Below are positions 1-38,786 of a stretch of 38,786 nucleotides of DNA, in pieces. The translations under genes and the position numbers were made by a program. Positions within the stretch are counted from its first letter, which is position 1, and every line of letters begins with the position of its first letter. Source of the DNA: an uncultured Bacteroidales bacterium (GTDB lineage: Bacteria > Bacteroidota > Bacteroidia > Bacteroidales > UBA932); assembly GCA_944325765.1 (NCBI GenBank), contig CALVBH010000069.1, forward strand, positions 1 to 38,786, written 5' to 3'. The notes below the pieces were generated by a model. That model ran no database searches and was not told the origin of the DNA. It saw nothing but the letters and a program-made list of their open reading frames with translations.

Positions 1-413
1 TAGGCCGGTTTCTTGAAGCCGTTGCAAACGATGTAGAGGTCCCTGTCCACTGCACCCTCCGCTTCGAGGGCTTCTATCAGGTTAAGGTCGAATGCCGACG
101 ATGTCTCGATGTGTATGTCGTTTTTCAGGGCTTCCCTCAGCACGAATTCGAAATGCGAACTTTTCGTACAGTAGCAGTAGTGGTAGCTTCCCTTGTAGTC
201 GGCCTTCGCCATTGCCACGTTGAACATCCTCTTGGCCCTCTGGATCTGGGAGGATATTTTCGGCAGATATGTGATCTTCAAAGGTGTCCCGTACTGGTTT
301 ATGATGTCCATCATATTGATGCCGTGGAAGTAAAGTTCTCCATCTTCCACCTTGAATTCATCCTGCGGAAATTCGAATGTCTGGTCAATCAGATCAATGT
401 ACTTGTTCTTCAT
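1..413 (-). CDS. speA: Arginine decarboxylase, PLP fold type III (3' end missing)
   Basis: The first 137 codons of a gene whose remainder lies beyond base 1. The visible part matches the N-terminus of the Bacteroidetes alanine-racemase-fold (fold type III) arginine decarboxylases, which make agmatine from arginine as the first step of polyamine synthesis in the cytoplasm. The segment YCYCTKSSHFEFV (about residues 79-91) carries the lysine, near residue 84, expected to bind pyridoxal phosphate. It is followed by IHIETSSAFDLNLIEAL, which is characteristic of the family. The start ATG (411-413) is chosen because the protein begins MKNKYIDLIDQTF, as in relatives, and a good promoter lies upstream at 487-517. 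It diverges from tamL. The enzyme class is secure. Substrate choice (arginine rather than ornithine or diaminopimelate) rests on recalled similarity and is less certain. Confidence 0.75.
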   Translation of the reverse strand, partial: MKNKYIDLIDQTFEFPQDEFKVEDGELYFHGINMMDIINQYGTPLKITYLPKISSQIQRAKRMFNVAMAKADYKGSYHYCYCTKSSHFEFVLREALKNDIHIETSSAFDLNLIEALEAEGAVDRDLYIVCNGFKKPA

Positions 414-486
414 TTCTGGTAAACTGACTTAAACGGTTTCACTGGAAATCACGCATCCGATTGAGTCGGATTGTAATTTTCGGCTG

Positions 487-517
487 CAAATATATCATTT
501 AAATTCAGCTTTGCGAA
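487..517 (-). promoter_or_regulatory. Bacteroidetes-type promoter for the arginine decarboxylase gene
   Basis: On the minus strand the -7 element TATATTTG (494 down to 487, followed by C) matches TAnnTTTG perfectly. A TTCG box (517-514), one base off the -33 consensus TTTG, lies 19 bp upstream, the expected spacing. The predicted start of transcription near 480 leaves a leader of about 65 nt. Confidence 0.6.
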
Positions 518-558
518 TATTTCTTATATTTATCTTCACGGATATATAAACGGTTGCG

Positions 559-566
559 TATATTTG
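559..566 (+). promoter_or_regulatory. -7 promoter element upstream of tamL
   Basis: TATATTTG followed by C is a perfect TAnnTTTG. No convincing -33 TTTG lies 19-21 bp upstream. The predicted transcription start (about 573) is only about 5 nt before the ATG at 578, so either the transcript is almost leaderless or translation starts further in, for example at the GTG at 653. Confidence 0.5.
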
Positions 567-577
567 CATCGTATTTT

Positions 578-2827
578 ATGGAAAAATTGCGGGAAAATAG
601 CTGCGGACGTTGCGGCGGAAGCCGGAAACCATCGTACTCCGGCATCCGGAAAGTGCTGGCTGCCGGTATTGCGGCACTTGTCCTCGCTTCCTGCAGCACG
701 ACGAGAGTGTTGCAGGATGGAGAATTCCGCCTGGCGAAGAACAATATAAGCATAACCAATGACAAGTCATTCAATACAAATCAGATAGAGCCGTATCTCA
801 AACAGAGGCCCAACTCTTATTTTATGTTCGGGTGGAATCCTTTCCTGAACGTCTACAACTGGACCAACGGCAAGGGGAAGGGCTGGGACAAGTTCGTGCA
901 GAAGATAGGGGTCGCACCTGTAGTATATGACCCTGAGATGGTGGAAAGCTCCGTGGAGAACATTACCCGCCATCTGGAATACCTCGGATATTTCCACTCG
1001 AAAGTAGATACCGGTATCGAAGTGAAGAAACGCAGGGTATATGTCAGTTATGACATCACCCTCGGGAAACGCTATCCGATAAAGGAAATCAGCATCACTG
1101 TGCCGCAGGGAGACTTCTCGGAAGAGTTCTACCGTGATTCGTCCCTGGTTTCGCTGAAGCCGGGAATGCCGCTTTCGGAAAGTCTCCTTGATGCCGAGAC
1201 GGATAGGATTGCCGCATATATGAGGAACAGGGGGTTCTACAACTTCAACAAGAACTACTTTTTCTTCGAGGCGGATACCCTCGGCAGTACTGACTCGGCC
1301 ATTCTCGATATGCAGATAAGGAACTATACCAGGAACGAGGCAGAGTCGGACGCCAGGCCGCTGTGCAGATTCAGGATAGGCGACGTGTCCATTTCATATC
1401 CTGCCGACCTGAAATTCAGGGAAAAGGTCCTGACGGACCTCAATACCCTCAGACCCGGACAGATCTACAGGGAAAGCCGGGTGAACAATACCTACAACAG
1501 GCTTTCTTCCCTGAGGGTTTTCAGCAGTGTCAACGTCGAAATGACCCAGACGGACACCAATATGGTAGACTGCGAAATAAATCTTACCAGGTCGAAGCTT
1601 CAGGGTGTCAAGGTAAATCTCGAAGCCTCCTCAAACTCCTCGGGGCTTTTCGGTATCTCTCCGCAGCTGTCGTACTATCACAAGAACATATTCAGAGGCG
1701 GAGAATGGCTGAACCTGAGTTTCATGGGAAATTTCCAGTTCAAGTTCAACGACAATATCCATTCCAACGAATTCGGAGTTTCCGCCGGGCTCAGTTTCCC
1801 GAAATTCTTCCTGCTGCCGTACAGGCTTTTCCCGGGTGCCGTACCGCGGACAGACATCAATTTCTCGTACAACTACCAGAACAGGCCCGAATATACCAGG
1901 AACATCATTTCCACTTCTTTCGGTTACAGCGGAAGCTACAGGGGCAGATTCTACTATCAGTTCTACCCGCTGCAGTTCAACGTAGTCCGGCTTTTCAACC
2001 TCGACCAGTCGTTCTTCAACACCCTTTCCAGCGACCCGTTCATGAGAAATGCCTATCAGGACCACTTCGACCTGGGGTCGGGAGGAATCCTGTATTATAC
2101 GACCAATTCCGATGTCGTCCCCAAAACCTCGTTTTTCTATGTCCGCTTCCAGGCCGACATAGCCGGCAATGTCCTCAGTGCATTCAAGCCGCTGATGAGG
2201 AAAGATTCGAACGGCTCCGGGATGATATGGAACACTCCGTTTTCCCAGTATGTCCGTGGCGAACTCACCGTAGGCAGGACCTGGCGTTTCGGACGCAATG
2301 ACGGCCAGGCTCTGGCCACGAGGTTTCTGATAGGGGCGGGGTATGCCTACGGCAATTCGACCGCCCTGCCTTTCGAAAAGCATTTCTATGCAGGCGGTGC
2401 GAACAGCCTTAGAGGGTGGCAGGCCAGATCCGTCGGACCGGGTCTCGCTCCGCTCGACAAGACCTTCATCATAGCCAACCAGACCGGCGACATGAAAATA
2501 GAAGCCAACGTGGAATACAGATTCAAGATGTTCTGGAAAGTGGACGGGGCGCTTTTCGTGGATGCCGGAAACGTATGGACTCTGAGAGATACCGGCGGAG
2601 AGAACAGTTCCGCCTCAAAGCTGATGATGAAGACATTCGCGCAGAGTATCGCGGCGAACTGGGGCCTTGGCGTAAGACTGGACCTGAATTTTCTGCTGCT
2701 GAGGCTCGATATGGGTATGAGACTGCATGATCCCGCGAGAGCGGAAGGCAGCAGATGGCTCAGACCCGGAGAATGGCTGCGGCGCGACGGTTTTGCCGTT
2801 CATTTCGGTGTAGGCTATCCTTTCTGA
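578..2827 (+). CDS. tamL: TamL, Omp85-family outer-membrane assembly lipoprotein
   Basis: A 749-residue BamA/TamA-superfamily protein. The N-terminus carries a lipoprotein signal: a basic stretch, then GIAALVLASC with the acylated cysteine at about residue 39. POTRA-like periplasmic domains follow (GKRYPIKEISI, then CRFRIGDVSI). The C-terminal half is a 16-strand-barrel (bacterial surface antigen) domain ending in GVGYPF with the usual terminal phenylalanine. The motif GGANSLRGW (about residue 612) is the lumen-loop L6 RGF/Y motif of Omp85 proteins. Bacteroidetes TamL is the lipidated counterpart of TamA and is thought to work with TamB in moving or inserting outer-membrane components; no tamB is visible here. 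An in-frame TTG at 554 overlaps the promoter, so the ATG at 578 is preferred; a GTG at 653 just before the hydrophobic core is also possible. Confidence 0.85.
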   Translation: MEKLRENSCGRCGGSRKPSYSGIRKVLAAGIAALVLASCSTTRVLQDGEFRLAKNNISITNDKSFNTNQIEPYLKQRPNSYFMFGWNPFLNVYNWTNGKGKGWDKFVQKIGVAPVVYDPEMVESSVENITRHLEYLGYFHSKVDTGIEVKKRRVYVSYDITLGKRYPIKEISITVPQGDFSEEFYRDSSLVSLKPGMPLSESLLDAETDRIAAYMRNRGFYNFNKNYFFFEADTLGSTDSAILDMQIRNYTRNEAESDARPLCRFRIGDVSISYPADLKFREKVLTDLNTLRPGQIYRESRVNNTYNRLSSLRVFSSVNVEMTQTDTNMVDCEINLTRSKLQGVKVNLEASSNSSGLFGISPQLSYYHKNIFRGGEWLNLSFMGNFQFKFNDNIHSNEFGVSAGLSFPKFFLLPYRLFPGAVPRTDINFSYNYQNRPEYTRNIISTSFGYSGSYRGRFYYQFYPLQFNVVRLFNLDQSFFNTLSSDPFMRNAYQDHFDLGSGGILYYTTNSDVVPKTSFFYVRFQADIAGNVLSAFKPLMRKDSNGSGMIWNTPFSQYVRGELTVGRTWRFGRNDGQALATRFLIGAGYAYGNSTALPFEKHFYAGGANSLRGWQARSVGPGLAPLDKTFIIANQTGDMKIEANVEYRFKMFWKVDGALFVDAGNVWTLRDTGGENSSASKLMMKTFAQSIAANWGLGVRLDLNFLLLRLDMGMRLHDPARAEGSRWLRPGEWLRRDGFAVHFGVGYPF

Positions 2828-2830
2828 TAT

Positions 2831-2861
2831 TTTGGTTTTTCGGGAATTTTCATTATTTTTA
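2831..2861 (+). promoter_or_regulatory. Possible promoter for the zinc-ribbon/TM2 gene
   Basis: TTTG (2831-2834), a 19-bp spacer, then TATTTTTA (2854-2861), which differs from TAnnTTTG only in the last base. The predicted start near 2868 leaves about 38 nt to the ATG at 2907. The -33 box overlaps the DNA just after the tamL stop codon. Confidence 0.4.
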
Positions 2862-2906
2862 CAAAATGTAACCGACTGTACAGACAGTTTCTAAAACCTA
2901 TTGAAA

Positions 2907-3329
2907 ATGGCTTTGACTAATTGCAAGGAATGCGGAAAGGAAATCTCCGATTCAGCATCGGTATGCCCTCACTGCGGAGCGCCGGTGATTAAAGACGTGT
3001 TCTGCCGCAAATGCGGGACGAAAGTATCTGAAAATACGAAATTCTGTCCGACCTGCGGCGAGCCTGTAGCAGCATCGGGGGCTGTGGGTGAAAAGGGAAA
3101 GGACAAGCTTGTGGCAGGACTGCTTGCGATTTTCTTCGGAGGACTCGGAATAGACTATTTCTATCTCGGAAAGACTACCGCAGGCGTGATCTGCATCGTC
3201 ATATCCCTGTTCTCCTGCTATCTCTGGGGTGTTCTTATGTTCATCAAGGGCATTTATATGATCACCCTGACGGATGAGACCTTCAACGAAAAATACGTGG
3301 ACAACGACAGGACACTTCCAATATTCTGA
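2907..3329 (+). CDS. Zinc-ribbon and TM2 domain membrane protein
   Basis: A 140-residue protein of unknown cellular role. The N-terminus has two tandem zinc ribbons: CKECG...CPHCG (about residues 6-24) and CRKCG...CPTCG (about 33-51), eight cysteines able to bind two zinc ions. The C-terminal half is a TM2 domain: KDKLVAGLLAIFFGGLGIDYFYLGK, a turn, then the second hydrophobic helix VICIVISLFSCYLWGVLMFIKGIYM. TM2 domains are short two-helix membrane modules of unproven function. The ATG at 2907 is chosen over an in-frame TTG at 2901. The gene lies 2 bp upstream of the zinc-ribbon/CD225 gene, and both share the architecture of soluble zinc ribbons plus two membrane helices, which suggests a joint function at the inner membrane. 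Confidence 0.85.
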   Translation: MALTNCKECGKEISDSASVCPHCGAPVIKDVFCRKCGTKVSENTKFCPTCGEPVAASGAVGEKGKDKLVAGLLAIFFGGLGIDYFYLGKTTAGVICIVISLFSCYLWGVLMFIKGIYMITLTDETFNEKYVDNDRTLPIF

Positions 3330-3331
3330 TT

Positions 3332-3721
3332 ATGTTTTGCAAGAATTGCGGACAGGAAATTCCCGACGGGGTACGTTTCTGTACCCATTGCGGCACTGAC
3401 CAGCAGTATGACAGCCAGTCCGTCTCCCGTCCGGCATATGACGGACAGAGACCGCCGGCCTATCTGGTATTGTCGATACTGGTGACACTTGCCTGCTGCG
3501 TGCCTTTCGGTATAGTAGGAATCGTCTATGCGTCCAAGGTGGACCCGGCATGGAATGCGGGAAACTATGAAGATGCCCGGACATTCTCCAGAAAGGCCAG
3601 GAACTGGTCGGTCTGGGGTATAGTGATATCCTGTTTCTGGTGGGTTCTGTACATTATCCTGCTTATAGCCGGAGTCACCTGGGCTGCCTGGTGGGATATT
3701 GGCGAACAGTTTTTCGCCTGA
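3332..3721 (+). CDS. Zinc-ribbon and CD225/dispanin-like membrane protein
   Basis: A 129-residue protein. One zinc ribbon (CKNCG...CTHCG, about residues 3-21) is followed by a CD225/dispanin-type two-helix domain. The first helix is YLVLSILVTLACCVPFGIVG, then the conserved loop IVYASKVDPAWNAGNYEDA with an ARTFSRKARNWS stretch, then a second helix rich in W and I. The same fold family includes the animal IFITM restriction factors, but bacterial members have no established role. It follows the TM2 gene by 2 bp and its stop codon overlaps or abuts the start of the DUF2752 gene, so the three are probably one operon. Domain assignment is firm; function is unknown. Confidence 0.8.
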   Translation: MFCKNCGQEIPDGVRFCTHCGTDQQYDSQSVSRPAYDGQRPPAYLVLSILVTLACCVPFGIVGIVYASKVDPAWNAGNYEDARTFSRKARNWSVWGIVISCFWWVLYIILLIAGVTWAAWWDIGEQFFA

Positions 3722-3726
3722 GCACA

Positions 3727-4161
3727 TTGGGGCATTTTGCAAAAGGCAGGAAACGGACCGTTACGGTTCTGACAGTCATTGCCGCTGTGATATTGTTGGC
3801 AGCGGCTGTTTTTCTTTACGGTATCCACGACCCGGGGACCGGAATACTGTATCCCAAATGCCTGTTCTTTATGTTTACCGGACTGGAATGTCCCGGCTGC
3901 GGCTCGCAGAGAGCCATTCACAGTCTGCTGAACGGCGACATTGCCGCTGCAGTGCATTATAATGCGCTGACAGTGGCGGCAATTCCTTATATTGCCGTTT
4001 ATCTGACGACAGTGTCGCTGCAGGCTCTGAAAGTTCCGGAAAAGACTCGGGCAGTCCTCGACAGAATCCGCGGCGCCCTTTCCGGAGGTGCCGCGATACG
4101 AGTCATTCTGGTCATAATCATCCTGTTCTGGATTTTCAGGAACTTTACCGACGTTTTCTGA
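3727..4161 (+). CDS. DUF2752 membrane protein (non-ATG start)
   Basis: A DUF2752 protein of about 144 residues. The diagnostic motif is FTGLECPGCGSQRAIHSLLNG, with a hydrophobic helix before it (VTVLTVIAAVILLAAAVFLYG) and two after it. Its biochemical role is unknown. There is no ATG near the expected start. The frame is open from a GTG at 3640 inside the previous gene, but that extension does not look like family sequence. A TTG at 3727, 5 bp after the upstream stop codon, gives the usual family length; a CTG at 3718 overlapping that stop codon is another option. Either implies translational coupling to the CD225-like gene. It converges on rarA with a 26-bp gap. Confidence 0.75.
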   Translation: MGHFAKGRKRTVTVLTVIAAVILLAAAVFLYGIHDPGTGILYPKCLFFMFTGLECPGCGSQRAIHSLLNGDIAAAVHYNALTVAAIPYIAVYLTTVSLQALKVPEKTRAVLDRIRGALSGGAAIRVILVIIILFWIFRNFTDVF

Positions 4162-4187
4162 TTCCGGATTCCCGCGCATCGGGCCGG

Positions 4188-5501
4188 TCATTCCCCGTAA
4201 TATTTTTTCCACATTTTCGAGAGCCGCGCCTTCATTTCCTCTTCGCGCCTGTTGTCCGCAGGTTCGTACAGAACGGTTCCGGAGAGACTTTCGGGCATGA
4301 ATTCCAGGTCGGTCCAGTGTCCGGGATAGTCATGGGCGTACTTGTACCCGTCGCTGTAGCCAAGTTCTTCCATCAGTCCGGTAGGCGCGTTCCTCAGATA
4401 CAGGGGAACAGGAGCATCCTGGGTGTCCCGGGCCAGAGCCATAGCCTTGTCCACGGCCAGGTATGCAGAATTGCTTTTCGGGGACGATGCCAGGTAAATG
4501 GCGGTTTCCGACAGGGGTATCCGGGCTTCAGGCATACCGATATTGTGAACGGTCTGGAAGCAGGCGTTGGCCAGGAGCATGGCATTGGGATTCGCCAGGC
4601 CTATGTCTTCGGAAGCGAGGATGCAAAGGCGTCTGGCGATGAACAGAGGGTCTTCGCCGCCGTTAAGCATATGGGCAAGCCAGTAGACGGCTGCATTGGG
4701 GTCCGAACCCCTTATGCTCTTGATGAAAGCCGATATGATGTCATAGTGCATTTCCCCGCCCTTGTCATAGACGGAAAGATGTTCGTTCAGGCGGGAAGTC
4801 ACGGTGCGGTCGTCGATGACCACTGTCTCGTCGCTCCTGTATGTCGAAACTATCAGGTCCAGTATGTTCAGCAGCTTGCGTGCGTCTCCGCCGCTGTAGC
4901 GGTACAGGGCTGCGGTTTCCCTGATGTCGAACCGGCGCGTCTTCAGCAGGACATCCTGTGTGACGGTGCGGTTCAGGAGGATTTCGAGGTCTTCCTTTAC
5001 GAGAGGCTTCAGCACGAAAACCTGACATCTCGAGAGCAGAGGTGTTATCACTTCAAAGGAAGGGTTTTCGGTAGTGGCTCCTATCAGGGTCACGATTCCT
5101 TCTTCCACTGCCCCCAGAAGCGCATCCTGCTGCGATTTGCTGAACCTGTGTATTTCATCGATGAACAGGACGGGAGGATTGGCGGTAGAGAAGATGGACT
5201 CGCTCCGGGCCTTGTCTATGACCTCGCGCACCTCCTTCACTCCTGCGCTTACGGCAGACAGCGTATAGAATTCCAGATTCATGGTCGAGGCAATGATTTT
5301 CGCTAGGGTCGTCTTGCCTACGCCCGGAGGCCCCCACAGTATGAAGGAACGCAGGGAGCCGCTTTCCATCATCTGCCGGATTACGGCGCCGGGCCCGACC
5401 AGATGCTTCTGCCCCACGTAATCTTCTATGGAAGCAGGCCTCATACGTTCCGGAAGAGGCGGCAACATCCTGGTATGTACGGAGTTATCCTCGAAACCCA
5501 T
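4188..5501 (-). CDS. rarA: Replication-associated recombination protein A (RarA/MgsA)
   Basis: A 437-residue AAA+ ATPase of the RarA/MgsA/WRNIP1 family, which acts at stalled or gapped replication forks and interacts with single-strand-binding protein in studied species. Walker A is GPPGVGKTT (about residues 58-66), Walker B is LFIDEIHRF (acidic pair about 115-116), sensor 1 is IGATTENPSF, and the C-terminal tetramerisation region is present (SDPNAAVYWLAHMLNGGEDP and following). Length is normal. The ATG at 5499-5501 follows a perfect -7 element on the minus strand. It stands alone and diverges from pyk. Confidence 0.95.
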   Translation of the reverse strand: MGFEDNSVHTRMLPPLPERMRPASIEDYVGQKHLVGPGAVIRQMMESGSLRSFILWGPPGVGKTTLAKIIASTMNLEFYTLSAVSAGVKEVREVIDKARSESIFSTANPPVLFIDEIHRFSKSQQDALLGAVEEGIVTLIGATTENPSFEVITPLLSRCQVFVLKPLVKEDLEILLNRTVTQDVLLKTRRFDIRETAALYRYSGGDARKLLNILDLIVSTYRSDETVVIDDRTVTSRLNEHLSVYDKGGEMHYDIISAFIKSIRGSDPNAAVYWLAHMLNGGEDPLFIARRLCILASEDIGLANPNAMLLANACFQTVHNIGMPEARIPLSETAIYLASSPKSNSAYLAVDKAMALARDTQDAPVPLYLRNAPTGLMEELGYSDGYKYAHDYPGHWTDLEFMPESLSGTVLYEPADNRREEEMKARLSKMWKKYYGE

Positions 5502-5523
5502 AATTTGTCATTTTTGAATTGGG

Positions 5524-5531
5524 CAAAATTA
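5524..5531 (-). promoter_or_regulatory. -7 promoter element for rarA
   Basis: On the minus strand 5531-5524 reads TAATTTTG followed by C, a perfect TAnnTTTG, about 22 bp upstream of the rarA ATG. No good -33 box was found at the usual distance. Confidence 0.45.
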
Positions 5532-5586
5532 ACAATTATTTCTTAAATTCGCGACCGGTATTTACAGGCTGATTAACCCGAGAAAA

Positions 5587-6990
5587 ATGTTTGAAAAGAA
5601 GACCAAAATCATTTGCACCGTCTCCGATTTCAGATGCGACGTGGATTTTCTGACCAGGCTTTATGAAAGCGGGATGAACATCGTCAGAATCAATTCCGCC
5701 CACGCACCTCTCGAAGGCGCTCAGAAGATAGTGGACAATGTCCGGCAAGTCTCCGACAAAATAGGCATACTCGTCGATACCAAGGGCCCGGAGGTCCGGC
5801 TTACGCAAGTCGCCGACCCGGAAGGATTCAATGTCCGCCAGGGGGACTGGATAGAAATCCACAACGGACCCGACAAGATGTGCAGTTACCCTGTCCTCTA
5901 TACTTCGTATGACAATTTCGTCTCTGACGTCCCCGTGGGTTCCCACGTCCTCATAGACGACGGGGCGGTCGATCTTTTCATAACGGGGAAGGACGATGAC
6001 AAACTCCTCTGCGAGGTGCAGAACAACGGAGTAATCAGGGGCAGGAAAAGCGTGAATGTGCCCAACGTCCACATCGCACTTCCGGCCCTGACCGAAAAAG
6101 ACAGGAAATTCATCGAATGGGCCATAGACGCGGATATCGATTTCATAGCCCACTCGTTCGTCAGGAGCAAGGATGACCTGCTGGAGATACAGAAGATTCT
6201 GGATGAAAGGCACAGCCATCTTAAAATCATCTCAAAAATCGAAAACCAGCAGGGAATAGACAACCTCGACGAAATCCTTTCGCACTGCTATGCCGTGATG
6301 GTGGCCAGGGGCGATCTCGGCGTGGAAATCGCGGCTGAGAAGATACCGCTGATACAGAAACAGATTATTCACAAGTGCAGGACCAGGAAAAAACCTGTCA
6401 TCATAGCCACGCAGATGCTTCACAGTATGATAGAGAATCCCCGCCCGACCAGGGCAGAGGTTACCGATGTGGCGAATGCCATTTTCCAGAGCAGCGACGC
6501 GATAATGCTGAGCGGGGAGACGGCCAGCGGAAAATATCCGGTAGAGGCAGTGTCTACTATGGCCAGGATAGCCAAGGAAGCGGAAAAATCCATCGACGTA
6601 TCCCTCGACCTGAATCTGGAAAAGGTGACCAAGCCCATAGCAGCCGTTCTGGCGAAGGAATTGGTGATGGCCACGCAGAGCCTTCCGGTAAAGGCCATTA
6701 TCTTCGATACATGGACAGGGCGTACAGGGCGGTATCTTTCCGAATTCAGGCCCAAGGTGCCGATTTATGCCATGTGCTACAACGACTTTACAATGCGCGA
6801 ACTGGCACTGGCGTACGATATTTACTGCTACAGATTCCCTGTCCAGAAGAGCAAGGAGGCTTTCGTGACCAATGCGGTGAAGATGCTGGAAGAAGAAGGC
6901 AGGATAGCGCACGGAGATCTGGTCGGTTTCATCGGCGGCAGTTTCAACGATGAACTCGGTGCCACTTATATGGAATTCAAATATATCTGA
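5587..6990 (+). CDS. pyk: Pyruvate kinase
   Basis: A 467-residue pyruvate kinase, converting phosphoenolpyruvate and ADP to pyruvate and ATP at the end of glycolysis. Family motifs are in order: TKIICTVSD at the N-terminus, VDTKGPEVRLT, the B-domain segment, SKIENQQGIDNLDEIL (catalytic lysine and magnesium-binding glutamate region), VARGDLGVEI, KPVIIATQMLHSMIENPRPTRAEVTDVANA and LSGETASGKYPVEAV. The C-terminal domain is complete. It heads a run of four closely spaced genes: a GNAT acetyltransferase starts 5 bp later, then two exported proteins. Confidence 0.95.
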   Translation: MFEKKTKIICTVSDFRCDVDFLTRLYESGMNIVRINSAHAPLEGAQKIVDNVRQVSDKIGILVDTKGPEVRLTQVADPEGFNVRQGDWIEIHNGPDKMCSYPVLYTSYDNFVSDVPVGSHVLIDDGAVDLFITGKDDDKLLCEVQNNGVIRGRKSVNVPNVHIALPALTEKDRKFIEWAIDADIDFIAHSFVRSKDDLLEIQKILDERHSHLKIISKIENQQGIDNLDEILSHCYAVMVARGDLGVEIAAEKIPLIQKQIIHKCRTRKKPVIIATQMLHSMIENPRPTRAEVTDVANAIFQSSDAIMLSGETASGKYPVEAVSTMARIAKEAEKSIDVSLDLNLEKVTKPIAAVLAKELVMATQSLPVKAIIFDTWTGRTGRYLSEFRPKVPIYAMCYNDFTMRELALAYDIYCYRFPVQKSKEAFVTNAVKMLEEEGRIAHGDLVGFIGGSFNDELGATYMEFKYI

Positions 6991-6995
6991 CAGTT

Positions 6996-7595
6996 ATGGA
7001 CAAGACAGCCGAAATCCGCGTAAGGGATGCCCGCAGGGAAGATGCGGCGCGTGTGGCGGAACTGATAGTTATGGCCTGGCCCGTGGAAGAATTCCTCGCG
7101 ATGCAGGAAGGGCTTACACTTGAGCGGTTTACCGATATGATAAGGACTTTCGTCGAGGCGGAAGACAACGTCTACAGCTACCGGTATGCCAAAGTGGCCG
7201 AAGTTCTCATGCCGGACGGTTCCTTCCGTGTGGCAGGTATGATGAACGGATATGACGGGGCCAGATATCAGGAACTGAAACAGCCGGTTTTGGATGTCAT
7301 GACCCGGGAATTCGCCTCGGGCGGCGATTTCGGAAATGCCGTGGAAACGGAAGCCGGTGAATTTTATCTGGATTCTGCCGGAGTGGACCCTTCGATGCGT
7401 TCCATGGGTATAGGTTCAAGACTTTTCAAGGCTATGCTCGAAAGAGCTGCGGCAGAAGGCTTTACGGTAGCCGGTCTGATAGTGGATGAAGACAAGCCCG
7501 CAGCCGAAGCGCTTTATCTGCGATTGGGCTTCAAGGTAGTGGGATACCGCGATTTTCTGGGTCACAGGATGAAGCACATGCAGAAAAACATCTGA
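6996..7595 (+). CDS. GNAT-family N-acetyltransferase
   Basis: A 199-residue GNAT protein. The N-terminal strand IRVRDARREDAARVAELI is typical. The acetyl-CoA-binding motif A is VDPSMRSMGIGSRLFKAML (about residues 130-148; R/Q-x-x-G-x-G/A type: RSMGIG). The C-terminal LYLRLGFKVVGY is motif B. The central part (about 45-125) is longer than in minimal GNATs. The acceptor, which could be a small amine or a protein N-terminus, cannot be read from the sequence. It sits 5 bp after pyk and 2 bp before an exported protein gene, so co-transcription is likely. Confidence 0.85.
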   Translation: MDKTAEIRVRDARREDAARVAELIVMAWPVEEFLAMQEGLTLERFTDMIRTFVEAEDNVYSYRYAKVAEVLMPDGSFRVAGMMNGYDGARYQELKQPVLDVMTREFASGGDFGNAVETEAGEFYLDSAGVDPSMRSMGIGSRLFKAMLERAAAEGFTVAGLIVDEDKPAAEALYLRLGFKVVGYRDFLGHRMKHMQKNI

Positions 7596-7597
7596 TT

Positions 7598-8164
7598 ATG
7601 AAGGCAGAGGTCTGCATAGCGGCCATCACGGCACTGCTTGCAGTGCATTTCCAGTCTCCGGCCGAAAATGTCCGTCAGGAGGCAGGCCAAGGCCGAAGTT
7701 ATGCCAAAGCTGCAGGAATATCCCTCTGTTTCAACGAATTCTCCGCTTCATACCGTACAGCCGTAAAAGAAGACGAACTGTTGAACCTGTCCTTGAATAT
7801 CGACATGGCCGGAGTGATTCCGGGCTACTGTGACGCCCCCGGAATTTCGGCAGGCATAACATATCAGTATGTGTTTTCGGGAAAGGACTATCCTTCCGGA
7901 GAATCCATCCGTTTTTTTGCCGGACCGGGAGCGGATGTCGGTTATCTGCGCGACTCGGGAGGACGGTACGGCTGTATGGTCGCCGTCACGGGATGCGTCG
8001 GACTGGAATATATCTTCTGCGTTCCGGTTTCCATTTCCCTGACCGTCGAGCCATGTCTCGGAATCCATGTCAGGAAAGACGGCAATGACCTTATGGCCGG
8101 GCTGTACAAGGCAGGACTTGTCTACTCGCTTTACCCCCATCTGGGCCTCAAATATCTGTTCTGA
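7598..8164 (+). CDS. Small exported beta-barrel-like protein
   Basis: A 188-residue protein that I do not recognise by name. The N-terminus looks like a signal peptide (MKAEVCIAAITALLAVHFQS) with cleavage probably near residue 20-25. The rest alternates polar and hydrophobic residues in short strands separated by glycine or charged turns (GAGADVGYLRD, VAVTGCVGLEYIF, VEPCLGIHV) and ends HLGLKYLF with a terminal phenylalanine, as expected for a small eight-stranded outer-membrane barrel. It lies 2 bp after the GNAT gene and its stop is 1 bp from the next ATG, which encodes another exported barrel-like protein. Confidence 0.6.
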   Translation: MKAEVCIAAITALLAVHFQSPAENVRQEAGQGRSYAKAAGISLCFNEFSASYRTAVKEDELLNLSLNIDMAGVIPGYCDAPGISAGITYQYVFSGKDYPSGESIRFFAGPGADVGYLRDSGGRYGCMVAVTGCVGLEYIFCVPVSISLTVEPCLGIHVRKDGNDLMAGLYKAGLVYSLYPHLGLKYLF

Positions 8165-8165
8165 A

Positions 8166-8816
8166 ATGAGATTAGGGAAGTTTGTCATATCGTGCCTCGT
8201 CCTGTCGGCGCTGAGCTGCGGCAGGGCCGTATCCATGGAAAGCCGGGAAAGGGAGCCCCGGCGCGACTATCCCCGGTTTACTTTCGGAATCGAATCTTCC
8301 ATGGCGGTGGATTTTCTGGATTATTTCCACTCTAATTTCATCTCTTTCGAGGGAGACAGGATAGATGTGAAAGGTTTCGTATCCAAGCCGCATATAAACG
8401 GACAGTTCCTCGTTCACGGAGGGGTGAACCTGTCCGGAAATATGAATCTTTCGCTTTATACGGGAGTCATCGGGGCCGGCCGCGGAGGAAGGGTATATCC
8501 TCTCTCCATGAGGCTGTCCTGGTACTCGGGAACCGACCCTTTGCGCAACAGGTGGATAGTTTTCGGAAGTGTCGGCGGAGGATTCGGAGCACTGAAAATC
8601 CCTACGAGGATTTCTGCGGAATGCCGCGTGGGGGGAGGATACAGGATTTCTCTGAACCGTGTAGCCAAACTGGATTTTCTCGTAGCCCTTCAGGAAATAT
8701 ACACTCATCCTGAAGTCTATGAGGAAGACGCCGGCGACTATGTCCCTGCCGACCGCCTCCGGCGCAATAATATTTTCTGCTCCGCCCTGACTTTCGGCAT
8801 CGCCCTCACATTCTGA
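8166..8816 (+). CDS. Putative outer-membrane lipoprotein/beta-barrel protein
   Basis: A 216-residue protein with no family name I can assign. It starts MRLGKFVISCLVLSALSCG. The lipobox-like LSALSC (cysteine at about 18) suggests a lipoprotein, although a plain signal peptide is also possible. The mature part is strand-rich with repeated glycine turns (FVLHGGVNLSGNMNLSLYTG-like pattern, FGSVGGGFGALKI, AECRVGGGYRISL) and ends SALTFGIALTF with a C-terminal phenylalanine, as in outer-membrane barrels. The ATG at 8166 nearly overlaps the previous stop; a longer frame beginning at 8067 inside the upstream gene is rejected. It is the last gene of the pyk run and converges on the DUF5686 gene. Confidence 0.6.
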   Translation: MRLGKFVISCLVLSALSCGRAVSMESREREPRRDYPRFTFGIESSMAVDFLDYFHSNFISFEGDRIDVKGFVSKPHINGQFLVHGGVNLSGNMNLSLYTGVIGAGRGGRVYPLSMRLSWYSGTDPLRNRWIVFGSVGGGFGALKIPTRISAECRVGGGYRISLNRVAKLDFLVALQEIYTHPEVYEEDAGDYVPADRLRRNNIFCSALTFGIALTF

Positions 8817-8843
8817 AGGGGCATCCGGGAAACCGCTGCTGTT

Positions 8844-11414
8844 CTAAAAATCGGCATAGACGCCGAAACGCAGGCCGCCCCATTTGCCGATCCATCCTAT
8901 TCCGCTGTCCCTGTAGGTCAGACGGTAGAAATACACAACCCTGAAAAGCCGCAGTATGTTTTCCAGACCTACACCTACCTCCATATACGGAATTTTCCCG
9001 AGCGGTGCCGTTCCCTCAGGCAGCAGGAACAGTCCCGGGGTACTGGCAGGGTCGTTCTTGCCCGAAAGGCCTCCGTATATCCCGTTGAAAACGGCTATTT
9101 CGCGCAGTTTCAGCCTTTTGATCAGAGGGATGCGGTTCAGGATCATACCTTTCATATGCCAGGTGAGATTTATCTGGACATAACGGTCAGTGACGAATTC
9201 AAGCGCATTCATCATATGGAAGGTCTCCCTGCGATACGCAAACGACTGGTTTGCCGCAGGCATTATCAGAAGCGGCCAAGGAACGGAATTCCATATCATA
9301 CCTGCGCTGAGCCTGGTATCGAGCATACCTGCGACGGACATATGGAAACGCTTGAAGGCATTGAAATCCGTCCTGTTATAATAATATTCCCCTCCGAGGG
9401 CATTGATTCCAATGGTATGCTTCAATGTGAAGACCGGGACATCCTTGTCGAGGTTCACGAAGCTGGAGGCCGAATTGAAGTTCTTCTCTCCCGGTGCCCA
9501 CCTGATTTCCACCCCTGTTTCAGTAGACAATATGTCCGGTATGTCGATTACGGTCCCACGGTCGGAAAGCATCTGATATCTCAGGGTTCCTTTTCCGGCG
9601 GGTCCCGGGAGTGTGGCAGGCGTATACCGTGCGTTTTCCAGCCATATAGTGGTTCTGAGACTGTTCAGCCACTGCCTTTCGTATCTTATTCCGGCCTTGC
9701 GGATGTACTGCAGCTTCTTTACAGTCCCCGCCTTCAGGGAAGTGACGATGTCGTGCTGTTCGCCGATGACTTCCGGACTGTAGATATCGTATGTGTATGA
9801 CACAGACAGGTTGTTGACAGGACGTTCGTTCGGGTGATACAGCTTGTCGTTGAAACTGTGAGTAAGGGTCAGGCTTCCCTTCAATTTCCTGTCATTTATC
9901 CCGTATGCGACATAACCTTTCCCGAACCACCGTTTCGAAAGGTTTGCGGTCGTCATTCCGCCGATCCTGAATCTCGGGCCTTCTATGTAATTGTACCCGA
10001 ATGTACTGAGGACAGGGCCGAAATCGAACTTTGAGGTTTCCCTGGAATCGGATGTCTGCACCCATTCGGAAACGAATGCGTCGAGGACACGCAGCCAGAT
10101 GCCGGCCGACGATTTTTCCATTATCTCATCCGAAACCTTGCCTATTGCCTCTTCTCTTGCATAAAGCGGCAGAGGCCGGTTTTCCTTCCAGTATATGTCA
10201 TTGTATGACTTCGCTCCCGGAAGGACGTCAATCTGCCCGTCCATCCTGAAGACAGGGTCTTCCGCAAGCCCGTCGGGTTCTATTTCATAGTCGGTAAAAT
10301 ATCTTGTATGGTGGGCGAACACGCCCTGCACCCCCTCCATTACGGTAAGGTTCACATATGCGTCTTCGCGTTCCAGTGCCCACAGCCCCTCTTCAGTCCT
10401 GGTAAATTCCTGGTCAATCCTCAGCTTGTCAATCCAGTTTACATTGCTCCTGGCCGGGAAATTCAGCTGGACCTTCCTTATGGAATACTTGCCGTCAGTC
10501 GTGACATAAAGCCTCCCCGTAAAGCCGTAGCTCTGGCTGTTGTACGGGACAAAAGACAGATCGGTACACAGATCCCCGTCGATCATTACCGTACCCATAA
10601 TGTAATATTTATAGTACGACAGTGCCAGACTGGAAGAAACCGGGGAGACAAAACGGTTCATCAGGAACTCGACTTCATTGTCGAAAATATCAGCACCGGT
10701 GAACAACAAGTCCAGACCGACAGCCAGATTCCCCTGGTAGTCTATGTCCCTGTCGATTCCGCTGTGTCTGGATGCTTTCCTGACGGTCTTACGCTCCTCC
10801 GGAGATTTCCTGTAAAAGAATTCTCCGAGGGTTTCCCTTATGGAGACCGCAAGCACGGGTTTTCCGGTGATTTCCGAAGTGTCGATATATTCTTTCAGGT
10901 ACTGCAGCTTCTTTTTCTTCCCGAAATCCGGAGTATAGTCATCGAGCGAGAGAGTGAGTTTTTCATACAGGCTGCATCTGTAGCAGCCGCTGCTTTCCAC
11001 CCTGTTGCTATCCTTGCGGGCAATCACGTTGCGCATAAGGTCTATGGCCGGATTGTCCTTTTTCCTGTAACGCTCCTTTTTCGGCCTGACCACAGCGCCG
11101 GACAGTTCTATGTTTGCCGGTTCCATACGGATGTCCAAACCTGCCGCAGTCTCTTTTTCAATCAGGATTTCCCGCTTCCCGTATCCTATGGCTTCCACGA
11201 CTAAGGTGTCGGCTCCGGAAGCGTCTTTCACGAAAAATTCTCCTCTGCTGTCGGTAATGCATCCCGATGCAGTATTCTTGAAGTATACGGCAATATATTC
11301 CAGCGGTTTCCCCGTAGCCGCATCAGTAACTGTGCCGCTTGCAGATCGTGACTGACCGGAAAGCAAGCCCTGACTGCAAATTACTGCCAATGATAATATA
11401 AATATTTTCTTCAT
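8844..11414 (-). CDS. DUF5686 outer-membrane protein with carboxypeptidase-like regulatory domain
   Basis: An 856-residue outer-membrane protein widespread in Bacteroidetes. A signal peptide (MKKIFILSLAVICSQGLLSG) is followed by a CarboxypepD_reg-like beta-sandwich (about residues 24-110: SASGTVTDAATGKPLEYIAVYFKN style, ending DTLVVEAIGYGKREI). Next comes the DUF5686 region with the conserved NPAIDLMRNVIARKDSN segment, and then a long predicted beta-barrel with alternating aromatic strands ending FGVYADF. The role is unknown; the N-terminal domain resembles the one in TonB-dependent receptors. The ATG at 11412-11414 is chosen because it begins the signal peptide; an in-frame extension to 11564 has no family features. 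It is a single gene facing the pyk run. Confidence 0.8.
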   Translation of the reverse strand: MKKIFILSLAVICSQGLLSGQSRSASGTVTDAATGKPLEYIAVYFKNTASGCITDSRGEFFVKDASGADTLVVEAIGYGKREILIEKETAAGLDIRMEPANIELSGAVVRPKKERYRKKDNPAIDLMRNVIARKDSNRVESSGCYRCSLYEKLTLSLDDYTPDFGKKKKLQYLKEYIDTSEITGKPVLAVSIRETLGEFFYRKSPEERKTVRKASRHSGIDRDIDYQGNLAVGLDLLFTGADIFDNEVEFLMNRFVSPVSSSLALSYYKYYIMGTVMIDGDLCTDLSFVPYNSQSYGFTGRLYVTTDGKYSIRKVQLNFPARSNVNWIDKLRIDQEFTRTEEGLWALEREDAYVNLTVMEGVQGVFAHHTRYFTDYEIEPDGLAEDPVFRMDGQIDVLPGAKSYNDIYWKENRPLPLYAREEAIGKVSDEIMEKSSAGIWLRVLDAFVSEWVQTSDSRETSKFDFGPVLSTFGYNYIEGPRFRIGGMTTANLSKRWFGKGYVAYGINDRKLKGSLTLTHSFNDKLYHPNERPVNNLSVSYTYDIYSPEVIGEQHDIVTSLKAGTVKKLQYIRKAGIRYERQWLNSLRTTIWLENARYTPATLPGPAGKGTLRYQMLSDRGTVIDIPDILSTETGVEIRWAPGEKNFNSASSFVNLDKDVPVFTLKHTIGINALGGEYYYNRTDFNAFKRFHMSVAGMLDTRLSAGMIWNSVPWPLLIMPAANQSFAYRRETFHMMNALEFVTDRYVQINLTWHMKGMILNRIPLIKRLKLREIAVFNGIYGGLSGKNDPASTPGLFLLPEGTAPLGKIPYMEVGVGLENILRLFRVVYFYRLTYRDSGIGWIGKWGGLRFGVYADF

Positions 11415-11598
11415 CTGTAGGTAAAGGCAGAACTGTCTTCCATAAATTACAAAAATGACTGCAATTATAGTAAATAATCGCTTATCAGCATACGGATGAC
11501 AACAAATGCGGTACAAATTAACGGTTTCTCTTCCTTGTCGGAAAAAGCCGGATGAAAAATTCAAAACATTTTCTTAATGAGCTTCCGAAATTATTTGA

Positions 11599-11606
11599 TA
11601 AATTTG
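11599..11606 (+). promoter_or_regulatory. -7 promoter element for the DUF3467-kdsC-maf genes
   Basis: TAAATTTG followed by C is a perfect TAnnTTTG. Transcription would start near 11613, about 37 nt before the ATG at 11650. No clear -33 TTTG is seen. In the 235 bp between the two divergent genes (11415-11649) the minus-strand promoter for the DUF5686 gene could not be placed with confidence; only one-mismatch candidates are present. Confidence 0.5.
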
Positions 11607-11649
11607 CAGGATTTATGGTTCCGCAGAATTTAAAGACAACACATATTTT

Positions 11650-11979
11650 ATGGACGAACAGAATAAGAACAAGTCACTGAGTATCGAAATCAAACCGGAC
11701 ATCGCCAAGGGCGTCTACTCCAATCTCGCAATCATAACCCATTCGCAGGCCGAATTCGTCATAGACTTCGCTTCCATGCTTCCGGGCTTCGCCAAACCGG
11801 AGATTCTGAGCCGTATCGTGATGAATCCCGAAAACGCCAAGAAACTTTTCCTGGCCCTTCAGGACAATATCGGCAAGTATGAGGCGCAGTTCGGCACCAT
11901 CAGTTTCGGAAATGACAAGCCGAAAGCCACATTCCCGATGGGAGGCTTCGGAGGACCGAAAAACGGAAACATCTCCTAA
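11650..11979 (+). CDS. DUF3467 domain protein
   Basis: A 109-residue small soluble protein of the DUF3467 family, function unknown. Family features visible are IEIKPDIAKGVYSNLAIITHSQ near the start, the FVIDFASMLPG segment in the middle and RIVMNPENAKKLFLALQDNI before a glycine-rich tail (FPMGGFGGPKNGN). It is followed 12 bp later by kdsC and then maf, probably one transcript from the -7 element at 11599. The family assignment is firm; neighbouring genes do not reveal a role. Confidence 0.85.
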   Translation: MDEQNKNKSLSIEIKPDIAKGVYSNLAIITHSQAEFVIDFASMLPGFAKPEILSRIVMNPENAKKLFLALQDNIGKYEAQFGTISFGNDKPKATFPMGGFGGPKNGNIS

Positions 11980-11991
11980 TCGGGAACTTCT

Positions 11992-12528
11992 ATGGAAAAC
12001 ATTGAATCCCTATTCGGAAACATAGCGGCATTTGCTTTCGACGTGGACGGCGTAATGACGGACGGAGGCATACTGGCCACTCCGGGCGGCGAACTTTTCC
12101 GCACCTTCGATTCAAAGGACGGTTTTGCCATCAGGATGGCATCCATGAAGGGCTATCCGGTCGCCATCATAACCGGCGGCCGTTCGGAAAGTATCAGAAA
12201 CCGTTTCCTGACCTGCGGAGTCAGGGCTGAAGACGTTTACCTCGGCTCCAGGGACAAAATCGAGGATTTCGATGACTTCTGTACGAGATACGGTCTCGAG
12301 CCGGAGCAGGTGATGTATTTCGGGGACGACCTTCCCGATATTCCCGTAATGATGAAATGCGGCTGCGGCGTCGCCCCGGCCGATGCAGTACAGGAGGCGA
12401 TAGAGGCGGCGGACTACGTATCGCCCTGCGCCGGGGGAAAACACTGCGTCAGGGAAGCTGTGGAAAAGGTGATGAAGCTGCAGGGAAAATGGCAGCTCGA
12501 CATCGCGTTGTACAAGGAGAAGTTTTGA
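11992..12528 (+). CDS. kdsC: KdsC-like 3-deoxy-D-manno-octulosonate 8-phosphate phosphatase
   Basis: A 178-residue HAD-superfamily phosphatase of the KdsC type (tetrameric, no cap domain), which releases phosphate from Kdo-8-phosphate in lipopolysaccharide inner-core synthesis. Motif I is FDVDGVMTDG (nucleophile D17, acid/base D19), motif II is ITGGRS (T61), motif III lysine is in SRDKIEDF (about K89) and motif IV is YFGDDLPD (D112, D113). All catalytic residues are present and the length is normal. Relatives also act on N-acylneuraminate 9-phosphate, so the exact sugar is inferred. It lies between DUF3467 (12 bp) and maf (3 bp). Confidence 0.85.
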   Translation: MENIESLFGNIAAFAFDVDGVMTDGGILATPGGELFRTFDSKDGFAIRMASMKGYPVAIITGGRSESIRNRFLTCGVRAEDVYLGSRDKIEDFDDFCTRYGLEPEQVMYFGDDLPDIPVMMKCGCGVAPADAVQEAIEAADYVSPCAGGKHCVREAVEKVMKLQGKWQLDIALYKEKF

Positions 12529-12531
12529 CCT

Positions 12532-13119
12532 ATGGATTTGAACGGGAAAAGAATCATTCTCGGGAGTGCGTCTCCCAGAAGAAAGGAACTTCTGAAAGGT
12601 CTCGACATAGACTTCGTGGTGGATACGGGAAACAGTTTCCGGGAGAATTTCAGGGAACTGAAAAACTTTCATGAAATACCGTCCATAATGTCGGAAGGCA
12701 AATCGGAAGGCTTTCACAGGCCCCTGGAGGACGATGAGATACTGATTACTGCCGATACGATTGTCATTTGCTCGGGAGAAGTGCTGGGCAAGCCTTCGGA
12801 CAGGGACGATGCCGTCAGGATGCTTGGGACATTGTCAGGCAGACAGCACGAGGTGGTGACTGCCGTGACCATAAGATCGAATGAGAAGAAAGAGACTTTT
12901 TCGGATCTGGCGAAAGTCCGGTTCGGAGAACTCGGCGACAGCGATATAGAATACTACATTGAAAAATACAGGCCTTTCGACAAGGCCGGCGCCTACGGCG
13001 TGCAGGAATGGATAGGCTACATCGGTATCGAGAGCATGGAAGGCTCTTTCTACACCGTGATGGGGCTTCCTGTTCATAAAGTCTACCGTCACCTGAAGGA
13101 TTTCCTGAGCGCGCAGTGA
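12532..13119 (+). CDS. maf: Maf/YhdE-family nucleoside triphosphate pyrophosphatase
   Basis: A 195-residue Maf-family protein, a housecleaning pyrophosphatase that hydrolyses dTTP/UTP or modified nucleotides to monophosphates. The N-terminal phosphate-binding loop is IILGSASPRRKELL, the central acidic motif is ITADTIVI, and KPSDRDDAVRML and FDKAGAYGVQEWIG are the other conserved segments. It starts 3 bp after kdsC, and its stop is followed by a 208-bp intergenic region with promoters for valS. Substrate subtype (YhdE-like or YceF-like) is not assigned. Confidence 0.9.
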   Translation: MDLNGKRIILGSASPRRKELLKGLDIDFVVDTGNSFRENFRELKNFHEIPSIMSEGKSEGFHRPLEDDEILITADTIVICSGEVLGKPSDRDDAVRMLGTLSGRQHEVVTAVTIRSNEKKETFSDLAKVRFGELGDSDIEYYIEKYRPFDKAGAYGVQEWIGYIGIESMEGSFYTVMGLPVHKVYRHLKDFLSAQ

Positions 13120-13143
13120 CCATTCCCGTCCTCTTTAAGAGAG

Positions 13144-13151
13144 TATCTTTG
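13144..13151 (+). promoter_or_regulatory. Distal -7 promoter element upstream of valS
   Basis: TATCTTTG followed by CC is a perfect TAnnTTTG, 25 bp after the maf stop codon. It would give a leader of about 170 nt before valS. No matched -33 box was found. A second identical element lies 102 bp downstream. Confidence 0.4.
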
Positions 13152-13245
13152 CCATATATGTTTCTTTCGGCCCCGGATATGGTAAACGGCAGGGGAAAAA
13201 GGAAAATGTATGCCGGCAAATTACTGATTTAACGGAAAAACTTTC

Positions 13246-13253
13246 TATCTTTG
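13246..13253 (+). promoter_or_regulatory. Proximal -7 promoter element for valS
   Basis: TATCTTTG followed by CA, a perfect TAnnTTTG. It predicts a transcription start near 13260 and a leader of about 68 nt to the valS ATG. This probably drives the valS-thioesterase-ABC-F-rlmB-dipeptidase run. Confidence 0.5.
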
Positions 13254-13327
13254 CACCCTTGTGCATGGGAACCGTCATGGCCCGCAGAGGATATGGCGGT
13301 TTACTTTATTGATAACAACATTACAAT

Positions 13328-15979
13328 ATGGAACTTTCCGCTAAATACAGCCCCTCGGTTACAGAGGACAAATGGTACGAATACTGGCTCAAACACAAGT
13401 TCTTCCACTCGGAACCGGATGAACGCGAACCTTATACGATAGTGATTCCGCCTCCCAATGTCACTGGCATACTCCACATGGGGCATGTCCTGAACAACAC
13501 CCTGAATGACGTGCTCATCAGAAAGGCGAGGATGGACGGCAAGAACGCCTGCTGGGTGCCGGGAACTGACCACGCATCCATCGCTACCGAGAACAAGGTG
13601 GTGGCGAAACTCCGTTCGGAGGGCATAGAAAAGGAGTCCCTGACGCGCGAGGAGTTCCTGAAATACGCCTGGGAGTGGAAAGAGAAACACGGCGGCATCA
13701 TCCTCAGCCAGCTGCGCAAGCTCGGTGCATCCTGCGACTGGGACAGGACACGCTTTACGATGGATCCGGATCTTAGCGAGGCCGTCATAAATACTTTCGT
13801 GTATTTCTACAGAAAGGGCTACATATACCGCGGGATCAGGATGGTGAACTGGGACCCGGTCGGACATACGGCCGTCAGTGACGAAGAAGTCATACACAGG
13901 GATACCGTCAGCAAATTCTATCATCTCAGGTATTTCATTTCCGACGGCAGCGGCCGGCCTTCGGACAAATACATAATCATCGCCACGACCCGTCCGGAAA
14001 CGATAATGGCCGATGCCGCAGTCTGCATAAACCCGGAGGACGAAAGATATCATTGGCTGAAAGGGAAGAAAGTGCTCATCCCTCTGATAAACAAGGAAAT
14101 CCCTATCATAGAAGACAGTTATGTGGAAATGGGATTCGGTACAGGATGCCTGAAAGTGACGCCTGCCCACGACGTGAACGACTATGAAATAGGACAGAGG
14201 CACGGTCTTCCAGTCATCGACATCATAGACGACCACGGACGGCTGAACGAAAAGGCCCGGATACTGGTGGGAGAGGACCGTTTCGAGGCCCGCCGCAAGA
14301 TAGAAGAAATGCTGAGAGAGGCCGGGAATCTCGAAAAAGTCGAGGACTATACCTCCCCGGTAGGCTATTCGGAAAGGACAAATGCAGTCATAGAGCCGCG
14401 CCTTTCCATGCAGTGGTTCCTGAAAATGGACGCCCTCGCCAAAGAAGCTTTGGAATCCGTGGAAAGCGGGAAAGTGAGACTCATCCCGGACAAATACCGG
14501 AACACATACAGGCACTGGATGGAAAATGTAAGGGACTGGTGTATCTCGCGCCAGCTCTGGTGGGGCCAGAGAATACCTGCCTACTATCTGCCTGACGGAC
14601 GTTTCGTGGTGGAACCGAACCCGGAGGCAGCACTCGAAGCCGCCAAAAAACTCAATCCGGACATTACCTCCGCAGACCTGAAACAGGACGAAGACGTACT
14701 CGATACCTGGTTCTCGTCCTGGCTGTGGCCGATTTCCGTTTTCGACCCGGAAATGCCCGGGCATCCGGACCACAGGCCGAACAGCGACCTGGCGTATTAT
14801 TATCCGACGAGCGACCTCGTGACAGGTCCGGACATCCTTTTCTTCTGGGTAGCCAGGATGATTATGGCCGGGAACGAATTCATGAAGGACATTCCGTTCA
14901 GGAACGTTTACCTGACCGGTATCGTCAGGGACAAGCTCGGAAGGAAGATGTCCAAAACCCTCGGGAACTCTCCGGACCCGCTCGATCTGATAGAAAAGTA
15001 CGGGGCGGATGCCGTAAGGCTCGGAATGTTGCTCTGCAGTTCCGCAGGAAACGATATCCTGTACGATGAGGCGCAGATAGAGCAGGGCAGGAACTTCTGC
15101 AACAAGATATGGAACGCATTCCGGCTCATTTCAGGATGGAAGGCAGATGAAAATGCCTCCATGCCGGAAACTTCCGCTGTGGCGGTGAAGTGGTTCGGAT
15201 ACAGACTGAGCCAGGTTCTGGAGCAGGTGGAAGACCATTTCTCCAAATTCAGGATATCAGATGCACTGATGACTATCTACAAGTTTTTCTGGGATGACTT
15301 CTGTTCATGGTATCTGGAAGCTGTCAAGCCTGCATACAACACCGGAATCGACATCGCGACACTGGAAGCTACGCGCGGCTATTTCGAAGCCCTGCTGAAA
15401 ATGATCCATCCTGTCATGCCTTTCATCACCGAAGAGCTTTGGCAGGCGATGTCCGTACGCAGCGAAGGCGAGACCATTATGCTCCAGCGTTATCCGACGG
15501 CATCAAAGTACGATGCGGACTATGTGGAAGCATTCGAAGACGCCTGCGGTGCCGTCGCCGGAGTAAGGAATATCCGTCAGCAGAAAAATATCTCTCCGAA
15601 GGAAAGCCTGAGGCTCAATATCAAACCGGGATTCCCCGGGACCGTCATACCCGTAATAGAAAAACTGGCGAATGTCAGCGTGGCCGTTTCGGAAACGTCG
15701 GGAGATTCGGAAGCCGGCGTGACCTTTATGGTGAGGACTTTCGAGATGTCCGTACCTCTTACCGGACTGGTAAACGCTGAAGAAGAAATAGCCAAGCTCG
15801 AAGCAGTCATAGCCTATCAGGAACAGTTCCTCGAAAGCGTGAGGAAAAAACTCTCGAACGAGAGGTTCGTCACCGGCGCCCCTGAAAAGGTCGTCGCCAT
15901 GGAGAGGAAGAAAGAAGCGGATTCCATCGCCAAAATAGAAGCCGCCAGAGCCTCCCTCGCCGCCTTAAGGAACAGATAA
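13328..15979 (+). CDS. valS: Valyl-tRNA synthetase
   Basis: An 883-residue class I aminoacyl-tRNA synthetase that charges tRNA-Val. The HIGH signature is in PPNVTGILHMGHVLN (about residues 42-56) and the KMSKS loop is GRKMSKTLGNS (about 538-548). The editing domain (IIATTRPETIMADAAV) and the tryptophan-rich WCISRQLWWGQRIPAYYL are typical of ValS. A C-terminal coiled coil of about 70 residues closes the protein (EEEIAKLEAVIAYQEQFLES and following), as usual. Length is normal. It heads a run of five same-strand genes with gaps of 2 to 14 bp. Confidence 0.97.
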   Translation: MELSAKYSPSVTEDKWYEYWLKHKFFHSEPDEREPYTIVIPPPNVTGILHMGHVLNNTLNDVLIRKARMDGKNACWVPGTDHASIATENKVVAKLRSEGIEKESLTREEFLKYAWEWKEKHGGIILSQLRKLGASCDWDRTRFTMDPDLSEAVINTFVYFYRKGYIYRGIRMVNWDPVGHTAVSDEEVIHRDTVSKFYHLRYFISDGSGRPSDKYIIIATTRPETIMADAAVCINPEDERYHWLKGKKVLIPLINKEIPIIEDSYVEMGFGTGCLKVTPAHDVNDYEIGQRHGLPVIDIIDDHGRLNEKARILVGEDRFEARRKIEEMLREAGNLEKVEDYTSPVGYSERTNAVIEPRLSMQWFLKMDALAKEALESVESGKVRLIPDKYRNTYRHWMENVRDWCISRQLWWGQRIPAYYLPDGRFVVEPNPEAALEAAKKLNPDITSADLKQDEDVLDTWFSSWLWPISVFDPEMPGHPDHRPNSDLAYYYPTSDLVTGPDILFFWVARMIMAGNEFMKDIPFRNVYLTGIVRDKLGRKMSKTLGNSPDPLDLIEKYGADAVRLGMLLCSSAGNDILYDEAQIEQGRNFCNKIWNAFRLISGWKADENASMPETSAVAVKWFGYRLSQVLEQVEDHFSKFRISDALMTIYKFFWDDFCSWYLEAVKPAYNTGIDIATLEATRGYFEALLKMIHPVMPFITEELWQAMSVRSEGETIMLQRYPTASKYDADYVEAFEDACGAVAGVRNIRQQKNISPKESLRLNIKPGFPGTVIPVIEKLANVSVAVSETSGDSEAGVTFMVRTFEMSVPLTGLVNAEEEIAKLEAVIAYQEQFLESVRKKLSNERFVTGAPEKVVAMERKKEADSIAKIEAARASLAALRNR

Positions 15980-15990
15980 AGAGAACAATT

Positions 15991-16401
15991 ATGAAATCGG
16001 AACTTGAACTGGCTGTAAGATATTACGAAACGGATCAGATGGGAATAGTCCATCACTCGAACTATGTCAGATACTTCGAGTGCGGACGTTCCGACATGAT
16101 GCAGAAAAACGGACTTCCCATAGAAGGCATAGAAAAGGAAGGGGTGATGCTTCCCATAATATCTGTGGAAGCGCACTACAAGATGCCTGCAAAAATGGGG
16201 GATACCGTCAGGATAGTGTCGCGAATCGACAAGGTGCCTATGGCTAAGTTGGAGGTGAAGTCCGAGATTTTCAATCAGGACGGAGACCTGCTCTGCTACG
16301 GGAAGGTTGTCCTGGGCTTTATCGATGCCGTCACGCGACATCCTGTCCGCTGTCCTGCCAATCTCGCAGCCCTCATCGCTTCCCATATCGACGAACTGTA
16401 G
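15991..16401 (+). CDS. Acyl-CoA thioesterase, YbgC/4HBT hot-dog family
   Basis: A 136-residue hot-dog-fold thioesterase. The active-site signature is RYYETDQMGIVHHSNYVRYF near the N-terminus, with the catalytic aspartate in TDQMG and the HxxNY pattern of the 4-hydroxybenzoyl-CoA/YbgC group. The remainder forms the long central helix and sheet (ISVEAHYKMPAKMGDTVRI). The acyl substrate is unknown. It is 11 bp after valS and 2 bp before the ABC-F gene, so it is probably translated from the valS transcript. Confidence 0.85.
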   Translation: MKSELELAVRYYETDQMGIVHHSNYVRYFECGRSDMMQKNGLPIEGIEKEGVMLPIISVEAHYKMPAKMGDTVRIVSRIDKVPMAKLEVKSEIFNQDGDLLCYGKVVLGFIDAVTRHPVRCPANLAALIASHIDEL

Positions 16402-16403
16402 TC

Positions 16404-18368
16404 ATGATTTCGATAAATTCGTTGACAGTAGCCTATGGAGGTTTTACCCTTCTGGATGATATAAGCTTCCATATCAGTGAAAGCGACAAGATCGGTCTGG
16501 TGGGCAAGAACGGGGCAGGAAAGTCCACCATACTGAAACTGATATGCGGCATCCAGACCCCGACTTCCGGCAAAATAGAAATGCCCTCCGGTCTGCGTAT
16601 AGGGTATCTTCCCCAGATAATGGAACATCACAGGGGGAAAAGCGTCATAGACGAAGCCATGACAGCCTTTTCCGAACTGTTCGGAATGGAGGAGGAACTG
16701 GACTCTATCGTGAATCAGCTGTCCCGGAGAGAGGATTACGATTCTCCCGAATACCGGAAACTGATAGAGCGGATGAACGATGTCAACGACCGCCTTGCAT
16801 ACACCAGATCCGAGTCTCCTCGGGCAATGGCCGAAAAGACGCTTTGCGGACTCGGTTTCAGACCGGAAGAACTGTCACGTGCTACCGAGACATTCAGCCA
16901 GGGATGGAACATGCGTATCGAACTGGCCAAAATCCTCCTGTCGAAGCCCGATGTCCTGCTTCTGGACGAGCCGACGAACCATCTCGACATAGAATCCATA
17001 GAATGGCTTGAAGATTATCTGAAGGCCTACAGAGGGTCGCTCGTACTGATTTCCCACGACAGGAAGTTCCTGGACAACATCACGAACAGGACCGTGGAAA
17101 TCATGCTCGGGCACATACATGACTACAAGGTTCCGTACAGCCGGTATCTGGAACTTCGAAAGGAAAGGATAGCCCAGCAGAAAGCCGCATACGAGAACCA
17201 GCAGAGAATGATAGAGAAGACGGAAGACTTCATAGAGCGTTTCCGTTACAAGCCGACCAAATCGAACCAGGTGCAGTCCCGTATCAAACAGTTGGACAGG
17301 CTGGAACGTATAGAGATAGATTTGGAGGACAATTCTTCGCTGTCTGTAAAATTCCCTCCCGCACCGCGTTCCGGCGATGTCGTCTTCAAGGCCTCAGACC
17401 TCTCATTGGGTTATCCCGCCAGAGACGGACATGGGGAGAAAATCGTTTTTACCGGGGCAGATATTGAAGTGCGCCGCGGAGAAAAGGTGGCATTGGTCGG
17501 AAGGAACGGAGAAGGGAAGACCACGCTGATGCGGGCCATTATGGGAGAACTGGAGCCATTGTCCGGCGAAGCCAGGACAGGATATAATGTCAGCATCGGC
17601 TATTACGCGCAGAATCAGGAAGATATATTGGACAGGAACGAGACTGTCTACGGGACGCTCGACCGTATTGCCACAGGCGACATAAGGACTAAACTCAGGG
17701 ATATTCTGGGCGCATTCCTGTTCAAGGGCGAGGATATCGACAAGAAGGTGGCGGTGCTCAGCGGAGGCGAAAGGGCGAGACTTGCGATGGCGAAACTTAT
17801 TCTCAAGCCGTACAATCTTCTGGCTCTCGACGAACCGACCAATCACATGGATATCCGCTCGAAAGATATTCTCAAGCAGGCGCTCAAAGCATACGACGGC
17901 ACCCTGATAGTCGTCTCTCACGACAGGGATTTCCTTGACGGTCTGGTGGACAAACTCTACGAATTCCGTGACGGCAAGGTCAGGGAACATCTGGGAGGGG
18001 TGGAGGAATTCCTCCGGAAACGCAGGATCGAGAATCTGAACGAACTCGAAAGGAAATCTTCGGGCGACAACCCGAAAAAGGAAGAGACTCCTGCGGCTGA
18101 AACTCGAAAGGAACCGTCATCGGGGCAGGAATACCGGCAGAAAAAATTCATTTCGAAGGAAGAGAGAAAAACACGGAACCGGATTGCATTCCTGGAGAGG
18201 AATATAGGGGAATCCGAACAGAAGATGAAGGATATCGAGAAAACGCTTTCATCTCCTGGTGCGGATGACGATATTATGGAACTGACCAGACAGTATCTGG
18301 AACTGAAGCGCGATATCGATGCGTGGACAGACGAGTGGGGCAGATTGGTGGAAAGTATTGAAAATTAA
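16404..18368 (+). CDS. ABC-F family ATPase (translation-associated type)
   Basis: A 654-residue soluble protein with two ABC ATPase domains and no membrane segments. Walker A motifs are GKNGAGKST (about residues 36-44) and GRNGEGKTT; Walker B motifs are LLLDEPTNHLD and LLALDEPTNHMD; ABC signatures are FSQGWNMRIELA and LSGGERARLAM. The first signature has Gln in place of the usual Gly. The inter-domain linker (about 240-320) is charged and helical, like the tRNA-contacting P-site arm of ABC-F proteins. The C-terminal 90 residues form a charged coiled coil as in Uup. ABC-F proteins act on the ribosome, either in translation or in antibiotic resistance; context with valS and rlmB favours a housekeeping translation role. 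Confidence 0.9.
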   Translation: MISINSLTVAYGGFTLLDDISFHISESDKIGLVGKNGAGKSTILKLICGIQTPTSGKIEMPSGLRIGYLPQIMEHHRGKSVIDEAMTAFSELFGMEEELDSIVNQLSRREDYDSPEYRKLIERMNDVNDRLAYTRSESPRAMAEKTLCGLGFRPEELSRATETFSQGWNMRIELAKILLSKPDVLLLDEPTNHLDIESIEWLEDYLKAYRGSLVLISHDRKFLDNITNRTVEIMLGHIHDYKVPYSRYLELRKERIAQQKAAYENQQRMIEKTEDFIERFRYKPTKSNQVQSRIKQLDRLERIEIDLEDNSSLSVKFPPAPRSGDVVFKASDLSLGYPARDGHGEKIVFTGADIEVRRGEKVALVGRNGEGKTTLMRAIMGELEPLSGEARTGYNVSIGYYAQNQEDILDRNETVYGTLDRIATGDIRTKLRDILGAFLFKGEDIDKKVAVLSGGERARLAMAKLILKPYNLLALDEPTNHMDIRSKDILKQALKAYDGTLIVVSHDRDFLDGLVDKLYEFRDGKVREHLGGVEEFLRKRRIENLNELERKSSGDNPKKEETPAAETRKEPSSGQEYRQKKFISKEERKTRNRIAFLERNIGESEQKMKDIEKTLSSPGADDDIMELTRQYLELKRDIDAWTDEWGRLVESIEN

Positions 18369-18382
18369 AGAAGAACAATATC

Positions 18383-19126
18383 ATGGAAGAACAGAAATCC
18401 CAATATCTTTTCGGGCTGCATCCCGTCATCGAGGCTGTCAGGGCCGGAAAGAAGTTCGACAAGATTTTAGTGAAACAGGGCCTTGAAGGCCAGCAGTTCA
18501 GGGAACTTCTGGAACTGGCAAGGGAAAAGGACATCACTCTGCAGTTCGTCCCTGCGGAAAGGCTCAACAGGGCCGTCAGAGGCGCACATCAGGGAGTCAT
18601 AGCCTATATTTCAAAAATCGATTACGAACCGTTCGAAACACTGATAGATACGGCGCTGGCATTGAAACCGGATCCGATTATCGTCCTTCTGGACGGTGTA
18701 AGCGATGTGAGGAATCTCGGTGCCATAGCCAGGACTCTCGAATGTGCCGGCGGCAGCGGCATCATCATTCCTGCGAAGGGAGGGGCGGCGATAAACGCAG
18801 ATGCCATCAAGGCCTCGGCCGGAGCTTTGATGAGAATTTCCGTATCCCGTGTGCCGAATCTTCGTCTGGCTGCATATTATCTGAAGCAGAGCGGTTTCCG
18901 GCTGATAGCCGTTACGGAAAAAGTCTCCTCGACCATTTACTCGACCGACCTTACCGGCCCGTGCGCTTTCGTCCTGGGCTCGGAAGGGAAGGGAATTTCA
19001 CAGGCCATGATGGAACTTTCAGATGAAAAGGCTTCGATACCTATGGCGGGGGAGATTTCTTCGCTGAACGTTTCCGCTGCCGCGTCTGCCGTCCTGTTCG
19101 AAGCCGTCCGTCAGAGACTTGCATAA
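18383..19126 (+). CDS. rlmB: 23S rRNA (guanosine-2'-O)-methyltransferase RlmB
   Basis: A 247-residue SpoU-family (SPOUT) RNA 2'-O-methyltransferase. The N-terminal substrate-binding domain (FGLHPVIEAVRAGKKFDKIL) precedes the knotted catalytic domain with motif 1 LDGVSDVRNLGAIARTLEC, motif 2 FVLGSEGKGIS and motif 3 IPMAGEISSLNVSAAASAV. This pattern matches RlmB, which methylates G2251 of 23S rRNA in Escherichia coli, although the tRNA-specific TrmH is a close relative. It follows the ABC-F gene by 14 bp and precedes the dipeptidase by 14 bp. Confidence 0.9.
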   Translation: MEEQKSQYLFGLHPVIEAVRAGKKFDKILVKQGLEGQQFRELLELAREKDITLQFVPAERLNRAVRGAHQGVIAYISKIDYEPFETLIDTALALKPDPIIVLLDGVSDVRNLGAIARTLECAGGSGIIIPAKGGAAINADAIKASAGALMRISVSRVPNLRLAAYYLKQSGFRLIAVTEKVSSTIYSTDLTGPCAFVLGSEGKGISQAMMELSDEKASIPMAGEISSLNVSAAASAVLFEAVRQRLA

Positions 19127-19140
19127 AACGACAGGCGTTT

Positions 19141-20205
19141 ATGTTCGTTCTCGATTCGCACTGCGACACTCCGTCGCAGATACACAGGCTCAGAAACGTG
19201 GGCATACGGAACTCCCGCGGTCAGGTAGATTTCCCGAAAATGCTGGAAGGGGGAGTGGACGGGGCGTTTTTCGCCATGTATGTACCTGCTTCCCTCGCTC
19301 CGGACGAGGCTACCGCATACGCAGTGAAACTCATAGGGGAGACCTGCGATGCCGTGGCGGCATGCCCGGACCTGGCCGAGGTCGTCACATCCCGCGAAGA
19401 AGCTTTCAAAGCCAGATCGGAAGGACGGGTTTCCGTCTTTCTCGCCATAGAAAACGGATCGGCGATACAGGATTCCCTCTCGCTTCTGCGGTTCTTCTAC
19501 AGCTGCGGAATACGTTATATGACCCTGTCGCATTCGCGGCACAATGCCATCTGCGACTCCTGCACCCCCGAAAGTCCCCGATGGAACGGTCTGAGCCCCT
19601 TCGGCAGGGAAGTCGTCCGGGAGATGAACCGTCTCGGAATGCTGGTCGATGTCTCGCACATATCGGACGCTTCCTTTTACGATGTCCTGAAGTCCTCCGA
19701 CTCACCGGTTGTGGCTACGCATTCCTGCTGCAGGGCGCTTGCGGACCATCCACGGAATATGTCCGATGACATGATCAGGGCTTTGGCCGCTGCGGGCGGA
19801 GTGATTCAGATAAATTTCTATCCCGTATTTCTCGATGACGCCTTCTCACGCGTACTTGCCGCGTCAGGACTTGAAGAACGCGGCGACGCCGTCGAATCCG
19901 AATTCATAAAGGACCCGGCCGACCCTGTGAAACGTGCCGCCTGGTATGAAGTGGAAGATGCTCTGGCTGCGCTCGAACGCCCGTCTTTCAGGAGGATTTG
20001 CGACCATATCGACCACGCGGTATCGCTCGTCGGAACGGATCATGTCGGGTTAGGGTCCGATTTCGACGGCATTTCCGTAACTCCCGAGGGTATGGAAGAT
20101 GTCTCGCATTTCTCCGCAGTACTGGACGAACTGCGTCTGAGGGGCTATACTGAATCCGACATAGAAAAAATCGCCGGCGGAAACCTGCTGCGGATTCTAA
20201 GGTAA
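19141..20205 (+). CDS. Membrane-dipeptidase family (M19) zinc dipeptidase
   Basis: A 354-residue M19 (renal-dipeptidase-like) metallopeptidase that cleaves dipeptides, often including those with D-amino acids. The N-terminal DSHCDTP gives the first metal ligands (H7, D9); the bridging glutamate is in LAIENGSAI (about E104); further ligands are in DVSHIS (about H173) and VATHSCCRALADHPRN (about H194), with the aspartate in LGSDFDG. All are present. I see no signal peptide, so it appears cytoplasmic, in contrast to the lipidated animal enzyme. It is the last gene of the valS run and converges on cinA. Confidence 0.9.
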   Translation: MFVLDSHCDTPSQIHRLRNVGIRNSRGQVDFPKMLEGGVDGAFFAMYVPASLAPDEATAYAVKLIGETCDAVAACPDLAEVVTSREEAFKARSEGRVSVFLAIENGSAIQDSLSLLRFFYSCGIRYMTLSHSRHNAICDSCTPESPRWNGLSPFGREVVREMNRLGMLVDVSHISDASFYDVLKSSDSPVVATHSCCRALADHPRNMSDDMIRALAAAGGVIQINFYPVFLDDAFSRVLAASGLEERGDAVESEFIKDPADPVKRAAWYEVEDALAALERPSFRRICDHIDHAVSLVGTDHVGLGSDFDGISVTPEGMEDVSHFSAVLDELRLRGYTESDIEKIAGGNLLRILR

Positions 20206-20242
20206 TGCCTCCTGACCGGAGAGCGCATACTTGAGCCGGAAT

Positions 20243-21505
20243 TCAGACTATCTCCAGCCTCAATGCATTCAGTGCTGAAGCCGCGAATCTCTCTATATTC
20301 CGCAGTCTGTCATTTCTGAAACTGAATTTCACCGTACGGGTACCTTTGTCTGAACTAATCCCGACCCATACCAGTCCGACAGGTTTTTCTTCAGAGCCGC
20401 CCCCGGGGCCGGCAATGCCGGTAGTCGCCACGGAATAGTCGCTTCCCGTAAGACGGCGCACTCCTTCAGCCATGGCAGCGGCGCACTGCGGGCTTACGGC
20501 TCCGTAAGTGTCTATGACTTCTGCAGGTACGCCGAGGACATTTTCCTTTACGCTGTTGGCATACGAGACTACGGAGCCGAGGTAATATCCGGATGCGCCT
20601 GGAACGGACGTCAGAAGCGAGGCTACAAGTCCGCCGGTACAGGATTCAGCGGTGCTGACGGTTTTTCCCGCAGCAAGCAGAAGTTCTCCCGTGACTTCCT
20701 GCAGCGTCTTTTCCTCTTCCGCATATATGCTGCTGCCGAGAATCTCTTTAAGAAGCGATGTCTGCCTCCTGAATATCCCGTCGGCGCTCTCTTCGGAATA
20801 CTCTCCGTATACGGACATCCTGAGGGCAACTCCCTTCAACGGATCAGGAAGATATGCCAGCCGGACATTTTCGGGAAGATTCGCTTCCCATCCTGAAATT
20901 TTTTCGGAGAGGGCGGATTCCGCTATGCCGTATGTCATTATGGTCTTGTGCCTGATGGTCGCTATGGAGAAGGCGGACCTTATATCCGCCATAACGTCCG
21001 GCAAGGCCCCGAGCGCTTCATACGGTACGCCCGGGAGAGAATACAGCACGGCACGGTGACCGAACCGTTCTTCAGGGAATCTGACAGCCATTACCGGGGC
21101 AGTCCCGAGCTGATTGGGAATGACATCGCACCGTGACGGGACCGAAGCCTGCTGTCTGTTGATTTCCAGTACATCCAGACCTCTGGAAGACAATATCCGG
21201 TGAATGATTTCTAACTGGCGTGCATCTGTCCTGTATCCTTCGCTCCCTGAAAGAGTGTACAGGACCTTTTTCGTGACATCATCCTTTGTAGGGCCGAGTC
21301 CTCCCGTGATGATTACGATATCATTGGTCTGCAATCCTTTGAGTACGGCTTCTTCTATTTCCCGGGCCGAATCCCCGACCGACATCATCATAGTGGTCCT
21401 GATGCCGTTTTTCCCCAGTTCCCTGGCTATTCCGGCCGAATTCGTATCCGTTATCTGGCCGATAAGGATTTCATCTCCTATCGTGCAAATCGCTGCTGTT
21501 GTCAT
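20243..21505 (-). CDS. cinA: CinA, nicotinamide-nucleotide amidohydrolase
   Basis: A 420-residue two-domain CinA protein. The N-terminal molybdopterin-binding-like (COG1058) domain starts AAICTIGDEILIGQITDTNS and includes VIITGGLGPTKDDVTKK. The C-terminal PncC-type amidase domain contains STAESCTGGLVASLLTSVPG and GIAGPGGGSEEKPVGLVWVG. In studied bacteria the C-terminal domain deamidates nicotinamide mononucleotide in pyridine-nucleotide recycling, and the N-terminal domain hydrolyses ADP-ribose. The ATG overlaps the pyrD stop codon by 4 bp, so translation is probably coupled to pyrD. Confidence 0.93.
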   Translation of the reverse strand: MTTAAICTIGDEILIGQITDTNSAGIARELGKNGIRTTMMMSVGDSAREIEEAVLKGLQTNDIVIITGGLGPTKDDVTKKVLYTLSGSEGYRTDARQLEIIHRILSSRGLDVLEINRQQASVPSRCDVIPNQLGTAPVMAVRFPEERFGHRAVLYSLPGVPYEALGALPDVMADIRSAFSIATIRHKTIMTYGIAESALSEKISGWEANLPENVRLAYLPDPLKGVALRMSVYGEYSEESADGIFRRQTSLLKEILGSSIYAEEEKTLQEVTGELLLAAGKTVSTAESCTGGLVASLLTSVPGASGYYLGSVVSYANSVKENVLGVPAEVIDTYGAVSPQCAAAMAEGVRRLTGSDYSVATTGIAGPGGGSEEKPVGLVWVGISSDKGTRTVKFSFRNDRLRNIERFAASALNALRLEIV

Positions 21506-22536
21506 TGTTTTCCGAGTATGGCTTTCTTGATTTTCTTTATCAGGGACGGCCCCTCATAAATGAAGCCGCTGTAGATTTCCACGAGCGAGGCTCCTGCATC
21601 GAGCATTTCCTTAGCCTGGGCGGCGGACATGATGCCACCGACGCCGATGATGGGAAGTTTCCCTTTCGATTTGGCGGCAATATACCTGACCAGTTCCAGA
21701 CTTTTGGCATACAATGGCGCCCCGGACATTCCTCCGTTGCCGATTTCCTCTATTTTTTCCTTCGGCAACGTCAGACCGTCGCGCGATCTTGTCGTGTTTC
21801 CGGCGACTATGCCGTCCACACCCGACATGAGAGCATAGTCTATGATTTCATCGAGCTGCTGATGCGAAATATCGGGGGAGACCTTGATCAGGACAGGCCT
21901 GTATTCGTCGAAATACATCCGGAGGTCCAGCAGTTTGTCGACGATGTCGGACAGGAATGAAACATCCTGCAGATCCGACAGACCGCTGACATTCGGACAG
22001 GAAATATTTATGACGAACATATCCACGAAATCATACAGAAGGGCGAATGCGGATTCGTAATCCTTCGCCGCATCATCGTTTATACTCGAAGTGTTCTTCG
22101 ATATGTTCCCGGCTATCAGTACATTGGGCTTTTCCCGCCTCAGATGCTCCACGGCGTTTTTCACACCCTTGTTATTGATGCCCATACGGTTTATTATGGC
22201 CCTGTCGCGGACTGAGCGGAACAGGCGCGGTCTTGGATTCCCGGGCTGGGGTTCGGGTGTCAGAGAGCCGATTTCCACGAATCCGAAGCCGAAATTCGCC
22301 AGATCGTTGTAAAATTCGCCGTTTTTGTCGAGGCCGCCGGCCAGACCCACGGGATTCCTGAATCTCAGGCCGAAAACCTCCCGTTCAAGCTCCGGTGCAT
22401 CGCACTTGTAGGTCATCCTGATGATTTTACCGGCGAACGGTATGAATCTCAGTATTTTCAGTGCGGCGAAAGTCAGGTTGTGCGCTGTTTCGGGAGAAAA
22501 GCTGAAAAGAATGGGGCGGATAATCTGCTTGTACAT
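21502..22536 (-). CDS. pyrD: Dihydroorotate dehydrogenase, class-2-type (quinone-dependent)
   Basis: A 344-residue FMN enzyme that oxidises dihydroorotate to orotate in pyrimidine synthesis. The amphipathic N-terminal extension (MYKQIIRPILFSFSPETAHN) that ties class 2 enzymes to the membrane quinone pool is present, followed by GLRFRNPVGLAGGLDKNGEF, NRMGINNKG, IKVSPDISHQQLDEI and the FMN phosphate site IGVGGIMSAAQAKEML. The active-site loop reads INISCPNVSGLSDLQ, with cysteine (C180) where E. coli class 2 PyrD has serine. The gene has its own -7 element (22580-22587) and is translationally coupled to cinA. Confidence 0.92.
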   Translation of the reverse strand: MYKQIIRPILFSFSPETAHNLTFAALKILRFIPFAGKIIRMTYKCDAPELEREVFGLRFRNPVGLAGGLDKNGEFYNDLANFGFGFVEIGSLTPEPQPGNPRPRLFRSVRDRAIINRMGINNKGVKNAVEHLRREKPNVLIAGNISKNTSSINDDAAKDYESAFALLYDFVDMFVINISCPNVSGLSDLQDVSFLSDIVDKLLDLRMYFDEYRPVLIKVSPDISHQQLDEIIDYALMSGVDGIVAGNTTRSRDGLTLPKEKIEEIGNGGMSGAPLYAKSLELVRYIAAKSKGKLPIIGVGGIMSAAQAKEMLDAGASLVEIYSGFIYEGPSLIKKIKKAILGKQ

Positions 22537-22579
22537 AATAAATGTCGCTCTGCCGTATTGATTCTGTCGGACAGTGCGG

Positions 22580-22587
22580 CAAAGATA
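22580..22587 (-). promoter_or_regulatory. -7 promoter element for pyrD-cinA
   Basis: On the minus strand 22587-22580 reads TATCTTTG followed by CC, a perfect TAnnTTTG. The predicted start near 22573 leaves a leader of about 37 nt. No clear -33 box. It lies in the 101-bp gap after the XRE gene. Confidence 0.5.
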
Positions 22588-22637
22588 GTGATTTTATGCA
22601 GTCGATGAGCCATTTTCGACAGATTCGGGTTCAAATT

Positions 22638-23066
22638 CTATCGGCTGAATTCCTCGAAAGTGCTGTCGTCGTAGAAAACGATGATTTTCCGGACCTTTCT
22701 CTGGGCCGCAGGAGTATCGGCAGCGGCAATTCCTTCATTTTCAGGCTCTCGTGCCGGTTTTTCCCCGACAACGGTATCTTCTGCCGGAACTTCTTCGGCA
22801 GGAACCTCTGCCGGAAACGGCAATACGGCCATGGAAGCCGGATACCGCGGTTTTTCCGTCTTGTACATTTTCCCTTTGCCGCTAATCAGCCATTCGATAT
22901 TCAGGGCAGGGTAGTATTTGGTCAGATTCAGAAGAAATTCGTACCCCGGCTTGTTCCGGCCCGAAAGAATATGTGAAACACTCGCTCTTGCCACGTTGAT
23001 TTTATCGGCAAAAGCTGCCTGCGATATGTTTTCAGCTGCCAGAAACTGTTCGAGACGCTCGTTCAT
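22638..23066 (-). CDS. XRE-family helix-turn-helix transcriptional regulator
   Basis: A 142-residue DNA-binding protein. Residues 1-65 form a Cro/CI-type helix-turn-helix domain: MNERLEQFLAAEN, then SQAAFADKINVARASVSHIL (about 15-34) with the recognition helix near ARASVSHIL, then SGRNKPGYEFL and NIEWLISGKGKMY. A proline/alanine/glutamate-rich linker (about 72-120) leads to a short conserved-looking tail RKVRKIIVFYDDSTFEEFSR. There is no protease or phage-repressor C-terminal domain, and no phage genes are nearby. Three palindromic sites lie 17-78 bp upstream of its start codon and two more with a core site precede queA, so it probably regulates itself and perhaps queA. The binding is inferred from position and symmetry. 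Confidence 0.85.
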   Translation of the reverse strand: MNERLEQFLAAENISQAAFADKINVARASVSHILSGRNKPGYEFLLNLTKYYPALNIEWLISGKGKMYKTEKPRYPASMAVLPFPAEVPAEEVPAEDTVVGEKPAREPENEGIAAADTPAAQRKVRKIIVFYDDSTFEEFSR

Positions 23067-23082
23067 GATTGTATTCGATTTG

Positions 23083-23144
23083 ATTACAAATGTAATAATT
23101 TAATTAATAACAAATGTAACTTGTTTTCGGATTACATTTGTAAA
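23083..23144. promoter_or_regulatory. Operator cluster 1: three palindromic sites at exact 24-bp spacing
   Basis: Site 1 (23083-23096) is ATTACA-AA-TGTAAT, a perfect 6-2-6 inverted repeat. Site 2 (23108-23119) is TAACA-AA-TGTAA with one mismatch between arms. Site 3 (23131-23144) is ATTACA-TT-TGTAAA with one outer mismatch. Their centres are at 23089.5, 23113.5 and 23137.5, exactly 24 bp apart. The cluster begins 17 bp upstream of the XRE start codon. Each site contains TACATTTG, a TAnnTTTG -7 element, on the minus strand for sites 1 and 2 and on the plus strand for site 3. Probable binding sites for the adjacent XRE protein. Confidence 0.7.
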
Positions 23145-23413
23145 ATATGATAGGGGAGTGACGGTAATGACTTGAAGTTATTGTTTAGGTATCTGAGTAA
23201 ATATCTTGGTTTTTAATATGTTAATCTATTAAATAATCATTCTGTCCGTATGTTTCGGTAAAGTTTGACCCGGAACCGCGCGACAAGTTAGAGTATAAAT
23301 TTACATAATACTATATAATATATTGGGTATTAAATAATTATAATGGCGATTATTATTGTGTTTACATTATTGAATTATCCCGAACCGACTCTGTTCAACT
23401 TTATAACACGCAA

Positions 23414-23482
23414 ACAAATGTCTGCTATTGATTGTTTACAAATGTATTATGCGGATTAAATATTGTTATTTACATTTGTAAT
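23414..23482. promoter_or_regulatory. Operator cluster 2 upstream of queA
   Basis: A core site ACAAATGT (23414-23421), site 4 TTTACA-AA-TGTATT (23435-23448) and site 5 TTTACA-TT-TGTAAT (23469-23482). Centres are at 23417.5, 23441.5 and 23475.5, giving spacings of 24 and 34 bp. Site 5 contains a plus-strand TACATTTG (23471-23478) with a TATG box 19 bp upstream (23448-23451), so it could be the -7 element of a repressible promoter reading toward queA. Confidence 0.6.
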
Positions 23483-23527
23483 TTCGGGTGAGATAAGGGA
23501 AATCGTTTCCCGAACGTACCGCGGAAT

Positions 23528-23558
23528 TTTCAAAATACGCCGTAATTGTGTATTTTCG
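23528..23558 (+). promoter_or_regulatory. Possible constitutive promoter for queA
   Basis: TTTC (23528-23531), a 19-bp spacer, then TATTTTCG (23551-23558), each one base from the -33 TTTG and -7 TAnnTTTG consensus. Transcription would start near 23565, about 9 nt before the chosen ATG. It is weaker than other promoters in the window. Confidence 0.35.
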
Positions 23559-23573
23559 CCGAAAATTTTCCAG

Positions 23574-24797
23574 ATGATACCAGAAATCAGAATATCGGAC
23601 TATGACTACTGCCTCCCGGACGAACGGATAGCGAAATACCCGCTTCCGCAAAGGGACATGTCCAAACTGCTGTGCTACCGGCACGGAAAAGTCTCCGGAC
23701 ATACCTTCAGGGAAATCGTGGATTTCATACCGGATAATTCCATAATGGTCTTCAACGACACGAAAGTAGTCCCGGCCAGGCTGCATTTCCAGCGGGAGAC
23801 AGGAGCCCACATAGAAATTTTCTGTCTGGAGCCGGCCAGTCCTCCGGAATACAGCCGGATTTTCGCCGAAACGGCTTCCTGCCGGTGGAAATGCATCGTA
23901 GGCAACATTAAACGCTGGAAATCCGATGTACTGCATCTTTACAATCCGGAAAATGACCCCGAAGTTCTCTCTCTCGGTCTCGAAGCCGTGCTGGTAGAGC
24001 GTGAGCAGGAAACGGCCGTGGTGGAATTCTCCTGGTCCGGAGGACTGCCTTTTTCGCGGGTTCTCGAAATCTGCGGCAGTGTACCTATCCCGCCCTATCT
24101 TGACCGGGATTCGGAGGCTGTAGATACTGAACGTTACCAGACTCTGTATGCAAAATACCGCGGTTCGGTAGCTGCCCCTACTGCGGGACTGCATTTTGCC
24201 GAAGAGGAACTGACAGCGATAAAAAACAAGGGGACGGATATGGAAAATGTCTGTCTTCACGTCGGTGCCGGAACATTCCTGCCGGTAAAATCCGAGCTTG
24301 TTTCGGGCCACAGAATGCACAGGGAGCCCTTTATAGTGAAAAAATCCCTCATAGAGAAACTCATCGGCCGCAGGAAACCCGTCACTGCTGTAGGAACTAC
24401 TTCCGTGCGAACTCTGGAATCATTGTATTATACAGGAGTAAGCTGTATCGAAAAAGGCTGGCCTGAAGATGTGTCGCAGTGGGCACCCTATGAACGCGAG
24501 TATCCCTATACTACGGATGAAGCCCTTCAAGCCATCGTCTCTTATCTGAATGACCATGCGCTCGATGAACTGAAGACCGCCACGAGAATCATCATCGTCC
24601 CTGGATTCGATTTCCGTATCACCGATATTCTCGTGACCAATTTCCATCAGCCCCAAAGCACTCTGCTTCTGCTGATTTCGGCATTTACGGGAGGCGACTG
24701 GAAACGGATTTACAGTTACGCTCTGGAGCACGGCTTCAGGTTTCTCAGCTATGGCGACAGCTCCATTCTGTTCCGTGATCCGTCCCCGCAGGAATGA
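23574..24797 (+). CDS. queA: S-adenosylmethionine:tRNA ribosyltransferase-isomerase QueA
   Basis: A 407-residue QueA, which transfers the ribosyl group of S-adenosylmethionine to preQ1 at tRNA position 34, forming epoxyqueuosine. Family signatures are the start ISDYDYCLPDERIAKYPL, then MVFNDTKVVPARL, VPIPPYLDR, APTAGLHF, HVGAGTFLPVK, VGTTSVRTLESL and the C-terminal TNFHQPQSTLLLLISAF. It is somewhat longer than the common ~350 residues because of an insert around the region CIEKGWPEDVSQWAPYE. The ATG at 23574 matches the family N-terminus; an in-frame upstream extension from 23463 covers operator site 5 and is rejected. It follows the AT-rich operator region and may be co-regulated by the XRE protein. 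Confidence 0.93.
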   Translation: MIPEIRISDYDYCLPDERIAKYPLPQRDMSKLLCYRHGKVSGHTFREIVDFIPDNSIMVFNDTKVVPARLHFQRETGAHIEIFCLEPASPPEYSRIFAETASCRWKCIVGNIKRWKSDVLHLYNPENDPEVLSLGLEAVLVEREQETAVVEFSWSGGLPFSRVLEICGSVPIPPYLDRDSEAVDTERYQTLYAKYRGSVAAPTAGLHFAEEELTAIKNKGTDMENVCLHVGAGTFLPVKSELVSGHRMHREPFIVKKSLIEKLIGRRKPVTAVGTTSVRTLESLYYTGVSCIEKGWPEDVSQWAPYEREYPYTTDEALQAIVSYLNDHALDELKTATRIIIVPGFDFRITDILVTNFHQPQSTLLLLISAFTGGDWKRIYSYALEHGFRFLSYGDSSILFRDPSPQE

Positions 24798-24815
24798 TTT
24801 TGACTGCCGGGTTTC

Positions 24816-24846
24816 ATTGATTATTCATGGGGAAATGCTATATTTG
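24816..24846 (+). promoter_or_regulatory. Promoter for the acyltransferase gene
   Basis: ATTG (24816-24819, one mismatch), a 19-bp spacer, then TATATTTG (24839-24846) followed by C, a perfect -7 element. The predicted start (about 24853) lies downstream of an in-frame ATG at 24827, which supports the ATG at 24875 as the true start of translation. Confidence 0.6.
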
Positions 24847-24874
24847 CATATTGCTGACGATAAGAAAACCAGTT

Positions 24875-26062
24875 ATGATAGATTTGTCGGAATTTGAAAG
24901 CATCAGTCCGTATACTGATGAGGAAGCCGTAAAGGCTCTGAATATTGTCGCTGAAAATCCCGTTCTGGAGGAGGTCTCGCAGTATTTTTTCCCTGAAGAA
25001 TCGCCTGATTACCTGAAAAATATCCTCAAGCAGGTGAAAAGCATCGATGATTTCCAGATTATGGTGATGTCGCGGGTCATCGAATGGGTCATAGAGCATA
25101 CTGCGCACAATTTTTCCTACGACGGCATAGCCAATATCGACAAGTCCAGGGGAAAATTCCTGGCATTGTCAAACCATCGCGACATCATCCTCGATCCCGC
25201 CATCACGCAGCTGGTGCTTTACAAAAACGGAATCCCGCTTACGGAAATCGCCGTAGGGGACAATCTTATTACCAACAAGTTCATCGAGTACCTGATCCGT
25301 TCGAACAGGATGATCAAGGTCGTGCGCGGGATTTCCGCCCGTGAACTTTACCTGTCTTCCCAGCTTCTTTCCAAGTATATCCGCCTGAATATCACCGAGC
25401 AGAAAAGTTCCATCTGGCTCGCCCAGCGCCAGGGAAGGACCAAGGACGGGGAGGACATTACCGAGCAGGGCCTGCTCAAGATGCTGGATATGAGCGGTTC
25501 AGCCGATTTCAGGAAGAATTTTGAAGAGCTCAATATCATTCCGCTCAGTATTTCATACGAATACGAACCGTGCGATGTTCTCAAGGCCAGGGAGTTGCTT
25601 ATTTCCAGAACGCAGAAGTATGTCAAGGCGCCGGGAGAGGACCTGAACAGCATCCTGACGGGTATCAAGCAGCAGAAGGGCAACATCCATCTGAACATCG
25701 GCCTGCCTCTTTCATCCGAGGAGATAGAAAAGGCCTCGCTATGCGACAAGAACGACCGTTACCAGTGGATCCGCCATGCAGTCGACCTTCGTGTCATAAA
25801 CGGCTACAAACTCTGGAAGACGAATTATATGGCTTACGATATTGCCTTCAAGACTTCCAAATACAGCGACCGGTATTCTCCTGAAGACGTCAGCCGGTTT
25901 ACGGATTACATGGAGCATCAACTCGATACCGTGGAGCCTGGTCTCAATCGCGACGACCTTCGCGAAATTTTCCTGAAAATCTATTCGAATCCGGTTCTGT
26001 CCAAGGAATTGCTTGCCGAAAAGGCGGAGTTGCCGGGCTGGAAACTTCAGTGGGGGCGTTAG
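24875..26062 (+). CDS. PlsC-like glycerol-phosphate/lysophosphatidate acyltransferase
   Basis: A 395-residue protein of the Bacteroidetes acyltransferase group related to 1-acyl-glycerol-3-phosphate acyltransferases, presumably in phospholipid synthesis. The active-site block is FLALSNHRDIILDPA (about residues 95-109). Here the histidine H101 is separated from D107 by five residues, while the classical motif is HX4D; D103 also lies close. Downstream are IKVVRGISARELYLSSQLLSKYI and SIWLAQRQGRTKDG, corresponding to the glycerol-phosphate-binding and basic motifs. No clear transmembrane segment is seen. The start is set by the promoter at 24816-24846. A strong terminator follows immediately. Confidence 0.75.
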   Translation: MIDLSEFESISPYTDEEAVKALNIVAENPVLEEVSQYFFPEESPDYLKNILKQVKSIDDFQIMVMSRVIEWVIEHTAHNFSYDGIANIDKSRGKFLALSNHRDIILDPAITQLVLYKNGIPLTEIAVGDNLITNKFIEYLIRSNRMIKVVRGISARELYLSSQLLSKYIRLNITEQKSSIWLAQRQGRTKDGEDITEQGLLKMLDMSGSADFRKNFEELNIIPLSISYEYEPCDVLKARELLISRTQKYVKAPGEDLNSILTGIKQQKGNIHLNIGLPLSSEEIEKASLCDKNDRYQWIRHAVDLRVINGYKLWKTNYMAYDIAFKTSKYSDRYSPEDVSRFTDYMEHQLDTVEPGLNRDDLREIFLKIYSNPVLSKELLAEKAELPGWKLQWGR

Positions 26063-26068
26063 TCTTTT

Positions 26069-26096
26069 ATCCGGGGCGGGTCCCCGGATTTTTTAT
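26069..26096 (+). terminator. Rho-independent terminator after the acyltransferase gene
   Basis: Perfect 8-bp stem ATCCGGGG / CCCCGGAT with a 5-nt loop, followed by a T-rich tract (TTTTTATTT), starting 7 bp after the stop codon. Confidence 0.9.
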
Positions 26097-26193
26097 TTAC
26101 ACTTTTAGTTAACATAATATAAATTGTATGACGAAAATGTTTCTTTCCGCGAACTCACTTTATCTTGTCTGACGGATAATTCCGGGATTTTTA

Positions 26194-26201
26194 TATCTTT
26201 G
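26194..26201 (+). promoter_or_regulatory. -7 promoter element of the 138-residue protein gene
   Basis: TATCTTTG followed by CA is a perfect TAnnTTTG. The predicted start (about 26208) is only about 3 nt before the ATG at 26211, which suggests a leaderless or nearly leaderless mRNA. Confidence 0.5.
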
Positions 26202-26210
26202 CAGACTGAG

Positions 26211-26627
26211 ATGGAAAAGGTCCGCTACAGAAAAACATTTGCAGGTGTCATTGCGATTATCGCAGTGGCATTTTTCATGTCCGGAATACTGAGCCGCGAA
26301 CCTGCCGGAAACAGTCCGCACACCGGCGAAGATCTCCATTCATTCAACGGACTGATTGCCTACAACGCACTGAACGGCACTGCTGAAGAAATTCACACGG
26401 CCGACCGTCAGGTCGTAGCCTTCAGAAATTCATTCCAGAATTCCGGATACAATACGGCTGCATCGAAACGGCCTGTTCCGAATTGGTTCAAATGGTCGCT
26501 CGAAAATCCTTCAATCAGCTGTTATTCGACCAAATACTATTTTCTCAGCCATAATTCCGAGTTTTTGTCCGGAGGCTTGCTTTCGGCCTCGGAACGGATT
26601 CATCTGCTCCGGATACTGATAATTTAA
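26211..26627 (+). CDS. Unrecognised small exported or membrane-anchored protein
   Basis: A 138-residue protein I do not recognise. It begins MEKVRYRKTFAG followed by a hydrophobic segment GVIAIIAVAFFMSGIL (about residues 12-27), which is either an uncleaved anchor or a signal peptide. The remainder is polar, rich in Asn, Ser and Tyr, with a distinctive central stretch VAFRNSFQNSGYNTAASKRPVP and a second segment NWFKWSLENPSISCYSTKYYF. The C-terminus SERIHLLRILII is basic and hydrophobic. The ATG at 26211 is chosen because it follows the perfect -7 element at 26194; a longer in-frame start at 26124 precedes that promoter. Base composition resembles neighbours. No function is assigned. Confidence 0.55.
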   Translation: MEKVRYRKTFAGVIAIIAVAFFMSGILSREPAGNSPHTGEDLHSFNGLIAYNALNGTAEEIHTADRQVVAFRNSFQNSGYNTAASKRPVPNWFKWSLENPSISCYSTKYYFLSHNSEFLSGGLLSASERIHLLRILII

Positions 26628-26744
26628 CGGCTGCTCCTCCCCACAGGAGGTGCTCCAAAGTGACTATTGACCGCCCGCGAAGACTCCGGAAGTGGTCGCA
26701 GAATTTATAACAAAAAAGTTAAATTATCAGTAAATAAATTAATT

Positions 26745-27191
26745 ATGGAAAAAGAATTTAGCAGAGTACGCTCTGCACAGGATATTATCGTGTCATTGAT
26801 TCTCATCGTAGGCGGAGCCGTTCTGGTAGCCATGCCTACATCGCAGTCCGTCAACATCGTGGGATTTTTCCTGATTTTCGCAGGACTCATCCTCGTTTTC
26901 GTGCTTAAAACCTGTTACAGACTCGACGGTACCAGGGAAACATATAAAAAGTCGGAAAAATTCTTCGCGCAGAGCAAGAAAGATTCATTTACGGCAGCCT
27001 TGAATTCCGACCCGTCAAAAATCGATATGGCAGAAGAAAACAAAGGCAACGGACTGAGAGTCGACGTTTTCTACAGTACGAAGACAGGAAAGGCCTACTG
27101 CCGTCTGTATGAATACATTCCGTACCGCTATGAGCCTTGTACTCCGTATTATGAATTCCCTGTAGAAAAGGTAGAGAACCTCATCAAATAA
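26745..27191 (+). CDS. Unrecognised two-helix membrane protein
   Basis: A 148-residue protein of unknown function. Two adjacent hydrophobic helices lie at about residues 14-33 (DIIVSLILIVGGAVLVAM) and 38-56 (VNIVGFFLIFAGLILVFVL), joined by a short polar turn, giving a hairpin with both ends on the same side. The C-terminal 90 residues are soluble and charged, with the segment LRVDVFYSTKTGKAYCRLYEY and a Pro/Tyr-rich end YRYEPCTPYYEFPVEKVENL. The ATG at 26745 is preferred over an upstream in-frame start at 26667. The 117-bp gap before it has no perfect promoter, so it may be transcribed with the preceding gene. A bidirectional terminator follows. Confidence 0.6.
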   Translation: MEKEFSRVRSAQDIIVSLILIVGGAVLVAMPTSQSVNIVGFFLIFAGLILVFVLKTCYRLDGTRETYKKSEKFFAQSKKDSFTAALNSDPSKIDMAEENKGNGLRVDVFYSTKTGKAYCRLYEYIPYRYEPCTPYYEFPVEKVENLIK

Positions 27192-27255
27192 TTTTACGGG
27201 CGTCAAAAGAATTTGTGCGGAATCTCCGCCTTCATCCGTCCGTTATAATGAACTG

Positions 27256-27297
27256 AAAAAAAGTCAGGACCGGTAATTTCCGATCCTGACTTTTTTT
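27256..27297. terminator. Bidirectional terminator between convergent genes
   Basis: A7-GTCAGGA on the left and TCCTGAC-T7 on the right form a 7-bp stem extended by A/T pairs, with an inner CGG/CCG pairing beyond a C/A mismatch and a TAATTT loop. The A-run on one side and T-run on the other make it work on both strands, between the 148-residue protein gene (+) and the DUF5723 gene (-). Confidence 0.9.
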
Positions 27298-27316
27298 CAT
27301 ATACAGGGTCTCTCCC

Positions 27317-28798
27317 CTATCTGTTTCTTCTCGCCTCTTTCCTTTCCATCCTCTTCTCTATTCTGGCCTGGCCTTTTTCATCGTATTTGTTTCCGAGAGC
27401 GATGTAGCAGCCGAAACGGATGTTGAAATTCGCCTCATTTACAGGCAACACGGGAAGGTTGAAACCCCCTATCGGCAGATTCGTCACCTCCATAAAGGTA
27501 TAGTCGCTTCCGATGAAGCACCCTATGCCGGAGCGCGGTATGAGTTCCAGAATCCAGCCTATGGACTTCGAGGCATTCAGCATCGAATAGTTGACTCCGA
27601 TGTTGAGCCATTTGCCCGGACGGGCATTCAGAGCCAGCGTAAGCTCGTTGCGGGTGCTCGTGTACCCGAACTTGGCATTGTAGAGCAGTCCGAGACTCAT
27701 TCTGTTCCAGAGGAACGGTATTTCGGCTCCTATGTACAGGTTCGGCCTGATACGGGACTTGAGAGCGGCTTTGTCAGAAACCTCTTCAAAATTAAGGATT
27801 TCCATCATATCTTCGGTAATCTTGTCGAGAGTCTCCTGATAATTCAGGTCTTCGCCGAAAGTGACATCGTTGAAGCCTTCGAACTCGGTCGACGCGCCAG
27901 AGCGGAAGCGCTGGATGGCGTCGGCCCTGTAATTGATAAAGCCCAAATCGGTAACGGCAGCGGAAATCCTGACACTGTCGAAGAACCGGTTTATATAATA
28001 GCGGTATTCCAGACCCAGATCGAAAGCCGCACCCATTCCGGCGAGACCTATGGCTGAAGTGTTGAAATCGTATCCGAAAGAATTGTCCTCAAGAGTCACG
28101 TCCATACCTTTCATAGCGAGATATGCGGATGCATCGGCGGAAACGGCCCATTTGTCGGAAGCCATCCTCAGATTCAGATTGTCGACCCTTACGTCTGCCC
28201 TGTCGATGGCTGCCAGAAACTTGACTCTGGCTCCGGCACGCAGTCCTTTCAGCAGATCGGAGAAATCATGCGAGTAGCCGAGCGAGGCTTCAAGGTAAGC
28301 GTTCTGGATGATGCTCAGGTCCTTTATATGATATTCCTGTGGATCGGAGGACGCGCCTTTCTTCAGGAAAGTGAAAAGTTCCTTGGGAATATTCGCCTCG
28401 GCATCCACCTTGACTCCGAGTCCTATGGACCAGAAGCTGTTCTTCCCGGTAAAGAAACCGATGTTCAGAATATCCATATCCACATCTACGTCGAGATGCG
28501 GGTTGGCAGGAAGGCTGTTAAGGAATGAGTCTGCCGATATGTCCGGATGCATGAAAGTGAGCAATGTCCCGTCTGCGGACGGATACAGGAAATTTGACAT
28601 TCCGATATTGCTTGTCAGCCCCGCCGACATGTTCGTCAATGGAGTGAATCCCAGATATGAAGACCTGGGGACGAATGCCGGATTCAGCTTGTTCCTGTAC
28701 GGAGAATACTCCGAGAAATAGCTTCCTTTCAAGGCCTGTCCGCCCGCAACGAGCGGGAACAGACACAATACAGATAATAGAATATATAACTTTTTCAT
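27317..28798 (-). CDS. DUF5723-like outer-membrane protein
   Basis: A 493-residue protein of the Bacteroidetes family I take to be DUF5723. The signal peptide is MKKLYILLSVLCLFPLVAGG. The mature part begins with the typical NPAFVPRSSYLGFTPLTNM segment. Alternating strands and glycine turns (NIGFFTGKNSFWSIGLGVKVDAEANIP, GLEYRYYINRFFDSVRIS) and a late segment GCYIALGNKYDEKGQ suggest an outer-membrane barrel related in layout to the PorP/FadL-like proteins. The C-terminus is an unusual basic tail (ARIEKRMERKEARRNR) rather than a terminal phenylalanine. It lies 27 bp after the gene for the large repeat lipoprotein and is probably co-transcribed with it. Confidence 0.65.
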   Translation of the reverse strand: MKKLYILLSVLCLFPLVAGGQALKGSYFSEYSPYRNKLNPAFVPRSSYLGFTPLTNMSAGLTSNIGMSNFLYPSADGTLLTFMHPDISADSFLNSLPANPHLDVDVDMDILNIGFFTGKNSFWSIGLGVKVDAEANIPKELFTFLKKGASSDPQEYHIKDLSIIQNAYLEASLGYSHDFSDLLKGLRAGARVKFLAAIDRADVRVDNLNLRMASDKWAVSADASAYLAMKGMDVTLEDNSFGYDFNTSAIGLAGMGAAFDLGLEYRYYINRFFDSVRISAAVTDLGFINYRADAIQRFRSGASTEFEGFNDVTFGEDLNYQETLDKITEDMMEILNFEEVSDKAALKSRIRPNLYIGAEIPFLWNRMSLGLLYNAKFGYTSTRNELTLALNARPGKWLNIGVNYSMLNASKSIGWILELIPRSGIGCFIGSDYTFMEVTNLPIGGFNLPVLPVNEANFNIRFGCYIALGNKYDEKGQARIEKRMERKEARRNR

Positions 28799-28825
28799 AA
28801 TGCTGTCTGGATTTAATTCGGGGAA

Positions 28826-31800
28826 CTAAAGGTTTTCATCCTGATTTTCGCTTTTTCCCAGTGAACTGATGTCCACAGTCACGCCTCCCGGCACTTTCGC
28901 TTTCAGCGTGGCCTGTACAAAGGACTCTGTCGTCACCGGTTCTCCGGACATGTTGCCGGAAGACACTTCGAAATTCAGCTTGATGTAGCTCAGATCCGTT
29001 CCGTCCGCGCCTTCCTCCAGTTTCAATATGAAATCGATATCGGAAACCGAAGGATTGTTCGCACTCCCTGCCTGAATCTCCATCGTCAGAGGTTCGGAAG
29101 GAATTACATTTTTGTCGGAATCGAGAAGCACGGCTGTCATGGTGAGCTGCAGAGGAAGGGTCGACTCTACCTGGCCGCTCAGGCCGAGGGAGTTCATATT
29201 CAGAAGTTCTCCCAGAATATCCGGAAGGAGTCCGTCATCCCCGCTTTCTCCGGAATTTCCGCCGGATTCATCCGATGTCTTGTCTTCCGGATAAGTGTAA
29301 TCCATGGCTATCCTCATGTCCTCTCCGAATTCCAGCGGAGCGACCACATCGTATGCGAGTTCCAGCGTATATGGCGTCCCGTCCACGATTTCTACAGTCG
29401 AAAGTTCTTCTGAAACGGTGCCTGCATCTATTTTTATGTCTATCCTGTCAGGCAGGTCGGCCAAAAGAGACGCTATGTCGGCCTCGATCCATTTTCCGCC
29501 GGCAGGGACACCTTTATCGCTTCCGCTGACATAGAATACGGTCGTTTCAGCTTCGTTTATGGAAGCAGCAGGGTCCAGACTGATGGAGATTTCCTGCGTC
29601 TTTCCGTCATCCGCCACATTATCATAATACGGGATCAGCTGCAGAGTCCCTTCGACAGGTATTCCCAGATTGGTCTTCACTGTCAGGACTACATAAGGAT
29701 TCGCCAGATCCAGGGTAAAGTCCGCGTCCTGGAGTATGTCCGGCAATTCGCTCTTGATATCGATGCTCTGGTTTGCATCTTCCGTATTGAGACGGTAATC
29801 CACATAGCCGGTCACTTTGGAAATACGGACAGGAATCTCCCCTGTTACGGAAACGTTTATGTTCCCCGTCAGTTCCTCCACATCTATGGACGGCTCGTCC
29901 ACGGAAACGCTTCCGTCGACGGAAATCTCTACCGTATACGGCCCTGTCTGGTCAAGATTCAGATCCTTCAGGTTCAGTTCGGTGATGATTATGGGCTCTG
30001 GCGAAAAATGCCCGTCCGCATCGAGTTCGCCTGAGATATGAAGGATATTGTTCTGGTTTTCATCCGCATATCTGCTGTCCACCACGATTTCAGGAGGAAG
30101 TACGACATCGACATTGAATTTCACCGGAGCATTCATATCCGGAATGTTTGCGGCATCCATCGACAGGTCGAGGGCGGTTCCGCTGAGGTAAACCCTGTCT
30201 ATGGACACGAGTTCATCCGGAAGATTCCCGAAATCGAAAAGCGTGAAGGTCGTTTTCTGTTCGAAATCCGTTTCGAACTTGTCGATGGCCACGCTTGCGA
30301 CCGTCACTTCCTGGATTTCGGCCTTGATGCCGATTTCGCTGTCCAGTACTGCCTGGATATCTCCGCTGGTTACCGTACCGTCTGCTGCGGCAGGAACCGC
30401 CTCCACGTTTCCGGTGATGGAAACTTTTCCGGAAGCCGTGTATTTGCCGGCCTGATTCTGTTCAGGCGTGATGTCTAAAGAAGCTATCGGAAGGCGGATT
30501 TCCTTCGGAATGGCATCGTTGAATGTTATGGAGTGTGTCAGAGGATCATAACCGGCATCTATGGCAGCATCCCCGAAAACAAGCATTTCAGGAAATTTCA
30601 GGACCAGATTGTCTCCCTTCAGTTCTATCCCCTCGACAGAAGGCAGCGAGGTCTGTATCAACACTTCAGGCGCACCTTCCGGAATCACGGTTATGTTCCC
30701 TATGTCCTTGACGCCGTCAGGAAGCTCCACTTCGACTGTTTCTTCCTTTTCCACCTCGTAAACCACCGGGTCCACCTGCAGCGTATAATCCTTTATTACA
30801 AGATTGTCTGTCGAAATGTTTACGGTAATGTCGCTGTTACCGGCGGCAGCCTGCCGCAATTCCGACAGGGACACCTCGCCCGAAGCCGTCGCCACCGCCT
30901 GCACCGTCACCGTTTCGTCGATGGTAATCTGATTGTCCACCACCTCCGGTGGCAACACTTTCTCGACCGGAATGCTTATTGTCTGGTCCCGGGTAATATT
31001 GAGCCCTGATACGGTATAGGTATTGCCGCTGCCGAATGCCGGGGATTCCACGATGTCAGGGAAGGTTATTATCAGACTGTTCAACTCCGTAGAGAGCCCT
31101 TTGATATTGCTCAGGGACCCTGCGGAAATGCTGATGTCTATGCTCGACCCTGACTCCATTCTGATTTCGGGAACCGCCCTGACCGTAATGTCATCCGGCA
31201 GGGATATTGGCTCGAGAGCGAAATCGATATCCTGATTTTCATTTACTTCCACAGGCTTGATTCCGAAAGTCATATCGCTGATGCTGAAGTCAGTCACCGA
31301 AACCTCGAGCAATATGCCGAAGGCTCCGCCGGCATTGCTGATCGTCTCCCTGTCTGTCGTAAAAGTGCCGTCGAAGTAAGTGCCGCCTTCGGCACTTATA
31401 GTCGCGGTTTTGTCGAGTGTGGTAGTGTTTCCGTCCGTCGTACAGTCACCGCTGTCCAATACCAGTTCTTCTATCGGGAATACGGCCGAATCCTCGAACC
31501 CGTTTTCCGAAGACAGTTTCATGGAACTCAGATCCACTGTCCCGAGTCCGCCCTCGAATTTCAAAAGGCCGCTCAGATCCAGGCTTATGTCAGGTATGAT
31601 GCTGCCGGAGCCGCCTTCGAGGTCGAAGAAAGGATTGATAAGTTTCAGAGTCACGCGGATTCCGGTCTTTTCAGGATCGAAACGGACGCTGCTTATGCCG
31701 GTGATATTGCCGCTGAATGTCGTCTTTATCGAGAAATCGGTGTTTCCGTCGAATCTCAGATTTTCCCCGGCGATATCATTGATTTGCGACCCGGGCAAAG

Positions 31801-32410
31801 AGTATGGACCGTCAGGGATAAGGTCGGCGTAGGCTGAAAGATCCACGATGTCCGGGAACTCTATCGTCCTGGAACCTCCGGCAGACAAGGTCAGTTCGCC
31901 GTCGTCCGGGATGTATTCCGACAGATTCGTGCTGAAAGTCTGCTGCGGGATATCCGCGGAAAGATCTATTTCAGGCAGGGCCACATTATCGAAAACAATG
32001 CTGCTTTCTATGTTTTCCGGGCCGAATGAAGTGCCCTTGATATCCGCGAAGTCTATCGGGATTTCGATATTTATGTCGTCTATGACGATATCGTCGATAT
32101 TGTTTTCCAGTTCTTCCGACAGGTTCGGGATATCGTCATTGAAATTGAATTCATCGGAAAATTCTATCCGGTACTTTCCGTCGGCGCCCGATGTCAGGAA
32201 TTCGAACTCATCCTCGGACAGAAAAGTGGAGAATTTCATTTTTTCGGTACTGCCAAGCGGAAAAACGAGGGCGTCTCCGCCGAAGGAAACAGTCGTGTCG
32301 ATCTCTTTGGCAAGATCATATTCTTCATTCACGCATGACTGCGGCAGAACAAAAAGGAAGGCAGCGGCTGCAAGACCTGATACTGTCTTCGATAAAAGAT
32401 GTTTTACCAT
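28826..32410 (-). CDS. Large acidic repeat-containing lipoprotein of unknown function
   Basis: A 1194-residue protein with no family name I can assign. A signal peptide ends FLFVLPQSC, with the probable lipidated cysteine at 26, followed by VNEEYD; acidic residues just after the cysteine are typical of surface-exported lipoproteins in this phylum. The protein is strongly acidic, rich in Asp, Glu, Ile, Val and Ser, almost free of cysteine, and built of short beta strands. At least two diverged copies of a ~145-residue module are visible (about 405-548 and 568-715), and a third candidate at 731-876. A Ser/Gly/Asp-rich linker lies at about 1043-1060. It precedes the DUF5723 barrel gene by 27 bp, which suggests a joint complex at the outer membrane. 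It could be an adhesin-like or assembly scaffold; this is inference. Confidence 0.75.
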   Translation of the reverse strand: MVKHLLSKTVSGLAAAAFLFVLPQSCVNEEYDLAKEIDTTVSFGGDALVFPLGSTEKMKFSTFLSEDEFEFLTSGADGKYRIEFSDEFNFNDDIPNLSEELENNIDDIVIDDINIEIPIDFADIKGTSFGPENIESSIVFDNVALPEIDLSADIPQQTFSTNLSEYIPDDGELTLSAGGSRTIEFPDIVDLSAYADLIPDGPYSLPGSQINDIAGENLRFDGNTDFSIKTTFSGNITGISSVRFDPEKTGIRVTLKLINPFFDLEGGSGSIIPDISLDLSGLLKFEGGLGTVDLSSMKLSSENGFEDSAVFPIEELVLDSGDCTTDGNTTTLDKTATISAEGGTYFDGTFTTDRETISNAGGAFGILLEVSVTDFSISDMTFGIKPVEVNENQDIDFALEPISLPDDITVRAVPEIRMESGSSIDISISAGSLSNIKGLSTELNSLIITFPDIVESPAFGSGNTYTVSGLNITRDQTISIPVEKVLPPEVVDNQITIDETVTVQAVATASGEVSLSELRQAAAGNSDITVNISTDNLVIKDYTLQVDPVVYEVEKEETVEVELPDGVKDIGNITVIPEGAPEVLIQTSLPSVEGIELKGDNLVLKFPEMLVFGDAAIDAGYDPLTHSITFNDAIPKEIRLPIASLDITPEQNQAGKYTASGKVSITGNVEAVPAAADGTVTSGDIQAVLDSEIGIKAEIQEVTVASVAIDKFETDFEQKTTFTLFDFGNLPDELVSIDRVYLSGTALDLSMDAANIPDMNAPVKFNVDVVLPPEIVVDSRYADENQNNILHISGELDADGHFSPEPIIITELNLKDLNLDQTGPYTVEISVDGSVSVDEPSIDVEELTGNINVSVTGEIPVRISKVTGYVDYRLNTEDANQSIDIKSELPDILQDADFTLDLANPYVVLTVKTNLGIPVEGTLQLIPYYDNVADDGKTQEISISLDPAASINEAETTVFYVSGSDKGVPAGGKWIEADIASLLADLPDRIDIKIDAGTVSEELSTVEIVDGTPYTLELAYDVVAPLEFGEDMRIAMDYTYPEDKTSDESGGNSGESGDDGLLPDILGELLNMNSLGLSGQVESTLPLQLTMTAVLLDSDKNVIPSEPLTMEIQAGSANNPSVSDIDFILKLEEGADGTDLSYIKLNFEVSSGNMSGEPVTTESFVQATLKAKVPGGVTVDISSLGKSENQDENL
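29783..31198 (-). repeat. Diverged protein-level repeats inside the large lipoprotein gene
   Basis: Codons 405-548, 568-715 and 731-876. The first two align around DDITVRAVPE / DIGNITVIPEG, LSNIKGLSTELNSLIITFPD / LPSVEGIELKGDNLVLKFPE, ISIPVEKVLPPE / IRLPIASLDITPE and TVQAVATASGEV / SGKVSITGNVEAV. The third shares LPPEIV and the HISGELDADG / ITELNLKDL pattern but is weaker. DNA identity is low, so these are old duplications. Confidence 0.55.
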
Positions 32411-32552
32411 ATAGTTGACAATTCGTTAAGTTTCAATTTTATACGACACACTTCCGGCCAAAGGCCGATTTTTCCGGCAATATTAGCAATAAAAACTCAT
32501 ATTCCTGCATCCTGTATCAAATTTTTCGACAACCATGCCGTACGAAGTCTGT

Positions 32553-32584
32553 TTTGCGGAAGTCTGTTTTTTAACATATTTTTG
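32553..32584 (+). promoter_or_regulatory. Complete Bacteroidetes promoter for rlmD
   Basis: TTTG (32553-32556), a 20-bp spacer and TATTTTTG (32577-32584) followed by C, both boxes perfect. The predicted start near 32591 leaves a leader of about 14 nt before the ATG at 32605. This is the best promoter in the window. Confidence 0.75.
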
Positions 32585-32604
32585 CACGGACAAAAACGAA
32601 CGTT

Positions 32605-34011
32605 ATGCGGAAAAAGAAAGATATCATACTCGAAAACGTCGGAATAGAAGCCGTGGCAGCCGAAGGCAAGGCTCTCGCAAAGATAGACGGGGCGGTTCTC
32701 TTCGTACAGTTCGCCGTTCCCGGGGACATCGTGGATGTAAAAGTCACGAAAAAGAAAAAGAACTATATGGAAGGCTATATCCTGCGGATAGTGAGTCCTT
32801 CACGGCACAGGCTCCAGCCGTTATGTTCTCATTTCGGCATCTGCGGAGGATGCAAATGGCAGCCCCTCCCCTATGAGATGCAGCTTCAGGCCAAACAGCA
32901 GCAGGTCTACGACCAGCTCGTCCGGATAGGCCATCTGGATATTCCCGAAATACAGCCGATAGTCCCTTCCGAGCGAACCACGGGATACCGCAACAAGCTG
33001 GAATTCACATTCTCGAACCGACGCTGGATAGAAGCCGGGGAAGATCCCGAAGGCATCGCCCCGGAAGACAGGGTCGGGCTTGGTTTCCACGTCGGAAGGT
33101 TTTTCGACAAGGTCCTGGATATCAGACATTGCCATCTTCAGGAAGAACCCTCGAACGAAATACGCCTGTTCATCAGAAAATATGCTGTCTCACACGGTCT
33201 GGAATTCTTCGACATCCGCAATCATAATGGCTTCCTGAGGAATATGATTGTCAGGAACAACCTCCGGGGCGACGTTCTGCTGATCCTCTGCTTCTACCAC
33301 GAGGACACAGCCGCCAGGACAGCGCTTCTGGACGCCGTTTCGGAAGCCTTCCCGCAGATAAAGTCTCTCTGGTACGTCATAAACGGCAAGGCCAACGACT
33401 CCATAGCCGATCAGGAATGCATATTATATAAAGGTGATGACGCCATCTATGAGGAAATGGAAGGCCTGAAGTTCAGGATAGGACCCAAATCCTTCTACCA
33501 GACCAACTCCCGCCAGGCGCTCCGGCTGTATGGCGTCGCCCGGGAATTTGCCGCCCTGACGGGCAATGAAACCGTCTACGACCTGTATACCGGTACCGGC
33601 ACCATCGCCCAATTCGTCTCTTCCCGTGCCGCAAGGGTCATAGGCATCGAATATGTGCCTGAGGCCATAGCCGACGCCCGCCTCAATGCCGAGGGCAACG
33701 GCATCACGAACTGCGAGTTCTTCGCGGGGGATATGAAGGATGTCCTCACGGACGAATTCATCGCGGCCCACGGACATCCGGATGTCATCATTCTCGACCC
33801 GCCGAGGGCCGGAATCCATCCGGACGTGGCGGAAGTGATACTGAAGGCTGCTCCGCGCAGGATAGTGTATGTAAGCTGCAATCCGGCCTCCCAGGCTCGG
33901 GATCTGGCGATTTTCAGCAACAGATACCGTATTACGGCAGTCCGGCCCGTCGATATGTTTCCGCATACGCATCATGTGGAGAATGTCTGCGCACTGGAAC
34001 TGGCCGAATAA
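32605..34011 (+). CDS. rlmD: 23S rRNA (uracil-C5)-methyltransferase RlmD
   Basis: A 468-residue RlmD/RumA-family enzyme that methylates uracil C5 in 23S rRNA (U1939 in E. coli). An N-terminal TRAM RNA-binding domain (about residues 8-62) is followed by the Fe4S4 ligands C74, C80, C83 (LCSHFGICGGCKW) and C176 (IRHCHLQ). The methyltransferase domain has the S-adenosylmethionine motif VYDLYTGTGTIAQF, the ILDPPRAGIHP motif and the nucleophile in YVSCNPASQARDL (C425). All key residues are present. Related enzymes RlmC and TrmA are possible alternatives, but TrmA lacks this cluster. It has its own promoter and diverges from the large lipoprotein gene. Confidence 0.9.
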   Translation: MRKKKDIILENVGIEAVAAEGKALAKIDGAVLFVQFAVPGDIVDVKVTKKKKNYMEGYILRIVSPSRHRLQPLCSHFGICGGCKWQPLPYEMQLQAKQQQVYDQLVRIGHLDIPEIQPIVPSERTTGYRNKLEFTFSNRRWIEAGEDPEGIAPEDRVGLGFHVGRFFDKVLDIRHCHLQEEPSNEIRLFIRKYAVSHGLEFFDIRNHNGFLRNMIVRNNLRGDVLLILCFYHEDTAARTALLDAVSEAFPQIKSLWYVINGKANDSIADQECILYKGDDAIYEEMEGLKFRIGPKSFYQTNSRQALRLYGVAREFAALTGNETVYDLYTGTGTIAQFVSSRAARVIGIEYVPEAIADARLNAEGNGITNCEFFAGDMKDVLTDEFIAAHGHPDVIILDPPRAGIHPDVAEVILKAAPRRIVYVSCNPASQARDLAIFSNRYRITAVRPVDMFPHTHHVENVCALELAE

Positions 34012-34039
34012 AAAAATCCGTCGTTTCCCGCTTTTTTTG

Positions 34040-34047
34040 TAACTTTG
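34040..34047 (+). promoter_or_regulatory. -7 promoter element for the Hdr-like locus
   Basis: TAACTTTG, a perfect TAnnTTTG but followed by T rather than C. The predicted start near 34054 leaves a leader of about 67 nt. No -33 TTTG at the usual spacing. Confidence 0.45.
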
Positions 34048-34120
34048 TGATTTCGTCCGGACACGGACCGGATTCCGGCATTGACCGAAGGATGAGGAAA
34101 CAGTTAGAAACTAATGGTTT

Positions 34121-34822
34121 ATGGGGAAATTATACGATGAGCTTCTGAAAGACTACAGGGCGAAGGAAGGTCTGAAGACCTGCATAAACTGCGGGACCTG
34201 CACCGCCATCTGTCCTGCCGCGGAATTCTACAAGTACGATCCGCGAAAGGTCATGGACATCGTGCAGAGCAAGGATGAAGCCGAGATAGAAAAACTTCTT
34301 AAAAGCGATTTCATCTGGTACTGCGGCGAATGCATGTCCTGTGTGACGCGTTGTCCGAGGAGGAACGGGCCCGGACTGGTCATTATGGCCCTGCGAAACC
34401 TTTCCGCCAGGCTCGGCTATTTCGTGTGCTCTGAAAAAGGACGTCAGCTCTACCCTCTTACACGGATTCTGACAGGAAACATACTCAATTACGGCTACTG
34501 CGTATATCCCGATACTTTCAAATGGGAAGACCATGTCGAGTCGGGCCCCGTATGGAAATGGCATACGGAACATATCGAGGACACCATGGCCAGAGTCGGG
34601 GCGAATTTCAAGGGAGACGGTCCCGGTGTGCTGCGGAAAATTCCCCGGGAGTCTCTCGATGAACTTAAAAGCATTTTCGACGTTACAGGAGGTACGGAGC
34701 GCATCGAAACAGTGGAAAGATATTCGAAAGAGAAGGCGGAAGAACTCGGAATGGATATGGAAGAGTATTTCCGCGAGACTTTCGAGCATACCTCGTCAGG
34801 ACACCTGAATTCGGAGGATTGA
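34121..34822 (+). CDS. HdrC-like protein with two Fe4S4 clusters
   Basis: A 233-residue iron-sulfur protein like the HdrC subunit of heterodisulfide reductases, with a longer C-terminal extension. Two CX2CX2CX3C motifs are complete: TCINCGTCTAICP (C21, C24, C27, C31) and WYCGECMSCVTRCPR (C68, C71, C74, C78). These would carry electrons between a flavin subunit and a CCG-domain subunit. The C-terminal 130 residues are soluble, charged and without further clusters (KWEDHVESGPVWKWHTEHIED). No membrane segment. It opens a run of five redox genes; the HdrB-like gene follows after 33 bp. Confidence 0.8.
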   Translation: MGKLYDELLKDYRAKEGLKTCINCGTCTAICPAAEFYKYDPRKVMDIVQSKDEAEIEKLLKSDFIWYCGECMSCVTRCPRRNGPGLVIMALRNLSARLGYFVCSEKGRQLYPLTRILTGNILNYGYCVYPDTFKWEDHVESGPVWKWHTEHIEDTMARVGANFKGDGPGVLRKIPRESLDELKSIFDVTGGTERIETVERYSKEKAEELGMDMEEYFRETFEHTSSGHLNSED

Positions 34823-34855
34823 CATTGTGCCGGAAGGCAGTGAAAAAGAAAGGAA

Positions 34856-35926
34856 ATGATATATCAGGGAAAACAGAAAATATGGGCTGATTATCAGAAG
34901 GAAATTCCTGATAATCACTGGTTTTATGTCAGAAGCTGCATAAGGCAGAATTTCTTCCCGGGAGCTGAGAAAATGTTCCTCGAAATCTGCCGGAATCTCT
35001 TGGGCAGGGACTTTTTCGAAACGGAATACCACACCACCTGCGGAGGAATTGCATATCACTGCGATACCATCCCGCAGGAAACCGTGATGACGATTGTGGC
35101 CCGGCAGTTCGCCCTTATGACGGAAGCCGGCTATGAAAACTATGTGGCATCCTGCATCACTTCATTCGGCAACTACACCGAAATCATCGAGACGTGGCGC
35201 GAATTTCCTGAACTGGAGACAAAAATCAGGGAACTGCTGTGGAAAGCTTGCCGTCGCGAGTTCAAAATCCCGAAATACCTCGCCCACGCCAGCGATCTCA
35301 TATATAAATACAGGAACGAAATAGCGGCACGGGCAAAATACAGGCTGATAAACAGACACACCGGAGAACCGCTTAAAGCCGTGGAACATATAGGCTGCCA
35401 TTATGCGAAGATGTTCCCGTCCCGCGGCGTAGGCGGAGCCGAATATCCGTATGTCCTGGCAGGAATGATCGAAGCCTGGGGAGGGAACGTCATAGACTAT
35501 CCGGAGCGCAGACACTGCTGCGGATACGGATTCAGGCAGTACCACGTAAAGGCGAACCGGGGATATTCTCTTTCGAATACCCATAAGAAATTCGAGTCCA
35601 TGGAGCCTTATCATCCTGATTTTATCCTTACGAACTGTCCCGGATGCCCGTATTTCATGGACAGATGGCAGTATGTCATAGCCGAGACCGAAGGAAAGAC
35701 CTACGGAGAAAACGGCTACGGGATACCTGTCCTGACATACGAGGAGCTTGCTTCCCTCGTACTCGGTTACGACCCGTGGGATATAGGGCTGCAGTTGCAT
35801 CAGGTGGCCGTGGAACCTCTTTTGGACAAAATCGGCATAGAATACGATCCGAAAGCCAAGTATCTGGGCCTCGATGAAAAGGATCTGATGAAGCCGGAAC
35901 TGCCCGGAGTCCTCAGATGTTGCTGA
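34856..35926 (+). CDS. HdrB-like CCG-domain protein
   Basis: A 356-residue protein of the heterodisulfide reductase subunit B type. HdrB binds two unusual (noncubane) Fe4S4 clusters through CCG domains. The second CCG domain here is intact: C181 (HIGCHYAK), C221-C222 (RHCCGYGF) and C261/C264 (NCPGCPYF), spacing CX39CCX38CX2C. The first is degenerate: C28 (RSCIRQ), then TCGG with Thr in place of the first cysteine of the pair (C62), then SCITSF with C100 but Ser in place of the last cysteine. It may therefore bind one catalytic cluster rather than two. It follows the HdrC-like gene and precedes a flavoprotein. Confidence 0.8.
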   Translation: MIYQGKQKIWADYQKEIPDNHWFYVRSCIRQNFFPGAEKMFLEICRNLLGRDFFETEYHTTCGGIAYHCDTIPQETVMTIVARQFALMTEAGYENYVASCITSFGNYTEIIETWREFPELETKIRELLWKACRREFKIPKYLAHASDLIYKYRNEIAARAKYRLINRHTGEPLKAVEHIGCHYAKMFPSRGVGGAEYPYVLAGMIEAWGGNVIDYPERRHCCGYGFRQYHVKANRGYSLSNTHKKFESMEPYHPDFILTNCPGCPYFMDRWQYVIAETEGKTYGENGYGIPVLTYEELASLVLGYDPWDIGLQLHQVAVEPLLDKIGIEYDPKAKYLGLDEKDLMKPELPGVLRCC

Positions 35927-35956
35927 CATACGTATCACTGCTGAAATCTGAACCCG

Positions 35957-36979
35957 ATGAAAGAAAACATTCTCATAATAGGAGGCGGAATTGCCGGACT
36001 GGAAGCTGCCGGGCAGTTGACAGAACTCGGCTACAAACCCATTATCATAGAAAAATCCGACCATCTCGGAGGCCATGTGGCGGACTGGAACTGCCTGTTT
36101 CCCGACATGACTCCGGCACAGGAGGTCGTAGGCAGACTGATATCGCGCGCATCCGACGCCAATATCTTCCTGAATACGGAAATTTCCTTCGTAAACAGGC
36201 TGAAGGACAGTTACAACATAATGCTTTCCAACGGCATATCGATTATCACGAAAATCATCCTGTTCACCACGGGATTCTCGGTATTCGATGCGGCCAGAAA
36301 GGAAGAATACGGCTACGGCGTCTATGACCAGGTCATGACGAACAGGGATCTCGAGCACTGGTTCAATACCGGAGACGACAGACGGGTGAACGACTGCGCC
36401 ATGAATGCGGTAGGTTTCGTGCATTGCGTCGGCTCCCGTGACGAAAAAGCCAGGAATCCGCAATGTTCGAAAGTATGCTGCATTACCGCCATCAAGCAGG
36501 CCATAGAATTGAAACAGAAGTTTCCCGAAGCGATGGTCTACTGCTTCTATATGGACCTGAGGATGTTCGGGAAAAAGTACGAAGACTTTTATATTGCCGC
36601 GCAGCGGGATTACGGAGTGAGATTTATAAGGGGGCGGGTGTCGGAAGTCAGTGAAAACATCGACGGCAGGGTCATCGTGAAGGCGGAAGACACATTGTCT
36701 GGAAAACCGTTGAAGGTGACGCTGGATCTTCTGGTGCTGATGGCCGGTATGGTCTGCAGTCCCGACAGTACCCGGGCAGCCAATATGGCCGGACTTCCTC
36801 TCGACTCGGACGGATTCCTGAAGTCGAGGGACAATGTCGCCGACATCATAGAGTCTCCGAGAGAGGGAGTCTTCTACGCCGGAGCCTGCACAGGTCCGAA
36901 AACGGTGCCCGAAACGCTGGCCGAAGCCCGTGCCGCAGCCCTGAAAATCCACCTGTACATAACCAAAGGAATGAAATGA
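35957..36979 (+). CDS. HdrA-like FAD-dependent oxidoreductase
   Basis: A 340-residue flavoprotein resembling the FAD domain of HdrA and the QmoA subunit. The N-terminal dinucleotide fold is ILIIGGGIAGLEAAGQL (GXGXXG at about 9-14), followed by the IIEKSDHLGGHVADW loop. The conserved HdrA segment VGFVHCVGSRDEK then CSKVCC (C157, C170, C174, C175) is present. The C-terminal FAD-binding part is YAGACTGPKTVPETLAEARAAA. It is shorter than archaeal HdrA, with no N-terminal or C-terminal ferredoxin domains, so clusters come from separate proteins. Its stop codon overlaps the next start codon by 4 bp. Confidence 0.85.
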   Translation: MKENILIIGGGIAGLEAAGQLTELGYKPIIIEKSDHLGGHVADWNCLFPDMTPAQEVVGRLISRASDANIFLNTEISFVNRLKDSYNIMLSNGISIITKIILFTTGFSVFDAARKEEYGYGVYDQVMTNRDLEHWFNTGDDRRVNDCAMNAVGFVHCVGSRDEKARNPQCSKVCCITAIKQAIELKQKFPEAMVYCFYMDLRMFGKKYEDFYIAAQRDYGVRFIRGRVSEVSENIDGRVIVKAEDTLSGKPLKVTLDLLVLMAGMVCSPDSTRAANMAGLPLDSDGFLKSRDNVADIIESPREGVFYAGACTGPKTVPETLAEARAAALKIHLYITKGMK

Positions 36980-37311
36980 TGGATTTCGGATTCAAAATAT
37001 CGCCAAGTTCCACCATAAACCTCGACCTTGTGGATACCGGGAAATTCGAAGAACTCCATCGTCTGGAGCCTGACGTGTACAAGTGCATGGCCTGCGGCTC
37101 CTGCAGTTCAGCCTGCCCGGCCGGCAATTTCTCCGGCATGAGTCTCAGAAAGGTCATCCTCGCTCTGCAGAGAGGAAAGGAAAAGGACGCCGTATCGATG
37201 CTGAAAAACTGCATGCTCTGCGGAAAATGTTCTATGGTATGTCCTCGCGGCATCAATACGCGCCATCTCATACTGTCGGTATGCAGAATCTATGGGGAGG
37301 ATCAGGTATGA
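36976..37311 (+). CDS. Second HdrC-like protein with two Fe4S4 clusters
   Basis: A 111-residue iron-sulfur protein with two complete CX2CX2CX3C motifs: KCMACGSCSSACP (C37, C40, C43, C47) and NCMLCGKCSMVCP (C79, C82, C85, C89). It matches the minimal HdrC fold without a long tail. It overlaps both neighbours by 4 bp (ATGA), so translation is coupled to the HdrA-like flavoprotein and to the membrane protein. The likely role is to pass electrons between the flavin subunit and the membrane subunit. Confidence 0.85.
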   Translation: MMDFGFKISPSSTINLDLVDTGKFEELHRLEPDVYKCMACGSCSSACPAGNFSGMSLRKVILALQRGKEKDAVSMLKNCMLCGKCSMVCPRGINTRHLILSVCRIYGEDQV

Positions 37312-38786
37312 GAGAGAGATTCCTGACAGGTTACAACGACTTCGTGCTCCCGTTCGTGTGCGGAATGCTTTTCGTCCTGATCTACTGCTTCGTCGGTATG
37401 GTGAGGATTATAGCCCAGCTTCCGGCCGCCGACAGGAAAAAGTTCTTCCTTTCCCTCGTGACCCCGGCCACGCTTTTCAAGAACGTCAAGGATATTTTCC
37501 TCAAATGTCTGATCCACGTCGACCTGTGGAAGCGGAACAAAATGCTCGGATACATGCATTCCAGCATCGCGTTCGGCTGGTTCATGCTCATACTCGTGGG
37601 ACATATCGAAGTCTTTCTCTATACATCGAATCTCGGGGCAAGGGCTATATACTACCCTATTTTCTTCCGCTATTTCGTGGCCGAAACGGAATCCACGATG
37701 AAGGGAGCCCTGATTTTCTTCCTGATGGACTTTTTCCTTCTGGTGGTTCTCAGCGGCATAGCCCTCGCCGTCATCAAGAGGGTCCGTTCGAGACTGTTCG
37801 GGATGCGGAGGACGACCAATCCGAGTTTTCTCGACCTCGTGGGCCTGTATTCCCTGTGGTCCATATTTCCGCTCAGGCTCCTGGCGGAGTCCTTCACGGC
37901 CAATATCAGCGGCGGTTCATTCCTCACCAAATCACTGAACTACGTATTCACCGAGTTCCTGAGCAATGATGCCAACATGCTCCCTGCCTGGTGGGCATAT
38001 TCCTGCGCCCTCGGGATTTTCTTTTTCGTGCTTCCGTTTACGCGGTATATGCATATTCCCACGGAAATCCTGCTGATTCCGCTCAGGAATGCCGGAATAA
38101 AAATCGTCAATGCACGAAAAGGATTCGCGAAAGCCCAGGTCTACTCCTGTCCGAGCTGCGGACTGTGCATAGACGCCTGTCCGATGGGTGTCATGAAGAG
38201 CAATATCCGTGACACGACAGTCTATCTGAACCGTCAGATCCGGAGGAACAACGAACCGCGCATCGAAGAAATCAGCGACAAATGTCTCCTTTGCGGGAAA
38301 TGTACCGCCGTCTGCCCTGTCGGGGTCGAGGGTGACAAACTCAGAATTGCCCAGAGGTCGAGACGAAGGTACAGGCTTTCGCCGGATTATTCCAATATCG
38401 ATGTCTCAGCACTGTCCGAGCGGTGTAACAAATTTGTTATTAATGATAACAAAAACGTTTCCTATCTTGTTTCAGATAAAGTTATGTATTTCGCAGGCTG
38501 TATGACGGCTCTTACTCCGGTTATAATAAAGTCGACATCATCCGTACTCGCGAAAGCCGGAGCGGACTTTGAAATCATGGACAGGGACGGAGGAATCTGC
38601 TGCGGAAGGCCTATGCTGATGGCCGGAAGGCTCGATGCGGCCGAAGAACTGATACGGAAAAACACTGAAATCATACAGAACTCCGGAGCGAACGTCCTCC
38701 TGCTCTCCTGCCCTATCTGCTACAAGATTTTCCGAGAGAAGTATGTCCTGCCCGGTGTCCGCAGCATACGCACTTGTCGGACAGCT
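37308..38786 (+). CDS. Membrane Hdr/Dsr-like fusion: cytochrome-b-like domain, Fe4S4 motifs and CCG domain (3' end missing)
   Basis: The frame is open from the ATG at 37308 for 493 codons to the window end, so the C-terminus is unknown. Residues 1-250 contain about five to six transmembrane helices resembling NarI/HdrE/DsrM-type cytochrome b. Histidines at about 70, 84 (YMHSSIAFGW), 99 (LVGHIEV) and 249 (RYMHIPTE) are candidate heme ligands. Residues 281-291 (SCPSCGLCIDACP) and 326-336 (KCLLCGKCTAVCP) are complete Fe4S4 motifs. Residues 398-471 form a canonical CCG domain: C398, C431-C432 and C468/C471, spacing CX32CCX35CX2C. The order matches a fusion of HdrE-like and HdrD-like parts, comparable to DsrM plus DsrK or QmoC. 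It overlaps the preceding HdrC-like gene by 4 bp. It would link the quinone pool to the soluble subunits. Confidence 0.8.
   Translation, partial: MRERFLTGYNDFVLPFVCGMLFVLIYCFVGMVRIIAQLPAADRKKFFLSLVTPATLFKNVKDIFLKCLIHVDLWKRNKMLGYMHSSIAFGWFMLILVGHIEVFLYTSNLGARAIYYPIFFRYFVAETESTMKGALIFFLMDFFLLVVLSGIALAVIKRVRSRLFGMRRTTNPSFLDLVGLYSLWSIFPLRLLAESFTANISGGSFLTKSLNYVFTEFLSNDANMLPAWWAYSCALGIFFFVLPFTRYMHIPTEILLIPLRNAGIKIVNARKGFAKAQVYSCPSCGLCIDACPMGVMKSNIRDTTVYLNRQIRRNNEPRIEEISDKCLLCGKCTAVCPVGVEGDKLRIAQRSRRRYRLSPDYSNIDVSALSERCNKFVINDNKNVSYLVSDKVMYFAGCMTALTPVIIKSTSSVLAKAGADFEIMDRDGGICCGRPMLMAGRLDAAEELIRKNTEIIQNSGANVLLLSCPICYKIFREKYVLPGVRSIRTCRTA

Follow-up and report, generated by a model that had tools for sequence, protein, structure and literature searches.

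Evenly spaced palindromic sites upstream of a Bacteroidales XRE regulator gene that is frequently linked to dif-like sites

The operators of the lambda CI repressor lie about 24 bp apart, and those of the BlaI, MecI and CopY repressors carry the core TACAnnTGTA. Sites that recall both features are found upstream of an XRE regulator gene in the window, the term used here for the whole stretch of 38,786 nucleotides analysed (uncultured Bacteroidales bacterium, GenBank assembly GCA_944325765.1, contig CALVBH010000069.1). No description of the XRE protein or its operator was found among the literature titles and abstract openings listed. The genes and candidate operators of the locus are as follows.

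21502 to 22536, reverse strand: pyrD, quinone-dependent dihydroorotate dehydrogenase, named from family matches
22638 to 23066, reverse strand: XRE regulator gene, 142 amino acids, N-terminal HTH_3 and a C-terminal motif resembling KIIVFYDDGTFEEF
23083 to 23096: candidate operator 1, proximal, ATTACAAATGTAAT, no mismatches to ATTACANNTGTAAT, arms perfect
23107 to 23120: candidate operator 2, ATAACAAATGTAAC, two mismatches to ATTACANNTGTAAT, centre 24 bp from that of operator 1
23131 to 23144: candidate operator 3, ATTACATTTGTAAA, one mismatch to ATTACANNTGTAAT, centre 24 bp from that of operator 2
23435 to 23448: candidate operator 4, distal cluster, in the same XRE-queA intergenic region
23469 to 23482: candidate operator 5, distal cluster, 34 bp from operator 4
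23574 to 24797, forward strand: queA-type gene, long paralogue, divergent (PF02547 at 2.1e-93; NCBIfam QueA equivalog above its cut-off)

The three palindromes at exact 24-bp spacing given in the preliminary description are confirmed, with centres at 23089.5, 23113.5 and 23137.5, as is their placement just upstream of the XRE start, 16 bases separating operator 1 from the ATG. Operator 1 had been called a perfect inverted repeat, which is true of its arms; its AA centre is not self-complementary. The count of three sites is correct but missed operators 4 and 5 in the same intergenic region. The preliminary description knew of no operator of this form for the protein family; the form itself is not new, since the BlaI, MecI and CopY operators of a different protein family have the TACAnnTGTA core.

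The excess of sites is local to the XRE-queA intergenic region and not window-wide. Its 507 bp contain five matches to TTACANNTGTAA when one mismatch is allowed, whereas 3000 shuffles of the region averaged 0.07 and never exceeded 2; matches with up to three mismatches over the whole window number 11, against 10.8 expected. The exact motif TTACAWWTGTAA occurs at three places in the 2.27-Mb assembly containing the window (88% complete), all at the XRE locus. Allowing one mismatch gives 18 places, five of them at the XRE locus, and the remaining 13 look like background because a control with the motif read backwards gives 16. The sites are probably operators of the adjacent XRE protein, at which cooperative dimers would repress its own gene and form a looped or wrapped complex of about 500 bp near a dif-like site.

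The site, its position and the 23/24-bp spacing recur upstream of XRE orthologues across Bacteroidales families. Two sets of loci were compared. The near set has 49 loci, namely the 49 found with the XRE protein, minus L062 (match start not ATG), plus the window; its members are not all independent, L017 and L064 coming from one assembly and L020 and L022 being near-identical. The further set has 32 of the 42 loci L116 to L157, 29 of them from other Bacteroidales families and three (L116, L120 and L134) from the window's own. Those dropped, where the reading frame was not found, are L125, L131, L132, L141, L143, L148, L149, L152, L155 and L156.

When one mismatch is allowed, the 120 bp before the XRE start contain a site at 36 of the 49 near loci, against 1.3 in shuffles, and at 27 of the 32 further loci, against 1.7. 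At this threshold, pairs 23 or 24 bp apart are present at 10/49 and 17/32 loci (shuffle 0), and triples at 4/49 and 6/32. With two mismatches allowed, the near set has a site at 46/49 loci (shuffle 10.3), a pair at 18 and a triple at 13; the corresponding values for the further set are 31/32 (shuffle 10.2), 19 and 10. Among neighbouring sites no more than 60 bp apart, the 27 gaps of the near set are 24 bp in 11 cases, 47/48 in seven, 34 in three, 23 in two, 13 in two and other values in two. The 59 gaps of the further set are 24 bp in 16, 23 in 12, 34/35 in seven and 47/48 in three, and the other 21 are scattered. The 47/48-bp gap is that of a skipped site. Helical periods of 10, 10.5 and 11 were tried, and 11 fitted best. 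The difference between the preferred gaps of 23/24 and 34/35 bp is close to one helical turn and suggests that the bound sites share a face of the helix. Eleven near-complete genomes contain 45 exact places, of which 17, distributed over eight of the genomes, are located no more than about 1.4 kb upstream of the XRE gene; G237, G018 and G287 have no exact site there.

The array is not universal. Thirteen of the 49 near loci lack even a one-mismatch site in the 120 bp before the XRE start, and many near orthologues retain the proximal site alone, whose TAnnTTTG sequence (see below) could be accounted for by a promoter element without any operator. The array is absent at the Bacteroides finegoldii homologue, which has a single one-mismatch site 115 bp upstream, at the Parabacteroides distasonis homologue, with no site in 1.2 kb upstream, and at L146 and L157, with none in 700 bp upstream. 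The preliminary description had proposed cooperative autoregulation by the XRE protein and had named loss of the palindrome upstream of orthologues as evidence against it. The motif proved to be kept at the 36 near and 27 further loci given above; the proposal gains from this and from the conserved spacing, and loses from the relatives without the array.

The core motif of the sites also fits that of the BlaI, MecI and CopY class, and another TACAnnTGTA repressor of this class might bind them, the XRE gene being only its target. This is very improbable. The clustering of the sites at the XRE gene across families counts against a BlaI-type regulator, and at E<=1e-3 the BlaI-type family PF03965 has no match in the window's own genome (88% complete) and matches in one of six genomes searched.

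The proximal site of the array overlaps a match to a promoter consensus. TAnnTTTG is the -7 element of Bacteroides fragilis promoters, as given in one report (PMC7366714). The elements assigned in the window are listed below.

22580 to 22587, reverse strand: probable separate pyrD -7 element, TATCTTTG
23087 to 23094, reverse strand: putative XRE -7 element, TACATTTG, a TAnnTTTG match inside operator 1, directed toward the XRE gene
23551 to 23558, forward strand: probable queA -7 element, TATTTTCG

Read on the XRE strand, operator 1 is TTACATTTGTAA, which contains TAnnTTTG. An exact TAnnTTTG is present no more than 45 bases before the XRE start at 46/49 near and 22/32 further loci (shuffle 1.8 and 1.3, respectively). 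It is followed by TAA at 37 of those 46 and 15 of those 22 loci, in a count where ties between matches were settled in favour of one followed by TAA. As a control, TAnnTTT[CG] was found in the last 75 bp before queA at 29 of 44 loci, and TAA is outside the ten commonest followers of this element. The proximal palindrome thus appears to be more than a promoter element, since TAA is not a common follower at the queA promoter. The same comparison bears on the reading that the proximal site is merely a -7 element and the further palindromes an A/T-rich coincidence. The embedded TAnnTTTG, and the several near orthologues that keep that part alone, are in its favour. It is nevertheless the least probable of the explanations weighed here, as coincidence is opposed by the five sites in the region against 0.07 expected and by the 23/24-bp pairs at 10/49 and 17/32 loci against none in shuffles.

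Taken from sequence comparison, the preferred mechanism of operators bound by the XRE protein would run as follows. Dimers of the protein would bind TTACAWWTGTAA, and neighbouring dimers would cooperate at 23/24 bp or, about one helical turn further, at 34/35 bp. Because operator 1 coincides with the XRE -7 element, its occupancy would block RNA polymerase, and the XRE protein would thereby repress its own gene. With a second cluster about 300-340 bp away and two A/T-rich repeats, the region of about 500 bp may fold into a looped or wrapped form, perhaps with an HU/IHF-type protein. One HU/IHF-family match is present in the window's own genome.

The preliminary description covered the array alone; its sites are real, but they form a small part of a larger element that is often near the terminus. 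In the XRE-queA region the two operator clusters flank two A/T-rich repeats.

23173 to 23242: repeat A, A/T-rich, placed by position-weight fit in 44 intergenic regions, weak in the window, where it has no core match with up to three mismatches
23289 to 23358: repeat B, same consensus as A, 116 bp from it, weak in the window

The intergenic alignment has 44 rows with the window. L036 was omitted since its queA match is incomplete, and L017, L038, L045, L062 and L063 as they lack a queA match, with little upstream DNA at L017, L038 and L045. Intergenic length, both start codons included, is 454-619 bp. By position-weight fit, the repeats are 115-120 bp apart at 39/44 loci and 126-130 bp apart at L040, L047, L048, L051 and L053; the fit used the fixed ranges 95-170 and 205-290, which limit the spacing detectable. 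When the matrix from the near loci was applied to the further set, a repeat pair was found at 22/32 loci with a fit reached by at most one of 200 shuffles, and no significant pair at the other 10. The spacing is 115-118 bp at 11 of these loci, 104-106 bp at seven and another value at four, and the two main spacings differ by about one helical turn. On the reverse strand the repeats appear to resemble the IHF consensus. Separately, the word AGGGGAGT / ACTCCCCT, near position 23150 in the window, was observed in 7/44 intergenic regions (shuffle 0); in five of these regions it stands 75-99 bases in from the XRE end.

Other assignments for the intergenic region were tried and rejected. For a structured RNA, there was no Rfam match at the gathering score and one chance-level miRNA match (E 1.5). 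For a conserved RNA fold, 18 of 20 alignment windows of 120 columns, in a very divergent alignment, gave no consensus structure, and the other two gave a hairpin of 3-4 pairs at the operators only. A replication origin would not fit the skew, which is of terminus type, and the 44 regions hold one exact and 10 one-mismatch DnaA boxes. No tRNA was found in the intergenic region. The A/T-rich repeats were also considered as dif, and a separate dif-like sequence was found instead.

The XRE protein contains Pfam HTH_3 (7.2e-08, 32.8 bits against a cut-off of 23), and its Pfam matches are to HTH families only. Among the orthologues the linker varies in length and the short C-terminal motif is conserved. 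Most sampled Bacteroidales encode the protein (259/294 genomes, own included), and it was found in 22/148 genomes of a phylum sample, again with the own genome included. A divergent queA lies within 900 bp at 45/49 near loci, and three of the other four have little upstream DNA. Two full queA-type genes, one canonical and one longer, were observed in 15 of 16 near-complete genomes; the exception is G091, whose second match is short and carries two stops.

The XRE gene is frequently linked to dif-like sites. In the window there is one.

26109 to 26127, reverse strand: dif-like site (XerCD), ACAATTTATATTATGTTAA, single occurrence in the window, at a distance of 3 kb from the XRE gene

This is a candidate chromosome dimer resolution site. 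Sites of this type are not new in Bacteroidetes. A 2011 report predicted dif sites in 19 of 19 Bacteroidetes genomes (PMC3025954), and another of the same year described chromosome dimer resolution as unstudied in the phylum (PMC3091885). The sequence ACAATTTATATTATGTTAA occurs without mismatch once in each of four long contigs of relatives that carry the XRE gene, 9.5-57 kb away; the 19 bp are identical in these contigs and in L049. A sign change of the skew near the dif-like site is seen in G001 and G004; it is less distinct in G002, and G003 shows no clear change.

Linkage was then assessed in 16 near-complete genomes, chosen for few contigs among genomes with an XRE match (G087, with nine contigs and no match, was left out). 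A match to AYAATTWATATTATGTTAA with at most one mismatch, a cut-off chosen after the lists had been viewed, is present on the XRE contig in 12 of the 16, at 0.05-82 kb. The approximate distances are 63 kb in G212, 9 in G183, 6 in G287, 3.5 in G202, 35 in G268, 80 in G279, 0.05 in G201, 0.12 in G271, 22 in G082, 38 in G018, 82 in G259 and 21 in G237, the last being uncertain as a second one-mismatch match lies 1.7 Mb off. The dif-like site is 54 bp downstream of the XRE gene in L147 (G201) and 124 bp downstream in L153 (G271). G157 has two-mismatch matches only, one of them 6 kb from the XRE gene, and in G129, G091 and G262 the surroundings of the gene contain no good match. In the complete genomes G183, G287 and G202 the sampled GC skew flips at the XRE locus; G202 has a single discordant sample at 0.48 Mb. 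G129 has positive skew at 3.2 Mb and a mixed pattern after that, the XRE gene being at 3.84 Mb, which lends loose support to a terminus location. In at least 15 genomes the XRE gene is on one contig with the best dif-like match, at 0.33-89 kb from it, a range biased toward short distances by short contigs; in many more they are on different contigs, which is uninformative in fragmented assemblies. No probability is given for the linkage because the genomes are related and were picked by contiguity among those positive for XRE. Two records labelled as plasmids, NZ_OY725929.1 (L231) and NZ_OY725779.1 (L232), carry holA, the former also ligA, aspS and lon, and look like pieces of chromosome.

The neighbouring genes were placed in the same way. 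Of the 12 genomes, seven have the canonical queA 0.6-2.3 Mb away from the dif-like site and five have it on another contig. The long paralogue, the type in the window, is within about 130 kb of the site in six of the 12 and at 0.2-1.2 Mb in four (one distance taken round the circle); in the other two it is on a different contig. Class 2 pyrD is present in five of the 16 near-complete genomes; seven of the 11 that lack it have the XRE gene close to a dif-like site. From these distances and absences, neither neighbour explains the linkage of the XRE gene to dif.

The XRE protein could instead be a local regulator tied to dihydroorotate dehydrogenase, its terminus linkage being inherited gene order. 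Such a metabolic role is a serious rival because a dihydroorotate dehydrogenase match lies beside the XRE gene at 43/49 near loci (pyrD, downstream) and 23/32 further loci (within 1.5 kb); class 2 pyrD also adjoins the XRE gene in all five near-complete genomes that have it. The enzyme is of two kinds beside the one regulator. At four of those 23 loci and in two named records pyrK-pyrDB is found; it was observed after the XRE gene, replacing class 2 pyrD, at L129, L135, L146 and L157 and in the two records. The metabolic role is all the same judged unlikely, given the seven linked genomes without class 2 pyrD and the likely promoter of pyrD itself. TAnnTTTG is present within 100 bp 3' of the XRE gene at 37/49 near loci, and an operator just 3' of it at 0/49 near and 1/32 further loci.

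The linkage to dif would also suit a domesticated repressor of a phage once integrated there, and the CTX phage, which integrates at dif, and RstR have a history of comparable kind. The XRE protein gives distant matches to phage-repressor profiles, and one phage record encodes a relative 27.5% identical over 99% of the protein. Set against these points, the family is order-wide and mostly single-copy, those neighbours that a family search could name are cellular genes, and the RstR phage repressor model (NF041951) scores 16.9 bits against a cut-off of 80. Phage origin is accordingly improbable, more so than the metabolic role.

A further step beyond self-repression by the XRE protein can be drawn by analogy with partition sites, and is offered tentatively. 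The region of about 500 bp might be a terminus nucleoprotein site of Bacteroidales, at which the XRE protein would bind both clusters, bending proteins would fold the DNA between them, and the linker and C-terminal motif would tether the terminus to a partner in cell division or dimer resolution, with autoregulation setting the level of the protein. If the terminus link is functional, the study of terminus organisation in the phylum gains a defined protein and a defined DNA site. If the protein regulates only itself, the locus provides a clean system in which to study spaced, cooperative repression with the Bacteroides sigma factor.

Among described systems, the HigA and RstR proteins resemble the XRE protein in HTH fold and autoregulation. 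The named neighbours of the XRE gene differ from theirs, being pyrD and queA with no toxin, and the HigA antitoxin model (TIGR02607) scores 19.2 bits against a cut-off of 47.7. BlaI, MecI and CopY, alike in core motif, are of another protein family with no match in the own genome. The MatP/matS system may have a terminus location in common with the locus; the placing of the sites differs, as 17 of the 45 exact sites are found at the XRE gene (in 8 of 11 genomes), like 3 of 3 in the own genome, and among the exact sites, the class mapped, no spread round the terminus was seen. P1 parS is similar in having protein sites on either side of possible bending sites. The likeness to the lambda CI operators OR and OL extends to an HTH repressor, tandem operators about 24 bp apart, one operator over a predicted promoter and two clusters that may loop. 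As differences from CI, Pfam matches the XRE protein to HTH families only, with no match to a C-terminal domain of CI type, and the protein is encoded by a chromosomal gene of an order, with A/T-rich repeats between the clusters.
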